A stretch of 64,000 nt of DNA from Mucilaginibacter sp. (GTDB lineage Bacteria; Bacteroidota; Bacteroidia; Sphingobacteriales; Sphingobacteriaceae). Positions 1 to 64,000 of this stretch are shown here, in pieces; within the stretch, counting starts at the first letter, position 1; each line of letters begins with the position of its first letter. Location: the NCBI GenBank assembly GCA_028287895.1, contig JAQBOV010000005.1:62001-126000 (forward strand). The letters are read 5' to 3'. The position numbers and the translations under genes were made by a program. Under the pieces are notes generated by a model. It ran no database searches, was not told where the DNA came from, and worked only from the letters and a program-made list of their open reading frames with translations.

Positions 1-2
1 AA

Positions 3-977
3 AACAAGCCTGATTATGTTGCACCAATTTATGCTTACATGCCACAGGAGTTGCAGAGCACGATCGCGGCCGATGCGCCCCCTATGTTTCTGGTCGCTGC
101 AAGTGACGACCAGTTTGCTCTGGGGCCACATAGTGTGGATCTGTATAACAAATGGATCGCCTCAAAACATTCAGCCGAGCTGCATTTGTATGCAAGGGGC
201 GGCCACGGTTTTGGCATGCGCAAGCAAAATATCCCTACCGACAATTGGATTGACCGCTTTGGCGACTGGCTAAACCTGGAGGGATTGTTAAAACCGATAG
301 ACCCTAAAGTAACGGCAGCTATGGAAAAGGCTAAACTGCTTGAAAGTCAGCAGGACTGGCAAAATCTTAGACGATATGCGGCGGCGAACAGCCAGGTGCC
401 GCCTCCGGCACCAAACGAAAAACGGGTTGTTTTTTTGGGCAACTCTATTACTGATTCCTGGATTAATGCTGATTCCTCATTCTTCTCAGGAAAACCGTAT
501 TACGACCGTGGCATAAGCGGGCAAACCAGCCCGCAAATGCTGGTGCGCTTTCGCCAGGATGTGATCAACTTAAAACCTGCTGTCGTATTGATATTGGCAG
601 GCATCAATGATATTGCTGAGAACACCGGCCCCTCAAAGTTGGAAGATGTTTTCGGCAACATTGTTTCCATGGCGCAATTGGCCCAGACAGCGCATATTAA
701 AGTAGTATTATCTTCCGTTCTGCCGTCTAATCATTTCCCCTGGCGGCCATCTATCATCCCAACAGAAAAAGTGATACAACTTAACCGGATGATAAAAGAC
801 TACGCCGATAAAAACGGTATCGTCTACCTGGATTATTACTCGGCAATGGTTGACAATGAAAAGGGCCTGCCCAAATCATTGTCGGCCGACGGCGTGCACC
901 CTAACCTGGCAGGATATAAGATAATGGAACCGCTGGCTGAAAAAGCGATCGGCGAGGCCCTCAAGCGGAAAAACTAG
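3..977 (+). CDS. Alpha/beta-hydrolase fused to SGNH hydrolase (5' end cut by window)
   Basis: The reading frame is already open at base 3, so the gene begins before the window; the ATG at 39 is internal. The first ~100 visible residues are the C-terminal end of an alpha/beta-hydrolase of the acetyl-xylan-esterase/BD-FAE kind: an Asp loop (AASDDQF) and the catalytic His (GGHGFGM) are present, and the nucleophile Ser would lie upstream. A linker leads into a complete SGNH/GDSL domain: block I FLGNSITDSW, block II Gly (RGISGQ), block III GIND and block V DGVHPN with the catalytic Asp and His. Two esterase folds in one chain suggest a secreted polysaccharide de-acetylase or acyl esterase; the substrate is inference. 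The next gene starts 230 bp downstream on the same strand. Confidence 0.85.
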   Translation, partial: NKPDYVAPIYAYMPQELQSTIAADAPPMFLVAASDDQFALGPHSVDLYNKWIASKHSAELHLYARGGHGFGMRKQNIPTDNWIDRFGDWLNLEGLLKPIDPKVTAAMEKAKLLESQQDWQNLRRYAAANSQVPPPAPNEKRVVFLGNSITDSWINADSSFFSGKPYYDRGISGQTSPQMLVRFRQDVINLKPAVVLILAGINDIAENTGPSKLEDVFGNIVSMAQLAQTAHIKVVLSSVLPSNHFPWRPSIIPTEKVIQLNRMIKDYADKNGIVYLDYYSAMVDNEKGLPKSLSADGVHPNLAGYKIMEPLAEKAIGEALKRKN

Positions 978-996
978 TATTAAAATCGCTGTGGCT

Positions 997-1036
997 CTTT
1001 GTGTTTGTGGTTAAAACTTGAACCACGAACACAAGG
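997..1036. repeat. Imperfect inverted repeat after the esterase gene
   Basis: The arms at 997-1012 (CTTTGTGTTTGTGGTT) and 1021-1036 match as inverted copies at about 14 of 16 positions with an 8-nt loop. It lies 20 bp after a stop codon and could end transcription, but has no clean T-run. It resembles decayed repeats at 28681 and 57659. Confidence 0.6.
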
Positions 1037-1182
1037 TATGGCTTCCTTTAAAAAGTCTGAATCTTTGGCGTGGTAACAGTTTTCATAATGACGACCAGTT
1101 AAAATGCATTTTAAAGATGCTGATTTTATCGCACGATAGAAAATTGTTACCAATGATCTATCGGCCATAAATCTTATTTGTA

Positions 1183-1190
1183 TAATTTTG
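1183..1190 (+). promoter_or_regulatory. Putative Bacteroidota -7 box (TAATTTTG)
   Basis: This is an exact match to TAnnTTTG, 18 bp before the ATG at 1209. I see no matching -33 TTTG at the usual distance, so support is the -7 box and its position only. Confidence 0.45.
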
Positions 1191-1208
1191 GTTATTATAT
1201 TCGCTCTG

Positions 1209-2480
1209 ATGAAAAAATGCTTTACCCTGATATTGCTGCTGCTGTGCTGTTCATTAAGCGTGTTCAGCCAGGCTGATACCACTCAAAAGATCATCCCCGG
1301 CCGCAAAAACAGTGCTGAACAAAAAGACAAACCCTATGTCATCCTTATTTCTGCTGACGGTTTCCGCTATGATTACGCCCGCAAATATAAGGCTGAACAC
1401 CTTCTTCAGCTGAGTAATGACGGTGTAAAAGCTGTATCCATGGTCCCTTCCTTCCCTTCAGTAACATTTCCTAATCACTATTCCATAGCTACCGGTTTGT
1501 ATCCATCGCATGAAGGCCTGGTAAACAACTCTTTTTATGATCGCAAGCTGCACCGATTTTACAGCTATAAGGGCAAAACCGCTACCGACAGCATATGGTA
1601 TGGCGGTACGCCGCTCTGGGTGCTGGCCGAGCAGCAGCATATGGTAACGGCCAGCTTTTATTGGGTAGGCTCGGAAGCACCCATCAAAGGTATTTACCCC
1701 ACTTACTACTATGAATACAACGACAAAATAGCCATCAAACAGCGTATACAAACGGTAGTGAACTGGTTAAAACTGCCGCCGGAAAGCCGCCCCCACCTGA
1801 TCACCTTTTATTTTCCGGAGGTTGACCGCCAGGGGCATAAGCACGGGCCGAATTCCCCTGAAGTGGCCGGTGCCGTTCATTTTGTGGATTCATCCGTTTA
1901 TGAGCTAACAAAAGCTGTTAAAACCACCGGGTTAAATATAAACTTTGTTTTTGTATCCGATCATGGAATGACCGGTATTGATAATGATCATCCAATCAGC
2001 ATGCCTGCTTCGGTAGATACCTCCAAATTTATGGTATCCGGCGATGGCGTATTAGTGGAGCTGTATGCCAAAAACCCGGATAACATTCAAAAAGCCTATG
2101 AGGATTTAAAAAAGGATTCAAAGGATAAAGGTTATCAGGTTTACCTGCGGGTAAATATTCCGTCCCGCTTTCATTATTCCAAAGCCGACGACCGGTACAA
2201 CCGCATAGGTGACATTTTGTTGATACCCGGCTGGCCGAAAGTATTTAACCTCCATAACCGCAAAATAGATCCGGGAGAGCACGGTTATGACCCCACTGTT
2301 GTAAAAGACATGCACGCCACTTTTTATGCCTGGGGGCCGGCATTTAAACCGCATACACAGATATCCGCTTTCCCCAATGTGGATATTTTTCCGTTGCTGA
2401 GCGCAATACTCGGCTTAAATTATAGTTTTAAGGTAGACGGCACCAAACAATTAGTCCATGAAGCGTTGTTAAAACAATAA
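1209..2480 (+). CDS. Secreted nucleotide pyrophosphatase/phosphodiesterase (alkaline phosphatase superfamily)
   Basis: I place the start at the ATG at 1209 because it opens a clean signal peptide (MKKCFTLILLL...SVFSQ); an in-frame upstream start at 1188 would spoil it. The mature protein carries the NPP metal and nucleophile set: Asp in ISADGF, the nucleophile Thr in SVTFPNHY, Asp/His in DRQGHKHGP, Asp-His in SDHGM and the last His in GEHGYDP. Family members cleave phosphodiester or pyrophosphate bonds of nucleotides or lipids with two zinc ions. Length (~424 aa) is normal for bacterial members. A periplasmic nucleotide-scavenging role is inference. The DoxX gene follows 10 bp later, so the two may be co-transcribed. 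Confidence 0.92.
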   Translation: MKKCFTLILLLLCCSLSVFSQADTTQKIIPGRKNSAEQKDKPYVILISADGFRYDYARKYKAEHLLQLSNDGVKAVSMVPSFPSVTFPNHYSIATGLYPSHEGLVNNSFYDRKLHRFYSYKGKTATDSIWYGGTPLWVLAEQQHMVTASFYWVGSEAPIKGIYPTYYYEYNDKIAIKQRIQTVVNWLKLPPESRPHLITFYFPEVDRQGHKHGPNSPEVAGAVHFVDSSVYELTKAVKTTGLNINFVFVSDHGMTGIDNDHPISMPASVDTSKFMVSGDGVLVELYAKNPDNIQKAYEDLKKDSKDKGYQVYLRVNIPSRFHYSKADDRYNRIGDILLIPGWPKVFNLHNRKIDPGEHGYDPTVVKDMHATFYAWGPAFKPHTQISAFPNVDIFPLLSAILGLNYSFKVDGTKQLVHEALLKQ

Positions 2481-2490
2481 AAAGTTAACC

Positions 2491-2925
2491 ATGCAAATGC
2501 AAAAAAATCCCGGCAGAACTTATTTACTGGCACGACTGCCCATTGCCGTAAGTATGTTCGGGCACGGGCTCGACCGGATACCGAAATTACAGGGGTTCAG
2601 CAATCACCTTGTTGAACAGTTCAGTAAATCTATCTTACCGGCAGCATTGGTAGCACCGTTTAGTTACCTACTCCCGTTTGCCGAGCTGCTAACAGGTGTA
2701 CTTTTGATATTGGGATTGTTTACGCGCTATGCCTGCGTGCTGGGCGTATTGATCATGCTGGTGCTTATATTTGGATCATGTATGATAGAGCAATGGGACA
2801 ATGTATTTTCACAGATCATTTACGGAGCGTACTTCGCCCTGTTGTATTATTTTGCTTTTTACAACCGCTATTCTTTTGACCGCCTGGTGAACAGGGTAGA
2901 GACCGGCAAATCTCACATTCTTTGA
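2491..2925 (+). CDS. DoxX family membrane protein
   Basis: A 144-residue protein with four hydrophobic segments and the typical DoxX layout: an N-terminal R..LGI-like stretch (ARLPIAVSMFGHGLDRI), a PFAELLTGVLLILGLFTR motif in the middle, and an aromatic-rich C-terminus. DoxX proteins are small inner-membrane proteins linked loosely to thiol, redox or quinone processes; the exact role is unknown. It starts 10 bp after the phosphodiesterase stop and probably shares its transcript. Nothing unusual is seen. Confidence 0.85.
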   Translation: MQMQKNPGRTYLLARLPIAVSMFGHGLDRIPKLQGFSNHLVEQFSKSILPAALVAPFSYLLPFAELLTGVLLILGLFTRYACVLGVLIMLVLIFGSCMIEQWDNVFSQIIYGAYFALLYYFAFYNRYSFDRLVNRVETGKSHIL

Positions 2926-3039
2926 TATCCGGGATAAAAAAGTTAAATTTATATCAGCATGCTTTTGGTGCCAAACAAAATTAATGGTTATACATTGTTA
3001 TAGATAAAAGCCTAAAACCTATTTACCCGTTATTGAGCT

Positions 3040-3738
3040 ATGAAAGAAGTAAAAGAACAATTCAGCAATGTTTCAAAAAAATATGATTCGCAAAGGAAAT
3101 ACCTTGTCCCCTGTTTCGCCGACTTTTATTCGGCATGCTTGCCATTGGTAAAAAGCCTTACCCATGCAAAAACGGTATTGGACATCGGCGCCGGAACCGG
3201 ACTGTTCTCTCAATTTATTTATGATGTTAATCCTCATCTGCATTTCACATTGACCGATCTTTCGGGCGAAATGTTAAACGTTGCCCGGGGACGGTTCGGG
3301 GATGCGGGTAACTTCGAATATATGGAGCTTGATTTTTCAAAAGATGCAATGCCGGGTAAATATGATATCATTATTTCGGGACTGGCCATCCATCACCTGG
3401 AAGATGCCGACAAGGCAAAACTTTATAAAAACATCTACCTGGCCTTAAATGACGGTGGGCTGTTTATCAATGCCGACCAGGTTGCCGGGAAGAACCTGCT
3501 GTTCGACAGTTTGTACAAATATCACTGGCGCGAAACCGTATCTCACTCGGGCCTCGATCGTGAGGCGCTGATACAGGCCTTTGAACGTACCAAGCTGGAT
3601 AAGTTCGCCCCCCTGGAAACACAACTTAAAATGCTTGAAAAAGCCGGATTTAACGAAGTGGATTGCATTTATAAAAACATGAACTTCGCTGTATTTGGTG
3701 GCTTTAAGGATGAGAATGTCGAAACGGCAGTGATATGA
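3040..3738 (+). CDS. Class I SAM-dependent methyltransferase
   Basis: The SAM-binding motif I (VLDIGAGTGLFS) is near residue 45, followed by an acidic motif II region (LTDLSGEML) and the motif IV-like stretch YDIIISGLAIHHLEDAD. The His-His after GLA is common in small-molecule methyltransferases of the UbiE/Trans-aconitate type. The C-terminal part (residues 150-225) is a helical cap with no diagnostic motif, so the substrate cannot be named. Length, 232 aa, is normal. The stop codon lies 2 bp before a perfect inverted repeat that separates this gene from the convergent transporter. Confidence 0.85.
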   Translation: MKEVKEQFSNVSKKYDSQRKYLVPCFADFYSACLPLVKSLTHAKTVLDIGAGTGLFSQFIYDVNPHLHFTLTDLSGEMLNVARGRFGDAGNFEYMELDFSKDAMPGKYDIIISGLAIHHLEDADKAKLYKNIYLALNDGGLFINADQVAGKNLLFDSLYKYHWRETVSHSGLDREALIQAFERTKLDKFAPLETQLKMLEKAGFNEVDCIYKNMNFAVFGGFKDENVETAVI

Positions 3739-3740
3739 AC

Positions 3741-3845
3741 GGACACGATTAAAGGATTTCAGGAATTCCTTTGACTGGAAGCGTGGTATGATCAATTGCG
3801 GAAATCAGTCCATCAAATTAATCATCAAATCCTTTAATCGTGTCC
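3741..3845. repeat. Perfect 19-bp inverted repeat filling a convergent intergenic gap
   Basis: GGACACGATTAAAGGATTT at 3741-3759 is matched exactly, inverted, at 3827-3845, with a 67-bp interior. The unit fills the space between two convergent stop codons (3738 and 3850). It could act as a two-way terminator; the long exact arms also look like a small non-autonomous mobile repeat. I see no target-site duplication. Confidence 0.75.
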
Positions 3846-3849
3846 AAGG

Positions 3850-5058
3850 TTATTTCCTTTTTGCTTCAACATTTGGCAAAAGCCATGTGAATATGCCGAT
3901 CAGCGGTAAAAACGAGCATACTTTGAAAACATAGTCAATACTGGTGCTGTCTGCCAGTTTACCTAATAAGGCCGAGCCAAGGCCGCCCATTCCAAAGGCA
4001 AGGCCAAAAAACAAGCCGGCCACTAGACCCACTTTGCCGGGTATCAGCTCCTGGGCGAACACCAGGATAGCCGAAAAAGCTGATGAGATAATTAATCCGA
4101 TAGCTACGGTAAGCAGCACAGTAAGTGGTAAATTCGCGTAAGGTAAAAGCAATGTAAAAGGCGCTGCACCGAGTATGGATACCCAAATGACATATTTACG
4201 GCCAAATTTATCACCTAAATGGCCGCCTAATACAGTACCGATAGCCACGGCAGCCAGGAACACAAAAAGGAAATACTGGGAATGTTGTATAGAGAGATGA
4301 AATTTGCCGATCAGGTAAAAGGTATAGTAGCTGCTCATACTGGCCAGGTAAACATATTTGGAAAAAATCAGCATCAGTAAAATAAACATCGAAAAAACGA
4401 TCTTCTTATCCGAAAATGCCGCATGGCCGGCAGGGGTGTCACCAGCTGCTTTTATTTTGGTCAGTAAGTGATTTTTGTACCATCCACCAACGCGGAACAA
4501 AACAATAATGGCCAGGGCCGCTGCTAAACCAAACCACGAAATACTTTTTTGCCCCGAGGGAACAATGATCCACGCCGCCAGCAAGGGTCCAAGCGCACTG
4601 CCCAAATTACCACCAAGCTGGAATATGGATTGAGCCAGTCCTCTCCTTCCGCCGGATGCCAGGTAAGCGACCCTTGATGACTCCGGATGAAAGATGGACG
4701 AGCCTATGCCGATCAGCATCACAGATACCAAGATCAACGGATAAGTGCCTGCGTGCGATAATAACAGCAAACCGGCCAGTGTAAAAAACATCCCGATGGA
4801 TAAAGAATAGGGCTGAGCTCGTTTATCGGTATATAGACCTACGAATGGCTGCAAAATGGATGCGGAGATCTGGAAAACCAGTGTAATGTAACCGATCTGA
4901 GTGAAATTGAGATGAAAGCTGTCTTTTATAATGGGATATATTGCCGGCATAAGCGATTGCATCATATCATTAAGCAGATGCGAAAAACTGATGGCAAACA
5001 GGATATAAAACACTGTTTTTTCGACAGGCGGAGTTATTGCAGTAGTTGTATCGTCCAT
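3850..5058 (-). CDS. fsr: MFS exporter, fosmidomycin-resistance (Fsr) type
   Basis: A 402-residue, 12-segment major facilitator. The start (FAISFSHLLNDMMQSLMPAIYP) is characteristic of the Fsr subfamily, as is GIGSSIFHPESSRVAYLASGGRRGLAQS between segments 4 and 5. The MFS loop GGHLGDKFGRKYV sits between the two halves. Fsr pumps drive proton-coupled efflux of fosmidomycin and some other drugs in E. coli; the substrate here is inference. It starts 52 bp after the metallo-hydrolase gene on the same strand, so the two probably form an operon. Confidence 0.87.
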   Translation of the reverse strand: MDDTTTAITPPVEKTVFYILFAISFSHLLNDMMQSLMPAIYPIIKDSFHLNFTQIGYITLVFQISASILQPFVGLYTDKRAQPYSLSIGMFFTLAGLLLLSHAGTYPLILVSVMLIGIGSSIFHPESSRVAYLASGGRRGLAQSIFQLGGNLGSALGPLLAAWIIVPSGQKSISWFGLAAALAIIVLFRVGGWYKNHLLTKIKAAGDTPAGHAAFSDKKIVFSMFILLMLIFSKYVYLASMSSYYTFYLIGKFHLSIQHSQYFLFVFLAAVAIGTVLGGHLGDKFGRKYVIWVSILGAAPFTLLLPYANLPLTVLLTVAIGLIISSAFSAILVFAQELIPGKVGLVAGLFFGLAFGMGGLGSALLGKLADSTSIDYVFKVCSFLPLIGIFTWLLPNVEAKRK

Positions 5059-5110
5059 AGGTTGAACAAAAATATTATTTAGGATTGATAATTAACCAAC
5101 CCGAACTATA

Positions 5111-5974
5111 TTAATGACGATATATTTCCTCATATCTTTTCATAGACCGCTCGAATATCTCCTTAGCGCCGGTAGGTATATTCTGCCATTCAAAGGCGCC
5201 ATACATGCTGTTGAGTTTCAAAGGACTGATCTGCCCGCTGATGTGTAAAATCTCCATTAATGGCAAGGGTATCTGGTTGGGGTAGCTATACATTACGCTG
5301 ATGAATTGCCTGCTTTGTGCTATTTGTAAGCTATCGCCGACAAACAAACTGCCATTATCGCCAGTCTGGGGCACATGCAAAACTGTGCTTCCGGCGAAAT
5401 GTCCGCCGGTATGAATAATTTCCACGCCATCCCACAAAACCTGTTTATGTCCTTCAAAAAATACGATACGCTCGCTTTTATCCATCACCCATTCCTTGTC
5501 GGCCTGGTGCAAATAAACGGGGCAATCAAAAGTATCGGCCCAAACAGCCATCAAACTATAATAATGCGGATGTGAAATAGCGATCGCTTTCAGTCCGCCT
5601 TTTGAACGAATAAAAGCCACCGTAGCCTCATCCAGATAAGGCAGGCAATCCCATAAAATATTTCCACCCGGCAAGAGGATCAAATGCGCCCTTTGCGCAA
5701 TGCCAAAAGCCGGACTGATACGCAGATCATAAACATCAGGCAACAATTTACCCAACCGGATGCTTTTGGTTTTGCTTAGCTCATCGCAGCTTGTCCATTT
5801 CTGTCCCGATGCAGGTACATATTGCCGTTGATCATCACAAACCGGGCAGTTTTCAGGTGCTTGCTGTGCATAACGGGTACCGCAGGTGTGGCATATATTT
5901 TTGAATTCAGGATGTGAAATGAGCGGCAGTGTATCTCCTTGCATAAAGCAAATATCATCAATTATCTCTTGCAA
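5111..5974 (-). CDS. Metallo-beta-lactamase-fold hydrolase with N-terminal zinc ribbon
   Basis: The N-terminus holds a rubredoxin-like zinc ribbon (CHTCG ... CPVCD, residues ~29-47). The rest is an MBL fold: the metal loop reads ISHPHYYS, which keeps two His (HPH) but lacks the Asp of HxHxD; later metal ligands are likely His in TGGHFAGST and Asp in VGDSL. The C-terminus has a second His-poor region (NSMYGAF). Length, 287 aa, suits an MBL protein. A second Met at residue 11 is an alternative start. The substrate is unknown. It lies between a TPR lipoprotein gene and the Fsr-like exporter, all on the minus strand. Confidence 0.78.
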   Translation of the reverse strand: MQEIIDDICFMQGDTLPLISHPEFKNICHTCGTRYAQQAPENCPVCDDQRQYVPASGQKWTSCDELSKTKSIRLGKLLPDVYDLRISPAFGIAQRAHLILLPGGNILWDCLPYLDEATVAFIRSKGGLKAIAISHPHYYSLMAVWADTFDCPVYLHQADKEWVMDKSERIVFFEGHKQVLWDGVEIIHTGGHFAGSTVLHVPQTGDNGSLFVGDSLQIAQSRQFISVMYSYPNQIPLPLMEILHISGQISPLKLNSMYGAFEWQNIPTGAKEIFERSMKRYEEIYRH

Positions 5975-6034
5975 ATGTTATCCGAGATCAATAGTGGACC
6001 TGGCAAAAACTGATCACTAATCCCGAGTCGCTCA

Positions 6035-7735
6035 TTACTTTTCCTTTTTCAGAAACAGCCTTGCGTTTTCGAGTTCAATCCGGTTGGCACCGGGTGAATT
6101 TGCAATTGCCGTCAATTGCTGATAATAGTATTTTGCTTTTTCCATGTTATCAGTTTTTTCGCTGGCTACCCCTGCACCATATAAGCCATTAAAGCGGTTG
6201 GGATGTTTTTTTAAATCTGCCTGGTAAGCGGCTAAAGCCTCAGCGGGCTTATTCAATTGCATTAACATATCAGCCAATAATTCCTTTGCCGGTAATACTT
6301 CGCCGGGAGTAACCGGGCTTTTTTCAGTTTTATCTTCCATATCGGCAGCCATTTTCATTTGTTGTAATGCTTCGTCCATTTTTCTTTCTGCAAACAGTAT
6401 CCACGCTTCACCGGTTTTTATCTGTATCATCACCTGGCCCGCTTTATAAACATCTTTTTGCGCTGCCAGGGTATCATAAATCAGGTGCAGGCTTTTCAAT
6501 TCAGTTTTGGCTAAATTAATGTTGCCGGTATGAACAGAGCCCAATAACCGGGCAAAATGGATAATGGCTTTTTGCCACGGAAAATTTCCCCATGGAAAAT
6601 TCCTGGGGTGCATTTCAATGTTTGAAGCTTCTTTCCACATTTTATTTTCGAGAAAATAGCGGGCAGGAATGGCGGCAAAGGCATAAGCATCTTTAAAGCT
6701 CACCGGGTAAACCTCACGAATGGTTTTAAGATAATTATATTGCTGTTTTGCAAGATCATTTTCTGCTTTTTGCAGATAAGCATACACAAGATAATCCATA
6801 GCATGCAGTTCTTCGTCCCAATGCCCTTTAATACCGGCATTCTCAGCATAACATTTTGCACAAGAAATAGAGGCAAGATTGGATTGAATGCATTCGTTCC
6901 AAAGCCCTAACCTTGTAAAAATATGCGAAGGCATATGCTGGGCATGTGCCGAAGAGGGTGCAATGGAAGCATATTTTCTTGCTGCCGGCAAGGCCAGTGC
7001 TGCAAGCTCGGGATAATCATAGCTATGAATAATATAATGTACAATGCCCGGATGATTGGGTTCATTAGTGTATAAGTTCGTTAAAATAGTGCCGGCTTTT
7101 CTTTGATTACCGAAAGATTTATCAGCGGGATCTGCTGCTCCGTCAAGCGCCAGGGCATAAAATATGGCAGCTTCTTTATCGTTGGGATATTTTTTGTAAA
7201 CCTCGGCCATGGCTTTCTCAAAGTTCAGAGATCGCGTGCGATGATCTGTTTTGTTCCAGTCTTTATAGAATAGTCCAATAGCATTGATATAGTCTGTTTC
7301 TCTTTTTGATTTCTGTGTTAAAGATTGCGCTGCAGAAATTGCTTTGTTCCCTTTTTCCAGTTCAGCCTTTGTAGGTGGAGAGGGCCATACCTGGTGATAG
7401 TTGCACATCGCCACGCCCCAGTAAGCCATAGCACATTCAGGGTTTTCATTAATAATTTTTGCAAAAACTTTTTCAGCCTCGTCGTATTCAAATGAATGCA
7501 ATAGGGCGATGGCAAGATCAAAGTTTTTTTTTGCTCTTTGAGAACAGGAGGTTACAAATTCCACAGTTCCAAATTGTTTGTCGGCTGGACCGCACAATGC
7601 TACTTTACCCCATTTAAGATTGAGTGTATGAATGGTTTCCATTCCAGGACTTGTATTTTTCCTCCTGCATGATACCAGCATCAAAATGAGTACACAGAAA
7701 AAAATGACCGGAACTCCTTGTAATATTTTTTTCAT
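6035..7735 (-). CDS. TPR-repeat lipoprotein
   Basis: The N-terminus is a lipoprotein signal with lipobox LVSC at residues ~20-23 followed by RRK. Downstream helical repeats fit tetratricopeptide units, clearest at FDLAIALLHSFEYDEAEKVFAKI (residues ~73-95, with NPECAMAYWGVAM after) and near the C-terminus (AEALAAYQADLKKHP, then a YGAGVASEK repeat). It contains several Cys and His (NYHQVW, HYIIHSYDYPE, AQHMPSHIF), a pattern seen in a broadly spread family of large secreted TPR proteins. A scaffold role at the membrane is inference; no partner is identified. Confidence 0.82.
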   Translation of the reverse strand: MKKILQGVPVIFFCVLILMLVSCRRKNTSPGMETIHTLNLKWGKVALCGPADKQFGTVEFVTSCSQRAKKNFDLAIALLHSFEYDEAEKVFAKIINENPECAMAYWGVAMCNYHQVWPSPPTKAELEKGNKAISAAQSLTQKSKRETDYINAIGLFYKDWNKTDHRTRSLNFEKAMAEVYKKYPNDKEAAIFYALALDGAADPADKSFGNQRKAGTILTNLYTNEPNHPGIVHYIIHSYDYPELAALALPAARKYASIAPSSAHAQHMPSHIFTRLGLWNECIQSNLASISCAKCYAENAGIKGHWDEELHAMDYLVYAYLQKAENDLAKQQYNYLKTIREVYPVSFKDAYAFAAIPARYFLENKMWKEASNIEMHPRNFPWGNFPWQKAIIHFARLLGSVHTGNINLAKTELKSLHLIYDTLAAQKDVYKAGQVMIQIKTGEAWILFAERKMDEALQQMKMAADMEDKTEKSPVTPGEVLPAKELLADMLMQLNKPAEALAAYQADLKKHPNRFNGLYGAGVASEKTDNMEKAKYYYQQLTAIANSPGANRIELENARLFLKKEK

Positions 7736-7946
7736 ACCTGCCTGATTAAATTATTAGAACAAGGCCAATAAGTATTAAGCATATTGAAATGAAGGCAACC
7801 TATTGGATAGAGAATATATTAAATATAACAGATTTTTCTGAAAGATTGATGAGACTATCGCAACCGAAGTGATGACCTCATTAAAGGCTTTACTTTAATA
7901 GATTGCTTTAATGTCAGATGAAATCAATAAACCCCATGACAACCGG

Positions 7947-8837
7947 CTAATGACCATATACATCCCAGGCGGCTTTTGCAATTTGGGCGATAACACCATC
8001 GCGGGTGGCTTCATCTGCTTTTGAGTTACAAACAAATATCGCTATGGCCAAATGCTTTCCATTGGGCAGGGTAATAATACCGACATCGTTGGTGGCAGGA
8101 GTTAAGCCATCATTGTTAGTTCCTGAACTACCTGTTTTATGCGCTACAACAACATCCTTGGGCAACAAGCCCTTTATCCGGTTTACCCCGGTGGAAGTTT
8201 GGGTCATTATCTTCCATAAAAAATCATTACTGGTTTTTGAGAGCGCTTTGCCCTGGTAAAATAGATCAAGCAAATGCACCGCGGCCTCAGGTTTGCACCA
8301 ATTGGTGTACTGTACCTCCCAGGCTTTGGCCATATCACTTTCGGATGCTGCAATGTTTATTCCTTTTAAGCCCAGGCCTTGCATATAATTGTCAACCACT
8401 TCGGGGCCGCCCAGTTTCTTCAGCAAAAAATCACAGGCATTGTTATCGCTTTGCGATACCATGTAACCAAGCAGCTCACTTAATGCTATTTCCGTTCCCT
8501 CAGGATATTTATCACGCAAAGGGCTCCATGTACCTGCCGGCAGGTCTTTTTTGCTGACTTTCATCCTTTGGTCGAGTTTGTATTTTCCCTTATCCACCAA
8601 ACTTAAAACAGTCATCGCAATCGGGAACTTCATTACGCTATGCATTACCAAACGTGCGCTTCCGTTATAATTCAATGTGTCCCGGCTTTCGATGCCCAGG
8701 ATAGACACTCCTACTATTCCTTTAGCAGATTTTGATATTTGTATAATTTGAGATGGCAAAGAATCCTGCTGCGCCGATACGTGACGGGGAACCAGGAAGA
8801 AAAACAATAAGATTACAGGTAAAGTGTGCTTTTTCAT
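7947..8837 (-). CDS. Class A (subclass A2-like) serine beta-lactamase
   Basis: A 20-22 residue signal peptide ending VSA is followed by a full class A core. The catalytic motifs fall almost exactly on standard numbering: S67-V-M-K70, S130-D-N132, E166 (in ASESDM) and K234-T-G236. The omega-loop carries the longer WEVQYTNW form seen in the PER/VEB/CfxA group (subclass A2) typical of Bacteroidota. All key residues are present, so it should hydrolyse beta-lactams in the periplasm; the spectrum cannot be read from sequence. It lies 17 bp after an alpha/beta-hydrolase gene on the same strand, and probably shares its transcript rather than sitting next to a dedicated regulator. Confidence 0.93.
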   Translation of the reverse strand: MKKHTLPVILLFFFLVPRHVSAQQDSLPSQIIQISKSAKGIVGVSILGIESRDTLNYNGSARLVMHSVMKFPIAMTVLSLVDKGKYKLDQRMKVSKKDLPAGTWSPLRDKYPEGTEIALSELLGYMVSQSDNNACDFLLKKLGGPEVVDNYMQGLGLKGINIAASESDMAKAWEVQYTNWCKPEAAVHLLDLFYQGKALSKTSNDFLWKIMTQTSTGVNRIKGLLPKDVVVAHKTGSSGTNNDGLTPATNDVGIITLPNGKHLAIAIFVCNSKADEATRDGVIAQIAKAAWDVYGH

Positions 8838-8854
8838 ACCTCCTAATAACGCAA

Positions 8855-10288
8855 TTATTTGGTATGAAGTTTAATCCAGCTGCAAATTATATTCATTGCC
8901 ACCGGCGAGATGGTTTGATCGATTTTTTCGTATTCCGACACATCTCCCGTTTCCGCAGTTTGCAACAAATGGTTCATGCCGGGTAACTCCCTGACCTCGA
9001 AATGCTTGTTCCCGCTTTTGGTCAGGATTTCCTTGATCGCCTCTAAATTGCTTTTGGCATCAACCTGCATGTCCTTTGCCCCATTGACCGCTAATACACT
9101 GCAGGAAACCTTACTTAAATCTTTTTCAGGGTCATAAATGATAAAGAAACGCATCCATGGCATCTCATACAGCCTATCATAAAACGTAAACAGGTCTTGT
9201 CCGATGATAGAACGATCATGTACGGCTAAAGCATCCAATGTTGTTTCAGGTTGCCCCTTTTTCCAGGAATCAAAAACAGGTGTTATTTTTTGATGCAAAA
9301 CATCCGTGTTTGCCGCAGATGAAAACAAATCGAATATTTCCCTGCTCAGGTTAATAAAGGCGCCAACTGCAATGCTGTCAATGCCCGACTTTTTAAGCGA
9401 ATATCCAAGCTGCCCGGCGATGGTGCGACCTCCACCTACAATCGGCCCGGCCCAAAGCACTACAAAACTGACATCTTTACTCCTGGCAGCGACCATTGGC
9501 GCAATAATGCCGCCTTCGCTATGCCCTATTAAACCAAGGTGTTTTTTATCCACATCTGTGCGGGTTTTTAAATAATTCAGGCTTGCTTCGATATCGTAGG
9601 AAAAATCGGCGCTGGTGGCACTATTGATATCTTTACCTAACGAGCTTTTACCTGCTCCCCTGTCATCAACCCTAAAAACGGCTATGCCGTTTTTAGTCAG
9701 GTAATCAGCCAACACCCAATAGAGCTTATGTCCCATTATTGTTCCGTCCCTGTCCTGGGTACCACTGCCGCTGATGATAATGACCGCCGGGTATTTGCCA
9801 TCACCGTTAGGCCTGGTAAACGTGGCCCCGTAATGCAAACTTTTATCGGCATTATCATATTCTACCTCCTCGCTTACATAGTTAAAGGGTGGTTTCGGCG
9901 TCTGCGAACGGACCGGGTCCTTTGCTATATCGGCAGCATTAACCCGCTTCATTTCCAGTGGCAGATGGGCAAGCCCTTGTTTGTATATACCGGTTAACCT
10001 GTCCTTACCATCCCATAAAGTCTTGTACAATCCATTGATCACGGCCATCTCAATAACCACAGTATCCTTTATCTTGTATGTTTTGCTGCAGATTATCCCG
10101 AATGCTTTCTGATCGGGGCTATCAAACGTGGAGGTATAACCGGTATCCGATGTTTTCTTAATATTAAAAACCAGATGAAGGTTGGCGCCTCCGGCATTGA
10201 TTAAACCTAACCAGCTGCCTGCAATATCCTGAGCGCTGATCTGATTGATAAATAACAGCATAAAACCCGCGATAAATAATTTCTTCAT
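8855..10288 (-). CDS. Secreted alpha/beta-hydrolase (dienelactone hydrolase/peptidase-S9-like)
   Basis: A signal peptide (MKKLFIAGFMLLFINQISA) opens a 477-residue protein. Residues ~20-120 form a beta-rich front domain common in Bacteroidota esterases. The hydrolase core has the oxyanion region ISGSGTQDRDG, the nucleophile elbow GHSEGG (near residue 255), an acid Asp in NGAKDMQVD and the His in GMNHLLQ. A periplasmic esterase or thioesterase role is inference. The gene lies between DUF72 (43 bp upstream) and beta-lactamase (17 bp downstream) on the same strand. Confidence 0.85.
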   Translation of the reverse strand: MKKLFIAGFMLLFINQISAQDIAGSWLGLINAGGANLHLVFNIKKTSDTGYTSTFDSPDQKAFGIICSKTYKIKDTVVIEMAVINGLYKTLWDGKDRLTGIYKQGLAHLPLEMKRVNAADIAKDPVRSQTPKPPFNYVSEEVEYDNADKSLHYGATFTRPNGDGKYPAVIIISGSGTQDRDGTIMGHKLYWVLADYLTKNGIAVFRVDDRGAGKSSLGKDINSATSADFSYDIEASLNYLKTRTDVDKKHLGLIGHSEGGIIAPMVAARSKDVSFVVLWAGPIVGGGRTIAGQLGYSLKKSGIDSIAVGAFINLSREIFDLFSSAANTDVLHQKITPVFDSWKKGQPETTLDALAVHDRSIIGQDLFTFYDRLYEMPWMRFFIIYDPEKDLSKVSCSVLAVNGAKDMQVDAKSNLEAIKEILTKSGNKHFEVRELPGMNHLLQTAETGDVSEYEKIDQTISPVAMNIICSWIKLHTK

Positions 10289-10331
10289 AAGTTTTGATTA
10301 AGCGGATGAATGTTTTTTTTGGGAGCTTTTT

Positions 10332-11249
10332 CTAATCAAAGAATCCCTTGTCCCTGTCAATAAACCGGGGCCGGTGCAGTTGTAGATCAAGCGCTTTATT
10401 CAATTTTTCCACCACATAATCGCATAACTCCGGCGAATAGCGCTCATCATGCTGGTGCATAAAAAACCAGGCGGATTGCAGTCCTTTTTCTTTCCATTCC
10501 TTAATGCGTTCCACCCATTGGTCAACCCGGGTATAATCAGTTTTATCCAAACTATTACCTACAAAGCGGATAAAGGCGTGCGGGGTGGGAAGGTTCATAT
10601 GTACACAGTCGCGGCGGCCGGATGCATCAGTGATCACTGCACCGATATTCAGCTCACGCAGCATATCGAATAAAGCCTCGCTGTATTCTTTTACTGCAAA
10701 CCAATCCTTATGCCGCACTTCCAGGAAAACGGGAACATCCGTTGGCAGATGTTCGAGGTAGGTCTTCAGTTCAGGAAAACTTTTCGGCGTATAATTATCG
10801 CCTACCTGTAAAAACAACGGGCCTAACTGATCGCCGAAGGCCATAATGCCTTTATAGTATTGTGTGGTCAACTCTTCAGCATTTTTGAGCCGGCGGATAT
10901 GACTGATCGTTTGCGAAAATTTAGGACAAAACTTAAAATTGGGGTTAGCCGCTGCTCTTGCTTTCCATTTGCCTATAGTTTCAGGGCCATAAACCTGGTA
11001 AAAAGTGGCGTTCAATTCTATGCAGTCGAAATGCTTTACATATTCATCCAGAAAATCACCTTCCTTGGTTTTGGGCGGATAGATCTTACCCAGCCATTCT
11101 TTTCTTCCCCACTTGGCGCAGCCTACATGCACCTGCAAGTTCCCCTTACCTTTTGCAGCTTGCAATGTTTTTATAGTTAGCTCCGGGTCTGCAGGGAGGG
11201 CAAAGTCTATTGTAGTTAAGTCCTCGTGGGTTACGCGTCCAAATTCCAT
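10332..11249 (-). CDS. DUF72 family protein (YecE-like)
   Basis: A 305-residue TIM-barrel-like protein of the DUF72/YecE family: an opening HVGCAKWGRKEWLGKIYP, the FDCIELNATFYQ signature, and later motifs LFLQVGDNY, FLEVRHKDWF and MHQHDERYSPELC. Family members are widespread but have no settled enzymatic function; some are near genes for nucleic-acid or sugar metabolism. The start at 11249 gives a short leader before the family core. It is the first gene of a minus-strand run with the hydrolase and the beta-lactamase. Confidence 0.85.
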   Translation of the reverse strand: MEFGRVTHEDLTTIDFALPADPELTIKTLQAAKGKGNLQVHVGCAKWGRKEWLGKIYPPKTKEGDFLDEYVKHFDCIELNATFYQVYGPETIGKWKARAAANPNFKFCPKFSQTISHIRRLKNAEELTTQYYKGIMAFGDQLGPLFLQVGDNYTPKSFPELKTYLEHLPTDVPVFLEVRHKDWFAVKEYSEALFDMLRELNIGAVITDASGRRDCVHMNLPTPHAFIRFVGNSLDKTDYTRVDQWVERIKEWKEKGLQSAWFFMHQHDERYSPELCDYVVEKLNKALDLQLHRPRFIDRDKGFFD

Positions 11250-11313
11250 AGGTCGGCAATTTGAAGCAAGTTAACATCTCCCAAAGGAATCAGCAATTTA
11301 TTTTCAAATTAAG

Positions 11314-11345
11314 TTTGACATTTTTCAAATAAACATTTATACTTG
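11314..11345 (+). promoter_or_regulatory. Promoter of the MarR-GNAT gene (TTTG / TATACTTG)
   Basis: TTTG at 11314-11317 is followed after 20 bp by TATACTTG at 11338-11345, one mismatch from the -7 consensus TAnnTTTG. Spacing fits the Bacteroidota -33/-7 layout. The -7 box runs into the palindrome at 11343-11362. Confidence 0.6.
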
Positions 11346-11362
11346 CGTAAGTGCTTACGTAA
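11343..11362. promoter_or_regulatory. Palindromic operator overlapping the -7 box of the MarR-GNAT gene
   Basis: CGTAAG (11346-11351) and CTTACG (11354-11359) are exact inverted arms around TG, with two more matching pairs outside. Its size and place, on the promoter of a MarR-type gene, are those of an autoregulatory operator. The binding protein is inference. Confidence 0.6.
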
Positions 11363-11366
11363 ATAT

Positions 11367-12326
11367 ATGATCATGGATTTCTACAATAGAGTGGGCAAAA
11401 AAGCGATCGGATCAAGGCTTCGCGGATTGAGTGATATGATCACCAATGGCGCGGCAGAAGTTTACCAGCTATACGGTGTTGATCTGCAACCCCGCTGGTG
11501 GCCGGTGTTTTATATCCTGACAGAAAGTGAGGAAAATTCGATCACCGCTATTGCGCGCCAGATCGGGCAAACGCATGCCGCTGTCAGCCAGGTAGTGCGC
11601 CAAATGGTAAAGAATGGGTTCGTAAGTGAACGCAGGAACAAAGATGATCAGCGCAAAAATTTTGTGTCGCTTACTGAAAAAGGAAAGAGCGCCGCGGTGA
11701 AACTCGGGCAGCAGCATCAGGATGTCTCCGCTGCTATTGATAAAGCCTTTAGTGAAAGTCAGTATGACCTGTGGAAAGCTATTGAGGAATGGGAATACCT
11801 GCTGGAGCAAAAAAGCCTGCTGCGCCGGGTAGAGGAAGAGAAGAAAAAACGCGAAGGAGATAAAGTGACGATAATCGACTATACCCCGGAACATAAAGAT
11901 AATTTTAAGCGGTTAAACGAGGAATGGATAACCCAATATTTTGAAATGGAGGAATCGGACCATAAAGCGCTTGATCATCCCCAAGAATATATCATTAATA
12001 ATGGCGGGCATATTTTTATTGCACTTTATGATGGTCAGGCCGTGGGAGCCTGCGCGCTGATTAAAATGGATGATAAAAAGTTTGAGATGGCAAAAATGGC
12101 CGTATCGCCCAATGCACAAGGCAAAAGCATTGGCACTTTGCTTGGCGTGGCTTGTATCGAAAAGGCAAAGGAATTAGGCGCTGATACTGTGTTCTTGGAA
12201 AGCAATACCAAACTAAAACCCGCTATCAGTCTGTATCGAAAATTAGGGTTTAAAAAAATAACAGGGCCACCCTCGCCTTATGAAAGGGCTAATATTCAGA
12301 TGGAGTTGAAACTAAAAAATGATTGA
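11367..12326 (+). CDS. MarR-type regulator fused to GNAT acetyltransferase
   Basis: Residues ~1-150 are a MarR winged helix (recognition region ITAIARQIGQTHAAVSQVVRQMVKNGFV, wing RNKDDQRKNFVSLTEKGK). Residues ~165-320 are a GNAT domain with motif A (KMAVSPNAQGKSIGTLLGVACIEKA) and the end SNTKLKPAISLYRKLGFKK. The two-domain layout is a known family of helix-turn-helix/acetyltransferase fusions. I prefer the ATG at 11367 (or 11373); the frame is open further up from a TTG at 11343 but that would place coding sequence over the promoter and operator. What it acetylates, and the signal it senses, are unknown. Confidence 0.87.
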   Translation: MIMDFYNRVGKKAIGSRLRGLSDMITNGAAEVYQLYGVDLQPRWWPVFYILTESEENSITAIARQIGQTHAAVSQVVRQMVKNGFVSERRNKDDQRKNFVSLTEKGKSAAVKLGQQHQDVSAAIDKAFSESQYDLWKAIEEWEYLLEQKSLLRRVEEEKKKREGDKVTIIDYTPEHKDNFKRLNEEWITQYFEMEESDHKALDHPQEYIINNGGHIFIALYDGQAVGACALIKMDDKKFEMAKMAVSPNAQGKSIGTLLGVACIEKAKELGADTVFLESNTKLKPAISLYRKLGFKKITGPPSPYERANIQMELKLKND

Positions 12327-12340
12327 TCATTGATTTTTTG

Positions 12341-13969
12341 CTACACCAGCAAATCCTTCTTAAACTTAGGTGCATCCCTTTTTTTCGATGCCTGCTCATA
12401 GGCATATCCCAGTTTAATAATGCCTGCCTCATCATAAGCCGTGCTCACAAATGAAAGCCCGACAGGCAATTCATTCCATGCCCCCATAGGTACGGTGATA
12501 TGCGGATAACCTGCCATAGCGGCCGGACCTGAAAACGAGAACCCGTTATCATAATCCCCATTCACCAGGTCGATGCAGCATGCAAAGCCGTTGGTTGGTG
12601 CCGCAATGGCAGCCAGCTTATTATCTTTTAATATTTTATCAATGGCATTGCGGGTAATTTCAGTCGTGTTTTTTACAGCGTCAAGGTATTCTTTAGTGTT
12701 AAGATCACCCTTTTTATCGGCCAGTTCAAGCGTTTCCTGCTTAAAGTACGGCATCGCTTTGGCTTCGTTCTTTTTATTGAATTCTATTACATCGGCCAAT
12801 GTCTTCATTTTTGAATTGGCTTTGCCCAGGTACTGATTCACGCCATCTTTAAACTCATACAACAATACCGTAAATTCATCATGAGCGGCTTTCTTTATCT
12901 CTTTGTTTAATTCTATTTCGACAACGGTAGCGCCTTTACTTTTCAAAAGGGTAATAGCATCCCGGAATAATTTATCCATACCGGAGCTCACCTTCAGCCC
13001 ATCCTTTTCAACCCCAATGCGTTTGCCGTGCAAACCATTTGCATCTAAAAATTTGGTGTAGTCTGGCTGTATCTTCCCTTTAGCAGCAAGCGTATATTTA
13101 TCTTGCGGGTCCTGACCTGCAAGTGCACCAAGGAGTATGGCCGCATCCTTTACAGTACGTGCCATAGGCCCTGCGGTATCCTGCGTTTTTGATATCGGAA
13201 TAATACCCGACCGACTCCATAAACCCACCGTTGGTTTGATACCAACCAACCCGTTAATAGAGGAAGGGGAAACAATTGACCCGTCAGTTTCAGTACCTAT
13301 GGCGACAGCACAAAGATTAGCAGCCGCTGCAGCGCCTGATCCCGCGCTTGATCCGCTTGGATTGCGGTCTAAAATATACGGACATTTGGTTTGCCCGCCC
13401 CTGCTGCTCCAGGCGCTGGTAGAGTGTGTTGACCTGAAATTGGCCCATTCACTCAGATTGGTTTTACCCAATAATACGGCCCCGGCTTCACGCAGTTTTT
13501 GGATAATAAAGGCATCCTGCTTAGCGATATTACCCTCTAAGGCTAATGCTCCGGCAGTGGTCATCATTTTATCGCCGGTGTCAATATTGTCTTTTATCAG
13601 AACAGGAATGCCATGCAGCGGACCGCGCACTTTACCGTTGGCACGTTCTTTATCCATGGCCCCGGCGATATTTAAGGCATCTGGATTTAATTGTATTACT
13701 GCATTGAGCCTGGGCCCGGCCTTGTCAATCGCATCGATACGTTTCAAGTACAGTTCGGTTATCGACCGCGAAGTATATTCTCCGGCCTGCATTTTTTGCT
13801 GCAGTATAGTGATGGTAACCTCGTTTAGCTCAAACTGGTCAACGTTTTCATAACCCGATGTCTGCTGCTCTTTGTTCCCACCCGAAAACAAATTACATGA
13901 TGCGCTTACTAATGTAGTTGCTGCCAGTCCGGCTACCGAACCTGCCTTTAAAAAACCTCTTCTTTGCAT
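12341..13969 (-). CDS. Amidase-signature enzyme with Tat-type lipoprotein signal
   Basis: The N-terminus reads MQRRGFLKAG, a twin-arginine motif (RRxFLK), and then a lipobox-like SASC at residues ~22-25, so the protein may be folded before export and lipid-anchored. The body is a typical amidase signature enzyme (542 aa): catalytic Lys in PVLIKDN, the Gly/Ser-rich GSSAGSGAAAAANL loop with one catalytic Ser, and the cis-Ser segment ETDGSIVSPSS. The triad is complete. The substrate class (amides, aryl-amides, acyl-amides) cannot be told. Both flanks are separate transcription units: the gene converges with the MarR-GNAT gene. Confidence 0.88.
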   Translation of the reverse strand: MQRRGFLKAGSVAGLAATTLVSASCNLFSGGNKEQQTSGYENVDQFELNEVTITILQQKMQAGEYTSRSITELYLKRIDAIDKAGPRLNAVIQLNPDALNIAGAMDKERANGKVRGPLHGIPVLIKDNIDTGDKMMTTAGALALEGNIAKQDAFIIQKLREAGAVLLGKTNLSEWANFRSTHSTSAWSSRGGQTKCPYILDRNPSGSSAGSGAAAAANLCAVAIGTETDGSIVSPSSINGLVGIKPTVGLWSRSGIIPISKTQDTAGPMARTVKDAAILLGALAGQDPQDKYTLAAKGKIQPDYTKFLDANGLHGKRIGVEKDGLKVSSGMDKLFRDAITLLKSKGATVVEIELNKEIKKAAHDEFTVLLYEFKDGVNQYLGKANSKMKTLADVIEFNKKNEAKAMPYFKQETLELADKKGDLNTKEYLDAVKNTTEITRNAIDKILKDNKLAAIAAPTNGFACCIDLVNGDYDNGFSFSGPAAMAGYPHITVPMGAWNELPVGLSFVSTAYDEAGIIKLGYAYEQASKKRDAPKFKKDLLV

Positions 13970-14149
13970 AATGTTTAATTGGATAAAGCCAGCGACAAGT
14001 AACGGAATTTTAAAGAATAATCAAAGCCTGGCGGCAACCTCTTTCCAAAGGAAGCCGCACCCTAGTCCGCTCCAAAAGAGCGGGCTTAAAAGCATGGGCA
14101 TAAAAAAATCAAAAATGGAATAGTCTCCTCTGCTGCCGGGACGCTGAGA

Positions 14150-14821
14150 TTAGCTTATTACGGGATTCTCCGCATAAGCTTTCCACAACTCGTCGAGTGT
14201 TTTCCCTGTTGCCGCTTTCCAGCTGTTATCTGTAAAAGTATGCAGGCGTAATTGGGTATTAAAGTCCTTTACTATGCCGGACTTTGTTGTCGCTTCAACC
14301 CAAACCAGAAAACGTGCAGTGATGCGGTAGCTATTTTCATAATTTTGGGTTGGCTTGTATGCAGACAGTGCCCATTTGGCGGCTTCATTGTTCACTCCGA
14401 ATTTGTAACGTGCATAATCGGCTATACCTTCTGTAAGCCATCCGGGACCGGTGCTTTGGCCATAATCCTGCACAATATGCATCACCTCATGGGTAACTAC
14501 ATCAATATCTTCCGGGTGTTTGTGCATCCAGGCAGCGCTGATAGTTACCTTGCCATTGGCAGTTTCTGCAACACCTTGGTAAGTGGTGTCAATAACCATT
14601 ATTACTTCTTTCAGCGTTTTCTTATTATAAGTTTTGGCAAGTTGCGGGTATACTGTATAAAAAGTATTGACTAATCGTTGCTGTTCAGCTTTATCAAACT
14701 TTGCGTCATCATTAATAAAAGTGAGCTTATAACCCCTTTGATTATAAACGGTTGTTTGCTGAGCACTTGCTGAAAGGGTAAATAATAAGCAAGCCAGTGA
14801 CAAAAAGAAATAGTTTTTCAT
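14150..14821 (-). CDS. Secreted basic secretory protein (BSP) family putative metallopeptidase
   Basis: A signal peptide (residues 1-20, ending SASA) precedes a 200-residue domain with the zincin-like stretch HEVMHIVQDYG, then GPGWLTEGIADYARYKFG. The HExxH and the downstream Glu in TEGIADY match gluzincin-type zinc binding and are the mark of plant basic secretory proteins and their bacterial relatives. Family members are presumed peptidases, sometimes linked to defence in plants; enzyme activity here is inference. Length, 223 aa, is normal. The gene stands alone on the minus strand. Confidence 0.82.
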   Translation of the reverse strand: MKNYFFLSLACLLFTLSASAQQTTVYNQRGYKLTFINDDAKFDKAEQQRLVNTFYTVYPQLAKTYNKKTLKEVIMVIDTTYQGVAETANGKVTISAAWMHKHPEDIDVVTHEVMHIVQDYGQSTGPGWLTEGIADYARYKFGVNNEAAKWALSAYKPTQNYENSYRITARFLVWVEATTKSGIVKDFNTQLRLHTFTDNSWKAATGKTLDELWKAYAENPVIS

Positions 14822-14921
14822 AAATTAAATAATTTGCCGCAAATATAAATTCTCAACTCAAATCAAATTGTAAAATTGCTATATACAATAGGCGCCCTGC
14901 TCCTACTTGCCGAAAAACATT

Positions 14922-14929
14922 TACTTTTG
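14922..14929 (+). promoter_or_regulatory. Putative -7 box (TACTTTTG) of argE
   Basis: An exact TAnnTTTG match 23 bp before the argE ATG. No clear -33 TTTG at the usual distance. Confidence 0.45.
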
Positions 14930-14952
14930 CAGCCGGGTTTTTCCCTTTATCT

Positions 14953-16017
14953 ATGACCGAAATAAATACTTTATACCTGCAGGCCGCCGAACTGTTACGG
15001 CAGCTGATCGCCATACCTTCTTTTAGCAGGGAAGAAAGTCTGACTGCCGACCTGATCGAAAAATTTTTGACTGACAAGAGCGTTAAAACCTACCGTAAGC
15101 TGAATAACATATGGGCGTGGAACAAATATTTCGATGCCTCCAAACCTACTATATTACTCAACTCGCACCATGATACGGTAAGGCCCAACACAGGCTATAC
15201 CCGTGACCCATATGATGCTAAAATAGATAATGGCAAACTTTACGGTCTTGGCAGTAATGATGCCGGAGGCTGTTTGGTATCGCTTATTCATACCTTCCTG
15301 TATTTTTACGACCGGCAGGGATTGAAATATAACTTCTGTTTGGCCACGACCGCCGAAGAAGAAATATCAGGCGTAAACGGCCTCGAACTGATCATCCCTG
15401 ATTTGGGGCACCTTGATTTTGGCATTGTGGGCGAACCTACACTAATGCAATTGGCAATAGCTGAACGCGGCTTGATGGTGCTGGATTGTGTAGCCCATGG
15501 CAAGGCCGGTCATGCTGCACGCGAGGAAGGCGAAAATGCCATTTACAATGCGCTTCCAGATATTGAGTGGTTCCGTACGTATCGTTTCCCAAAAGAATCG
15601 GAAGTTTTTGGGCCGATAAAAATGTCAGTAACCATTATCAATGCCGGTTCGCAGCACAATGTGGTGTCTGCAAGCTGCACCTTTACGGTCGATGTACGTG
15701 TAACCGATGCTTACCGCAACGAGGAGGTATTAGAGATTATTCGTCAGCATGTGAAATGTGATGTAACGCCAAGATCTATCAGGCTAAAACCGTCAAAAAT
15801 CGATAAAAACCACCCTATCGTTCAGGCTGGTATTAAACTAGGGCGAAGCACTTATGGTTCACCCACCACTTCTGATCAGTCGCTGCTGGATATTCCCTCA
15901 TTAAAAGTAGGCCCGGGCGATTCGGCACGTTCGCATACTGCCGATGAGTTTGTTTATCTAGATGAGATCAGAGAAGGGATTGAGCTGTATATTAAAATGC
16001 TGGAAAGCGTTGTTTAG
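14953..16017 (+). CDS. argE: M20 family acetylornithine deacetylase-like enzyme
   Basis: A 354-residue M20 metallopeptidase-fold deacylase. The first metal motif LNSHHDTVRP gives His and Asp; GSNDAGG supplies the bridging Asp region; TAEEEISG contains the catalytic and metal Glu pair; GEPT and the late SDQSLLD/GPGDSARSHTADEFV provide the remaining ligands (His in SHTADEF). Bacteroidota ArgE proteins have this sequence style, and argH lies 0.5 kb downstream, so removal of the N-acyl group of ornithine in arginine biosynthesis is the best call. Whether the natural substrate is N-acetyl- or N-succinyl-ornithine cannot be read from sequence. Confidence 0.85.
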   Translation: MTEINTLYLQAAELLRQLIAIPSFSREESLTADLIEKFLTDKSVKTYRKLNNIWAWNKYFDASKPTILLNSHHDTVRPNTGYTRDPYDAKIDNGKLYGLGSNDAGGCLVSLIHTFLYFYDRQGLKYNFCLATTAEEEISGVNGLELIIPDLGHLDFGIVGEPTLMQLAIAERGLMVLDCVAHGKAGHAAREEGENAIYNALPDIEWFRTYRFPKESEVFGPIKMSVTIINAGSQHNVVSASCTFTVDVRVTDAYRNEEVLEIIRQHVKCDVTPRSIRLKPSKIDKNHPIVQAGIKLGRSTYGSPTTSDQSLLDIPSLKVGPGDSARSHTADEFVYLDEIREGIELYIKMLESVV

Positions 16018-16077
16018 TTAGTCCCAAGGACCCAAAGCCGGAAAGTCCGAAAGAAAATTTGTTTAACTTACAGCGAT

Positions 16078-16257
16078 ATGCCGGAGTTAAATTTAACGCC
16101 ATTCCCTGAATTAATTACACCCCGGTTGTTTCTGCGTGAACTTCGCACGGAAGACGCCGAAGAGATATTTCTACTCCGTTCAGATGAAAAGGTAGTTCGG
16201 CTGGCGCAAATTGCCGGGCTGCTTGCAGGGCCCAGTCAAAAGCTGATTACGGGATAA
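16078..16257 (+). pseudogene. GNAT acetyltransferase remnant (N-terminal ~40 residues)
   Basis: The ATG at 16078 opens a frame of 59 codons. Its first part (FPELITPRLFLRELRTEDAE) is the textbook start of a RimJ/RimL-like GNAT protein; the likeness ends around DEKV and the frame stops at 16255. The remaining ~130 residues of the family are missing. Too short to fold as an acetyltransferase. Confidence 0.7.
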
Positions 16258-16273
16258 ATTAAAGACAGTATAA

Positions 16274-16421
16274 GAAGAACTGGATGAAACGCTATTACTT
16301 ATGGAGTTAGCTGCCGGAATTAAATTCCGACATAAAAGAAAAAATCATGCCTATTTATAAGCAAGGGAACGAACTTCTTTCTATAATTGCTGAGGCAATA
16401 AATACTTTGCCTGGAAAGTGA
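16274..16421 (+). pseudogene. Four-helix-bundle (S23/23S-IVP-like) protein remnant, frameshifted
   Basis: One frame reads EELDETLLLMELAAGIKF, and after a single-base shift near 16330 the next frame reads IMPIYKQGNELLSIIAEAIN before a stop at 16419. Together they match the C-terminal half of the small four-helix-bundle proteins often encoded in 23S rRNA insertions or scattered in Bacteroidota genomes. A stop codon (TAA) lies directly before the first fragment. It follows the GNAT remnant, giving two unrelated gene ends side by side. Confidence 0.65.
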
Positions 16422-16482
16422 ATTGATATATGATTTTCAGATGTCCGAATTGTGATTTTTCATTCGACAAGAAACAAATCTA

Positions 16483-16508
16483 AAATCGTAAATCGTAAAT
16501 CGTAAATC
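16483..16508 (+). repeat. Tandem heptamer AAATCGT (3.7 copies) before argH
   Basis: Units at 16483, 16490 and 16497 are identical, with a partial fourth; the array ends 3 bp before the argH start codon. It may affect translation initiation, or be a copy-number-variable tract. Confidence 0.8.
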
Positions 16509-16511
16509 AGA

Positions 16512-17846
16512 ATGAGTAAAATCTGGCAAAAATCAGTTACCGTAAATGAACTCGTAGAAACCTTTACTATCGGCCGCGACCGTGAGTTTGACGAGCAAAT
16601 GGCCGCCTTTGATGTTTTGGGTTCGCTTGCTCATACCCGCATGCTGCAAAGTATTGGCTTGATGGATGCGAATGACCTTGAACGGGTGCAAAGGGAGTTA
16701 AAAGCCATTTATCGCGATATAGAAGCAGGTAATTTCAGCATCGCTGAGGGTGTGGAGGATGTGCATTCGCAGGTTGAACTGCTGCTTACCCAACGAATTG
16801 GCGATGCCGGCAAAAAGATTCACAGCGGCCGTTCGCGTAACGACCAGGTATTGGTAGACCTTAAACTGTTTTTCAGGAGCCAGTTGGAGGAGGTAGTGCA
16901 GGAAACGGAAATATTGTTTCGGCTGCTGATCGCCCTTAGCGGGAAACATAAAGATGTATTGCTGCCCGGCTATACCCATTTACAGGTGGCTATGCCATCC
17001 TCATTCGGTTTGTGGTTTGGCGCCTATGCCGAAAGCCTGGTTGATGACCTGGAAGTGGTTTTAGCAGCCTATAAGATCACCAACAAAAACCCTTTGGGTT
17101 CAGCTGCCGGATATGGCTCATCATTTCCTTTAAACCGGACACTAACTACCGAACTGCTTGGCTTCGACAGCCTGAACTATAACGTGGTTTATGCCCAAAT
17201 GGGTCGCGGAAAAACGGAAAGGATCATTGCACAAGCCATCTCGAATATCGCTGCAACACTGGCCAAAATGGCCATGGACCAGGCTTTATACCTGAGCCAG
17301 AACTTCGCCTTTGTAAGCTATCCGGATACATTAACGACAGGCAGCAGCATTATGCCGCATAAAAAGAACCCCGATGTATGGGAAATTATGCGTGGTAAAT
17401 GTAACCGCCTGCAGGCGCTGCCAGGTGACATAGCTATGATGACTGCCAACCTGCCATCCGGCTATCACCGTGAATTGCAGTTGTTAAAGGAATTATTGTT
17501 CCCCGCTTTTGCAGATCTTAAAAATTGCCTGCACATGGCTACTTTCATGCTGCAGCATATCGAAGTAAAAACAGATATCCTGGACGATCCAAAATATGCT
17601 TATTTATTCAGTGTAGAAGAAGTCAACCGTCTTGTTTTAAGCGGAACGCCTTTCCGCGATGCTTATAAACAGGTGGGCTTGGCCATTGAGCAGGGTAACT
17701 TCGACCCGGATAAAAAAGTGCATCATACCCACGAGGGCAGTATCGGCAATTTGGGTACTGAGCAGATCAAGGCATCAATGGATAATTTGCTTGGTAATTT
17801 TAATTTTGAAAAAGTAGAAAAAGCAATAAGTAATCTGATCAAATAA
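16512..17846 (+). CDS. argH: Argininosuccinate lyase
   Basis: A 444-residue member of the fumarase/aspartase superfamily. The family signature GSSIMPHKKNPD is present (residues ~278-289), with the HSGRSRNDQV region near residue 98 and GYTHLQVAMPSS near residue 155. It cleaves argininosuccinate to arginine and fumarate in the cytosol, the last step of arginine biosynthesis. Together with the argE-like gene upstream it marks an arginine cluster; the gene debris between the two suggests an older, tighter arrangement was broken. The start follows a tandem repeat closely and there is no strong Shine-Dalgarno, as is usual in this phylum. Confidence 0.97.
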   Translation: MSKIWQKSVTVNELVETFTIGRDREFDEQMAAFDVLGSLAHTRMLQSIGLMDANDLERVQRELKAIYRDIEAGNFSIAEGVEDVHSQVELLLTQRIGDAGKKIHSGRSRNDQVLVDLKLFFRSQLEEVVQETEILFRLLIALSGKHKDVLLPGYTHLQVAMPSSFGLWFGAYAESLVDDLEVVLAAYKITNKNPLGSAAGYGSSFPLNRTLTTELLGFDSLNYNVVYAQMGRGKTERIIAQAISNIAATLAKMAMDQALYLSQNFAFVSYPDTLTTGSSIMPHKKNPDVWEIMRGKCNRLQALPGDIAMMTANLPSGYHRELQLLKELLFPAFADLKNCLHMATFMLQHIEVKTDILDDPKYAYLFSVEEVNRLVLSGTPFRDAYKQVGLAIEQGNFDPDKKVHHTHEGSIGNLGTEQIKASMDNLLGNFNFEKVEKAISNLIK

Positions 17847-17862
17847 TCAGTGGAATCCAATT

Positions 17863-18063
17863 ATGAACGGTCAAAACAGAAGCGATATTTATCCCGGCCT
17901 TGAGGTTGACATTATTTTAAAGAAAGACCAGCGCAGCGGAAACAGAACAAGAGGTATTGTAAAAGATTTGCTCACCAGTTCGGCTTATCATTCACGCGGT
18001 ATAAAGGTGAGGTTGGAAGATGGGCAGGTTGGTCGCGTTGCTGAAATTATTGAAGAAAATTAA
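17863..18063 (+). CDS. ywbE: YwbE family protein
   Basis: A 66-residue protein matching the YwbE/DUF2196 family end to end: GLEVDIILKKDQRSG, TRGIVKDLLTSSAYHSRGIKV and VGRVAEI. Its fold is a small beta-barrel-like nucleic-acid-binding type by homology; function unknown. It starts 16 bp after argH and is followed by DUF1345 21 bp later, so the three are probably one transcript. Confidence 0.88.
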   Translation: MNGQNRSDIYPGLEVDIILKKDQRSGNRTRGIVKDLLTSSAYHSRGIKVRLEDGQVGRVAEIIEEN

Positions 18064-18083
18064 TTGTAGATTAGCAACTGAAT

Positions 18084-18776
18084 ATGCCCCGAAAAATCAG
18101 AAGCGGCCGCGCCTTAATATTTCGCCTGGATGCGCAATATCGCTTATATGTAGCGTTCGCCTTTAGCATTATTGGTTATTTCATTTTTAAAGATGTAGCT
18201 TCTTTGCCCGCACAGATTTTATCCATCTGGATAGTATTTGCTTTAACTGTCATTGCTTTAGACTGGCTTGCTATTGTGTGGTCGCATCCCCTTGAAGTAC
18301 GGAAAATTGCCAAATTACAGGATTCCAGCCGCTATCTTTTATTTCTTTTTGTGATTGCTGCCTCAATGATGAGCCTTGTTGCCATCGTTTTTTTGTTAAA
18401 ATCGACAAAAGGGCATGGCGCCGCCAACGTATCAAGCCACATTACCCTGGCTATGGCGGCTGTTATTGTTTCATGGGTACTGGTTCATACTATATTTACC
18501 ATGCGCTACGCCCATTTATATTATGATACCGATACCGATAGAGGCGAACCAAAAAAAGGCGGAGGATTGCAGTTTCCTGATGAGCTTGAACCGGATTATC
18601 TTGACTTTGCTTACTTCTCCTTCGTTATCGGTATGACCTTCCAGGTATCGGATGTGGAAGTATCGTCGCGCCTGATACGCCGCCATGCATTGGTGCATGG
18701 CTTGATCTCGTTTGCCTTTAATACAACGATAGTGGCATTGAGCATCAATGTCATTTCGGGCATGGTGGCACAATAA
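18084..18776 (+). CDS. DUF1345 integral membrane protein
   Basis: A 230-residue protein with about five hydrophobic segments (near residues 18-38, 42-62, 80-105, 120-140 and 210-228). The motif YFSFVIGMTFQVSDVEVSSRLIRRHALVHGLISFAFN, split here as YFSFVIGMTFQVSDVEV and RRHALVHGL, is the DUF1345 mark. Function unknown. Its stop overlaps nothing but meets the convergent transporter directly (18776/18777), so transcripts probably run into each other. Confidence 0.87.
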   Translation: MPRKIRSGRALIFRLDAQYRLYVAFAFSIIGYFIFKDVASLPAQILSIWIVFALTVIALDWLAIVWSHPLEVRKIAKLQDSSRYLLFLFVIAASMMSLVAIVFLLKSTKGHGAANVSSHITLAMAAVIVSWVLVHTIFTMRYAHLYYDTDTDRGEPKKGGGLQFPDELEPDYLDFAYFSFVIGMTFQVSDVEVSSRLIRRHALVHGLISFAFNTTIVALSINVISGMVAQ

Positions 18777-20075
18777 TCAATCTTCGATTCTGGAATGCTT
18801 TTTGGTATCCGGCATAAGAATGTAGGCTAAAAGCGATACAGCTATACACGCACTTACATACCAATAAAACCATTGCGGATGATGGTGCTGTTTAAACACC
18901 AGGGCCAGTGATTCGGCAGTTCCTCCAAAAACAGATACGGCAATTGCATACGGAAAGCCTACGCCCAAGGCACGCACTTTTACCGGGAAAAGCTCGGCCT
19001 TTACTACAGCATTGATGGAGGTATACCCGCTGATAATAATAAGCGCACACATAATAAGGCCGAATGCCGGCCAAACCTCTTTGGTGGTGCTTAAAGCCGT
19101 CATAATAGGTATGGTGGCCAGCGTACCCAAAATACCGAATCCGATCAGCAATGGCCTGCGACCGATTTTATCGGACAATAAACCAAAAACCGGCTGTATC
19201 AGCATAAATACAATTAAAGTAAGGGTCGACACCATTGTTGCCCGGCCGTTACTAAAGCCGGCAGTGTTCACCAGGAATTTTTGCATGTAGGTGGTAAACG
19301 TATAGAATGCGACCGTGCCGCCGATAGTCAGACAGATAACCGTCAGGACTGCTTTAGGATGCTGGGCCAATGCCTTTAAGGTGCCCCTGCCTTCTTTTGA
19401 ACGTCCCTTTTGGAATGAAGCCGGTTCCTGCAAACTGCGACGCAGGTACATCACCGTAATGGCCAGCAGCGAGCCGAATACAAAGGGTATGCGCCAGCCC
19501 CATGTATGTAATTGTGCTTCTGTTAAAAATACTTTTTGCAGCAAAACCAGTACCCCGGCAGCTAGCAGTTGCCCCATGATGAGGGTTACGTACTGAAAGC
19601 TCGAATAAAAGCCGCGATGCTTTTTAGTGGCCATCTCGCTCAGGTAGGTGGCGCTGGTGCCATATTCACCGCCTACACTCAGTCCCTGTATAATACGGGC
19701 GATCAGCAGCAAGATGGGCGCTGCTATTCCGATTTGTTGATAACCCGGAACAACAGCGATGATGAGCGAACCGACGCTCATTAACAATACCGAGAAAGTA
19801 AGCGCGGTTTTACGGCCTTTTCTATCGGCGAAAGTCCCCATCAGCCAGCCGCCAATAGGCCGCATTAGAAAGCCGATAGCAAATATGCCGGCAGTATTCA
19901 ATAATTGCACCGTTTGATTTCCTTTCGGAAAAAAAGCTCCTGCAAAGTATAGTGAAAAGAAAGAGTAAATATACCAATCGTACCATTCCACCAGATTGCC
20001 CAGTGAGCCGCCTATGATGGATTTGATGCGGTGAATGGCTACGCCGGATGATCTGTCGGTTAATGATGCTTGCAT
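18777..20075 (-). CDS. MFS transporter of the metabolite:H+ symporter (MHS/KgtP-like) family
   Basis: A 432-residue 12-segment transporter. The MHS family marks are GNLVEWYDWYIYSFFSLYFA near the N-terminus and RPIGGWLMGTFADRKGRK between segments 2 and 3; GLLSDKIGRRPLLIG repeats the MFS loop in the second half. MHS transporters import dicarboxylates, proline/betaine or shikimate with protons; which one applies here is not decidable. No biosynthetic neighbours point to a substrate. Confidence 0.9.
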   Translation of the reverse strand: MQASLTDRSSGVAIHRIKSIIGGSLGNLVEWYDWYIYSFFSLYFAGAFFPKGNQTVQLLNTAGIFAIGFLMRPIGGWLMGTFADRKGRKTALTFSVLLMSVGSLIIAVVPGYQQIGIAAPILLLIARIIQGLSVGGEYGTSATYLSEMATKKHRGFYSSFQYVTLIMGQLLAAGVLVLLQKVFLTEAQLHTWGWRIPFVFGSLLAITVMYLRRSLQEPASFQKGRSKEGRGTLKALAQHPKAVLTVICLTIGGTVAFYTFTTYMQKFLVNTAGFSNGRATMVSTLTLIVFMLIQPVFGLLSDKIGRRPLLIGFGILGTLATIPIMTALSTTKEVWPAFGLIMCALIIISGYTSINAVVKAELFPVKVRALGVGFPYAIAVSVFGGTAESLALVFKQHHHPQWFYWYVSACIAVSLLAYILMPDTKKHSRIED

Positions 20076-20105
20076 GATTGGTATACCATTAATTTTTAAG
20101 AGCGT

Positions 20106-20180
20106 TCTCGTCCTGAGCTTGTCAAAAGGATATAGCGTAAAGGCCCTGCCAACCGCACTTGTACGGGCTCGGCATGATCC
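20106..20180. repeat. Decayed intergenic palindromic repeat
   Basis: CCTGAGCTTGTCAAAAGG (20112-20129) and CTCGGCATGAT (20168-20178) are inverted, degraded relatives of the element at 49069-49137 (GTCATGCTGAGC ... CTTCGACAGGTTCAGGGTGA). Confidence 0.55.
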
Positions 20181-20259
20181 TTATCACTCGTTCATAAAAG
20201 TAAATTAATCCATTGTAAAACCAATTATTTTTACCCAAATGTTGAGTATATTGGCATGA

Positions 20260-20610
20260 TGTTTTTTTATCTGGAGCAACCCTTATTGGCAAAGCCATTA
20301 CCGGTTTGATACGGTTTCAAAACCCCTATCAAAAAGTTTGGGACAATCGTCCATTGATATTTTATTATTGAATACCTTTGTGTTGTTCCTGTTCAGTTAT
20401 GGCAGGCACAATCAACAGGAATATTCTATTAACCGCAGCCTGAAACTGTTGGAACAATTACCCGCCGAGCAAAATAAAATTGTAACAAATTTCGATTTGC
20501 TTGGTATAAAGGTTAATACCGCATTTGATTCGCAGGCTTTGCCCGAATTGAAAAATATTTCTTGTGATCACAAGAAATGCGTACAATGCGGCGTTGGAAA
20601 TAAATACTAA
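20260..20610 (+). pseudogene. DUF2851 protein, C-terminal remnant
   Basis: Without a normal start, the frame from 20260 reads SNPYWQSHYRFDTVSKPLSK, then GQSSIDILLLNTFVLFLFSYG and NISCDHKKCVQCGVGNKY, the C-terminal ~110 residues of the DUF2851 family (normally over 400 aa), including its Cys pair. A TGA at 20257 and a run of seven Ts mark the break; nothing upstream resembles the rest. In Bacteroidota DUF2851 is often followed by a PspC-domain gene, and an intact one follows here, so the order is ancestral and only DUF2851 decayed. Confidence 0.82.
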
Positions 20611-20622
20611 CTATGGCCTGAT

Positions 20623-20838
20623 ATGTTGCAAAGGATAATCACTTTTTTCGAACGATACTCATTCGGTGTGTGTACCTACCTTGGTGAACGCTTTAATATC
20701 TCTATCTCCAAGATACGCCTGTTTTTTATTTATTCTTCGTTTTTGGCGGTCGGTTTCCCGCTAATCGTTTATTTTTTTGCAGGAATAGTGCTTGATTTCC
20801 GCAAGTATATCAAGCGGAAGCATACCGGGGTTTATTAA
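20623..20838 (+). CDS. PspC-domain protein
   Basis: A 71-residue protein with one PspC domain: FGVCTYLGERFNISISKIRLFFIYSSF followed by a membrane segment (AVGFPLIVYFFAGIVLDF) and a basic tail (RKYIKRKH). PspC proteins belong to the envelope stress system of enterics; here, as in other Bacteroidota, it stands alone and the role is unknown. It starts 12 bp after the DUF2851 relic, its usual partner. Confidence 0.85.
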   Translation: MLQRIITFFERYSFGVCTYLGERFNISISKIRLFFIYSSFLAVGFPLIVYFFAGIVLDFRKYIKRKHTGVY

Positions 20839-20858
20839 TTTGCGATCCTTGTTGTCAG

Positions 20859-20879
20859 AATCACCGATTTAAGGTGATT
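20859..20879. other. Hairpin AATCACC / GGTGATT after pspC
   Basis: A perfect 7-bp stem with a 7-nt loop lies 20 bp after the PspC stop, in a region that resembles a decayed intergenic repeat. There is no T-run on either side, so a terminator role is uncertain. Confidence 0.4.
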
Positions 20880-20952
20880 AAATGATGACACTGATTTGCA
20901 TGTCATCTGAAATGCAGCAATCATTATCCTCTGTGATTCGAACGACAATGGT

Positions 20953-22929
20953 TTATTTTACCCTATAGACCCTCATCACCTGTCCTCCACCGGCAGCCAG
21001 ATCAGTGTTAATCACACTTTGACTATTCACTTTTTGCACTACTTTAACCAGGTGATTAGGGTCTGTGCCCGCATCGGGGGCATCACTGTAGACCTCGGCG
21101 GTAAAATCTCCGGCAGGTAAAAAGGATAAAGCGGTCTTTATACGGTGTGCTGTATTGTTACTGATAGTACCAATATACCATTCCCTGCCTTTGCGGCGGG
21201 CCACGGTAACGTAGTCACTTACCTTTGCGTTGAGTACTTTTGTTTCGTCCCAGCTAAGAGGAACTTGTTGTAAAAACTCAAACCCCGGCTGACCGATATA
21301 AGCATCCGGATAATCACATACCATGCCTTGTTCATTTTCCAGAACCACATACATACCCAGCATGTGGCAGCGCGTACCTAATACCATAGGGGCGGTATAG
21401 TGCGGTTTAAATGTTTTAAGGTTCGCCGCCCGGAAACCGCCTGAATGATAATCTGTTGATCCGGCCAGCAAGCGCGTAAAGGCTATATTCACATCAGCAT
21501 CGGGTGTGACCATAGCATTCCACTTATCATTCTCATAATTTAGCGTCCCCTCCCGGGTGAATTCATTGGGATAGGTTCGGCTGGTACCTGTTGGCTTATA
21601 GGCGCCATGAAACTGGATATGTAAATGATGCTGTGCCGCCTTTTGCAATATCTCCTGCTGCATGTTTACCATTTCCTGATCATCACGATCCATAAAATCA
21701 CACATCAGACCCTTAATGCCCCATTTTTCATATTGGGCGAAAGTTTCATCCATTTTGGGATACAAAGCGTAAAAATGCACCCAAACCCTTATGCCTACTC
21801 CGACCTTTTTTGCTGAATCGCATAACTGCTGCATATCCAACCCCGGAACAGCTTTTGACGGATCAGCATGCCCGCCAGGCTGAAAACCGGCCCCATCGTT
21901 TACATACCATTCGTGTAAACCGTATTCAACCACCGAATGATAGGCCAGGCCATATTTCGCGCAGAAATTCACGTAATACATATTGGTCTGGTAATTGTTG
22001 CCCGGCGCAAAGGAAGTATCGGGTGTTACGTTGCCGTTCCACCAGGGGAAGGTAGTTTTACCCGGCTTTATCCAGGATACATCTTTTATCCGGCAAGGTT
22101 CGGACAGGTTGGTTAATATGTTGGATTCAATCAACGCTCCCACCCGGTCGCTGATCATCATTACCCGCCACGGACTATTATGCGGTAATTTAGCGACCAC
22201 TTTAATTTCCTTTTGATGCGGTAAGGGCGACAGACTGCATTGCAGCACACCATTATGCTTTGTCAAATACATCCCGGCATAATCCAGCAGGTTTGCTTCG
22301 GTAATAGCCATATAAATGCCTTTGGGATACTCAAATAAGGCAGGCAGGTCCATCAGGGTATCTGCTTTTATCTTGCTGAGGGGCAACCGGTCGTACAAGC
22401 CCTCGTGCGAGGTGGTATAATTCTCCCTGAAAAGTGTCAATGCCGTGGGATCATTGGTCAGATTAAAAGTATTGGCTTCGTCGGTTATTTCTATATTTTG
22501 CCAACCGGACTTACCGGGGATAACATAGCGAAAAGCCGCACCATCATTAAAGACCCTGATCTCAATATTCAATTGCCTTTTTGAGCCTCCATTCTCGAAA
22601 ACGGGTATCATTACCTCATTACTCAGGCTATGCACTTTGCTGCTTTTGCCAACGATCAAATCGTAAGTCTCTTCCACTCTTTTTAACGCAGGCTTGCCTA
22701 AGCTTACATTCTTACCAAAAATCCCACCTTCTTCAAAGCTGATGCTCAGCCGGGAGTTATCTATCAATAGCTGACCTTTATAGCTAACACGGTAGATCAA
22801 CCCGGATCGATCTTTACTCAGGCCGAATTCTATTTTTTTATCGGGAGAGGTGACGGTGATATTTTCTTTGGCAAATGCGCAGCTGGAAATAAGCAGCAGA
22901 AAAACAACAGATCGGTTAAAAGCAGACAT
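20953..22929 (-). CDS. Glycoside hydrolase family 97 enzyme
   Basis: A signal peptide (residues ~1-20) leads into a GH97 enzyme of normal length (658 aa): an N-terminal beta-super-sandwich (residues ~25-270), a TIM-barrel core and a C-terminal beta-sheet domain. Motifs include the entry WYVNDGAGFQPGG, GIKGLMCDFMDRDDQ with the Asp expected to be the nucleophile in retaining GH97 members, and FTREGTLNYENDKW with a candidate acid/base Glu. This pattern favours the alpha-galactosidase-like retaining branch over inverting SusB-type alpha-glucosidases, but that needs structural alignment. It probably acts in the periplasm on alpha-linked sugars. There is no SusC/SusD pair beside it. Confidence 0.93.
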   Translation of the reverse strand: MSAFNRSVVFLLLISSCAFAKENITVTSPDKKIEFGLSKDRSGLIYRVSYKGQLLIDNSRLSISFEEGGIFGKNVSLGKPALKRVEETYDLIVGKSSKVHSLSNEVMIPVFENGGSKRQLNIEIRVFNDGAAFRYVIPGKSGWQNIEITDEANTFNLTNDPTALTLFRENYTTSHEGLYDRLPLSKIKADTLMDLPALFEYPKGIYMAITEANLLDYAGMYLTKHNGVLQCSLSPLPHQKEIKVVAKLPHNSPWRVMMISDRVGALIESNILTNLSEPCRIKDVSWIKPGKTTFPWWNGNVTPDTSFAPGNNYQTNMYYVNFCAKYGLAYHSVVEYGLHEWYVNDGAGFQPGGHADPSKAVPGLDMQQLCDSAKKVGVGIRVWVHFYALYPKMDETFAQYEKWGIKGLMCDFMDRDDQEMVNMQQEILQKAAQHHLHIQFHGAYKPTGTSRTYPNEFTREGTLNYENDKWNAMVTPDADVNIAFTRLLAGSTDYHSGGFRAANLKTFKPHYTAPMVLGTRCHMLGMYVVLENEQGMVCDYPDAYIGQPGFEFLQQVPLSWDETKVLNAKVSDYVTVARRKGREWYIGTISNNTAHRIKTALSFLPAGDFTAEVYSDAPDAGTDPNHLVKVVQKVNSQSVINTDLAAGGGQVMRVYRVK

Positions 22930-23033
22930 AAAATGGTTTTATTGGTGCGTAAATTTAAAAAGAATTATGTGGCGGAGTTAGCTAAGTTAAGGGGAAATGT
23001 CGAAGTGAATACAGACCAAAGCGGGAGTAAGAC

Positions 23034-23065
23034 AAAAAGCGTTCCGTATCTCACCCCGGAACGCC
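23034..23065 (-). terminator. Intrinsic terminator-like hairpin, minus strand
   Basis: On the minus strand the arms GCGTTCCG and CGGAACGC pair around a ~10-nt loop, followed by TTTTTG. It lies 105 bp before the GH97 start, not after a gene, so it would end a short leader or small RNA. Confidence 0.6.
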
Positions 23066-23155
23066 ATCAACTAAACCTCGCACCCATGTTACAGATACAA
23101 GTCTCTTTCGCCGCCCTGGCAGCTATGCATGTTTTAATGCATTTGTAATTATAAT
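23034..23155 (-). ncRNA. Candidate small RNA or attenuated leader upstream of GH97
   Basis: No protein gene fits this stretch, yet it ends in an intrinsic terminator. Upstream on the minus strand a TTTG lies 21 nt before a TATAATTA box, a weak Bacteroidota promoter layout. A ~120-nt transcript ending before the GH97 gene would be a small RNA or a terminated leader. I recognise no known riboswitch or RNA family. Confidence 0.3.
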
Positions 23156-23215
23156 GCCACCTATATAATTATATTGAATATCAGTAAGTTGCATCAAAAA
23201 CCATGCCCGTTTGAT

Positions 23216-23251
23216 GCTTCGAAAGCGAACATAAATGTCCGCTTTCGAAGC
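23216..23251. repeat. Near-perfect 36-bp inverted repeat
   Basis: GCTTCGAAAGCG at 23216-23227 matches CGCTTTCGAAGC at 23240-23251 exactly, and four more base pairs (ACAT/ATGT) follow inside after one mismatch, leaving a very short loop. No T-run follows. It lies between a candidate RNA and a gene relic. Confidence 0.75.
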
Positions 23252-23283
23252 TTAATATAATCAACTGCGAATCGGTACAGATA

Positions 23284-23433
23284 TTATTCGGATCGCAAAC
23301 TTGTTACAGGATTGGCAATAGCTGAAAATGAACAGGCAGCAGGTCATCCCAGGGCAAGCCCAATGACATTGATAGCGGTATATGTTTTATGGCGTATCAC
23401 ATTGCGCCATGCTATTTTAAACAAGCTCCTCAT
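23284..23433 (-). pseudogene. MacB/FtsX-type ABC permease relic: both ends joined, middle lost
   Basis: On the minus strand the ATG at 23433 opens SLFKIAWRNVIRHKTYTAI, then NVIGLALG, the classic start of a MacB/FtsX-like permease. A one-base loss shifts the frame to MTCCLFIFS. A few codons later, in the original frame, comes AIANPVTSLRSE and a stop at 23284, the classic end of the same family (ANPVKSLRTE-like). So the ~800-residue gene is reduced to about 50 codons by loss of its whole interior. It cannot code for a working permease. Confidence 0.75.
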
Positions 23434-23439
23434 TATGGT

Positions 23440-24082
23440 CTAATAGATTTTAACAATTAATTTTTTATAGGCACAGGCTGTGCTGTTGCCAAACCAGAAA
23501 CCAACGGAACCATTTTTCAACTCCCGGTCAAGCGCATTATAGGTCATCACAGGTTTAGGCAGATGATCGACATATACGGTAAGCTGCCGGCCTTTTACAA
23601 CTGCTTTTACATGAAACCAGGGCAGTTGATGGCAGCATAGCTTTTGCCTGGTATTTATTGGCTTGGTAATCCCACCAGTTAAAATCTTCCTTTTTTTCGG
23701 GCATATACTGCACCGCATTGATCGTGCCCGATGCGGCTGGCCTGAAGTAAAGTGTTTCATAATGATGTGCATCTTTGATATGGAACGCCAAACCCAGGTA
23801 ATCCTTCCCTGTGGTTGAGGCCATGTCCAGCTCGATCTCCCCGTCCTCGAAATTTAAACCTTTAGGATAAGCAACCGTCCCGAATTTATAGTTATCAAAA
23901 TCCTTTTTCAGCAACAGCGCTTTTGAGCCCTGGTAGGTATCAAAACTATAACCAAGTCCGCCTGTATCGGGGAGGGTCCATTCAGTTGATTTGATGGTAG
24001 TATAATCATGCGTTTTCTGTTTTTGCTGCGCCAGGGAAACACTGCCCGTTATTATTAAAAAACAAGTGGTTAATATTTTCAT
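23440..24082 (-). pseudogene. Secreted ConA-fold (DUF1080/LamG-like) protein, frameshifted
   Basis: The ATG at 24082 begins a signal peptide (MKILTTCFLIITGSVSLAQ) and a beta-rich domain (FEDGEIELDMAS, LGLAFHIKD, YETLYFRPA, VQYMPE). Near 23635 the frame breaks and the natural continuation (LPWFHVKAVVKGRQLTVYVD ... GSVGFWFGNSTACAYKKLIV) is found one frame over, ending at 23440. The rejoined protein (~210 aa) parallels the next gene upstream in both length and motif order, so the two are duplicates. The break may be a true mutation, a sequencing error, or a rare frameshift. Confidence 0.78.
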
Positions 24083-24118
24083 GGCTAATAATTTAAAAAT
24101 TCAAAAACGATAAAATAC

Positions 24119-24281
24119 CGCCATTTCGAACGAGCCGGGGAAGGAGTTGAGTGGGGTGCGGGGAGAAAACCTATGCGACGCATTACCGAGGCATTGCATA
24201 TAATTTCTCGCCGCCCTGCACCCCCCATTTCAACAATCACAATAATTGGTAAATTGCTTTCTTGACCAAAGGAAATGACAT
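24119..24281. repeat. Imperfect inverted intergenic repeat
   Basis: GTTGAGTGGGGTGCGGGGAG and its inverted, degraded copy (CTCGCCGCCCTGCACCCCCC) lie about 60 bp apart, flanked by CATTTCGAACGAG on the left and AAATGACAT on the right. This is the layout of a family of palindromic elements scattered in Sphingobacteriaceae genomes (from memory). It separates the two ConA-fold genes. Confidence 0.6.
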
Positions 24282-24297
24282 TTTTTTTATTGCTATC

Positions 24298-24945
24298 TTA
24301 CTGATCATTTGTAACTACCAAATTGGCAAAATCCACAGTCGTCGCATCTGCCCATAAGCAGAACATGCCATTGTTCCTTTTTCCCAGGTTCTTTACAGCC
24401 AGTGAGGGTTTGTTCATCCCATTTATATAAACTTTGATGCTGTCCTTGCCAATCAAGATACGTGCGTGTATCCAATCTTCGGGTTTGGGATCGGGTAATA
24501 TCTCGCTTTCAAACTGGCTGGTATTTTCCTTTCTCAGCCGGTCATAAGGATACGCTGGCAAACTCATATATTGAACCGACCATGTCCGGCGCACCGGATC
24601 TGCCGACCTAAAATTAAAGGGTCTGAAATAAACGACGTCATAATTCCTGGAAGTATCGGCCGCATGAAAAGCAATGCCCGCAAAGCTGTGAAGAAATTCA
24701 TTGCGTCCCCTGATGTCCAGCTCAATAGTTCCATAGCCGAAATCAACTCCTTTGAGCCAAACGTTGTCATTGCAGGTGATGCCTTTCTTGTTTCCATCCG
24801 CTAAAGGGTGTATCTCATAAGGGGACGTTATCATTAAATGATGTTCTGCAAGCATGCGTTGCAGGTCAAAAATTACTTTTTGCAGGCTATGCGCCGGCAC
24901 ATTGTACCAGGCTAAAAGCGCCAGTATAAAAAATCCCCTTTTCAT
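24298..24945 (-). CDS. Secreted ConA-fold (DUF1080/LamG-like) protein
   Basis: A signal peptide (MKRGFFILALLAWYNVPAHS) precedes a ~190-residue all-beta domain: FGYGTIELDIRG, FAGIAFHAAD, YDVVYFRPFNF, WSVQYMS, then DWIHARILIGKDSIKVYING and NNGMFCLWADATTVDFANLV. The motif order matches the jelly-roll of DUF1080/3-keto-disaccharide-hydrolase-like and LamG proteins. I see no clear catalytic residue set, so carbohydrate binding is as likely as hydrolysis. Its ATG overlaps the stop of the propeller gene (ATGA), so translation is coupled. The frameshifted gene downstream is a paralogue. Confidence 0.75.
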   Translation of the reverse strand: MKRGFFILALLAWYNVPAHSLQKVIFDLQRMLAEHHLMITSPYEIHPLADGNKKGITCNDNVWLKGVDFGYGTIELDIRGRNEFLHSFAGIAFHAADTSRNYDVVYFRPFNFRSADPVRRTWSVQYMSLPAYPYDRLRKENTSQFESEILPDPKPEDWIHARILIGKDSIKVYINGMNKPSLAVKNLGKRNNGMFCLWADATTVDFANLVVTNDQ

Positions 24946-25868
24946 GATTTTAGATTTTCTTTTTTCAATTTCTCCAACAGATGATCAAACCTTACCCAAA
25001 CCACATGGCAATCCTTGGGGCTGTGGCCCGTTGAATAGAACAGGTATTTACCATCAGGCGTCACATATTGGCCCCAGCGATGAGCAATGCCGTTATTGAT
25101 CAGCGGGCCCAGACTTAACGGCGTGCTCCAGCTCTTATCAGGTTTATGAAAGCTGATATATAATTCGCATTCATAATCTTTTGTTTCTTTTGCGCTGACG
25201 ATGATATAGGATTCATCCCTGGCCACAAAAAAGTCACCCTCAAAACCGGGCGTATTGATCGGCGCTCCCAAACTCCGGATAGTGGTATCCCTGACCGACA
25301 TGTTCAACTCGCAGATATCATAAGTGGTAAAATCTTTCCTGTCGCCCTGTCGGGCATTACTGCCTACATAGCAAACACCACTGCTGGTGGGCATAAAGTC
25401 ATACAGGCCGTAATCTTTTTTGAGGTAAACAGCAGGTTCAGTCCAGCCATTTGCCGTTCTGTGCGATCGCCATACAAAGGCATGCATGCTGTCTCCTGTG
25501 CCGCCCAACATATAAAGCGTATTACCATCAACCGAGAAAGTAGGTGCATAGTAATGCTCATTCAAAACAAATGGCCCGTTCCATCTGCCGCCGGAATATT
25601 TAAAGTAGCGTATTTTACCATTTTTAGTACTAAACCAGGTATCATTGGTAGGATAATAAAATTCCTTACCATCATCAGAAAAGGCAACGCGATCCATAGA
25701 AAAGGTATCTTTTTTCGTCAACAGATCCGGTGCGAATATCTTTGGCGTATCGGCTGGCGGCTTTTGGCCCAAATAAGCGTCCGGACTGTTCCAGAAATTA
25801 GCTTGTGCATGAAGACTATCATTACAAAACAGGCATAAAGCGATTGATAGAAAAAATAACTTGGTCAT
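24942..25868 (-). CDS. Secreted PD40/TolB-like beta-propeller protein
   Basis: I start at the ATG at 25868, which gives a signal peptide (MTKLFFLSIALCLFCNDSLHA); the frame is open 108 bp further but without a signal. The body repeats PD40-type blades: MDRVAFSDDGKEFYYPTND, YYAPTFSVDGNTLYMLGGT, EGDFFVARDESYIIVSAKE, GQYVTPDGKYLFYSTG. Such propellers bind ligands or substrates at the cell surface. No OmpA-like domain follows, unlike many PD40 proteins. It is the first gene of the minus-strand set with the ConA-fold genes and faces the HTH regulator across a 238-bp divergent promoter region. Confidence 0.8.
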   Translation of the reverse strand: MTKLFFLSIALCLFCNDSLHAQANFWNSPDAYLGQKPPADTPKIFAPDLLTKKDTFSMDRVAFSDDGKEFYYPTNDTWFSTKNGKIRYFKYSGGRWNGPFVLNEHYYAPTFSVDGNTLYMLGGTGDSMHAFVWRSHRTANGWTEPAVYLKKDYGLYDFMPTSSGVCYVGSNARQGDRKDFTTYDICELNMSVRDTTIRSLGAPINTPGFEGDFFVARDESYIIVSAKETKDYECELYISFHKPDKSWSTPLSLGPLINNGIAHRWGQYVTPDGKYLFYSTGHSPKDCHVVWVRFDHLLEKLKKENLKS

Positions 25869-25919
25869 AATTATACTGTTAAATTGTATCTGCCTGGGTT
25901 CAGCAGCTACAGGCTTATA

Positions 25920-25927
25920 CAAATTTA
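25920..25927 (-). promoter_or_regulatory. Putative -7 box (TAAATTTG) of the propeller operon
   Basis: An exact TAnnTTTG on the minus strand, 52 bp before the propeller ATG, in the divergent region shared with the HTH regulator gene. Confidence 0.5.
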
Positions 25928-26106
25928 TTTTTATGGAGCAGCAAAGACAATTCAAATACAGTTCAAGTTTTTTCAAGTTGTATCCTTTTGAAGATTAATG
26001 GGTTACATTTTACCATTTTATATTTATATTGCAAAATACGATTGTCCGATAAACGGGTTTCAGACGTCTTACTATCAACTGTATCTGAGAAATATTAAAT
26101 TGCAGC

Positions 26107-27357
26107 ATGAATAGCCAGGGCATAAAGCAATTATTAACCATTATTGAGCAGCAGCTCGACTGGGGAGATGCCACAACCTGGCAAAGCAAAGATTTTGAAT
26201 TACTAAATCAGCTTATTTTCGAAAAGACGAAAGTATCCCTAAGCGCCAGTACCCTGCGCCGGATATGGGGACGTGTAGAATACAATCATTTGCCCAGCGG
26301 CACCACTTTAGATACTTTGGCCCGGTTTGCCGGGTTTGAAAGCTGGAGGGCATTCAGCCGCCAAAACCCTGGAACAGCTCAAGCTATTACTGAAAATCCG
26401 GCACTAGGACCAAAAGCTAAAGCAGGACGGGCGGTAAAAATAGCCCTGGTTATTCTGACTGCGGTTACTATTGCCGTGGTAAGCATATATGCCAAAAAAA
26501 CGCCTGCTCCGATTAAGGGGCCATACTTATTTAACACCCGCCCTGTCACCCGCACAATTCCCAACTCGGTCGTTTTCACTTATGATGTTAAGACCAATCC
26601 GGGCGATTCGGTTTTTATCCAGCAATCCTGGGACCCAGATACCCGCATACCGGTGGATAAGAACAAGCATCAGTTTACTTCAATTTATTATAGTCCCGGC
26701 TTTTATCATGCCAAATTATTGGTCAATAATAAAATTGTAAAGGAGCGGCTGTTGATGATACCCACCACTGGCTGGCTTGGGTTAATAGAACACCAACCCG
26801 TTCCTGTTTACCTCGACCCAAAGGATTTTATCAGCAGGGACGGAATGCGGCTTCCGGCATCAGTTATCACTCGAAACAATATACCTTTCGGTCCGCAACC
26901 TCCCGCGGTAAGCTACTTCAACGTTGGCAATTTTGATCCGGTCCCGCTTAAGGATTTTTCATTTAGTGCAGAAATAAGGAATGATTACCACGATGGCGCA
27001 GCCGCCTGCCAGTATGTGCAGATCACCCTGTTCACCGATAATACGCCGGTGATCATCTTTCTATCGGCCAGAGGCTGTATATCCAATCTCGTCCTGTTAA
27101 ACGGGCGCTATTACGAATCCGGCAAAAACAACGACCTGTCCGGCTTTGGCGCCGACCTCTCCCAATGGGTAAAGGTAAGCTGCCGTAGTATTCCGGGCAA
27201 GATCCAATATTTTGTGAACGATAAATTGGTTTATCAATCTACCCTGCCTTTATATAACGAAAACATTGTTGGCATGGGGTATGGCTTCCAGGGCACAGGG
27301 TCTGTAAAGAATATTGAGCTAAAAACCAGTAATAAATTGGCCTTTAAGGCGTTTTAA
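26107..27357 (+). CDS. Membrane-anchored HTH regulator with PKD-like and ConA-like outer part
   Basis: Three parts can be seen in 416 residues. Residues ~30-85 (SASTLRRIWGRVEYN, TLDTLARFAGFESWRAF) form a helix-turn-helix-like cytoplasmic domain of a kind common at the N-terminus of Bacteroidota membrane regulators. Residues ~109-128 are one membrane segment with no signal peptide, so the N-terminus stays inside. The outside half has a PKD-like block (residues ~150-215, GDSVFIQQSWDPDTRIPVD ... YHAKLLVNN) and a ConA/LamG-like domain (residues ~270-410, DFSFSAEIRND ... WVKVSC ... IQYFVNDKLVYQ ... NIVGMGYGFQGTG). It is divergent from the secreted ConA-fold/propeller genes, its likely targets (inference). 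Confidence 0.77.
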   Translation: MNSQGIKQLLTIIEQQLDWGDATTWQSKDFELLNQLIFEKTKVSLSASTLRRIWGRVEYNHLPSGTTLDTLARFAGFESWRAFSRQNPGTAQAITENPALGPKAKAGRAVKIALVILTAVTIAVVSIYAKKTPAPIKGPYLFNTRPVTRTIPNSVVFTYDVKTNPGDSVFIQQSWDPDTRIPVDKNKHQFTSIYYSPGFYHAKLLVNNKIVKERLLMIPTTGWLGLIEHQPVPVYLDPKDFISRDGMRLPASVITRNNIPFGPQPPAVSYFNVGNFDPVPLKDFSFSAEIRNDYHDGAAACQYVQITLFTDNTPVIIFLSARGCISNLVLLNGRYYESGKNNDLSGFGADLSQWVKVSCRSIPGKIQYFVNDKLVYQSTLPLYNENIVGMGYGFQGTGSVKNIELKTSNKLAFKAF

Positions 27358-27464
27358 ACCCATTTTTTGCGCCGAGCGAAGCAATCCCGGGCCGGCGGGC
27401 TTAGAATTTGAAAGCTGACCCACCAACCGGAATCACTCCGCTCGGTGCACTATATTTTAATTGG

Positions 27465-27824
27465 CTATATCAACCTGCCAGTTTTCATGGCTTCCTGCAG
27501 GTTTTGCACTTTGAATTTCGGCTTATAGATTTTTCTGGCCACCTTTTTCACCCAGCTGGAACGATAACCAAATACCGTTTTTATCACATCTACACCCACT
27601 GAACCCTTTGGATACCCGTATTTATACCAGGTAAATTTAGAGTTGTCAATACGGAATGTATCGGTAAACTCGGCCAGGAAAAGGTCGATCTCAATATCAA
27701 AAATATCCAGATCAAGGTCGATACTGGTATCTACGGTCAGTGCATCCGGATCTACCTTCTGTATCTTGTATCGCTGGCAATATCCTGTAATAAATTCCTT
27801 TAATTCGGGCAGTACTTCTTCCAT
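27465..27824 (-). CDS. DUF1493 family protein
   Basis: A 119-residue acidic protein matching the DUF1493 family: an N-terminal LKEFITGYCQRY helix, the acidic TSIDLDLDIFDIEIDLFLAEF segment that looks like an acyl-carrier-type helix pair, and a basic C-terminal end. The family is uncharacterised, sometimes called acyl carrier protein-like; I do not assign a function. Monocistronic, convergent with the HTH regulator and divergent from the HAD gene. Confidence 0.75.
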   Translation of the reverse strand: MEEVLPELKEFITGYCQRYKIQKVDPDALTVDTSIDLDLDIFDIEIDLFLAEFTDTFRIDNSKFTWYKYGYPKGSVGVDVIKTVFGYRSSWVKKVARKIYKPKFKVQNLQEAMKTGRLI

Positions 27825-27971
27825 TTTAAATGAATTTTTTTGATCGCTCTTGATATAAGACGATACTTTTTTAAAACGGTTGCATGTTATTTTAAAATAA
27901 TCGAAAAAAATTTCCCAGCGAGCGGTGAATCAACCTCAATCACTTATAATTGCACCATATTTTTAAACTCG

Positions 27972-28658
27972 ATGGATATAAAAGTGATCGGCTTTGACGC
28001 CGATGATACCCTCTGGGTAAATGAACCTTATTTTCAGAACACCGAAAAGAAGTTTTGTACCCTGCTGGAAGAATTTATGCCCCAGCATGCCATATCGCGC
28101 GAGTTGCTCAAGATTGAGATAGAGAACCTGGCTTTGTATGGTTATGGCATAAAAGGTTATATCCTTTCCATGATAGAAACCGCCTTAAAAGTGACAGACA
28201 ACACCATCAGCAATGATGCTATTGAAAGAATCATCAATTACGGTAAAGAATTGCTGAACGAGCCTATTGAGCTGCTGGAGAATGTGGAAGAAGTATTGAA
28301 CGCTTTACAGGGACATTACCGCATCGTAGTAGCCACCAAAGGCGACCTGCTGGACCAGGAACGAAAACTCAAAAAATCAACATTGAGCCATTATTTTCAC
28401 CATATCGAGATTATGTCCGAAAAAGGCGAAGAGGATTATTTAAAGCTGATCAAGCATCTGGATATCCGCCCTGATGAGTTCATGATGATCGGCAATTCGC
28501 TTAAGTCGGATGTTATCCCGGTCTTAAATATCGGCGGGCATGCTATTCACGTGCCCTACCATACTACCTGGGCACATGAGCAGGTGGAAGCTACGCTGGA
28601 TCATCCGAATTTCGGCCATGTAGCGCATTTGAAAGAGGTGTTGGGGTTGATGCTTTGA
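27972..28658 (+). CDS. HAD-superfamily hydrolase
   Basis: I place the start at the ATG at 27972 because the HAD core follows at once: FDADDTLW (motif I, with nucleophile Asp and general acid Asp), VVATKGD (motif II Thr), the Lys in the KKSTLSHYF region and MMIGNSLKSDVIP (motif III/IV with Asp). The frame is open upstream to 27840 but that part has no resemblance. It is a small soluble phosphatase of the beta-phosphoglucomutase/pyrimidine nucleotidase branch; the substrate is not known. Confidence 0.88.
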   Translation: MDIKVIGFDADDTLWVNEPYFQNTEKKFCTLLEEFMPQHAISRELLKIEIENLALYGYGIKGYILSMIETALKVTDNTISNDAIERIINYGKELLNEPIELLENVEEVLNALQGHYRIVVATKGDLLDQERKLKKSTLSHYFHHIEIMSEKGEEDYLKLIKHLDIRPDEFMMIGNSLKSDVIPVLNIGGHAIHVPYHTTWAHEQVEATLDHPNFGHVAHLKEVLGLML

Positions 28659-28680
28659 GATAAAGCAGACCCTTTTCGAG

Positions 28681-28726
28681 CCTGTGAAGATCTGTGGGTA
28701 AAAATTAACCACAGTGATTCGCAGAG
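28681..28726. repeat. Decayed inverted repeat (TGTGGGT / AACCACAG)
   Basis: CCTGTGAAGATCTGTGGGT and a degraded inverted copy lie 6 nt apart, just after the HAD stop. It resembles the elements at 997 and 57659. Confidence 0.5.
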
Positions 28727-28754
28727 TTATAAGCCAAAGAATCACCGGCATTTG

Positions 28755-29264
28755 TCACACCTGTTTCTCAAACACCGCCAGCTCAATTACCTGGTTAGGC
28801 GTACCAAATTTGGTCGTTTCCGGGAAGGGCATTGTTGTTCCGGTGGCACGATATCCCCTGCGCTCATACCATTTGATCAGTTCGTGGCGGGTGGTAATTA
28901 CCGTCATAAATAGGGTACGGCAGTTGAGCCGATGGGCAATTTTTTCGGCCTCATGCAGCAGTTGGCGCCCAATACCCTTTGTTTGCAGGGTTGGCGATAC
29001 AGTAAGCATACCCAGATAGAGGCTTTGCTTTTTCAATTCTAAATATACACATCCGATTATTTGTCCGTCATGATCGGTGTACTTTAGTATCGTGGTGTTA
29101 GCATCCGCCAGGTACTCGCTCATGGTGGGCTCATCTATCCGGATGCCATCCAGTAAATGCGCCTCGCTTGTCCAACCCTTTTGTGATGATTCGCCCCGAT
29201 AAGCGCTATTGACCAGTTTTGTTAATTCGGAGGCATCGGCTGATGTGGCTTCAGATATGGGCAT
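28755..29264 (-). CDS. GNAT family N-acetyltransferase
   Basis: A 169-residue single-domain GNAT: LTKLVNSAYRGE near the start, IGCVYLELKKQSLYLGMLTVSPTLQTKGIGRQLLHEAE carrying motif A (V-x-P-x-x-x-x-x-G-I-G), and MTVITTRHELIKWYERRGYRATG at the end. The acceptor substrate is unknown. Single gene, convergent with the HAD gene. Confidence 0.88.
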   Translation of the reverse strand: MPISEATSADASELTKLVNSAYRGESSQKGWTSEAHLLDGIRIDEPTMSEYLADANTTILKYTDHDGQIIGCVYLELKKQSLYLGMLTVSPTLQTKGIGRQLLHEAEKIAHRLNCRTLFMTVITTRHELIKWYERRGYRATGTTMPFPETTKFGTPNQVIELAVFEKQV

Positions 29265-29401
29265 TTTTAATTTTTAAAACCGCAAACCTAATTTTTTTGC
29301 AATTAATAACATAGTGCCCCGCTATGATTTAATCGTTTTAATGACCGTGTCGTGCTTATCAATAATCAACCACTCACTAAATCAACCTGAGGCGCTCACC
29401 A

Positions 29402-30046
29402 TCACATTTTACCCAGCAGGATCATCGTCAACATAAAGACATCATATGCCAGGCGGAAGAATATCAGGTACCACAGGTTGCCCTTAAATACTTTATACAA
29501 CCCGGTAATAAACAGGGCAAATATAAATATGGCTATAACTGCGCCTACCCCTTGCTGCCAATGATAAATGGCAAACAGGATGCTGGTGATTAACCCGCTG
29601 ATGACAAATGAGCCTTTGAACATCGCCTTTACCCGGTTAAAAATAAATCCGCGGAAAACGATCTCTTGATAAGGGATAACCAGCAATGCGGCCAGCAAAA
29701 GCAGCAGGATATCATTTATAAAATGATGCCTGCTAAAATTAAAATCCGATAAATTGGCGCTTTTAAAACCAAGGTGCGTAATGAGCCGGCCCAATATCCA
29801 GAAATGAAAAGCCGCGTAAGCAAGGCCGGTAGCCCCGCCGGTATAAAAAGCCCGCCATCGCAGATCAGAAAAACGGAAGCCTATAGCGCTAAAACTTTCA
29901 CCGTTCAGGTTCAGGTAAATCCAGGTTACGCCCAGCACCACAAAAGGAAAGGCGTAGACAGGCAAATGCCCATAATGCGCAAACAGCATCACAAAGGCGA
30001 TCATGATGACGTCGGCCCATATCCTGTGCTTTTTATTGAGCGCCAT
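29402..30046 (-). CDS. CPBP-family intramembrane protein with altered catalytic motifs
   Basis: A 214-residue, about seven-segment membrane protein. Motif 1 of CPBP (CaaX-type) proteases is EExxxR; here it reads QEIVFR, with Gln for the first Glu. Motif 2 FxxxH is present (FAIYH). The third motif, normally HxxxN, reads RLAYD, so the His and Asn are lost. The protein may be a pseudoenzyme. It starts 5 bp after the cupin gene's stop, so the pair is likely co-translated. Confidence 0.75.
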   Translation of the reverse strand: MALNKKHRIWADVIMIAFVMLFAHYGHLPVYAFPFVVLGVTWIYLNLNGESFSAIGFRFSDLRWRAFYTGGATGLAYAAFHFWILGRLITHLGFKSANLSDFNFSRHHFINDILLLLLAALLVIPYQEIVFRGFIFNRVKAMFKGSFVISGLITSILFAIYHWQQGVGAVIAIFIFALFITGLYKVFKGNLWYLIFFRLAYDVFMLTMILLGKM

Positions 30047-30051
30047 CTAGG

Positions 30052-30387
30052 TCACAAAGCCCTGTAATCTTCCCTTACCGGACTGAATAGGTCCAGCAGT
30101 TTACAATCCGTGATCGCAGTGCCGCCATGCTGCACATTAGAGGGGATAACGGCGAACAGTCCCGGCTCGAGCACCTGGCGATCGCCGCCTACGGTCAACT
30201 CAAATTTACCTTCGAGCACAAAGGAACATTGCTGGTGAATATGCTGATGCAGTGGCACCGAGCAACCGGCCTTCACCTCTATAAAATTAATGGTATTATT
30301 ATCCGTGTGGATCAGCTTAGAGAAAAATCCCCTTGCGGTCTCTTTGGTGGGAATATCTGAAAAATGGCGGAAGATGGTCGTATTCAT
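30052..30387 (-). CDS. Cupin-domain protein
   Basis: A 111-residue single cupin. Motif 1 is [24 protein letters not shown] (His-His-Glu type metal ligands); motif 2 is [15 protein letters not shown] with the last His. The compact one-domain form and small size fit sugar or metabolite-binding/epimerase-like cupins; the ligand is unknown. It leads a two-gene unit with the CPBP protein. Confidence 0.85.
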
Positions 30388-30523
30388 GTCAATTGATTGA
30401 GAGGCTAAATATACAATTGTGGAGAACGAATACCGGGCAGACGCATTAAAATTATTATAAGACGAACGAACTTCCGAAGTTTTAAAAACTCAGGAAGTTT
30501 TAAAGCAAAACGCCAGCGCTAAG

Positions 30524-31768
30524 TTAAATCGCTCTGAATATCACAATTCCATTATGGCCGCCAAATCCAAAAGTATTACTCATGGCCACCTTTACTTTAT
30601 GGTTGATCGATTCATTTAAAACGATATTCAAATTTTTCGGAATTGCCGGATCAAGCACCTGTGTATTGATAGTAGGCGGAATGACCTGGTCGCGGATAGA
30701 CAGTAATGAGATGATAGCTTCAATGGCTCCCGCAGCGCCCAGCAGATGCCCGGTCATAGATTTTGTAGAGCTGATCTGCAGGCTTAAACTTTCATTGTTA
30801 CTTACGGATAAAAGCGCTTTAATCTCGGACAAATCGCCAACATGCGTAGAGGTGGCATGCATGTTCAGATAGTCAACCTCGGCAATGGATATCCCTGATT
30901 CTTTAAGGGCCATTTGCATTGCCCTGGCAGCGCCTATCCCTTCGGGGTGAGTTGCCGTCATGTGGTAAGCATCTGCAGTCATGGCGGCGCCTGTTACCTC
31001 GGCGTAGATATGTGCTCCTCTTTTCACTGCATGCTGGTAATCTTCCAAAACTAATGCCCCTGCACCTTCGGCCATCACAAAACCATCACGGTCGGCATCA
31101 AACGGTCTGGAAGCATGCTGCGGGTCATCGTTCCTGGCAGACATCGCCTTCATCGAGCTAAAACCGCCAAATGATGCAGGAGTAATAGGCGCCTCAGAAC
31201 CCCCTGTGATTATAATTTTAGCTTTACCCAGGCGGATATAATTAAACGCATCCATAATAGCCGTGTTGGAGGTGGCACATGCAGATACGGCGGTGTAATT
31301 AATACCCATATACCCGTTACGGATAGAGATCATTCCCGAAGCCATGTTGGATAACAGCTTTGGCACAAAAAAAGGACTGAAACGCGGGTGTCCATCTCCC
31401 GAAACATAATCGGTTACCTGTTCTTCAAATGTTTCCATTCCGCCCTGCCCGGTGCCCCAAATCACACCAACATCAAAAGCGTCAAGATCTTCCAGGTTAA
31501 AGCCAGAATCCTTTATCGCCTCATCAGATGCAATCAGGGCATATTGTGTAAAAGGGTCGGTTCTTTTCATCTCGGCTCTGTCCAGGTAATCAGCTGCATT
31601 AAAATCTTTCAACTCGCAGGCAAATTGTGTTCTGAATAATGAGGGATCAAAACGCGTGATCCTGGCCGCTGCACTTTTTCCATCAACAATATTTTGCCAA
31701 AATGTTTTTACATTATTACCCAAAGGCGTTAATGCGCCAAGCCCGGTTACTACTACCCTATTTAACAT
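30524..31768 (-). CDS. fabF: 3-oxoacyl-[acyl-carrier-protein] synthase II (FabF-type)
   Basis: The start at the ATG 31768 is preferred over 31792 because the family begins right there (RVVVTGLGALTPLGNN). The Cys-His-His triad is complete: Cys in SACATSNTAI, His in NMHATSTHVGD and His in STKSMTGHLLGAAGA. It elongates acyl chains with malonyl-ACP. No acpP or other fab gene lies next to it, and promoter and operator sequences sit just upstream, so this may be a second, regulated FabF rather than the housekeeping copy (inference). Confidence 0.93.
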   Translation of the reverse strand: MLNRVVVTGLGALTPLGNNVKTFWQNIVDGKSAAARITRFDPSLFRTQFACELKDFNAADYLDRAEMKRTDPFTQYALIASDEAIKDSGFNLEDLDAFDVGVIWGTGQGGMETFEEQVTDYVSGDGHPRFSPFFVPKLLSNMASGMISIRNGYMGINYTAVSACATSNTAIMDAFNYIRLGKAKIIITGGSEAPITPASFGGFSSMKAMSARNDDPQHASRPFDADRDGFVMAEGAGALVLEDYQHAVKRGAHIYAEVTGAAMTADAYHMTATHPEGIGAARAMQMALKESGISIAEVDYLNMHATSTHVGDLSEIKALLSVSNNESLSLQISSTKSMTGHLLGAAGAIEAIISLLSIRDQVIPPTINTQVLDPAIPKNLNIVLNESINHKVKVAMSNTFGFGGHNGIVIFRAI

Positions 31769-31789
31769 AGTCGTTTTTATAAATTTTCG

Positions 31790-31797
31790 CAAAGGTA
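31790..31797 (-). promoter_or_regulatory. -7 box (TACCTTTG) of fabF
   Basis: An exact TAnnTTTG on the minus strand, 22 bp before the fabF ATG, overlapped by the palindromic operator next to it. Confidence 0.6.
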
Positions 31798-31817
31798 TAA
31801 TACCGATTGGTATTATA
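31796..31817. promoter_or_regulatory. TetR-type palindromic operator at the fabF promoter
   Basis: Nine-base arms TATAATACC and GGTATTATA are exact inverted copies with GATT between. The core ACCGATTGGT is of the kind bound by TetR/AcrR regulators. It overlaps the -7 box, so it would repress. No TetR gene is in the window. Confidence 0.7.
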
Positions 31818-31864
31818 TGTAATTATTTTATCACAGCTGCAGGCACCTGATTATAACATCCGCT

Positions 31865-32719
31865 CTAATTTTCAATTTGCTTGATAACAGAAATAATGTC
31901 CTGCTCGCCCAAAGCGGGTTCAGCTTCCTGGAAAGTTTTAAATGCTACCTGGCCCAGTGGTGTGCTTAGTCCCAGGTCTTTTGCAAGGCGCAGGTCTTTT
32001 GCTATATGCTTCAAGGCAAATGCTGCACTATAGTTATCGTTTATAATAGCATCGCCTTTAATTTTAATAAAAGGGCTGCCCAATGCGCTGTTATTTATAA
32101 GGGTGAGCAAGTCGGTGTTTTTAATGCCATTTTCGCCGGCAAAAACAACGGCTTCAGCAAGCCCCTGAGCATAGACGCCAAGCAACGTATTAATCACGAG
32201 TTTAGCCGTATTGCCCGCGCCGGTATCGCCTACCAGCATGGCTAAGCGGCCGATCTTCTCCAGCACGGGTTTTGCTTGTTCAAAGGCATTTTCTTTGCCG
32301 CCAACCATTATAACCAGCTGACCTTCTTCTGCCTGTTTCACACTTCCGGAGACCGGTGCGTCCAGGTAATGGTGGCCCTGTTGTTCGCATAGGGCAGCCA
32401 TTTCCTTGCTGATGGCCGGGGAAACAGTGCTCATATTAATAATGATCTTACCGCTTATTTTAGCACTCAGCAAGCCATCTTCACCATTAAAAATGTCCCT
32501 GGTAGCTTTATCATCCGAAACCATGATGATAACTATATTTGAATTTTGAAATAACAATGCCGGAGAAGACGCCGTGGCGATACCCTTTGATTTAAAGGGA
32601 TCTTCTTTTTCCTTACTGCGGTTATAAACAGTTACAGGATAACCTGCTTTTATTAATTGCTGCGACATGGGAATTCCCATCTTTCCGAGGCCTATCCAGC
32701 CGATTTTAGTTGTATTCAT
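31865..32719 (-). CDS. 3-hydroxyisobutyrate dehydrogenase-type NAD(P)-dependent oxidoreductase
   Basis: Starting at the ATG at 32719 gives a clean Rossmann opening (KIGWIGLGKMGIPMSQQL). The frame is open to 32905 but adds only low-complexity residues. The family marks follow: MSTVSPAISKEMA, YLDAPVSGSVKQAEEGQL (substrate-binding DAPVSG) and GAGNTAKLVINTLLG with the catalytic Lys. Members oxidise beta-hydroxyacids such as 3-hydroxyisobutyrate, or reduce succinic semialdehyde; the natural substrate is not known. A TATATTTG box lies at 32797-32804 on the minus strand. Confidence 0.87.
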   Translation of the reverse strand: MNTTKIGWIGLGKMGIPMSQQLIKAGYPVTVYNRSKEKEDPFKSKGIATASSPALLFQNSNIVIIMVSDDKATRDIFNGEDGLLSAKISGKIIINMSTVSPAISKEMAALCEQQGHHYLDAPVSGSVKQAEEGQLVIMVGGKENAFEQAKPVLEKIGRLAMLVGDTGAGNTAKLVINTLLGVYAQGLAEAVVFAGENGIKNTDLLTLINNSALGSPFIKIKGDAIINDNYSAAFALKHIAKDLRLAKDLGLSTPLGQVAFKTFQEAEPALGEQDIISVIKQIEN

Positions 32720-32950
32720 GATATGATGTTTATTATCTACAGATCTTGTTTTTCCGTCAACTGCTCCTTTTAATTCAGGATAGCTGCCTGGTTCTGCAAA
32801 TATACCTGAATGGTCAGCAGCAAAAGGAATAACAGCGTTAACTGTTACATCACGATGACCTAGCTGCTTTTGGCTTTCATCATTTTTGTTCAAATAATAA
32901 AGCATAAGGCAAGCTAACTGATCAAGCTTTCACTATTATATTTAATGAAG

Positions 32951-32958
32951 TACATTTG
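32951..32958 (+). promoter_or_regulatory. -7 box (TACATTTG) of the AraC gene
   Basis: An exact TAnnTTTG, 33 bp before the ATG at 32992; the shared 15-bp motif lies between box and gene. Confidence 0.45.
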
Positions 32959-32966
32959 TATCAATG

Positions 32967-32981
32967 TTTGAATTTTGCAAA
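32967..32981. promoter_or_regulatory. Shared motif TTTGAATTTTGCAAA before the AraC gene
   Basis: Matches the motif at 33907-33921 in 14 of 15 positions and is a partial palindrome (TTTG...CAAA). A candidate binding site for the AraC protein encoded next to it. Confidence 0.5.
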
Positions 32982-32991
32982 TCCGGCAATC

Positions 32992-33897
32992 ATGGCAATT
33001 ACGACACTTGAAGAATTTTATAGCCAAACGTCCACACTTATCCCCGAGGGGATCAATAAGGAGATTGGCCATTTTAACATATTCAAAATAGATGAGATGA
33101 TAGCCCATACGAAAAAAAAAGGCACTATGCCTTATAACCGAAGGGCCTACTATAAGATCAGCATGATCAGTGGCCGAAATAAAGCTGAATATGCCGATAA
33201 AGTGATCGATATTGAAAAGAACGCCCTGTTATTCGCAACGCCAAAGATCCCCTATAACTATCTGCCGCAGGACGATAAGCAGTCGGGCTTCTTTTGTATT
33301 TTTACTGATGAATTTCTGATTCCCGCCAAAAGCGGGGTCGTATTGGATGATCTGCCACTTTTTCAGCCTGGCGGGTACCCTATTTTCCAGCTTTCGGATG
33401 CGGAAGTTGAAGATATCACCTACATATTCAAAAAAATGTATAAGGAACTGGTGTCCGCCTATGCCTATAAATATGATCTGCTGCGTAATTATGTGCTTGA
33501 GTTGATCCATTACGGACAAAAGCTGCAGCCAGCTGCAGTATTATACCCCTCGCATACTGCTTCGGCACGTGTATCTTCCTTATTTATTGAATTACTGGAA
33601 CGCCAGTTCCCAATTGATTCCCCCCACCAAAAACTCCGCCTGCGCACAGCTAAAGATTACGCGGAACGCCTGGCTGTCCATGTGAACCATTTGAATAAAG
33701 TATTAAAAGAAAACACCGGCAAAACCACTACCGATATTATTGCCTCCCGGATCATACAAGAGGCCAAGATCCTGCTCAGGCAAACCGACTGGAACATTTC
33801 TGAAATTGCCTATAGCCTGGGTTTTGAGCAGGTAGCACATTTTTCAAACTTTTTCAGAAAACAGACCTCATTAGCTCCGATAGCTTTCCGCTCATAA
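32992..33897 (+). CDS. AraC-family transcriptional regulator
   Basis: I start at the ATG at 32992; the open frame reaches a TTG at 32956 but that would overlap the promoter motif. Residues ~1-200 form a sensing domain of no recognised type; the C-terminal ~90 residues are the AraC double helix-turn-helix: AKDYAERLAVHVNHLNKVLK, then DWNISEIAYSLGFEQVAHFSNFFRK. It is followed 98 bp later by a short-chain dehydrogenase in the same direction, which shares its promoter motif. The signal is unknown. Confidence 0.88.
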   Translation: MAITTLEEFYSQTSTLIPEGINKEIGHFNIFKIDEMIAHTKKKGTMPYNRRAYYKISMISGRNKAEYADKVIDIEKNALLFATPKIPYNYLPQDDKQSGFFCIFTDEFLIPAKSGVVLDDLPLFQPGGYPIFQLSDAEVEDITYIFKKMYKELVSAYAYKYDLLRNYVLELIHYGQKLQPAAVLYPSHTASARVSSLFIELLERQFPIDSPHQKLRLRTAKDYAERLAVHVNHLNKVLKENTGKTTTDIIASRIIQEAKILLRQTDWNISEIAYSLGFEQVAHFSNFFRKQTSLAPIAFRS

Positions 33898-33906
33898 CAC
33901 CTTATA

Positions 33907-33921
33907 TTTGAATTTTACAAA
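33907..33921. promoter_or_regulatory. Shared motif TTTGAATTTTACAAA before the SDR gene
   Basis: Copy two of the motif at 32967; a further partial palindrome (TGTTTGCAAAC) follows at 33933. Candidate AraC operator. Confidence 0.5.
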
Positions 33922-33962
33922 CATTGGATTGATGTTTGCAAACTGCAGAAAACAATCCTGTT

Positions 33963-33970
33963 TACTTTTG
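33963..33970 (+). promoter_or_regulatory. -7 box (TACTTTTG) of the SDR gene
   Basis: An exact TAnnTTTG, 24 bp before the ATG at 33995. A TTTG lies at 33935 with a slightly long spacer. Confidence 0.5.
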
Positions 33971-33994
33971 TTCTATCAAAACAATAAAATAAAG

Positions 33995-34759
33995 ATGGAA
34001 TCAAATAACAAAATAGCACTGGTAACCGGCGGTAGCCGCGGGCTGGGTAAAGACATGGCACTAAGCCTTGCCAAAAAAGGCATTCATGTGATCCTGACCT
34101 ATCACAGCAAGAAAGACGAAGCCCAGGCAGTTGTTGCCGAAATTGAACGCAGCGGCAGAAATGCGGCAGCATTACAGCTAAATGCAGGTGATGCTAAAAG
34201 CTTCGACACTTTTTTCGGCCAGCTAAAAACTGTGCTGAAAGATACTTTTAATACAGATCATTTCGACTTTCTGATAAACAATGCAGGTATCGGCCTTGGC
34301 GCCCCGTTTGCCGAAACCACCGAGGATGATTTTGACGAGCTGATGAATATTCATTTCAAAGGTGTATTTTTCCTGACACAAAAATCCCTTCCGCTGATCA
34401 ATGACGGTGGACGTATTATTAATATTTCTACCGGACTGGTCCGCTTTAGTATGCCAGGTTATGGCGCCTACGCTTCTATGAAAGGCGCCATTGAAGTGCT
34501 CACCCGGTATATGGCTAAAGAGCTTGGGTCTCGTGGTATTGCAGCAAACGTAGTGGCGCCTGGTGCTATTGAAACTGACTTTGGCGGTGGTGCAGTAAGA
34601 GATAACGCTGAGATAAACCGGCACGTAGCAAGCATTACTGCGTTAGGCCGTGTGGGCTTGCCCGATGATATTGGTGGGGTAGTGGCCTTTTTATGTACCG
34701 AAGATGCCAGGTGGATCAACGGCCAGCGTATTGAAGTTTCAGGCGGCATGAATTTGTAA
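33995..34759 (+). CDS. Short-chain dehydrogenase/reductase (SDR)
   Basis: The ATG at 33995 opens the cofactor fold directly (ALVTGGSRGLGKDMA); the upstream open frame to 33908 covers promoter elements and is rejected. Key motifs: GGSRGLG (cofactor), NNAGIG, the Ser in INISTG and the YGAYASMK catalytic Tyr/Lys pair. It is a classical 255-residue SDR, probably NADP-linked; the substrate is unknown. It follows an AraC gene on the same strand, a common pairing in which the regulator controls the reductase. Confidence 0.9.
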   Translation: MESNNKIALVTGGSRGLGKDMALSLAKKGIHVILTYHSKKDEAQAVVAEIERSGRNAAALQLNAGDAKSFDTFFGQLKTVLKDTFNTDHFDFLINNAGIGLGAPFAETTEDDFDELMNIHFKGVFFLTQKSLPLINDGGRIINISTGLVRFSMPGYGAYASMKGAIEVLTRYMAKELGSRGIAANVVAPGAIETDFGGGAVRDNAEINRHVASITALGRVGLPDDIGGVVAFLCTEDARWINGQRIEVSGGMNL

Positions 34760-34864
34760 AAAAGCGGGGTACCATCCGCTGCCGTCAAAGCCGGCAGGCA
34801 GGAGGGCGCCTAAAGGCCCTGCCCGGTAAGCCTGGACAGGGCCCTGGCATGATATCGCTTTTTT
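34758..34864. terminator. Large inverted-repeat hairpin after the SDR gene
   Basis: AAAAAAGCG at 34758-34766 pairs with CGCTTTTTT at 34856-34864 and encloses a GC-rich interior with its own stem (GGCCCTG ... CAGGGCC). The T-run at the end fits a plus-strand terminator. The ~100-nt structured interior is longer than usual. Confidence 0.65.
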
Positions 34865-34947
34865 ATAATCAATAATTACAGTTCTACAATCTGTAACAAT
34901 TTCTTACTTGCACCATCTATTATTATCAAGCCTGAAGAAATTGCGCC

Positions 34948-35646
34948 ATGAATAACAGGAACAGCAAAGCCGACCGTTGGGTGTGGGGAATCATCATTTT
35001 TCTGATGCTGATCGGTATGGCCATCGTTTATCGAAGGGTCGTTTTTATCAGCGAATTAAATACGCCTAAGGGCTTTGTGCCGGGGGTGACAAAAAGCAGA
35101 TCGCCTGTGCCGGATGACGGGTTTGCAGCGCATCCTTTGTTAACCCTGATCCATATTATTCCCGGATTGCTGTTCATGCTGCTGGCGCCGCTGCAATTCG
35201 TAAAAAGATTGCGCGCCGGCTATGCTAAAGTGCTGCGCTTTATGGGTTATCTGGTATTGATCTGTGGAGTAATCATCGGGTCAACCGCCCTGGTAATGGG
35301 CTTTACCATGGCTATAGGCGGCATCACTGAAACACTCGCAGTTGCAGTATTTGGAACAGCGTTCCTTTTTTCAATCGTAAAGGCTTATTCACACATGATA
35401 AAAAGAGAGACCGCACTATACCGGGAATGGATGATCAGGGTATTGGCTATCGGCCTGGCTGTTTCTACCACAAGGCCCATTATAGGGATATTTTTTGCCA
35501 CAAGCCGGTTCACCGGCTTGACCGTTCACCAGTTTTTTGGCGTGGCCTTCTGGATCGCATTTATCTTGCATGTAACGGTTGCCGAAATATGGATCAAAAG
35601 GACAAGGGGGAAGGTGATAATGCAGGGTACCCTGACATCGAATTGA
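34948..35646 (+). CDS. DUF2306 membrane protein
   Basis: A 232-residue membrane protein with about seven segments and conserved His residues in segments (LLTLIHIIPGLLFML, VKAYSHMIKRETALYREWMIRV, VHQFFG). This is the DUF2306 layout; a second, 216-residue member lies at 50566. Some members are thought to be haem-containing or redox-related because of the His pattern; that is inference. Confidence 0.8.
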   Translation: MNNRNSKADRWVWGIIIFLMLIGMAIVYRRVVFISELNTPKGFVPGVTKSRSPVPDDGFAAHPLLTLIHIIPGLLFMLLAPLQFVKRLRAGYAKVLRFMGYLVLICGVIIGSTALVMGFTMAIGGITETLAVAVFGTAFLFSIVKAYSHMIKRETALYREWMIRVLAIGLAVSTTRPIIGIFFATSRFTGLTVHQFFGVAFWIAFILHVTVAEIWIKRTRGKVIMQGTLTSN

Positions 35647-35669
35647 ATGCTCAGACAACAGCCTTGCAT

Positions 35670-36347
35670 TTAAGTGTTAACGCCTGAACTGACAGGCAAA
35701 TAACCCCATTTAATTAAATCTTCAAGAGTTGAAATTGCCCTTAAACTACCATCCGTCAACAGACAATACCGGTTAGCCACATCCAATACATTTCTGTAAT
35801 CATGGTCAGTTAAGATGATCCCTTTGTTTTTGGAATGAGCTTTTATCATCACTTTAAGTTGATCAACGACCACAGGGGCAACCCCATTAAAAGGTTCATC
35901 GAATAATAAGAATTTGGAAGATGAATTTAAAAGCAACTTGATCTCCAGATACCTCAGCTCACCACCTGAAAGATCATTGATCTTGTTATTGACCAGTCTG
36001 CCCATTAGCTCATCCTGTTCAAAAAACTGAATACCATCCTTACCAAGAAACAGTTCGATAGTTTTTATAACCGTTAACTGATGGGGTAAAAATGAGTCTT
36101 GCGGTAAATACGCAATTTCTCCTTTGGTTTGATAAGCCCGATTATGCACCTTACCATCTATCCGTATAAATTTCGTTTCCCCTTGTTCTGATCCGAATAA
36201 GATTTTCAGCAGTGTTGATTTTCCTGTGCCATTTCTGCCAAGCAGCCCAATAATATCACCGGTTTGGCATTTTAAGTAAATATCGGTTAAAATCCTGTTG
36301 TCTGAATAGGTTTTAATAACACTATCAATTTCTAATAGACTACACAT
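35670..36347 (-). CDS. ABC transporter ATP-binding protein
   Basis: A 225-residue single ATPase domain with Walker A (GRNGTGKST, residues ~38-46), the Q-loop region (LPQDS), signature LSGGE (near 128), Walker B (FLLFDEP) and the switch His (LTDHDYR). It has no membrane part of its own. Its 5' end overlaps the last 8 bp of the upstream 104-residue membrane protein gene, pointing to translational coupling and a two-component transporter; its sequence is closest in feel to LptB/branched-chain type ATPases. The cargo is unknown. Confidence 0.87.
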   Translation of the reverse strand: MCSLLEIDSVIKTYSDNRILTDIYLKCQTGDIIGLLGRNGTGKSTLLKILFGSEQGETKFIRIDGKVHNRAYQTKGEIAYLPQDSFLPHQLTVIKTIELFLGKDGIQFFEQDELMGRLVNNKINDLSGGELRYLEIKLLLNSSSKFLLFDEPFNGVAPVVVDQLKVMIKAHSKNKGIILTDHDYRNVLDVANRYCLLTDGSLRAISTLEDLIKWGYLPVSSGVNT

Positions 36348-36654
36348 ATCTGCTTATTACGATTAACATTGCACCGATTAAAATATTTACCAGACAGCAA
36401 GTCAACATCAAAGTAGTTTTTGAGATGCCTAAATTGTAATAAAAATAATATTCGTTCTTGAGTGTGAGTTCTTTATACAGCAAGCTGCACAAAGTGCCAC
36501 CTGACATATGGGCCATTGAAAACAACTGGATAAAAAGTGATAGGGATGCAAGGCCAAAAATAGACATCATTGAAGCAAAGCCTATACTTAATGTTAGTGT
36601 ACTTTTATAAAATACAGCCAAGGGAGCAACTTTGGTGATAAAATTCTTAGGCAT
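36340..36654 (-). CDS. Small membrane protein coupled to the ABC ATPase
   Basis: Only 104 residues with about three hydrophobic segments (near residues 15-45, 48-60 and 82-103); there is no recognised domain. It ends inside the start of the ATPase gene (8-bp overlap). No standard ABC permease motif (such as a coupling helix) can be called. It might be the membrane partner in a minimal exporter, or an accessory subunit; I cannot tell which. Confidence 0.6.
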   Translation of the reverse strand: MPKNFITKVAPLAVFYKSTLTLSIGFASMMSIFGLASLSLFIQLFSMAHMSGGTLCSLLYKELTLKNEYYFYYNLGISKTTLMLTCCLVNILIGAMLIVISRYV

Positions 36655-36868
36655 CTCACTAACAAACTATTAAGTTTCTGTTTTATTATCTGTTGCCGTA
36701 TTTTAACTTATGGCTAGTGCTTTTCCTGTCCCGGCGGGCTCTGTTCTGCAACCTGTTTGGCGGTGCCATCTGGCACGATAGTGAGATATCTTTATACAGC
36801 AATGCCTACGAATTTTTTATGCTGAAGGTAACTTTAAACCTACAGGACCCTGTCAAAAGAATCACATC

Positions 36869-36902
36869 AAAAAAAAGCCGCCTGCATCTTGCAGACAGCT
36901 TT
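36869..36902 (-). terminator. Intrinsic terminator of the GIN-domain gene
   Basis: On the minus strand a stem GCTGTCTGC / GCAGGCGGC with a 5-nt loop (two G-T pairs) is followed by TTTTTTTT, 30 bp after the stop. A clear Rho-independent terminator. Confidence 0.8.
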
Positions 36903-36931
36903 AAAACTATTAAACTAAGCTTCTATACGTA

Positions 36932-37537
36932 TTATTCAAGACCGGCCAGGTCATCTTTCCTGGTTTCGGCCGGCTTGGTCGCCTTGGTTTCGGTATAGCG
37001 ATCTGCTGAAAAATCAGGTTTTACAAGGGTTGAACCCTCGCTGCGGTTTAAGATGAATTCATCTACAGTTCCGCTCAGTTCGATTTTAGCGTGATCCCTT
37101 AAAGTTACATTTGCGCTATACGAATTAAAATTCAGTTTGGCTGATGCGTAATCATGCAGGTCGATGCTAAATTCAATTTTAGAAACATCGCCAAATGACT
37201 TTACTTCAGCGTTATCATAAGCTGAAACTGAACGCAGATTTTCGGAAGTAACCCATACTACCAATTTTTCGGTACCATATGACGATATGCGCAACACGCC
37301 GTTGCTGCTTTGTACCAACGCACTTTCAGAATAGTATTTGTTGTAAACTTTTACCTGTTCAGCTGAATTACCTGAAATAAATAACTCAACATTTCCGCGA
37401 ATTTCAATTTTACTGACGGCTTTAATGTTGTTCAAAATAGTATAGCCTGCATTATTTGTGGTAGCTGCATAAGTTGAACTTGCTATTGCTGATATTACAA
37501 CGAATGCCAGCAATAAGGACAAAATTTTGGTTTTCAT
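36932..37537 (-). CDS. Secreted DUF2807/GIN-domain protein (putative adhesin head)
   Basis: The ATG at 37537 opens a signal peptide (MKTKILSLLLAFVVISAI...YA); the open frame beyond it to 37639 has no signal. The mature ~180 residues are the GIN/DUF2807 beta-helix: IEIRGNVELFISG, VVWVTSENLRSVSAYDNAEVKSFG, FSIDLHDYASAKLNFNSYSANVTLRDHAKIELSG. It belongs to a broad Bacteroidota family of secreted beta-helical proteins, sometimes called auto-transporter adhesin head; role unknown. A terminator follows. Confidence 0.82.
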   Translation of the reverse strand: MKTKILSLLLAFVVISAIASSTYAATTNNAGYTILNNIKAVSKIEIRGNVELFISGNSAEQVKVYNKYYSESALVQSSNGVLRISSYGTEKLVVWVTSENLRSVSAYDNAEVKSFGDVSKIEFSIDLHDYASAKLNFNSYSANVTLRDHAKIELSGTVDEFILNRSEGSTLVKPDFSADRYTETKATKPAETRKDDLAGLE

Positions 37538-37639
37538 TTTTTTATATTTAATTACCTTTTTGTTTAATTTATCCGGCCCTACATTTAAATGCTGAACAAA
37601 ATCTTGCCTGGCATGCAAGTACCGTTTAATCTGCTGCAA

Positions 37640-37947
37640 AGGTGGGGTTTAACAGGGAGGGAATAATCATCTTAGTGTAATAAATACACTATTCGAAAAA
37701 GGCGCAAAATATCTTATAACAACCTCAATTTAAATACTATATACAACACAAATAAAGCGAATTAACTCAATATGCAAAAGACACACCGCTGTAGGAGCAG
37801 TAATTGGCGGCGTATTTATCTTATTACTTCAATAAAATTGTTACCGCTACCGCGGCTCCCTACCGGCACCTGTTTAATATATTGGGAACATACACGGGAG
37901 GGCTATACGATTTGCTTATTGTGGAACTATCTGGCCTGTATTTTTAA
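37640..37947. other. Intergenic region, no clear gene
   Basis: I see no convincing gene. A 48-codon frame from a TTG at 37804 to a stop at 37947 (ending LGTYTGGLYDLLIVELSGLYF) has no family I know and could be chance. It abuts the DUF4468 stop. Confidence 0.3.
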
Positions 37948-38550
37948 CTAAAATTCAGCAGCCAGGTTAGACGGCTTTTTAGTCATGGATTCTTTTAAAG
38001 TGCCAATCCTGGCTTTAAACTCAGCGACCATTTTGTTGACAACTCTTGGGTATAATGCTTTATAGGGGCCTCTTTGTTTTGGGATGGCATCGTAAACGTC
38101 TTTCATGGTAAGATGCACACTCCTGGAATTATTTTCTGCAACATGATACTCTTTTGTTATTATGATATCGTACAACCGGTATCTGTATTTTCCATCTTTG
38201 CAGGTGATCTCGGTATTATAATTAATATCCCATTTAAGCACTGCTATGCCTCCAGGAAATGAGGTTTTATAGTCACCAACCGTCAAGGCTCCCTTACCAA
38301 TTATCCGCCCTTCTCCCCTGTCATCATACTGAAAAGCGTCCTGTGCGCCGATAAAAATATCCATAAAGTAAATTTTGGCATTTTTATATAACCGGTCTTT
38401 TTTTATGGCACTATCAACTTTTACTGTTTCCTGGAACTGATAGGTGCAATCGACTACAGGAATAGTATCGGGCAGAATACTGTTCTTTTTCTGCCCCTGA
38501 GCTGCGATAGAAATTAGGGCCGCAGCTGCAATAAAGATTAATCTTTTCAT
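37948..38550 (-). CDS. DUF4468 domain-containing secreted protein
   Basis: A signal peptide (MKRLIFIAAAALISIAAQ) precedes about 180 residues of the DUF4468 family, a TBP-like fold found in secreted Bacteroidota proteins: YQFQETVKVDSAIKKDRLYKNA, GKGALTVGDY, VLKWDINYNTEITCKDGKYRYRLYDII. Function unknown. Single gene. Confidence 0.8.
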   Translation of the reverse strand: MKRLIFIAAAALISIAAQGQKKNSILPDTIPVVDCTYQFQETVKVDSAIKKDRLYKNAKIYFMDIFIGAQDAFQYDDRGEGRIIGKGALTVGDYKTSFPGGIAVLKWDINYNTEITCKDGKYRYRLYDIIITKEYHVAENNSRSVHLTMKDVYDAIPKQRGPYKALYPRVVNKMVAEFKARIGTLKESMTKKPSNLAAEF

Positions 38551-38898
38551 TATGAACTAATTAGTGGCAAAAACATAGTACAAATACTAAACCAAAAACC
38601 ATTTTTAATTAATTATAGCCTGTTTAGCATTAATCAAAACAATTCAGCCCGATTCCCGGCGATCAATCTCCTCACAATTTGGGGCAAATCATTCCCGATT
38701 TGCTACGCTTGATAGCAATGAATCATCATTTTAAAGTATTCGGGGCGCTCATCGCTCAAAAAACTGAACACGCCAATTTCTCCGCTATTTTTCCATTGCA
38801 GACCATCAGCATATTTATTCCATGTAATTAATGCTATTTTTATATCGGCGAAAACTTAAACCCTGTTCAAAAGGTTTAGGTATTACACATACCCGAAT
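38551..38898. other. Divergent intergenic region between DUF4468 and cbpA genes
   Basis: No gene seen. It contains a hairpin (GCAAATC ... GATTTGC, 38684-38703). I see no clear -7 box for cbpA. Confidence 0.3.
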
Positions 38899-39822
38899 AT
38901 GGCTTTTATTGATTATTACAAGATATTAGGCGTTGACAAGAGCGCTGCAGAAAAGGACATAAAGGCTGCTTACCGTAAGCTGGCGCGAAAATTCCATCCC
39001 GACCTGAACCCCAATGATACCGAGGCTAACAAGAAATTCCAGCAGATAAACGAAGCCAACGAAGTTTTGAGTGATCCCGAAAAACGAAAAAAGTATGATA
39101 AGTATGGCGAGCACTGGCAGCACGGCGAAGAACATGAGCAATACGCCCGGCAGCAGCAACAGCAGGGAAGGCAATACAGCGGTTTCGGCGGAGGGCATGG
39201 CCAGGGTTTCGAAAGCTTTGAAGGTTTTGGCGGAGGCAGCGATTTTTCTGATTTCTTTCAGCAGATGTTTGGTGGTATGGGTGGTGGCCGCAGCAGGCAA
39301 CAGGCAAAATACCGCGGACAAGATTTTACTGCTGAACTGCACCTGACTTTAAGGGAAGCCGCCGAAACTCATAAACAAACGCTTACTGTAAACGGCAAAC
39401 AGATACGTATTACCATTCCGGCAGGTGTGGAGAACGGGCAAACGATAAAGATACCCGGACATGGCGGCCCGGGCAGTAACGGGGGTCCGCCGGGAGATCT
39501 GTATATTACTTTTGCTATAGCCAATGACCCGCATTTTAAGCGGACCGGCGCCGACCTTTATGCCACTATAAAGCTCGATTTGTACACCGCAGTACTCGGA
39601 GGTGAACTTACCGTAGATACGCTGAACGGCAAGGTAAAACTAAAGGTAAGCCCGGGAACACAGAATGGCACTAAAGTAAAACTGAAAGGAAAAGGTTTCC
39701 CGGTGTATAAAAAGCACAATGAGATTGGCGACCTGTACCTTACCTATGACGTGCAAATACCCACCCACCTGACCGATAAACAAAAAGAATTGTTCAGTGA
39801 ATTAGCCAAAGGTGAAAGGTGA
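38899..39822 (+). CDS. cbpA: DnaJ-like co-chaperone CbpA
   Basis: A J-domain (residues 1-70, with the HPD in KFHPDLNPN) is followed by a Gly/Phe-rich linker with poly-Gln ([21 protein letters not shown]) and two C-terminal substrate-binding domains ([45 protein letters not shown]). It lacks the Cys-rich zinc-finger part of DnaJ, so it is the CbpA type that works with DnaK. Its modulator gene cbpM follows 77 bp downstream, as in E. coli. Confidence 0.93.
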
Positions 39823-39899
39823 AACCCGGCCTGCCGGCAGAAAGATATTTAAGTTTTAGAATTAGAAATTAGCGTTTAGAATTTAATATTTAAAAGACC

Positions 39900-40196
39900 A
39901 TGACTACAGCAACGCTCATAACAACCAATGATTTTTGTACCTGGCACCAGGTGGAGTACACTTTTATTCGTTCGCTGCGCGAAGCGGGGCTGGTGGAGAT
40001 CACTATTATCGATCAGGCTGAATATATTCCCGAAACCCAATTGAAGAAACTGGAAAAAATGGTAAGGCTGCATCATGATCTGGATATCAATATTGCCGGC
40101 ATTGAAGCCATTGCCCATCTGCTGGAGCGGCTTGAATATCTACAGAATGAAATGCGTACGCTTAAAAACAGGTTAAGATTATATGAAGAAGGCTGA
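39900..40196 (+). CDS. cbpM: Chaperone modulator CbpM
   Basis: A 98-residue protein of the CbpM family: an N-terminal MerR-like winged part with TNDFCTWHQVEYTFIRSLREAGLVEI, and a C-terminal helix pair (LEKMVRLHHDLDINIAGIEAIAHLLERLEYLQNEM). CbpM binds the J-domain of CbpA and checks its activity. It directly follows cbpA on the same strand. Confidence 0.9.
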   Translation: MTTATLITTNDFCTWHQVEYTFIRSLREAGLVEITIIDQAEYIPETQLKKLEKMVRLHHDLDINIAGIEAIAHLLERLEYLQNEMRTLKNRLRLYEEG

Positions 40197-40320
40197 CTGA
40201 TCTCTTTTTGGTGCATGTAGTGCACCAGGTGCGTTTGCAACATGCACTTGCCTGATATCATCACAGAACCCGACTTTACAACCTTTCAGCCTTTCAAATT
40301 TACAACCTTACCACCTCAAA

Positions 40321-41400
40321 ATGACCGGGCTTAATATCACCAACCAACGTCTGTTAAACCAACACCTGGCTTCGCCTGTTTATACCAGCCCTGCCGATAC
40401 TGTACATTACATGGGCGCCATACAGGCACAGGACTATGCCGGCGCCAAATGGGCCATTGCCCTGCGTTCACTGGGTGCCACAGATGCCCTAGTTGAAAGC
40501 GCATTTACCGACGGCGATATTATCCGCACCCATGTAATGCGGCCTACCTGGCACTTTGTTTCTCCCAGGGATGTCCGCTGGATGCTTGAACTGACTGCGC
40601 CCAGGGTGCAGGGTATCGCAGCTTTCAGGCACCGGCAGCTAAACTTGGATCAGGATATCTTCCGCCGATGTGAAAAAGCCCTAGCAAAAGCATTAACAGG
40701 GGGAAAGCACTTATCGCGCGATGAAGTTACCCATGTTCTGCAGCAAGCAGGAATAGCTACCGATGAACAGCGATTTGTACACATTATGATGCAAATGGAA
40801 TTGATCGGGCTGGTTTGCAGTGGGGGCCGTCTGGGGAAACAATTCAGCTATACGCTGCTGGATGAACGCGTTCCTGCTGCAAAAGCGTTGGATCGCCGGG
40901 ATGCTTTGGCTATGCTCGCCGAACGCTATTTTACCGCCCATGGCCCTGCGACCCTGCAAGATTTTGCCTGGTGGAGCGGGCTTTCAGTCACCGATTCCAA
41001 AGCCGGGCTCGAAATGTTGAAGCACAAACTGGTTAATGAAATATCCGGGGGAAACACTTATTGGTTTGCCCAACAGGTTTCTGCTCCGAAAAGCAATTCT
41101 CCCATTGCTTTTCTATTGCCCAATTATGATGAATATATCGTTAGCTATAAAGACCGCAGCGCAGCAATAGCTTCAACAGACATCAATAAAACTGATCCCC
41201 GCGGTACTATTTTCAACCATACTATACTCATCAACGGCCGCATTGCCGGTACCTGGAAACGGAGCTTCCGGAAAGACACCGTCTTTTTGGAAATTGCTCC
41301 CTTCGCACCTTTAAGCAAAGCGAACCATGCAGCAATCCTGGCAGCGGCAAAACGCTATACTAAATTTTTAGGATTAAAAGATTTTAAATTACAACCGTAG
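40321..41400 (+). CDS. Winged-helix DNA-binding protein, AlkZ/YcaQ-like
   Basis: A 359-residue member of the HTH_42 family. It begins with RLLNQHLASPVYTSPADTVHYMGAIQAQDYAGAKWAIALR, in which QAQ matches the QxQ catalytic motif of AlkZ-type DNA glycosylases; THVMRPTWHFVSPRDVRWML follows. Two or three winged-helix modules and a final FLLPNYDEYIVSYKDR / NHTILINGRIAGTWKR pair are typical. Repair of interstrand cross-links is established for some members (E. coli YcaQ, Streptomyces AlkZ); here it is inference. Confidence 0.83.
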   Translation: MTGLNITNQRLLNQHLASPVYTSPADTVHYMGAIQAQDYAGAKWAIALRSLGATDALVESAFTDGDIIRTHVMRPTWHFVSPRDVRWMLELTAPRVQGIAAFRHRQLNLDQDIFRRCEKALAKALTGGKHLSRDEVTHVLQQAGIATDEQRFVHIMMQMELIGLVCSGGRLGKQFSYTLLDERVPAAKALDRRDALAMLAERYFTAHGPATLQDFAWWSGLSVTDSKAGLEMLKHKLVNEISGGNTYWFAQQVSAPKSNSPIAFLLPNYDEYIVSYKDRSAAIASTDINKTDPRGTIFNHTILINGRIAGTWKRSFRKDTVFLEIAPFAPLSKANHAAILAAAKRYTKFLGLKDFKLQP

Positions 41401-41516
41401 AGGCGCAATGCCGACACCTAGGAAGTAATTAGGTAAGAAAAGCATAGCGCAGCCTATGCGGTCATTCTCCCGATCATCAGGGTAGCCGAAATTTTAATTT
41501 AAGCGATAACTTTATT

Positions 41517-44500
41517 TCAAATATCATAATCCGAGGCATCCTTAGCCATTTCATGAATAATGGCATCCAGCCGTTCAATTTCTTTTTGAAAATGGGCAAG
41601 TGTTTCACTGTCCGATGGATGATCTTTCAGTATTGAAGCAAGCGCTTTTAAATTGGCTACGGGGCTTCGCATCAGGTGAGATTGCTTCCAGGCCATATCC
41701 TTGATGCTATTGACTTGACTTTGTATACGCTCGTAAGCCCTTTTCAAATTCTGTTCGGTATTTTTCCTTTCTGTTATATCATACAGGGTGATCAGCATGC
41801 CTAAGATACCTTTATCACTATCACTGGTTAATGGCGATAATCTCACCTCAAACCAGTATACAGATCCATCGGCTGCCCTCGGATAATCAATTTCATAATT
41901 GATATGGGTTCCATTTAATACTTGTTTTGCTAAATTCAGAAAATGCGGTAACCGCTCTGTCCGGAAAACATCGGCAAGCCGTTCTCCTTTCTGAGGTACA
42001 TGGTGGTAATGTTCTTTTGCAAATTCAATAGCTTTCTGATTAAACGCCAGCACCTTTAACTCTGTATCAAATAAGGCGTAGGCAGTATCGGTTGTCTTTA
42101 GAATCGTTTGCAGGTTAGCTTCAGACTTTTGAAGCGATTCTTCTGCCCTCAGCTTTTCAGTGATATCATTTGTTAACGACAGTCGTACCGCCCTGCCGTC
42201 GAATATGATGTCGTGTGCCATTATTTGTACAAACATGATCGTGCCATCCTTCTTCAAATGCCTGACAATACGCAGATCAGTTGATGTGCTGATATTTTTT
42301 CTGTAGCCTTCCAGTTGTTCCTCCATATCCTCTTCCGGCCTGAGTATCTTAACACTTTTGTTCAAAAGCTCCGCTATGGTATATCCATACAAATTAGCAG
42401 CAGCCTCGTTAACAGCAATGATCGAAAGGCTGTCCTTTTCGATCATCCATAAGGGCAAAGGATTACTTTCAAAAATTAACTTATACTTCTGCTCCGACAA
42501 TCTTAATTCTTCTTCTGCCTTTATGCGCGAGGAAATATCAATTCCGATACCTAACAAGCACCATTTGTTCTCATATATTATAGGGCTGCCGGTTAATAAA
42601 TAAGAAATTTTTGTTCCATCTTTAGTTATTGCTTTGGCCTCCACCATTGCATAACCCTCAGTAAATACTTTTTCTACCTCCGCCTTTACCATTTCCAGAT
42701 CTTCCTTGCTTATCAGGTCATCCGCATTTAACCCTTCAATTTCCTTTGCAGTATATCCTGTTACTATTTCAAAACTTGTATTCCAGCGCAAATATTTCCC
42801 ATTAGCATCACGTAAATAAAATACCCCCGGCAAACTATTTATTATGGTATCAGAAAGTATTTTTTCGTTTAAAATAAGTTCCTCAGCATGCTTTCGTTCG
42901 GTAATATCTATCATTGATCCCATAATTACAGGTTCGCCGGCAATTATGGCCCGGCTGCCATAAAATTCCACCCAGTTGGCTGAACCGTCCTTCTTCAGGC
43001 CTATAATCTCGTAATTAATGCTCTCGACCTCACCGGTCATACGTTTCCTTATATTTTCAGTAGTAATATGCCGGTAGCTTTCATCAATAATTGCTTCTAC
43101 CGGCACCGTGTTTATCAATTCTTCGGGCCTGTAACCAAAAACTTCTGCAAACCGGGGGTTTACATAAATAAACCTCCCGTTTTGAACCATGTAAACCCCC
43201 ACCATTGACTTTTCGGCAATTGTGCGGAATTTGAGTTCAGCCTCCTTAAGCTCGGTCTCCATCTTTTTCCTGTAGGTAATATCCCTTGCAATAACCAATA
43301 TCATGTTGTCCGAGAACATCTTTACGTTGATCTCGACAGGGAACACGTGTTTGTCCCTGCGCATAAATCTTCTCTCACGAACTTTGGACCGCTCGGGGTT
43401 TTCTATACTTTTTGGCAAAGGATCCGTTTTTAGCTCTTCAGGGTCAATAATTGCCGCCACGTTTAATTGCAGCAGTTCGCCCCGTGTATAACCTATCATT
43501 TTGCACATGCTATCATTTACATCAGTAAAATTTCCATTCATGTCGAGCACATAAATAGCATCTGATGCCTGCTCAATAAGTGAGCGGTATTTCGCTTCGC
43601 TTTTTTGAACCGCTCTCGTTCGTTCTTCCACTCGCTTCTCAAGATCGGCATTCATTAGTTTCACCTTGGCCTCTGCCTCAGATCGCCTGGCGTCTATCCC
43701 GTTCAGCCAAGTGGCTGTATTCCATATAATGACCAGGCTTATCAATAAAAAACAAACCGCCACCAACGATATTCCTATCTGTAATGTGAATAACCGATAA
43801 TGCTGTGTTTGTACACCAAATGATCCAAACAGGATGACCATGATCAGCATTAAAGTAAAGAGCCGTTTGGCCATTTTATTGCCTATCCGCTTATCTGTGA
43901 ACAACCGTGTAATACCCATTGAAGGGTTTATAAGCGATGCTGCCAGGGATAAAACAAAAAAAAGAATAGCTGTATGGGTCGCCATCGAACTCACATAAAA
44001 AAGGGAATCGAATAATGATACGCCATACAGGTAGCCAATTAATGCGATGGCGGAAAGAATGGTAACTGCATGAAAAAAATACTGAGCAAGTAAATTAAAT
44101 AAACGGTTTTTAGTAGTAAGCAGTAAAAAACCCAGCCCGAGAAGAAGAACACAAATAGTGGCGTTAAACGCCATGCGTCCGGCAAACAGGTGGCTGCCGG
44201 ATATTATTTGCGGATCTGTTACAAATAACTCATCTAATCCTATATTAAAATGCAGCAGAAACTGCAATAGGGTAATTAATCCGATGAGCGTACAAAACAG
44301 TGACAGAACAAAGAAAGCCGGATGTTGATATTTACCGGTTTGATATTGTGTAAGCAATAAAGCGCTTCCAAAAAAAACAAAACATAGGGCTGTATTAAAC
44401 ACCATGACAACAAACCCTGGTACTATTTGCCGCAGGGCCAGGATATTAAATATCCAACCAAACATTACTGTAATACCTGCGGCTATGCTGATTAGGCTAA

Positions 44501-44537
44501 TTATGATGATCGCTTTGTTTTTTTGCTGGTCATACAT
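41517..44537 (-). CDS. Membrane-bound five-PAS sensor protein lacking an ATPase domain
   Basis: The first ~275 residues hold about eight membrane segments, followed by a coiled coil (RRSEAEAKVKLMNADLEKRVEER). Then five PAS/PAC units (starting near residues 314, 432, 558, 685 and 810; e.g. YRSLIEQASDAIYVLD, FRTIAEKSMVGVYMVQ, SDTIINSLPGVFYLRD). The end is a histidine-kinase-like helix pair with an H-box (KQSHLMRSPVANL) and stops at residue 1006. There is no N-box or G-box, so no HATPase domain. It might work with a separate ATPase, or only relay signals. No partner response regulator adjoins. Confidence 0.83.
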   Translation of the reverse strand: MYDQQKNKAIIIISLISIAAGITVMFGWIFNILALRQIVPGFVVMVFNTALCFVFFGSALLLTQYQTGKYQHPAFFVLSLFCTLIGLITLLQFLLHFNIGLDELFVTDPQIISGSHLFAGRMAFNATICVLLLGLGFLLLTTKNRLFNLLAQYFFHAVTILSAIALIGYLYGVSLFDSLFYVSSMATHTAILFFVLSLAASLINPSMGITRLFTDKRIGNKMAKRLFTLMLIMVILFGSFGVQTQHYRLFTLQIGISLVAVCFLLISLVIIWNTATWLNGIDARRSEAEAKVKLMNADLEKRVEERTRAVQKSEAKYRSLIEQASDAIYVLDMNGNFTDVNDSMCKMIGYTRGELLQLNVAAIIDPEELKTDPLPKSIENPERSKVRERRFMRRDKHVFPVEINVKMFSDNMILVIARDITYRKKMETELKEAELKFRTIAEKSMVGVYMVQNGRFIYVNPRFAEVFGYRPEELINTVPVEAIIDESYRHITTENIRKRMTGEVESINYEIIGLKKDGSANWVEFYGSRAIIAGEPVIMGSMIDITERKHAEELILNEKILSDTIINSLPGVFYLRDANGKYLRWNTSFEIVTGYTAKEIEGLNADDLISKEDLEMVKAEVEKVFTEGYAMVEAKAITKDGTKISYLLTGSPIIYENKWCLLGIGIDISSRIKAEEELRLSEQKYKLIFESNPLPLWMIEKDSLSIIAVNEAAANLYGYTIAELLNKSVKILRPEEDMEEQLEGYRKNISTSTDLRIVRHLKKDGTIMFVQIMAHDIIFDGRAVRLSLTNDITEKLRAEESLQKSEANLQTILKTTDTAYALFDTELKVLAFNQKAIEFAKEHYHHVPQKGERLADVFRTERLPHFLNLAKQVLNGTHINYEIDYPRAADGSVYWFEVRLSPLTSDSDKGILGMLITLYDITERKNTEQNLKRAYERIQSQVNSIKDMAWKQSHLMRSPVANLKALASILKDHPSDSETLAHFQKEIERLDAIIHEMAKDASDYDI

Positions 44538-44706
44538 AAAAAATAGATTTAGTAACTTAATATTATAGCCATGGCAAAGGTGCAGGGGGCATATTGTTCA
44601 TTTTCTTTAAAGTTAATACTAAATCAGCATAAAAATCAATCTTAAAGAAAATGATAATTCAGAGGATGTTACCATCATAGTCTGCCAAAGAGTGGAAGAC
44701 TCCCTT

Positions 44707-45474
44707 TTACCGCCCAAAAAATGTTTTTAGCGCATGCTGCGTAAATTCCGATAACACCAATCTGCCGCTGATGACCGCGCGTTCAGCAAGCAGTTCGTCC
44801 CAGTTTTCAGTACCTTCCCATAATATTTGTTTTAAGCCGGTGAGCGCTTCAGGGTGATATGATGCCAGTTTTTGAGTGAGCGCATCTAATGCCGCGTCAA
44901 GGCTTTTAATATCAGGATAAACTTCATTGTAAAGCCCCTTTTCATTGGCCCACTCAGCCGTCTGGAAATCAACCGCGCGGATGGTCAGTTGCGAAAAGGC
45001 GGGCAAACCTATTTTACGTATCAGGGCCGGCGATATCACAAAAGGGCCAATACCGATGGCCAGCTCGCTCAGTTTGATAGATGCTGCCTCGGCAGCAAGA
45101 CAATAGTCGGCTGCCGCGGCAAGCCCTACCCCTCCTCCTACTGCTTTACCCTGTATGCGGGCTATAATGATCTTGGGCGATTTGCGGCAGGCATTGATCA
45201 CCCTTGCAAAGCCCGAAAAGAATTCGGCACCCGCCTGTTTGTCTTTTATTTGGATCAGTTCATCAAAGCTGGCACCTGCGCAAAATGCACGTTCGCCTTC
45301 ACTTTTCAATACAATTAACCGGGTATCGAAATTATCCCCTGCTTTTTCTATCTCGTGGCAAAGCTGGTCCAAAAGCTGCGCAGGTAATGCGTTTTGTGCG
45401 GGATGATAAAAACTGATCGTGCTTACGCCATCCGTCAGGGTTACAGTTACATGTCCGTTTGAAGTTTCAGGCAT
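44707..45474 (-). CDS. Enoyl-CoA hydratase/isomerase family protein
   Basis: A 255-residue crotonase-fold enzyme: oxyanion-hole segment FCAGASFDELIQ, IQGKAVGGGVGLAAAADYCLAAEAASIKLSELAIGI (the usual second oxyanion Gly and the acid-base position region). The position of the catalytic Glu of hydratases appears as Ile-Gly-Pro (IGIGPF), so hydratase activity is doubtful; isomerase, lyase or other crotonase chemistry is possible. Stand-alone gene, divergent from the LysE gene. Confidence 0.85.
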   Translation of the reverse strand: MPETSNGHVTVTLTDGVSTISFYHPAQNALPAQLLDQLCHEIEKAGDNFDTRLIVLKSEGERAFCAGASFDELIQIKDKQAGAEFFSGFARVINACRKSPKIIIARIQGKAVGGGVGLAAAADYCLAAEAASIKLSELAIGIGPFVISPALIRKIGLPAFSQLTIRAVDFQTAEWANEKGLYNEVYPDIKSLDAALDALTQKLASYHPEALTGLKQILWEGTENWDELLAERAVISGRLVLSEFTQHALKTFFGR

Positions 45475-45612
45475 AATTGAATCAGGCTATTCGGCGTAAT
45501 AATAGGTCCAATATCGGCAGATTTCAGCAAGCATGCAATAAGGCTGCCGAAAGTATATCTTTCTAAGTGAACTTTATCAGGCAACAAATAAATATCCTGC
45601 TTATTTTTATAG

Positions 45613-46263
45613 ATGAAAAATCTGCTTGATATGTTTCATTTTCAGAATCTTTACCTGTTTTCAATTGCCTCCCTGCTGCTGAATCTTACGCCTGGCAACG
45701 ATATGCTGTATGTAGCATCACGCAGTATTTGCCAGGGTATAAAAGCAGGTATCATTTCGTCTTTAGGTATTTTTTTCGGATGTTTTGCACACATTATTGC
45801 CGCAGTGCTGGGACTTTCAATAATTGTTGCGCGGTCAGCCTACCTGTTTAGTATTATTAAGTTCGCCGGTGCCGCTTACTTACTTTACCTTGGTATTAAG
45901 GCTCTGCTAACTAAAGCCAATGTCAGCATTGATGCGAAAAATGTAGTTAAGGCTGATCAATGGAAACTATTTAAGCAAGGGATCATTACCAATGCCATTA
46001 ACCCCAAAGTGGCCATATTTTTCCTTTCTTTTCTTCCGCAATTTATTGAGCCTTCATCATCTTTCTTTAAGATACAGCTCTTTACGCTTGGTGTTTGGTT
46101 TGCCCTACAGGGCACTCTTATATTAATTATCGTTGCCATTATATTTGGCAAGGCCAAAAATTTCTTTGAACAGAATCCAAAAGTTTGGCTGATACAGGAA
46201 AAGATGACCGGAGTAATATTGATAGGACTTGGTATAAAAGTGGCCCTTGCGGTTAAAAAATAA
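45613..46263 (+). CDS. LysE/RhtB-family amino acid exporter
   Basis: A 216-residue, six-segment exporter with the LysE signature LLLNLTPGNDMLYVASRSICQGIKAGIISSLGIFFGCF, and GAAYLLYLGIKAL. Members export lysine, homoserine, threonine or other small molecules; the substrate is not evident. Probably starts at the ATG at 45613; a second Met (45634) is possible. Confidence 0.87.
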   Translation: MKNLLDMFHFQNLYLFSIASLLLNLTPGNDMLYVASRSICQGIKAGIISSLGIFFGCFAHIIAAVLGLSIIVARSAYLFSIIKFAGAAYLLYLGIKALLTKANVSIDAKNVVKADQWKLFKQGIITNAINPKVAIFFLSFLPQFIEPSSSFFKIQLFTLGVWFALQGTLILIIVAIIFGKAKNFFEQNPKVWLIQEKMTGVILIGLGIKVALAVKK

Positions 46264-46316
46264 AAGCTTCTGCTGACATAATTTGTAATATTATTGAAAA
46301 ACCTCATCTTTAATAA

Positions 46317-46790
46317 ATGGAGATGAGAAAATATCTGCTTGCTACATTTTCTTATAACGAGGTAACTAATAGAAACCTGTTAGAGAAAATAAAGCAATTG
46401 CCTGATAAAACAGAAGCTATCCGCCTGTTCAGCCATCTGATCAACGGCCGGTACAAATGGATGGCAAGGGTACAGCATGATCCGGCTGGGCCGCAGATGA
46501 GCTGGTGGGAGCCTGTCTATCTGCTTAGCCAACTGGCGGCCGAATGGGATAAAAGCCTGAACTTGTGTCTTGATTATCTCAATGGAAAATCCGGTACCGA
46601 ACTGGCAACTGAAGTTACTTTTATAGGTTTTGATGGCAGTAAATGGGCGGCCCCCCCGCCGCAGGATATTGCATTGCAGCTAAACTATCATTCTATTGAC
46701 CATCGTGCGCAAATTCAAACTATTATTAGGCAACAGGGAATTGAGCCGGATTTTTTAGATCATATCGGCACCAAATACCGCAAGCTGTAA
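46317..46790 (+). CDS. DinB-like family protein
   Basis: A 157-residue four-helix DinB/YfiT-like protein: the first His (FSHLINGRYKWM) and the second set (LQLNYHSIDHRAQIQTI) give three His as metal ligands in the usual HxxxH...H pattern. These proteins are metal-dependent transferases or thiol-related enzymes of uncertain activity. It is followed 12 bp later by the MmcQ/YjbR gene and may share a transcript. Confidence 0.82.
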   Translation: MEMRKYLLATFSYNEVTNRNLLEKIKQLPDKTEAIRLFSHLINGRYKWMARVQHDPAGPQMSWWEPVYLLSQLAAEWDKSLNLCLDYLNGKSGTELATEVTFIGFDGSKWAAPPPQDIALQLNYHSIDHRAQIQTIIRQQGIEPDFLDHIGTKYRKL

Positions 46791-46802
46791 CTACTCGTCA
46801 GG

Positions 46803-47132
46803 ATGATCGATATAGAAACTGCACGGAGAATCGCCCTGTCATTACCCAACACCGAAGAATATGAGCACTTCGGCAGGCCGGCATTTAAGATAAAAGGGAA
46901 AACAACATTTGCTACTTTATGGCCTGGCCAACAACGTATGATGGTTAAATTATCGCTCATCGACCAGTCGGTTTTCCATTCCTTTGACGCCACGATATTT
47001 TACCCGGTTCCCAACAAATGGGGACTGCAGGGAGCCACTTTTGTTGATCTCTCAAAAGTACGGCCGGATATGCTGCAGGATGCCATCACGACCGCATGGG
47101 AAACTGCATCCATAAAAACTTCGAAAAAGTAA
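46803..47132 (+). CDS. MmcQ/YjbR-family protein
   Basis: A 109-residue single-domain protein: RIALSLPNTEEYEHFGRPAFKIKGKTTFATLW, and PNKWGLQGATFVDLSKV. The YjbR fold resembles a DNA-binding CyaY-like sandwich, and the family is widely annotated as DNA-binding, without firm function. Co-directional with the DinB-like gene. Confidence 0.85.
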   Translation: MIDIETARRIALSLPNTEEYEHFGRPAFKIKGKTTFATLWPGQQRMMVKLSLIDQSVFHSFDATIFYPVPNKWGLQGATFVDLSKVRPDMLQDAITTAWETASIKTSKK

Positions 47133-47330
47133 ATGATTAAATTTAAATTCCTGCTTTATACTAACACCTGAGGCGGATATTGTTTTAAAATTCAAACTAA
47201 TAATTTTGTTATTTCGGAAACGATAGTGAGTCTTAAACGACATGCCAAACGGACTATGGGGGCGTATCATTCTCACCGCGCCTTGCCACGCAATGCTCCT
47301 GCGCAAGAAATGACATCCATTTTGCACCAA

Positions 47331-48026
47331 TTACTTCACAATCCTCTGGAAAACTTCCTCCCGCAAATACTTACTCACCGGCACCTGATGCTTTTGTACA
47401 TGCAGTGTATTCCCCTCAATAGTTTCCACCTTGTTGATAGCTACGATGTATGATTTATGCGTTTGTATAAATTGTTTGGCTGGCAGTTTTTCAAGCAGGG
47501 CTTTGAGGGTAATATGGGTGATGATCCTTTTATTTTCCAGATGAATAGCCACATAATTCTCCATCCCTTCGATAAACAAAATATCATCGAATGTGATCTT
47601 TTCCAGTTTACCATTGGCCTTCAAAAACAGGTAAGGAACTGCGTTGCCTGGTTGCGCTTTGAGCGCAAAATAGTCCTTCGCCTTCCAGGCTGCTTTCAAA
47701 AAACGCTCATAGGATATGGGCTTAAGCAGGTAATCCATCACGTCCAATTCAAAACCTTCAATAGCATACTGTTCATAAGCTGTAGTAAAAACAACCTTAG
47801 GCGGATTGCGTATCGCTCTTAAAAATTCGACGCCGGTAATATGTGGCATCTGGATATCCAGGAAGAGCAGTTCGACCGGGTGTTGCTGCAATAAGTTACT
47901 CAATTGTAAAGCATCCTGGCAAAGCCCTTTCAAATCAAGGAAACTGATCTTTTCCACATAACCCTGCAGTCCTTTGCGGGCAAAGGGCTCATCATCAGTA
48001 ATAATACAGCTGATTTTATCGCTCAT
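47331..48026 (-). CDS. LytTR-type response regulator
   Basis: Residues ~5-120 are a receiver domain: acidic pair DDE, phospho-acceptor Asp in ELLFLDIQMP, the Thr in VFTTAYEQYAIEGF and the Lys in LLKPIS. Residues ~130-230 are a LytTR DNA-binding domain (FLKANGKLEKITFDDILFIEG, IITHITLKALLEKLPAKQFIQTHKSYIV). It overlaps the sensor gene by 11 bp, so the two are made together. Its target genes are not evident; a neighbouring acyltransferase gene is a candidate only by position. Confidence 0.92.
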   Translation of the reverse strand: MSDKISCIITDDEPFARKGLQGYVEKISFLDLKGLCQDALQLSNLLQQHPVELLFLDIQMPHITGVEFLRAIRNPPKVVFTTAYEQYAIEGFELDVMDYLLKPISYERFLKAAWKAKDYFALKAQPGNAVPYLFLKANGKLEKITFDDILFIEGMENYVAIHLENKRIITHITLKALLEKLPAKQFIQTHKSYIVAINKVETIEGNTLHVQKHQVPVSKYLREEVFQRIVK

Positions 48027-49050
48027 ACTCCAGTTTTAATTCTGCTTTAAAATGATCACTTCCGTTTTCCAACTTTAAGGCATGTCTGCCCGGATAAAGC
48101 AGGTTAAGGCGGCGTTTCAGATTTTCCAGACCGATGCCACGGGCTTTGGTTTCTGTCTGCCTGCGTTCAGGCACTGAATTTTCGACCCGGAACTCAATAT
48201 GGTCATCAGCCACTTTAGCCTCAATCAGCAGCTGGTAATTGCCTCCAACAAACTTAAAGGCATTTTCAACCAAGGGTAAAAACAGCAATGGATATACCAG
48301 TTGACCGTTCAACCGCTTATCGAAATCGATCTTTAATTTCAATTTATCAGTGCTGCGTATCTTTTGCAGCTCAATAAAGCTTTGCAGATATTCTATCTCC
48401 TGCATCACAGGCACCTGCAGCTGCTGGTCGTACAGCTGGTAGCGCAGCAACTCCGAGAATTTCTCTATACTTCTCTTAGCGCCCTCTATGTCTTCGTCCA
48501 TCTGGAAATAAATGGTATTTAAGGCATTGAACAGGAAATGCGGGTGGTATTGTGCCTTTAAAAACTTCAGTTCGGTCTCCAAATGTTCATTGGTTATCTT
48601 TTCGAGTTGTACTTTATTATCCACATAAGCCTTTAAATAAGTACTGCTTCGGGCAATGCCGTAATAAACAATAGCATATAAAGTGGGGATCATATTAATA
48701 TCGGCCACATCGGCCCCCGATATCCAGTCATTATGCAGCGCCATATCCATGGGTACAAATACCATGTTTACCAATACCAGGTTGGCAGCCACCAGTATGA
48801 ACAGTTCCCGCACCACACCCTGATAGCTTAGCTGCGCAGGCCGAACCCTATCAAAATATCGAAAGAGCCATTTAAAAAGACAGATCGCGATATAACCCAC
48901 AATGACCGAACAAGTCATTTCAACAGCATTGATATAAAAATGCCTTTCCCAAAACCGTTCCCTAACATCAGTGTCATGCAGCAGCCTGACGGTAAAATAT
49001 ACCAGCAGGCCGTACAAGGCGGGGAATATATATTTCCTGAAGAATTTCAT
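48016..49050 (-). CDS. LytS-like sensor histidine kinase
   Basis: Four or so membrane segments in residues ~10-130, then the PF06580 kinase: the H-box LKAQYHPHFLFNALNTIYFQ, N-box PLVENAFKFVGG and G-box ARGIGLENLKRRLNLLYPG. It is the usual Bacteroidota partner of a LytTR regulator, and the ORFs overlap by 11 bp. The signal is unknown; there is no large extracytoplasmic sensor domain. Confidence 0.92.
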   Translation of the reverse strand: MKFFRKYIFPALYGLLVYFTVRLLHDTDVRERFWERHFYINAVEMTCSVIVGYIAICLFKWLFRYFDRVRPAQLSYQGVVRELFILVAANLVLVNMVFVPMDMALHNDWISGADVADINMIPTLYAIVYYGIARSSTYLKAYVDNKVQLEKITNEHLETELKFLKAQYHPHFLFNALNTIYFQMDEDIEGAKRSIEKFSELLRYQLYDQQLQVPVMQEIEYLQSFIELQKIRSTDKLKLKIDFDKRLNGQLVYPLLFLPLVENAFKFVGGNYQLLIEAKVADDHIEFRVENSVPERRQTETKARGIGLENLKRRLNLLYPGRHALKLENGSDHFKAELKLEYER

Positions 49051-49068
49051 AAATCTAAAGTATAAGGC

Positions 49069-49137
49069 CTGTCATGCTGAGCGCATCGAGGACAAGTCCT
49101 TCCCCGCAGCTACCCTTCGACAGGTTCAGGGTGACAA
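49069..49137. repeat. Intergenic palindromic repeat (GTCATGCTGAGC ... GTTCAGGGTGAC)
   Basis: The arms GTCATGCTGAGC (49071-49082) and GTTCAGGGTGAC (inverted, with 2-3 mismatches, around 49125-49136) enclose the known CCTTCGACAGG stretch of Bacteroidota/Sphingobacteriaceae intergenic repeats. A second, decayed copy in the other direction is at 20106. Confidence 0.65.
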
Positions 49138-49190
49138 GCTCCTGGTTGCTATTTCTCTTTTATTTCCAATACAATGTTAAATTTATTATT

Positions 49191-50411
49191 TTAAGCTGAA
49201 AGCGCCACAACGGGTTTTATTTCTTTTGCTTCCGTTTCCATTACAGGCTTTGGTTTATCCATTGGCTTCATGCCGAATAAAAAGCGGGTTAAAACATAAG
49301 GCCTTATCAGCAAATGATAGATCAGCACGCTCACAAAAAAGGTGATCCCAACGGTATAAATATACTTTGACAGGATACTTTCATTAGGCACCTGAACAAT
49401 ATAATAAACGATCAACACGATCACTGTCTGATGCAGGATATAGAATGGGTATACCGCCTGGTTAAGGTAACCCAGCACTTTATGCGTACGGTTCAGGTAA
49501 TGCTTACCGTAGCCTGCCAGTGCCAGCACCCATCCCCATGCAATTATTGGTTTTAAGGCTACAAAGGCATAAAAAAACAGGTCGCTACGAAAGGACCAGT
49601 TCGCCTGACCAGGCTCAATTTTATTCCATCTTAAGTACTCCCAAAGCATCAGGCTTAAAAAACCGATGGTTAGTGCAAAGCGGCGGTTCCGCTCCAGGCT
49701 GTCCATTAACCTGGGTTGCAGTATGCAGATAAAGCCGGCTAAAAGGAAAAGCAACCAGTAAACAAAATAACAACCATCATGTGCAAGATCATTTGTTTCG
49801 GGCAACTTATGGCTTAGTAATGCAAACCATAAAATACCGGGCAGCATCAGCAGATAAACCCATTTACCTTTCGCCAATGCGGCAAGCGGCCGTTTAAATC
49901 CATCACTTTTAGGGGATATCAGCCAGGCAAACAGGGGTGCCAATATCAGGTCGTAAATAAACAAATAGGCAATAAACCATAAATGATGCCAGCTAAAACT
50001 GCCTTTGGGATAAGGCACAAAATCAAATACACTCGGATACCAATCCCAAAAGCTGCCTTTGTATCCATGTGCCAGCCGTTCCATATAGATCTGCGGCGGA
50101 ACAATGATAAACATGCCCACCAATAGCGGTATAAAAAGCCTGCGCAAACGCAAACCTATGAAGCTTAAAGTAGATCGCCGCTGCATCATGTAATAGCTTA
50201 CTGTACCAGAAATGAAAAAGAGCAGCGGCATGCGAAAAAGGTGCAGAAAAAGATTTGATTCCATCATCAAATCGCTGGTTTCCCGGTTTTTGATGTGCCA
50301 GTCCATATCCATTGCATAGGGCATAGCTGAATGAAAGAATAATACACCCAGAATGGATATTATCCTTAACCAATCCAGGTAAGTTTGTCGTTGTGTGGTT
50401 TCCATTGTCAT
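49191..50411 (-). CDS. Acyltransferase 3 family membrane protein
   Basis: A 406-residue, about ten-segment membrane protein. The opening YLDWLRIISILGVLFFHSAMPY has the Arg and His of the Acyltransferase_3 family (OafA/OpgC/NodX type), followed by PLLFFISGTVSYYMMQRR and RLRRLFIPLLVG. These proteins move acyl groups to surface sugars. It probably acylates an outer polysaccharide or lipid; the substrate is unknown. The C-terminus has a soluble Lys-rich tail. Confidence 0.87.
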   Translation of the reverse strand: MTMETTQRQTYLDWLRIISILGVLFFHSAMPYAMDMDWHIKNRETSDLMMESNLFLHLFRMPLLFFISGTVSYYMMQRRSTLSFIGLRLRRLFIPLLVGMFIIVPPQIYMERLAHGYKGSFWDWYPSVFDFVPYPKGSFSWHHLWFIAYLFIYDLILAPLFAWLISPKSDGFKRPLAALAKGKWVYLLMLPGILWFALLSHKLPETNDLAHDGCYFVYWLLFLLAGFICILQPRLMDSLERNRRFALTIGFLSLMLWEYLRWNKIEPGQANWSFRSDLFFYAFVALKPIIAWGWVLALAGYGKHYLNRTHKVLGYLNQAVYPFYILHQTVIVLIVYYIVQVPNESILSKYIYTVGITFFVSVLIYHLLIRPYVLTRFLFGMKPMDKPKPVMETEAKEIKPVVALSA

Positions 50412-50565
50412 GATTTTTATATAAAGAAACCACCATTAGCGCGGCTGGTAAAAATCTTTTGACCACAGGCAGGTTTTCTTTGACCAACGGACAAGAGCTG
50501 CAGGTTTTGTTATTCGGTGGTAACAATTTTTTGTATTAATTATCTAACTTTAAATCGATAAGTTC

Positions 50566-51216
50566 ATGAAGCTCAAATACCTCCTTTGGATACCATTTGC
50601 ATTTTTGGCCATAGCAACGGGCTTATATCCGCTCATCTATTATTTTATTGACATGCACGGCAAGGGGCTTTGGGCAAGCAAAACGAATGAGCTGATAGCC
50701 AATACGGCATGGCATACTGCATTTTATACCCATATTACTTTCGGCGGCATAGCTTTACTAACCGGCTGGACACAATTTAGTAAAAGGCTGCGCTATCGTT
50801 ATTTAAACGCTCATCGCCAGATTGGCAAAGTGTATGTTGCCGCAGTGATGCTTAGCAGTTTGGCTGGATTATACATCGCCTTATTTGCATATGGTGGAAT
50901 TGCTTCTGTTTTAGGCTTTGGTGCACTGGCTGCTCTTTGGTTCCTCACCATTATAAAAGCATATACCAGTATCCTAAAAAAGGATATTAAACAGCACGAA
51001 AACTGGATGAAACGCAATTATGCGCTCGCCTTTGCAGCGGTAACCTTACGACTATACCTGCCTTGTTTCCAAGCTGTTCTGCACATGGACTTTATTGCAG
51101 CCTACCGCATTATATCATGGCTATGCTGGGTGCCCAACCTGATCATTGCCGAGATCATCGTCTATAAAACGACGCAAATACCTGCCTATGCTGTCCATCA
51201 ACCGATGAATAAATAG
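50566..51216 (+). CDS. DUF2306 membrane protein
   Basis: A 216-residue relative of the protein at 34948: NTAWHTAFYTHITFGGIALLTGWTQFSKRLRYRYLNAHRQIGKVYV, and IKAYTSILKKDIKQHENWMKRNYALAFAAVTLRLYLP. About seven membrane segments with His residues in helix ends. Function unknown. Convergent with the TonB-dependent receptor gene downstream and followed by that receptor's terminator. Confidence 0.8.
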   Translation: MKLKYLLWIPFAFLAIATGLYPLIYYFIDMHGKGLWASKTNELIANTAWHTAFYTHITFGGIALLTGWTQFSKRLRYRYLNAHRQIGKVYVAAVMLSSLAGLYIALFAYGGIASVLGFGALAALWFLTIIKAYTSILKKDIKQHENWMKRNYALAFAAVTLRLYLPCFQAVLHMDFIAAYRIISWLCWVPNLIIAEIIVYKTTQIPAYAVHQPMNK

Positions 51217-51317
51217 CTAAAACTTGTGCACGAACCCCTGGCCAATATTTACTTCTGCGGCAAAAACAAATGATATTTCTGTGTCCTACCGTTAAGCCCG
51301 GGCGCTTTGGCATTAAC

Positions 51318-51348
51318 AAAAAACCCCGCTCCATGCGGGCGGGGGTTA
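51318..51348 (-). terminator. Intrinsic terminator of the first TonB-dependent receptor gene
   Basis: On the minus strand AACCCC...GCGGGGTT forms a GC-rich stem followed by TTTTTTG, 23 bp after the receptor's stop. Confidence 0.8.
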
Positions 51349-51370
51349 AATATTTGATTTTTGAATTCTC

Positions 51371-54268
51371 TTAAAAATGAAATGCCAGTTTGGTAAATAT
51401 TCTCATACCATTAAAGCCCATTTGTACTGCCTCAAAAGGACCGCCTGACTCACTGTCGCCAAATGAACTACTGCCATTAGGAATAACCGAGCCTTTAATA
51501 ACATTGGTATCAGGGTGTACATTGAACAGGTTATCTACGCCAACTGTCCATGATATGGTCTTGTTAATTTTTAAAGACGCATACAGGTCTGTTGTAACTT
51601 TAGGAGAAAAATCGAATATTTCCGGCACTTTTTCTCCGGTAGCATCCAAAGTTACATAGGGGAAGAATGGATCAGCGGCATTGGCAGGGGCGCTGGTTTC
51701 ACCAAAACCTAATTCTTTTACGTCACCAAAATAAGTAAACCGGGTGCCGAAGGAAACCTTATCAAATCCATACTCGAGGTTAAGTGTAAATTTTGCCTTT
51801 GGAGCACTTGCCTTCAGGAAATACTGCTCCCTGTCAGAAAAGAAAGTAGCACTATCAGAAGCAGAGCCCTTGAAAGTGGACGGGATATTGATCTTATCAA
51901 TAGTTAAATTTTGTATGTTACCCGCAAACATGGCTGAGAAATGGTTTTTGCCCCAACGTTTTTTATAATCCACTACAATGTCTATACCCTTGTTGGTCGT
52001 ATTAACGGCATTGGCAAAAAATTGGGCGTCGCCAATTCCCTGGCTGGCTAAAAGATTATTTAATGGGGCACCCAATGTTGGATCACCTGCCGCATACAAA
52101 CCAGAGATAACAATTCTATTTTTAATTATGATGTCATATCCATCGACTGTAACTGTTAGTCCGTTTAACGGCTGCCATGCAAATCCTAAGCTATAGTTAA
52201 CAGATGTCTCCTGGGTTAATTTAGGTATGCCTGCTGTTTTTGCAATATCCGAGTAATTCGGTACAAGCTTGGTATATACCAGCGTGCCTCCGATTATGGA
52301 GGTATTGGTATTACTGAAGTTGATCTGTTGCAGGGAAGGTGCGCGGAAGCCTGTACTTACCGAACCACGCAGATTAAAATTATCGGTCAACTTATAACGT
52401 GTTGCAAATTTAAAAGTGCTTACAGCCCCAAAGTCAGAATAATCTTCAAAACGGGCAGCTCCATCAATAAGCCATTTTTGGGTTACATCCAAAGACGCTT
52501 CTGCGTATGCGGCTTCATTGGTTCTGCTGGAAATTTTTGCATCGCTTGGCTGATAACCCGGATAGCCCTCAGACCCTGATGCTTTTGCGGTACCATCCGG
52601 CAAAGTAGCCCCTCCGTTTACGTATGAGTTGAGTTCACCTGCATAAAGCTGGTAGCGTTCGTACCTGAATTCACCACCGAAAGAAAGCTGCAGTCCCTGG
52701 GCAACATTTTTAAAGCGTTTGGTTATATCTGCATTTGCGGTATTCTGCAAAAAGTTAAAACCGCCATCATCAAATCGGGTTTGTATGGGCTGACCGGCTA
52801 CATAAGGTATTGAAGCATTAAAGGTTTTCTCGCCCCAATAATGGAAATCATTCCTGCCTATATTGTTGCTGATATCCCAGTCCCAATTGCTCTCAGTTGT
52901 GCCTCTGAATCCCAAAGCAGCCGACAGATCTTTTATGTAAACATCCTCCTGGGGATCATAATATACATTATTAGGATCAAAAGGAGCGCCGGCCGGAGCA
53001 TCCACCTTCATAATACCCGGTACAAAGATCAGCGCGCCGGTTGTTGGATCTGTTGGAAATTTGGTTGGATTTTGACGTAATCCATTGTTATAGTTCCAGC
53101 TCCTGGTATAAGCATACACATTGGAATGTTTATAATTATACCCGCCGAACGAATAGAAGGTTGTTTTTGTACCGCTTAAAGGAATCTCCATATTGTACAT
53201 GCCACCCCCTGATACCACTGAGCCATCTCCAAAGGCTCTGCGCTCGCGGGCGACCGGCTGTGCTTCAAGGGTATTGGGGTTTGTTTGCCAGTTGGTATCC
53301 CGTATGGCCCTAAAGGTTTTACCCTGGTTTTCGTAGTTGGCACCGAAATTAATAAATCCGCCATTCTTGCCGATCGGCAATCCATAGCTTGCACCAAGGC
53401 TAAAAGTTTGTCCATCGAATTTTTTGCCCGTATAATAACCTGCAGGGTCAACATTGTTCAGCGTATTGTATTTTTGATCGTTATAACCGCTAAATCCGCC
53501 AGTGACGTTAAGGTGGTTGACATCATTTTTCAAAACGATATTGATAACGCCGGCTATGGCATCAGAACCATATTGTGCCGAAGCACCATCACGCAATATT
53601 TCTACACGATCGATAGCAGCTTCGGGTATGGCATTTAAGTCGGTGCCGCTGTTACCGCGGCCACGGGTGCCTACCTCATTTACAAAGGCTGATAAATGCC
53701 GGCGCTTCCCATTTACCAAAACTAATGTTTGATCAAAGCCTAATCCGCGTAAGCTGGCAAAGTCGATAGCGTCAGATCCGTCGCCGCCGCTTTGTTTATT
53801 GTAATTAAAAGAAGGTACCGCCTGGTTCAATTGGCTCATCAGGTCGGGTTTTGCAGTTGTCTCGCTAACCTGGTTTAATTTGATGACATCCACCGGTACC
53901 GGCGACTCAATTTTGGTACGGCCGCCGCCACGGCTGCCTACGACGACTACCTCATTTAAAGACGCCGTCGAGGGAGCCAGCTCAATGTTTAATACTTTAC
54001 TTTCCCCATCGGCAAGCTGTACGCTGATTGTTTTCTTTATAAGGCCGATAGCTGAAAAGGTGACCTGGTAACTGCCCGGTTTCAAACTCAGACTGTAATT
54101 GCCATTCACATCAGTTGAGCCGCCTACGCCCAGGGGTGAGGCGTAAACACTGGTACCAAATACGGGTTTGCCTTCGCTAATGACCGTACCTGTAAGATTT
54201 TGTGCAAAAAGCGGGGAACAAAACAAAAAAAATAGCCCCAGGAAAAATAAATGTAGACGTACCTTCAT
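51371..54268 (-). CDS. TonB-dependent outer-membrane receptor A
   Basis: The ATG at 54268 opens a signal peptide (MKVRLHLFFLGLFFLFCSPLFA), so the longer frame to 54349 is not needed. A CarboxypepD_reg-like domain follows (residues ~22-95, GTVISEGKPVFGTSVYAS), then a plug (LNEVVVVGSRG, VPSFNYNKQSGGDGSD, RGLGFDQTLVLVNGKRRH, AIDRVEILRDGASAQYGSDA) and a ~22-strand barrel ending in MRIFTKLAFHF (C-terminal aromatic). There is no SusD partner and no STN or Secretin domain. The ligand is unknown. The paralogue receptor B lies head to head 577 bp away. Confidence 0.92.
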   Translation of the reverse strand: MKVRLHLFFLGLFFLFCSPLFAQNLTGTVISEGKPVFGTSVYASPLGVGGSTDVNGNYSLSLKPGSYQVTFSAIGLIKKTISVQLADGESKVLNIELAPSTASLNEVVVVGSRGGGRTKIESPVPVDVIKLNQVSETTAKPDLMSQLNQAVPSFNYNKQSGGDGSDAIDFASLRGLGFDQTLVLVNGKRRHLSAFVNEVGTRGRGNSGTDLNAIPEAAIDRVEILRDGASAQYGSDAIAGVINIVLKNDVNHLNVTGGFSGYNDQKYNTLNNVDPAGYYTGKKFDGQTFSLGASYGLPIGKNGGFINFGANYENQGKTFRAIRDTNWQTNPNTLEAQPVARERRAFGDGSVVSGGGMYNMEIPLSGTKTTFYSFGGYNYKHSNVYAYTRSWNYNNGLRQNPTKFPTDPTTGALIFVPGIMKVDAPAGAPFDPNNVYYDPQEDVYIKDLSAALGFRGTTESNWDWDISNNIGRNDFHYWGEKTFNASIPYVAGQPIQTRFDDGGFNFLQNTANADITKRFKNVAQGLQLSFGGEFRYERYQLYAGELNSYVNGGATLPDGTAKASGSEGYPGYQPSDAKISSRTNEAAYAEASLDVTQKWLIDGAARFEDYSDFGAVSTFKFATRYKLTDNFNLRGSVSTGFRAPSLQQINFSNTNTSIIGGTLVYTKLVPNYSDIAKTAGIPKLTQETSVNYSLGFAWQPLNGLTVTVDGYDIIIKNRIVISGLYAAGDPTLGAPLNNLLASQGIGDAQFFANAVNTTNKGIDIVVDYKKRWGKNHFSAMFAGNIQNLTIDKINIPSTFKGSASDSATFFSDREQYFLKASAPKAKFTLNLEYGFDKVSFGTRFTYFGDVKELGFGETSAPANAADPFFPYVTLDATGEKVPEIFDFSPKVTTDLYASLKINKTISWTVGVDNLFNVHPDTNVIKGSVIPNGSSSFGDSESGGPFEAVQMGFNGMRIFTKLAFHF

Positions 54269-54845
54269 AGTTTTTTTAGTTTGGTTAAAGATTAATGTTA
54301 AATATTTACTAAAATTAGAGCTATTTTTCAATTTGTTAGCACAAATCACAAAAAACTACGTTTTTCCATATAAAAAATTAAAAAAATGATGAATATTATA
54401 CTTTATGTAAATAACTATGGTGATTATTGAAGAATAATTAATCGTTATTTCAATAATAGCATGAAAATTTGCCGCTTTAATGATTTATTTGATAATAATT
54501 ACAAAAAAGGCAAAATTAGTCAACCTAAATTCAGCATTTAGAACAATTTATTAACCGATTCAACCCTAGTATTAGAAAGCCGCCCGGTCTTAAAGACAGG
54601 GCGGCTTTTTTAGATCGATTTCACAAATCTATCCCGGTATGAATAAAACATTAGCGCTTATGAAATCTTCAGATAAGACATAGTAAAACGATATCATACA
54701 CCTATTATTTCGATCAGATAATAGTACAATAACGTCGGCGCAATTACATTTTTTTAAAAATATCTTATCTTCTTTTGAAATTATATAAAAAATGGTAACT
54801 TACATTACTGTTATTTATGATATCCTTAACCATAGACTATTTTTT
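54269..54845. other. AT-rich divergent region between the two receptors
   Basis: No gene. It holds a plus-strand terminator-like hairpin at 54579-54611, with no gene ending before it. I see no convincing -7 box for either receptor. Confidence 0.4.
54579..54611 (+). terminator. Orphan intrinsic terminator upstream of receptor B
   Basis: GCCGCCC (54579-54585) pairs with GGGCGGC (54599-54605), followed by TTTTTT. It lies 235 bp before receptor B and has no gene to end, which suggests a short transcript or leader. Confidence 0.75.
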
Positions 54846-57623
54846 ATGAAGAGATATTTATTATTATTTGTTGCAATTCTTTTAGGTAGTACTGAATTCG
54901 TATTCGCACAAAAGATAACGGTAAAAGGAACAGTTACCGACGCTGCAAGCAAAGAAAAACTGATAGGAGTATCCATACTGATCCGCACGGGCACCCAGGG
55001 CACCGCGACCGATGCGAACGGGCAGTTCACCATCTCTGCCTCGTCAAACGATGTATTGCTCATTAGATACACCGGGTATAAGTCACAAACAATACCCGTA
55101 AACGGGCAGACCTACCTGGACATTAAGCTCGAAAGCGATGTAAATCAATTAAATGAAGTGGTTTTGGTTGGAACACGTTCGGCGGGAAGGGTAAAACTGG
55201 AAACGCCTGTGCCCGTTGATGTGGTAAACGTTGCAAGAAATGCGGTAACTACAGGCCGCCTGGACCTTACCGACATTTTAAATTACGCTGCCCCTTCATT
55301 CAATTACAATAAACAATCAGGATCCGACGGTGCCGACCACGTTGAACTGGGTACCTTAAGAGGCCTCGGCCCCGATCAGACCCTGGTACTGATTAACGGA
55401 AAACGCAGGCATTCAACAGCATTTGTCTCCGTATTCGGTACACGCGGTCGCGGCAACTCCGGCGTTGACCTGAGCTCGATACCTGTTTCATCAATTGACC
55501 GCGTTGAAATTTTGCGCGACGGTGCATCAGCACAATACGGTTCGGATGCAATTGCCGGCGTTATCAATATCGTATTAAAGAAAAACATCAACCAATTGAA
55601 TGTCAACGCAGGTTATTCAGGTTACGATGATCCTGCATTCAACAGCCGCAATGCCCTTGCAAAAGGCCAGTATCCGCATGGCGGCGTAATTGATGGCAAT
55701 GCGATCACACTGGATGCCAACTATGGTTTGGCTATTGGCAAAAACAATGGTTTTATCAATTTTACAGCAGAGTATGATGCGAACGGGAAAACGTTCCGGC
55801 AAACGCATGACACGGCGTATTCCAATCCAAAGGCTCTGCCGCTTAATACGGTAAGGCGGGCTAACGGCGATGGCTCGGCCCATAGCATCAATACCTTTTT
55901 CAATGCTGAAATTCCGTTAAGGGGCAGCCGCACTACATTTTACAGTTTCGGTGGCATCAGTTATAAATTATCCGATGATTATGCTTTTTCCCGTAACTTT
56001 TCAGGCGCAGCTAATCGTTTTCCTACTGATGCCGGCGGCAACCTGATACCTGTTGCCGGTATTATTTTTAACACGCCTGACGGCGACAGCTATTTTAATC
56101 CGATCATAGAAACGCGCAATACGGATGCATCCATTGCCCTGGGTCTTAAAGGCACGTTGGGTAAAGATGTGGACTGGGACCTGGCCAATACGCTTGGGAA
56201 TAACACCTTTCACTTTTATGGCGAAAAAACTTTTAATGCCTCACTTGGTGCCGGCCAAACACATTTTTACGATGGCGGCCCGTCATTTTTACAAAACACT
56301 ACCGACCTGAACTTTAACAAACACTATAAGGATATAATGGCCGGCTTTAACGTTGGCGCAGGCGCCGAATACCGCTATGAACGTTACAAGATAGCTCCCG
56401 GCGAACCAGGCTCTTATATGAATTACGATACCACTAAAGCTTCAGGCTCACAGGGTTTTCCTGGCTATCAGCCGAGTGACAAGGTTAACGCGCACCGCAC
56501 GGTTGAAGGCATCTACCTTGATCTTGAAGCTGATATAACAAAAAAATGGCTGGTCGATTTCGCCACCCGCCTGGAACATTACAGTGACTTTGGCTATAAT
56601 TTAAGTACCAAATTTGCCACACGATATAAAGTAACGGATAACCTCAATATCCGCGGTTCATTAGGCACGGGCTACCGTGCGCCGTCACTGCAACAGATCA
56701 ATTACAGTTCGTCATACACCAATGTGCAGGGCGGTCTGATATCCGAAGTAAAGATAGCGCCCAATTACAGTCCGATAACAAAGGCGGCGGGCATACCTAA
56801 CCTGAAACAGGAAAAATCAAAAAATTATGGTCTGGGCTTCACCTACAGGCCGGTACCAGAATTAAGCGTTACTGCGGATGGCTATTTAATAAAAGTGAAG
56901 GACCGCGTGGTGCTGACAGGACAGTTTAGTTCAAGCAATACAGACCTTGATCCGGCATTTATAGCGACTTTAAATACGTTGAAAGTAACCCAGGCTCAGT
57001 TTTTTGCCAACGCTGCCAATACCACCAACAGGGGTTTGGATGTAGTGGTTGAGTACAATAAAACTGTTGGCGATAACCGTTACAGGCTATTATTTGCGGG
57101 TAACTTTCAACACATGACAATCGATAAAATCAACTATCCTCCAAAATTGAGCGCCACAGATCAATTGAGGCAAACATTTTTGAGCGATCGTGAGCAAAAG
57201 TTCATCCTGGCATCTGCCCCTGCTGAAAAACTAACGCTAAATCCTGAATACGGACACAAAAAGTTTTCAGCAGGTACAAGGTTTACTTATTTTGGTAAGA
57301 TCGATCTGTTTGGGTATGGTGAAAATTTTGATGGTATACACCCCGTAGTGCCTCTGGATGCCAACCCCAATATTACCGTACCCGATGAATATATCTACAG
57401 CGGCAAAATAGTAAGCGACATTTATTTCGGTTATAAAGTGAATAAAACAATCCACTTCTCATTAGGATGCGACAATATATTTAATGTTCATCCTGATCTG
57501 GGCGTTGTTTTAGGAGCAAAAGGTGGCTATGCCTATAATAATGAAACAGGCGGTCCGTCTGATGCTGTACAAATGGGCAACAACGGCAGGCGCTTTTTTG
57601 TGCGTGCCGGATTTACTTTCTGA
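54846..57623 (+). CDS. TonB-dependent outer-membrane receptor B
   Basis: The ATG at 54846 gives a signal peptide (MKRYLLLFVAILLGSTEFVFA); the frame beyond it to 54792 is not needed. Order as in receptor A: CarboxypepD_reg-like domain (VKGTVTDAASKEKLIGVSI), plug (RGLGPDQTLVLINGKRRH, SIDRVEILRDGASAQYGSDA) and barrel ending GRRFFVRAGFTF. The two receptors share many identical stretches, so they arose by duplication. The opposite orientation allows separate control. No SusD. Substrate unknown; iron complexes, cobalamin or small organics are possible. Confidence 0.92.
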   Translation: MKRYLLLFVAILLGSTEFVFAQKITVKGTVTDAASKEKLIGVSILIRTGTQGTATDANGQFTISASSNDVLLIRYTGYKSQTIPVNGQTYLDIKLESDVNQLNEVVLVGTRSAGRVKLETPVPVDVVNVARNAVTTGRLDLTDILNYAAPSFNYNKQSGSDGADHVELGTLRGLGPDQTLVLINGKRRHSTAFVSVFGTRGRGNSGVDLSSIPVSSIDRVEILRDGASAQYGSDAIAGVINIVLKKNINQLNVNAGYSGYDDPAFNSRNALAKGQYPHGGVIDGNAITLDANYGLAIGKNNGFINFTAEYDANGKTFRQTHDTAYSNPKALPLNTVRRANGDGSAHSINTFFNAEIPLRGSRTTFYSFGGISYKLSDDYAFSRNFSGAANRFPTDAGGNLIPVAGIIFNTPDGDSYFNPIIETRNTDASIALGLKGTLGKDVDWDLANTLGNNTFHFYGEKTFNASLGAGQTHFYDGGPSFLQNTTDLNFNKHYKDIMAGFNVGAGAEYRYERYKIAPGEPGSYMNYDTTKASGSQGFPGYQPSDKVNAHRTVEGIYLDLEADITKKWLVDFATRLEHYSDFGYNLSTKFATRYKVTDNLNIRGSLGTGYRAPSLQQINYSSSYTNVQGGLISEVKIAPNYSPITKAAGIPNLKQEKSKNYGLGFTYRPVPELSVTADGYLIKVKDRVVLTGQFSSSNTDLDPAFIATLNTLKVTQAQFFANAANTTNRGLDVVVEYNKTVGDNRYRLLFAGNFQHMTIDKINYPPKLSATDQLRQTFLSDREQKFILASAPAEKLTLNPEYGHKKFSAGTRFTYFGKIDLFGYGENFDGIHPVVPLDANPNITVPDEYIYSGKIVSDIYFGYKVNKTIHFSLGCDNIFNVHPDLGVVLGAKGGYAYNNETGGPSDAVQMGNNGRRFFVRAGFTF

Positions 57624-57625
57624 CA

Positions 57626-57660
57626 TTGCCCGCAAACTATCATAAAAGACGGCCGGGCAA
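57626..57660. terminator. Stem TTGCCCG / CGGGCAA after receptor B
   Basis: A perfect 7-bp stem with a long loop begins 3 bp after the stop and is followed by an A-rich run. A termination role is likely only in part. Confidence 0.45.
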
Positions 57661-57727
57661 AAGGACACCAAATAATATTTATATAAACACCATTCTGTGC
57701 GCTTGTGTGAAAGTCTGGTGTCCTTTG
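57659..57727. repeat. Inverted repeat AAAGGACACCA / TGGTGTCCTTT
   Basis: The arms (57660-57670 and 57717-57727) match exactly over 11 bp and enclose TGTGCGCTTGTGTG. It resembles the elements at 997 and 28681. Confidence 0.65.
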
Positions 57728-58154
57728 TGGTTATTCTCGATTCTAAGTTCAAAAACAAAGGTACAAAGCTCACTGATAGAGCTATTTCCGTGTTCCATGT
57801 AAACTTATTTTCGCTGATAATTGGCCGTAAATAATATCCAACATCGGTGTAATATTTATGTTACACCGGATTTTATTGTTAATGATAATATTTTATTGGT
57901 AATTTTAGACCAGTTAAATTAATATACAATACAGGATAGCCAGGCGCGAGGTCTGGCTTTTCTTTTTGCACCTATTTTAATACAAATGTCTTATTATTAA
58001 TCGGTTACGGCGAAACTTACTTTCGCCATAATTATAAATGCGCTGATTACCAATTCGTTTCAACCCATTATCCCCGAAGCCAGTTATTATTAATTTCAAT
58101 ATATAGGATTAATTATTAAATACTTATTTATACAACTCGCATATGATCAGCGGG
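57728..58154. other. Intergenic region after receptor B
   Basis: No gene seen. It holds the terminator at 57938 and a perfect hairpin GGCGAAA / TTTCGCC at 58009-58027. Confidence 0.4.
57938..57967 (+). terminator. Intrinsic terminator-like hairpin, plus strand
   Basis: AGCCAG pairs with CTGGCT around GCGCGAGGT and is followed by TTTCTTTTT. It is 315 bp after receptor B, too far to be its simple terminator; it could end a separate short transcript. Confidence 0.6.
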
Positions 58155-59702
58155 TTATTCCTTAGCAATTAAAGCAATGTGATATTCCTGGATCAATGCC
58201 GGATTTTCAGGTGTGAGTGTAAAGCTAACTTTGATATTGGCCTGCTCACCATTGATTATAAAATATCCCCTCATCTGGTTTTCGGGCACCATTTTTCCTA
58301 TACCGTTTACCTTACCTGCTTTGGCAAATAGGTCCATTGCATCGGCCTTTAATTTATCCGGGAAATAATCCATAAAAAAGTTCTGCGCGAATATGCCGCT
58401 TGCTTGCGCATTGTTCCAACCCGGCAATAGCTTTACCAGTTCATTTTTCCGCTGTGTCAGGATGTCCGATGAAGGCAACTGGCGGGGCTTTATACCGGAA
58501 AGCCGCAATAAGGTATCGGCCACCTGGATGTTTACTGATCCGGCATTCGCATAGGTTAAGTTTGCAAATGAGATCACCCCGATACCATACTCAGGATAGA
58601 TGGTCCATTCACTGCCAAAACCGGGCAAGCCGCCGGTGTGGCCGACAGCGGTGGTACCATCAACATACTTTCGCCAGCGCAGACCGTAACAGTAGGCCGA
58701 TACGAAAGGATACGGCCTGCCCGTGGCCGTTTTGTTATCCACGCTGAAACCCGATACATCCCATGGAAATTGCATTTCGCGAATGGAGCTTCTTTTAACC
58801 GGGCCGGTCTCTGCATCATCGCGCGGCGGCCATGCCGAAAGATGCAAAGCCTCATACTTGCTAAAATCCTCTATGGTAGTGATCATTCCTCCCATCGCAC
58901 CGTAAGAGCCATCATGCAGCAAGGGCTGCTCCACCCATTGGTTATTTATCCATCGGTAGCCGTGTGCCAGTAATTCTTTGGGCACTTTGGTATATTCCCA
59001 GTAGGTATGGGTCATACCCAATGGCATTAATATATTTTCGTTGATGTACTCCTGGTAAGTTTTGCCGGATACTTTTTTAATGATATAGCCCAGGGTGGCA
59101 AAACCCAGGTTGCTATACTCATAACCGAAACCGGGGTTATTGGAAAATGAAACTCCTTTTTTATAAATATCAATCAGTTGCTGGTCGGTATTGGCCAGTT
59201 GGCGGTCCCCCCAGGGATTATCTTCGGGGTAGCCTGCACAATGGGTAAGCAGGTTGCGGATGGTAACCGGCGAAGCATCTTTAGTAAGATAATGCATGCC
59301 CTTCATTTCAGGGATGTACAGGTACGCCGGATCATCCAGCTTTAGCTTACCTTGGTCGCGTAACTTCAGTATAGCCATAGCCGTAAAGCTTTTACTCATC
59401 GAAGCGATACGAAATACCGAGGTACCGGCAGCCGCGGTTTTATTTTTCAGTTCGGTATAACCAACACTTCCGGTATGCACCAGTTTACCATCAACCACAA
59501 TGCCATATACCAGGCCCGGGAAATGGTTTTTCCCTGCATAGTCGCGGTATATCTTATCGATCACCGGGTAGGTCGCTTCAATCTTTTTTAACCTGCCGGT
59601 ATCAGTAAAAACCGGCGGCCTGTAGGATTGTGCGAATGATATTGCTGAATAAAGAGATAAGAAAACGAGAAAAACGAGGCTTATTGATCTGGAGAAACAC
59701 AT
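58155..59702 (-). CDS. Serine hydrolase of the class C beta-lactamase/DD-peptidase fold
   Basis: A signal peptide (residues ~1-25) precedes a class C beta-lactamase-type core: the nucleophile SxxK in ASMSKSF (near residue 103), YSN in EYSNLGFATLGYI, and HTGG in GHTGGLPGFG. These are the three catalytic motifs of this family, whose members include esterases, D-aminopeptidases and true beta-lactamases. Residues ~410-515 form an extra C-terminal beta domain. At 515 aa it is longer than AmpC, so an esterase or peptidase role is as likely as drug resistance. It follows the Kai operon on the same strand, 95 bp away. Confidence 0.88.
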   Translation of the reverse strand: MCFSRSISLVFLVFLSLYSAISFAQSYRPPVFTDTGRLKKIEATYPVIDKIYRDYAGKNHFPGLVYGIVVDGKLVHTGSVGYTELKNKTAAAGTSVFRIASMSKSFTAMAILKLRDQGKLKLDDPAYLYIPEMKGMHYLTKDASPVTIRNLLTHCAGYPEDNPWGDRQLANTDQQLIDIYKKGVSFSNNPGFGYEYSNLGFATLGYIIKKVSGKTYQEYINENILMPLGMTHTYWEYTKVPKELLAHGYRWINNQWVEQPLLHDGSYGAMGGMITTIEDFSKYEALHLSAWPPRDDAETGPVKRSSIREMQFPWDVSGFSVDNKTATGRPYPFVSAYCYGLRWRKYVDGTTAVGHTGGLPGFGSEWTIYPEYGIGVISFANLTYANAGSVNIQVADTLLRLSGIKPRQLPSSDILTQRKNELVKLLPGWNNAQASGIFAQNFFMDYFPDKLKADAMDLFAKAGKVNGIGKMVPENQMRGYFIINGEQANIKVSFTLTPENPALIQEYHIALIAKE

Positions 59703-59797
59703 TATTGAAGGCTATTAATTCATACATATTTACCGATATTCCGGCAATTATGGAATACCTGGCTTCAAAAATATTAATCGCGTCCTGGTGGTACCCT

Positions 59798-61465
59798 TTA
59801 TTCGGCTTCTAACGGCAGGTCAAAATAAAATGTGGAGCCGCTACCCAATTTGCTTTCAACGCCTATTTTACCGTTATGAGTGTTAATGATCTCCCAGGAT
59901 ATATAAAGGCCCATTCCCAATCCGCTCGTCATGTTGTTTCTATCCTCAACCCGGTAAAACCGCTCAAAAACTTTGCCTTGTTGTTCCTCCGATAAGCCGA
60001 TGCCAAAATCAGTGATTGATACCCGTACCCAGCTTTCATGCTGATGGGTTTTGACGATCACTTTTTTATTTCCCTTCGAATATTTCACCGCATTATTAAT
60101 CAGGTTCATCAATACCTGTTCCAAACGCTCGGCATTGCCCTTAATGATAAAGTCAGTTTCGTTTTCAACTTGAAAATCAAAGGCATCATACATGTGGACC
60201 GCATTTTCTATACAGGCATTGATTATACCCTTTAGACCGACCACATCGAGATTATAATTTAAGCGGCCGGCCTTGATCTTGCTTACATCGAGCAGGTCCT
60301 CCACCAGGAATTGCAGTTTATTGGCCACCAGGTTGGCTTTGCCGATGTATTGTTTTACCAATGCTGGCAGTTCGTCATTTTGACGCGTCGCGATCAGCTG
60401 CAAATATCCTTTCAGACTGGTTAAAGGTGTTTTCAACTCATGACTGGCCAAACCGATAAATTCATCCTTACGTTCCAGTTCCCTTTTTTGGTCTTCAATA
60501 TCAGTTGCCGTTCCTACCCAAAAAATTATTTCTCCGCTTTCATTCCGTAGCGGCATTGCCCTGTTCAGGTGCCAGCGATAAGCGCCATCCTGGCCCCTGC
60601 GATAACGGTTTTCCACTTCAAAAGTTTTTCCGGTCTGCAATGAATCCACATATTTGGCAATCGTTTGTTCAATATCATCAGGGTGTACCACTCCCCGCCA
60701 GCCCCATTCCTTTGTTTGTTCAAAACTCAGGCCTGTATACGCATACCAGCGCTGGTTAAAATAGTTAATCTCACCGTTAGGCAGGTTGGTCCAGGTCATT
60801 TGTGTAATATGATCAGAGAGTAATTTAAAGTGCTCCCTGCTGATCACCAGGTCTTTCGTGCGCTCACGTACCGTGGCTTCCAGGTCGTCATTTTGGCGTA
60901 TGGTTAAGTTTTGGGCAACCTCCAGCTTTTGATTTTGTATCATCAGATATTTTTGGCTTTCCTTTTGGCTGGTCAGGTCGGTGAGTATAATGCTAAGAGC
61001 GGCCCCTTCATCCATTTCGAGCGCAGCAAAAGAACAAAGGCAACAGGTTGTCTTACTATATTGATCACAAATCAATAATTCTTCCTTGCTATCTTCTCCC
61101 CAGCCGATCTTATTCAGCCTATGGTATCGCTTTTTTGACTGATCTGCGACAAAGGTTTCAAAGGGCACACCAATCACTTTTTCAAGCGAAAGTTTCACCG
61201 TAGCAGCAAAACTTGAGTTACAATAAAGTATAAATCCTTCTCTGTCAATGGTAACCGCGCCTTCGCTCATTTTCTCAATGAAAACGCGATAAGAGTGATC
61301 GGCGCTTTTTAAAGTATAAAGCTGATGTCTTTCCCCATTTTTAACTACAAGCGCATCTACCTGCCCTGTACGTATGCCCTCAATGGTTTGTTTGGCTTCC
61401 TCCAGTTGCAAATGCAACTCCTGGTTTTCTTTTAATAACTGTTGGTATTGTTTAGTCGGTTCCAC
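59798..61465 (-). CDS. PAS-domain histidine kinase in the kai operon
   Basis: A soluble sensor kinase of 555 residues with no membrane segments: an N-terminal coiled coil (residues 5-30), a PAS domain (~55-165), a coiled coil (~165-210), a second PAS/PAC (~213-330, with YRRGQDGAYRWHLNRAMPL), HisKA (H342 in ASHELKTPLTS) and HATPase_c (N-box LMNLINNAVKYSKG; G1 DFGIGLSEEQ; G2 GLGMGLYISWEI). All catalytic parts are present. It is 12 bp after the second kaiB gene. In cyanobacteria SasA carries a KaiB-like sensor; here PAS takes that place. No response regulator gene is adjacent. Confidence 0.9.
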   Translation of the reverse strand: MEPTKQYQQLLKENQELHLQLEEAKQTIEGIRTGQVDALVVKNGERHQLYTLKSADHSYRVFIEKMSEGAVTIDREGFILYCNSSFAATVKLSLEKVIGVPFETFVADQSKKRYHRLNKIGWGEDSKEELLICDQYSKTTCCLCSFAALEMDEGAALSIILTDLTSQKESQKYLMIQNQKLEVAQNLTIRQNDDLEATVRERTKDLVISREHFKLLSDHITQMTWTNLPNGEINYFNQRWYAYTGLSFEQTKEWGWRGVVHPDDIEQTIAKYVDSLQTGKTFEVENRYRRGQDGAYRWHLNRAMPLRNESGEIIFWVGTATDIEDQKRELERKDEFIGLASHELKTPLTSLKGYLQLIATRQNDELPALVKQYIGKANLVANKLQFLVEDLLDVSKIKAGRLNYNLDVVGLKGIINACIENAVHMYDAFDFQVENETDFIIKGNAERLEQVLMNLINNAVKYSKGNKKVIVKTHQHESWVRVSITDFGIGLSEEQQGKVFERFYRVEDRNNMTSGLGMGLYISWEIINTHNGKIGVESKLGSGSTFYFDLPLEAE

Positions 61466-61477
61466 TATTATAGCTAA

Positions 61478-61801
61478 CTATTCTATCCCAAGTCCTTTAA
61501 GAACTTTTTGTTTGTTTGACATATCACCGATCAATCTTTTTTCCATGCCCGGCGCTTTTTTGATCAATAAGGGTAAAGCAATAAGCTGCTCATGCTCAGC
61601 GGTCAGGGGCTGCTGATAAACATCGATAATTTCCAGATCATATTGGTTCTTTAAATGTTCTTCACAAATTTTTTTCAGATTTGATATGGCTCTTGTTGAA
61701 TTAGGTGAAGCACCAGTGATAAATAACCGTAAGACAAAAACCGGCCCGCCTGTTTCATCATTGATCATATCGGATAGAGGCACTGATTCCTTTTTTATCA
61801 T
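61478..61801 (-). CDS. kaiB: KaiB-like protein 2
   Basis: A 107-residue KaiB with a short N-terminal extension (~20 residues). The thioredoxin-like core is clear: FVLRLFITGASPNSTRAISNLKKICEEHL, DLEIIDVYQQPLTAEHEQL, and LPLLIKKAPGMEKRLIGDMSN. It starts 2 bp after kaiB 1. The two KaiBs share the NLKKxCEEHLK stretch but differ at the front and at the pro-rich loop, so they may bind different partners. Confidence 0.9.
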   Translation of the reverse strand: MIKKESVPLSDMINDETGGPVFVLRLFITGASPNSTRAISNLKKICEEHLKNQYDLEIIDVYQQPLTAEHEQLIALPLLIKKAPGMEKRLIGDMSNKQKVLKGLGIE

Positions 61802-61803
61802 TT

Positions 61804-62100
61804 CTATGTATTAACAGGTGTTATATCAAGTCCCACAAGTACCTTTTCCTCGTTCGAGAGGTCGCCTATTATCTTACGTATTGGCTCGGGCACTTTACGT
61901 ACCAGTGTTGGTATGGCCAATATCTGGTCGCCTTCAGCCAGCTGTGGTTTTTCCAACAGGTCAATCACTTCAATTCTATACTGTCCTTTCAAATGTTCCT
62001 CACAATATTTTTTGAGATTAACCAAGGCTTTAATCGATTTTTCTGTTTCCCCGGCAACATACAACCTTAGTTCCCATTTTTTTTCGTCTTCCATAATCAT
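61804..62100 (-). CDS. kaiB: KaiB-like protein 1
   Basis: A 98-residue KaiB of normal length: [73 protein letters not shown]. The KaiB fold switches between two shapes to bind KaiC; sequence alone cannot tell whether this one does. Its ATG overlaps the kaiC stop (ATGA), so the two are co-translated. Confidence 0.93.
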
Positions 62101-63836
62101 TTGGTCTGCGGTTTGGACGCCGAATCGATCTCTCCCTTTCTAATACGCGTAATTTCCTGCCTTGTTTTTTCCATTACGTCTTTTTTTAACGCTTCCTGTA
62201 AATAAATTTTATTTAATTCTTCCTCGACAGATTCAAATTCGGTTTGCAAACTCGATATTTTTGCTTCCAAAACTTTTCTTTTCCTATTGACCTCCCGGTC
62301 TTTCGCTGTTATTGCATAATCATGCAATACCCTACCTGTTTGCTCTTTTACCTTTTGCGCCTCACGGGCAGATCCGGTTAGTACGCCTTCCGGTCCAAGA
62401 TAAACCTCTACAAGGTCAAGCCCTTTATCCGTAATAATAAATTCTCTTACCTGGTTGGAATGCTTCATACCGCGTGATTTCATTATATACATACCCCGGT
62501 TACGTTCGCCATTGAACTCAATATCCCTAACCAGGATCCAGGTATCGACCAGCGACGATATACTTTCATCTGTTTGTTCCGTTACACTGGTGTTCAGGGT
62601 AAGTGCGGTAAACATTACCGTAATCTGTTCATCCTGTAAAAAATCTGTCAAACGGATCAGCATCGCCTTTACTTCACCTACCGAGCCAACAGTTACCAGG
62701 TTGGTAATCGGATCAAGTATAACTACTTCCGGCTTAAGGCTCCGGATCAGTTTATAGATAGAAACCAGGTGCATTTCGAGCCCATATAAAGTCGGCCTTG
62801 AGGCATGTATTTGAAGCAGACCCTTTTTAATATGTTTATCAAGGTCAATATTTATCGATTTCATATTGCGGACGATCTGGTTGGGTGATTCCTCAAAAGC
62901 GAAATAAATACACTTTTTACCGTCATTACAGGTTTGATTTGCAAAGTAAGCCGCCAAACTGGTTTTACCTGTACCGGCAGCGCCTGAAATCAATATACTA
63001 CTGCCTTTAAAAAAACCTCTGCCGCCTATCATTTGATCAAGAGCCGGAATCCCTGATGATATTCTTCCTGTTGAAACTTCCTTTTCTAACGTTAATGAGG
63101 TTACAGGCAAAACAGATATGCCATCATCGTCGATCAGGAAAGGGTATTCATTTGTTCCATGAAAAGATCCGCGGTATTTCACCACCCTGAGCCGTCTTGT
63201 TGATATCTGGTTGATAATCCTGTGATCAAGCAATATCACACAGTCTGATATATATTCTTCAAGTCCCTGCCTTGTTAATATGCCGTCACCCCTTTCGGCG
63301 GTAATAATGGCGGTAACCTTCTTTTCCTTCAGCCAATGAAACAGGCGGCGTAGTTCGGCACGTAAAATAGCCTGGTTATTTAAGCCCGAAAACAAATTTT
63401 CTATGGTATCGACCACTACTCTTTTGGCGCCAATACTGTCAATGGCATATCCCATTCTGATAAACAGACCGTCCAGGTTATATTCGCCGGTTTCCTCTAT
63501 TTCACTTTTTTCTATATGTACCTGATCAAGCCTGATCATATTATCTTTTTGCAACTGGTGAAGATCAAACCCAAGCGAAGCCACATTTACAGCAAGTTCT
63601 GCGGCCTGTTCTTCAAATGCCACAAAAACCCCGGGCTCTTTATACTCCAAAGCACCTTTTACCAAAAATTCTAATGACATTAAAGTTTTACCGCATCCGG
63701 CTGCGCCGGCAACCAAAGTTGGCCGGCCCGTGGGAAGTCCGCCCCCTGTAATTTCATCCAAGCCTAAAATTCCCGTCGGGGTTTTAGGCAGTGATGAATG
63801 ATTATTAGTACTTTTTTTCTTTTTGTTCTGACTCAT
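62097..63836 (-). CDS. kaiC: KaiC-like double-ATPase
   Basis: 579 residues: CI with Walker A GAAGCGKT (44-51) and Glu pair FEE (75/76), CII with Walker A GAAGTGKT (285-292) and FEE (315/316). Around residue 422 the region [11 protein letters not shown] aligns with cyanobacterial TDSHISTITDT, so the phospho-site pair S431/T432 is S427/S428 here and T426 is kept as T422. All ATPase and phospho-sites needed for a phosphorylation cycle are present. Residues ~500-579 add a coiled-coil tail ([24 protein letters not shown]) that cyanobacterial KaiC lacks. Genes kaiB, kaiB and a kinase follow. No kaiA. Confidence 0.95.
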
Positions 63837-63956
63837 TGATGGTAGAAATTTTCAAAATTGTCTTCTGTTTTTATACTGATTCCATAGTTTTCAGCAATAA
63901 TTTAGGATAAAAACCAGCTTTTTTTAAAAATGTTTTTAACGCATACCGCTTAAATC

Positions 63957-63984
63957 TCAACAGCTCTGATTACCGGTCTGTTGA
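63957..63984. promoter_or_regulatory. Inverted repeat TCAACAG / CTGTTGA upstream of kaiC
   Basis: Seven-base arms (63957-63963 and 63978-63984) with a 14-bp spacer lie about 120 bp before the kaiC start. A possible regulator site. The window ends at 64000, so the next gene is not seen. Confidence 0.4.
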
Positions 63985-64000
63985 AAATCAGAATTTCATG

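Follow-up and report, generated by a model that had tools for sequence, protein, structure and literature searches.

The window, by which we mean the whole 64,000-nucleotide stretch of Mucilaginibacter sp. DNA analysed here, carries a gene for a putative membrane-anchored regulator that points away from a small operon for secreted proteins. A preliminary description had read the locus as an HTH regulator with a ConA-like outer domain opposite secreted ConA-fold and propeller genes, and had suggested that the regulator controls these genes and senses the ligand that their products bind. The question raised by this arrangement is how a protein held in the membrane might reach the promoter of the genes it faces, and what it might sense.

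The regulator is the 416-residue product of an open reading frame at 26107-27357 (plus strand), which the preliminary description had already delimited; the assignment draws on the open reading frame listing, an alignment, a structure model and relatives. The model (mean pLDDT 89) begins with helices at residues 3-86 and, after a linker of low confidence (90-107), has a single helix at 109-130; a small beta module spans 141-227, and residues from about 244 to 410 form a beta sandwich. The protein is thus modelled as a single-pass protein with, on the plus strand, an HTH-like domain (residues 1-86; 26107-26364), a single membrane helix (residues 109-130; 26431-26496), a PKD/Ig-like beta module (residues 141-227; 26527-26787) and a ConA-fold outer domain (residues 244-410; 26836-27336). 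In 39 aligned sequences, T49, L50, R52, P63 and T67 of the HTH-like domain are invariant, as are C301 and C324 of the outer domain. The designation "HTH-like" draws on this alignment, five predicted helices, a weak HTH_26 match (0.0038) in one of 39 relatives and, indirectly, the candidate operator described below. Likewise, "PKD-like" has its sequence support in relatives (PKD in 3 and PKD_4 in 2 of the 39, best 1.2e-4), the figures for relatives being taken from the 25 of 32 Pfam families listed. For the window regulator itself, Pfam searches with limits of E 1 or 5 gave no match, and no kinase, receiver or sigma domain was found in it by Pfam. A winged-helix model of the Trans_reg_C type, which we take to be the Pfam model of the ToxR/CadC family, was found neither in it nor among the 25 of 32 families listed for the relatives. 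When PDB sequences were searched with the HTH profile, no solved HTH relative was returned; the best match, caspase-4 (E 0.09), was taken as chance. Nothing useful came from single-sequence searches or from a PDB search with the whole-regulator profile (best E 0.16).

Hydropathy reaches a maximum of 2.51 over the membrane helix, and exceeds 1.6 at the corresponding segment in 60 of 60 regulators. By model and hydropathy, at least one membrane segment lies in the same polypeptide as the HTH-like domain, a feature it has in common with the transmembrane transcription regulators (TTRs) compared below. Lysine and arginine are more numerous on the HTH side of the helix in 45 of the 60 regulators, fewer in 7 and equal on both sides in 8; the window regulator is one of these eight.

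The divergent operon (23440-25868, minus strand) begins with a gene for a signal-peptide beta-propeller of 308 residues (24942-25868), identified as an open reading frame with a Pfam PD40 match (27.0 bits against a cut-off of 20.9). Its start is taken as the ATG at position 25868; the frame as listed, which opens with a TTG at 25976, is too long. The next gene, at 24298-24945, overlaps the propeller end by 4 bp at its start and encodes a secreted ConA-fold protein of 215 residues, as judged from the reading frame, Pfam and a structure model. Against PF06439 this protein scores 20.4 bits, below the gathering cut-off of 26.8, and it is best regarded as a distant relative of the 3-keto-disaccharide hydrolases. 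The idea that it is an ordinary hydrolase of this family was ruled out by the score and by the presence of strong-scoring members elsewhere; ten genomes hold 6-20 PF06439 matches each, mostly such members. The last gene (23440-24082, minus strand) is a paralogous secreted ConA gene with a change of frame, spread over reading frames at 23555-24082 and 23440-23772; it is intact in relatives, for example at L040 4056-4697 (213 residues). The layout of the preliminary description, with the single-pass regulator opposite a propeller gene, a ConA gene and its frameshifted paralogue, is borne out in full.

The same description had expected the divergent pair to be conserved, and it does recur beyond chance. 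Sixty-seven wide loci were read, picked mostly by score, with several weaker or similar hits (e.g. in G152, G214 and G173, and further ones in G224) omitted; setting aside L077-L079 (HTH only), L068, L069, L115 and L116 (partial) and the near-copies L041, L043 and L121 left 57 nonredundant ones. A divergent gene lies opposite the regulator in 49 of these 57, and the window's ConA subfamily is among the first three divergent genes in 23. Matches to the subfamily number only 1-4 per genome across the ten genomes examined. A ConA profile, built from regulator neighbours, gave 24 matches in 10 genomes, 17 of which adjoin a regulator by coordinate comparison, and this rules out chance pairing; 12 of the 23 paired loci (L037, L045, L047, L063, L064, L104, L106, L108 and L110-L113) are outside the profile. 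Moreover, of the genomes that have the regulator, 17 of 27 contain a strong ConA hit, versus 15 of 224 that lack it (Fisher p 2.5e-11, a value too small because the genomes are related; the cut-offs of 1e-30 and 1e-60 were set afterwards). Regulators of this family lie opposite beta-helix genes in 7 of the 57 loci and opposite SusC/SusD genes in 8.

Structure prediction and fold search agree with the earlier suggestion that both the sensor and the 24298-24945 product are ConA-like, and in these models both have the ConA-like lectin/glucanase fold. By VIA-align, sensor residues 245-406 match galectins (Z 12.1, rmsd 2.6, 129 aligned), CBM66 (Z 11.5, rmsd 3.8, 147 aligned) and the sialidase BT_1020 (Z 11.5). 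The call rests on these comparisons rather than on Foldseek TM-scores, which are low for the whole regulator because it is multidomain. The secreted product (pLDDT 91.7) matches CBM66 best (Z 18.0, 155 aligned), followed by BT3469 (Z 16.1) and the 3-keto-glycoside eliminase/hydratase 9fbe (Z 15.3); a PDB search with the secreted-ConA profile gave one match (E 0.044) that led nowhere. Sensor and secreted domains have a common fold and weak sequence kinship: hhalign aligns them over 61 columns (E 6.3e-5, probability 64.5), and when the open reading frames of one locus were searched with the regulator profile, the secreted protein P0006 was matched at 8.7e-5. The signature YFRPFNF...VQY of the secreted ConA alignment is absent from the sensor alignment.

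These comparisons bear on the signal. The outer domain may not bind sugar at all, but may be structural or protein-binding and sense, for example, the secreted ConA and propeller proteins or the state of the envelope. The missing signature is in keeping with such a role, as is the fact that sensors of the same family face very different secreted proteins. Nonetheless, the best fold matches listed are with proteins that bind or cut sugars, galectins and CBM66 among them, and more distant relatives lie opposite SusC/SusD genes and, in L074, opposite a gene of glycoside hydrolase family 2. We therefore consider a non-sugar signal possible but the less likely case; it concerns the signal only, and is compatible with the DNA side of the explanation favored below. 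As for a ligand common to sensor and secreted proteins, the shared fold and weak kinship speak for the idea, while the absent signature and the beta-helix or SusC/SusD neighbors speak against it.

Between the divergent genes lies a candidate operator, TTCAA-N6-TTCAA-N5-TTCAA (25951-25976, plus strand), which reads on the target strand as three TTGAA repeats 10-11 bp apart, and is the only perfect copy of the array in its own 4.46-Mb genome. On the target strand, 23 bp after the array, TAAATTTG (25920-25927, minus strand) fits TAnnTTTG, given in PMC7366714 as the Bacteroidota -7 box consensus, and is a putative box of the sigma-ABfr type that is phased with the array across loci. Within 300 bp upstream of the regulator, at least 14 of the 15 array bases are matched in 21 of 57 loci and all 15 in 11, where first-order resampling predicts 0.07 and 0.01, respectively; this count stopped before the region's end and left out the L060 site, which the following clade count includes. 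In the window's own clade, 22 of 37 members match at least 14 of the array bases near the regulator. Among relatives, Mucilaginibacter sp. OK098 (L035) and Dyadobacter sp. CY356 (L037) combine regulator, array and divergent targets. Twelve of the 37 score below 13 there; in four of these (L034, L040, L050 and L066) a match of 13-15 lies near the target, that of L066 lying 80 bp before the ConA gene even though its regulator is not divergent, and the remaining eight have no array in the scanned sequence. A blind 5-mer scan ranked TTCAA first, in 15 loci chosen after their arrays were known.

Beyond the known sites, 8 of 14 perfect matches lie inside open reading frames, and a reversed-pattern control gave 8 in the same 20 genomes; the eight inside reading frames look like chance. 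With one mismatch allowed at the fixed N6/N5 spacing, the own genome has 7 sites including the perfect one, G207 has 5 and G213 has 9; the reversed pattern gives 0, 2 and 1, respectively, and therefore does not explain the excess. The six further sites of the own genome (four inside open reading frames, two intergenic) include none at target distance and orientation, and all three further sites of G207 are inside open reading frames; the further sites of both genomes are taken as chance occurrences of an A/T-rich word. No TTGAA array was found in the SusC/SusD clade (14 loci), where the top words of the scan are A/T-rich, as in shuffles; this clade is therefore outside the scope of the mechanism proposed here. 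Two sister clades may have variant arrays: read by eye, the word scan suggests repeats of TACAA at L053/L054 and of GTTCAT at L109-L113.

The position of the array relative to the promoter helps to distinguish activation from repression. The array lies 50-105 bp from the target start codon in 25 of 30 rows (start codons refined by a hydrophobicity rule), and in 20 of 31 it precedes the regulator start by only 11-61 bp. The latter interval is a usual place for autorepression, and would fit a repressor bound to the array near -33 that shuts off both the target promoter and its own until ligand binding by the outer domain releases it. Among 27 loci, however, a -7 box (at least 5 of 6 bases) lies at an offset of 23 in 11, 24 in 3, 34 in 6 and 35 in 3, and at each of the other 46 offsets in never more than one (these loci, and the rows above, include the near-copies L040/L041). 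The array is thus upstream of the box rather than across it, at spacings of 23/24 or 34/35 bp, i.e. in steps of one helical turn. Such fixed spacing counts against a blocker, because it is contact with RNA polymerase that would demand it, and we judge repression unlikely.

The array also occurs away from the regulator: before ConA genes (L124, L126, L134, L159 and L160), before propellers (L130, L132, L133 and L135, the first two sharing 72 and 61 percent identity with the window propeller) and before a beta-helix gene (L131). The gene in L124 (7148-7783) is a second ConA gene of the own genome, with a 13/15 site. No array was found before three other ConA genes that lie apart from the regulator in regulator-bearing genomes (L125, L127 and L128). 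In genomes without a full-length regulator it precedes none of 14 ConA genes, versus 2 of 2 tested alongside from regulator-bearing genomes; of 15 control genes fetched, L158 was dropped as no start was found, and 5 of the 15 control genomes (G072, G159, G177, G186 and G246) had HTH-only regulator matches. Targets lacking an adjacent regulator gene, and an array-HTH link that is drawn by comparison, might suit the notion that some other regulator binds the array while the ConA-TM-HTH protein is a mere neighbor with a different task, but the array's absence before the ConA genes of genomes without that protein, and its persistence beside the regulator where the neighbors are MacB/FtsX-like or DUF2911 (L048 and L049), make this very improbable.

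The regulatory link of the preliminary description thereby gains comparative-genomic support, in that the array is tied to both regulator and targets and is phased with the promoter; it is still a link deduced from sequence. We propose, with a probability of roughly 0.77, that the 26107-27357 product is a one-component transmembrane activator that couples an HTH-like domain and a TTGAA array to a sigma-ABfr-type promoter, with a regulon of ConA, propeller and beta-helix genes. The cytoplasmic HTH-like domain, as an oligomer, would bind at least three TTGAA repeats on one face of the DNA and activate a promoter with its -7 box at a set distance of two or three helical turns downstream; the same site may also serve autoregulation. 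Outside the membrane, the PKD-like stalk would carry the ConA-fold sensor, probably for a glycan, and this sensor would govern the HTH by way of the single membrane helix. The regulon would consist of a few secreted ConA-fold and beta-propeller proteins, with beta-helix proteins too in relatives; for the window it would comprise the divergent operon and the second ConA gene, in L124. We tentatively suggest, as a wider picture that may well not hold, that Pfam-elusive Bacteroidota regulators of this kind drew their sensor from the ancestral stock of the secreted ConA proteins and share with these an extracellular glycan, and that tandem HTHs on the phased array link an oligomer in the membrane to the sigma-ABfr promoter.

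An unannotated Bacteroidota family thus becomes a regulator for which operator, regulon and geometry of the promoter are predicted, and through an evenly spaced repeat conserved in relatives, a guessed regulatory link becomes testable, on one DNA fragment. The array can be used for regulon assignment in relatives, and the system is a compact one in which to study how a transcription factor anchored in the membrane gains access to its promoter. If the proposal is true, a lectin-like sensor is added to the known ways in which glycan-using Bacteroidota read polymers.

The ConA-TM-HTH architecture was not found in the open-access literature searched, which is no proof of absence, and several known systems resemble parts of it. 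The secreted ConA protein has the fold of PF06439 and of the 3-keto-glycoside eliminases/hydratases (9fbe, 8tda), but differs in scoring below the family cut-off. CBM66 of Bacillus subtilis matches both the secreted protein and the sensor, at 13 and 11 percent identity, a match from which the ligand is not predictable. Like the TTRs ToxR, CadC and TcpP, the window protein would combine a DNA-binding domain, a membrane segment and an outer domain in one polypeptide; unlike the ToxR/CadC winged-helix family, it has no winged-helix Pfam match. Single-pass proteins are the commonest form in the TTR census of PMC10269533, the main text of which has no hits for "lectin" or "PKD". As described there, that census finds DNA-binding domains by Pfam models; the window family may be missing from it, because its HTH is hardly detected by Pfam. 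The hybrid two-component and ECF-sigma/anti-sigma systems of Bacteroidota glycan loci, as described in PMC10766802, likewise connect an outer sensor to secreted carbohydrate proteins. Hybrid two-component systems do so with a kinase and a receiver, domains that Pfam does not find in the window protein, whereas the distant relatives of the regulator that face SusC/SusD operons share their genomic setting with these glycan-locus systems.

The open reading frames of the regulator (26107-27357, + strand) and of its divergent genes were recovered by gene calling as the preliminary description had given them. In the predicted structure of the 416-residue regulator, HTH-like helices (residues 3-86) and a linker precede a single membrane helix (109-130), which is followed by a PKD-like module and then by a ConA-fold domain. 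When predicted models were compared by structure, the outer part of the regulator aligned with galectins (Z 12.1, 129 residues) and CBM66 (Z 11.5, 147 residues), and the secreted ConA protein (24298-24945, - strand) aligned with CBM66 (Z 18.0, 155 residues). C301 and C324 are invariant in an alignment of 39 regulator sequences, as expected if the ConA domain is extracytoplasmic. The charges flanking the membrane helix favor an inside HTH in 45 of 60 regulators and the reverse in seven, and are equal in eight, including the protein of the window. A glycoside hydrolase family 97 gene (20953-22929) lies 510 bp downstream of the divergent operon (23440-25868, - strand) on the same strand, and a 119-aa gene (27465-27824) follows the regulator on the opposite strand, likewise in loci L040 and L041.

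Some kind of match to the regulator was found in 63 of 251 family genomes and in at least 19 of 395 phylum genomes, the latter being an undercount because only four candidates per genome were scored. Many family matches cover only the first ~90-120 residues of the regulator, within longer proteins typically of ~860 aa. Such proteins, carrying the N-terminal HTH-like domain, are encoded at L077 (1902-4502), L078 (754-3351 and 3808-6402) and L079 (697-3267). A Pfam scan, run on the L077 protein only, placed a NACHT-like NTPase behind this domain (1.5e-5; 25.4 bits vs 26.7). The ~860-aa proteins may represent another class of regulators, located in the cytosol, that uses the same DNA-binding module.

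From 67 wide neighborhoods (family, phylum and six named records), 57 nonredundant full-length regulators were obtained, of which 49 face a divergent gene; the first such gene is apparently exported in 44 of the 49 by a crude rule. A member of the ConA subfamily, whose profile gave 24 matches in 10 genomes (1-4 per genome), lies within the first three divergent genes of 23 of the 57 regulators. Beta-helix genes are partners in seven cases, one of them together with ConA, and SusC/SusD in eight. On a quick regulator tree, the ConA label requires 13 changes, against a mean of 18.4 after shuffling (a count this low came up in 1 of 500 shuffles), and the SusC/SusD and beta-helix labels require three each, so partners have been exchanged several times. 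A sister clade of regulators on this tree (L071-L073, L075, L076 and L118-L120) is divergent from SusC/SusD operons, which makes its members possible regulators of polysaccharide utilization loci. TTGAA arrays were not found in this clade.

On reading the regulator intergenic regions, we noticed three copies of TTCAA (TTGAA on the target strand) spaced 10-11 bp apart. Against first-order resampling of each region, this array scored at least 14/15 in 21 of 57 loci (0.07 expected) and 15/15 in 11 (0.01 expected). By regulator clade, scores of 14 or more occurred in 22/37 of the window's clade and in 0/6 and 0/14 of the two others. TTCAA ranked first among all 1024 words in 15 loci, which were picked after their arrays had been seen (mean 14.5/15; best shuffled word 11.1). 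Perfect arrays were present in 17 of 20 genomes, 1-4 in each; 12 of the 26 stand at regulators, and the reversed pattern gave eight perfect matches in the same 20 genomes. The only one in the window's own genome (G000, 92.5 percent complete) is at 25951-25976. Single-mismatch arrays numbered seven, five and nine in genomes G000, G207 and G213, vs zero, two and one for the reversed pattern; those of G000, the window's aside, include none at a promoter in the target geometry. Possible variants at similar spacing are TACAA repeats upstream of the regulator (L053, L054) and GTTCAT repeats (L109-L113), which suggest co-evolution of the array and the HTH.

The array also keeps a fixed relation to its putative promoter. 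In 27 loci, a box resembling TAnnTTTG (at least 5/6 bases) follows it on the target strand at offset 23 in 11 loci, 24 in three, 34 in six and 35 in three, and no other offset in the range 5-54 bp has more than one such box; the two distances (23/24 vs 34/35 bp) are one DNA turn apart. TAnnTTTG is given as the deduced -7 consensus of sigma-ABfr (PMC7366714). Measured to the start codon of the downstream target, the distance of the array is 50-105 bp in 25 of 30 rows. In L034, L040 (6403-6939), L041 (1843-2379) and L043, the regulator and the divergent gene are separated by a GNAT-like gene, recognized by eye, that the window lacks. In L040 and L041, this gene separates the regulator from the array, which keeps with the propeller gene. 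At L066, the regulator is not divergent, yet the array precedes the ConA gene.

Six of the 14 perfect arrays away from known regulators lie directly before secreted genes in the correct orientation: propellers at L130 and L132, 72 and 61 percent identical to that of the window (24942-25868); PQQ-type propellers at L133 and, given a later start codon, L135; and, at L131 and L134, a beta-helix and a ConA protein, respectively. The other eight are inside ORFs, one of only 82 aa. Imperfect arrays precede the second ConA gene of the window's genome (13/15, 77 bp before the start) and a ConA gene of G207 (14/15, 56 bp); at L129, a 14/15 match falls just after the listed ConA start, which is probably too early. 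No array was found upstream of the ConA genes of L125, L127 and L128, which slightly lowers confidence in the proposed regulon. ConA genes of genomes lacking a full-length regulator served as a control: of 15 such genes, 14 were readable, all of them without the array at scores of 9-11. Where the genome does have the regulator, two ConA genes scored 14, with boxes of 4/6 and 5/6 at offset 23.

Sensor and secreted ConA domains appear weakly related in sequence beyond their common fold (hhalign profile-profile E 6.3e-5, probability 64.5, 61 columns). The regulator profile, run against the ORFs of one locus at a time, matched a secreted ConA protein at L125 (8.7e-5) and another at L134 (8.2e-6), and the secreted profile matched the L075 regulator (8.7e-4 among all wide-locus ORFs; 6.6e-5 among 60 regulators only). 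PF06439 matched 5 of 39 regulators, at best with 6.9e-6 against the whole Pfam library. The secreted signature, YFRPFNF and VQY, is absent from the sensor alignment, so the shared ligand proposed in the preliminary description is not implied.

An array placed upstream, in fixed helical phase with the -7 box, typically points to an activator contacting RNA polymerase, and the phased array would fit activation by the regulator through such contact. Membrane anchoring and an outer lectin fold suggest that glycans may be sensed through the membrane. Autoregulation is likewise suggested, because the array lies 11-61 bp before the regulator's own start in 20 of 31 rows. Transmembrane transcription regulators as such are a known kind (PMC10269533). 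Targeted searches of an open-access library did not turn up one that joins an HTH hardly seen by Pfam to a ConA sensor and is linked to phased TTGAA repeats before a putative regulon of ConA, propeller and beta-helix genes.
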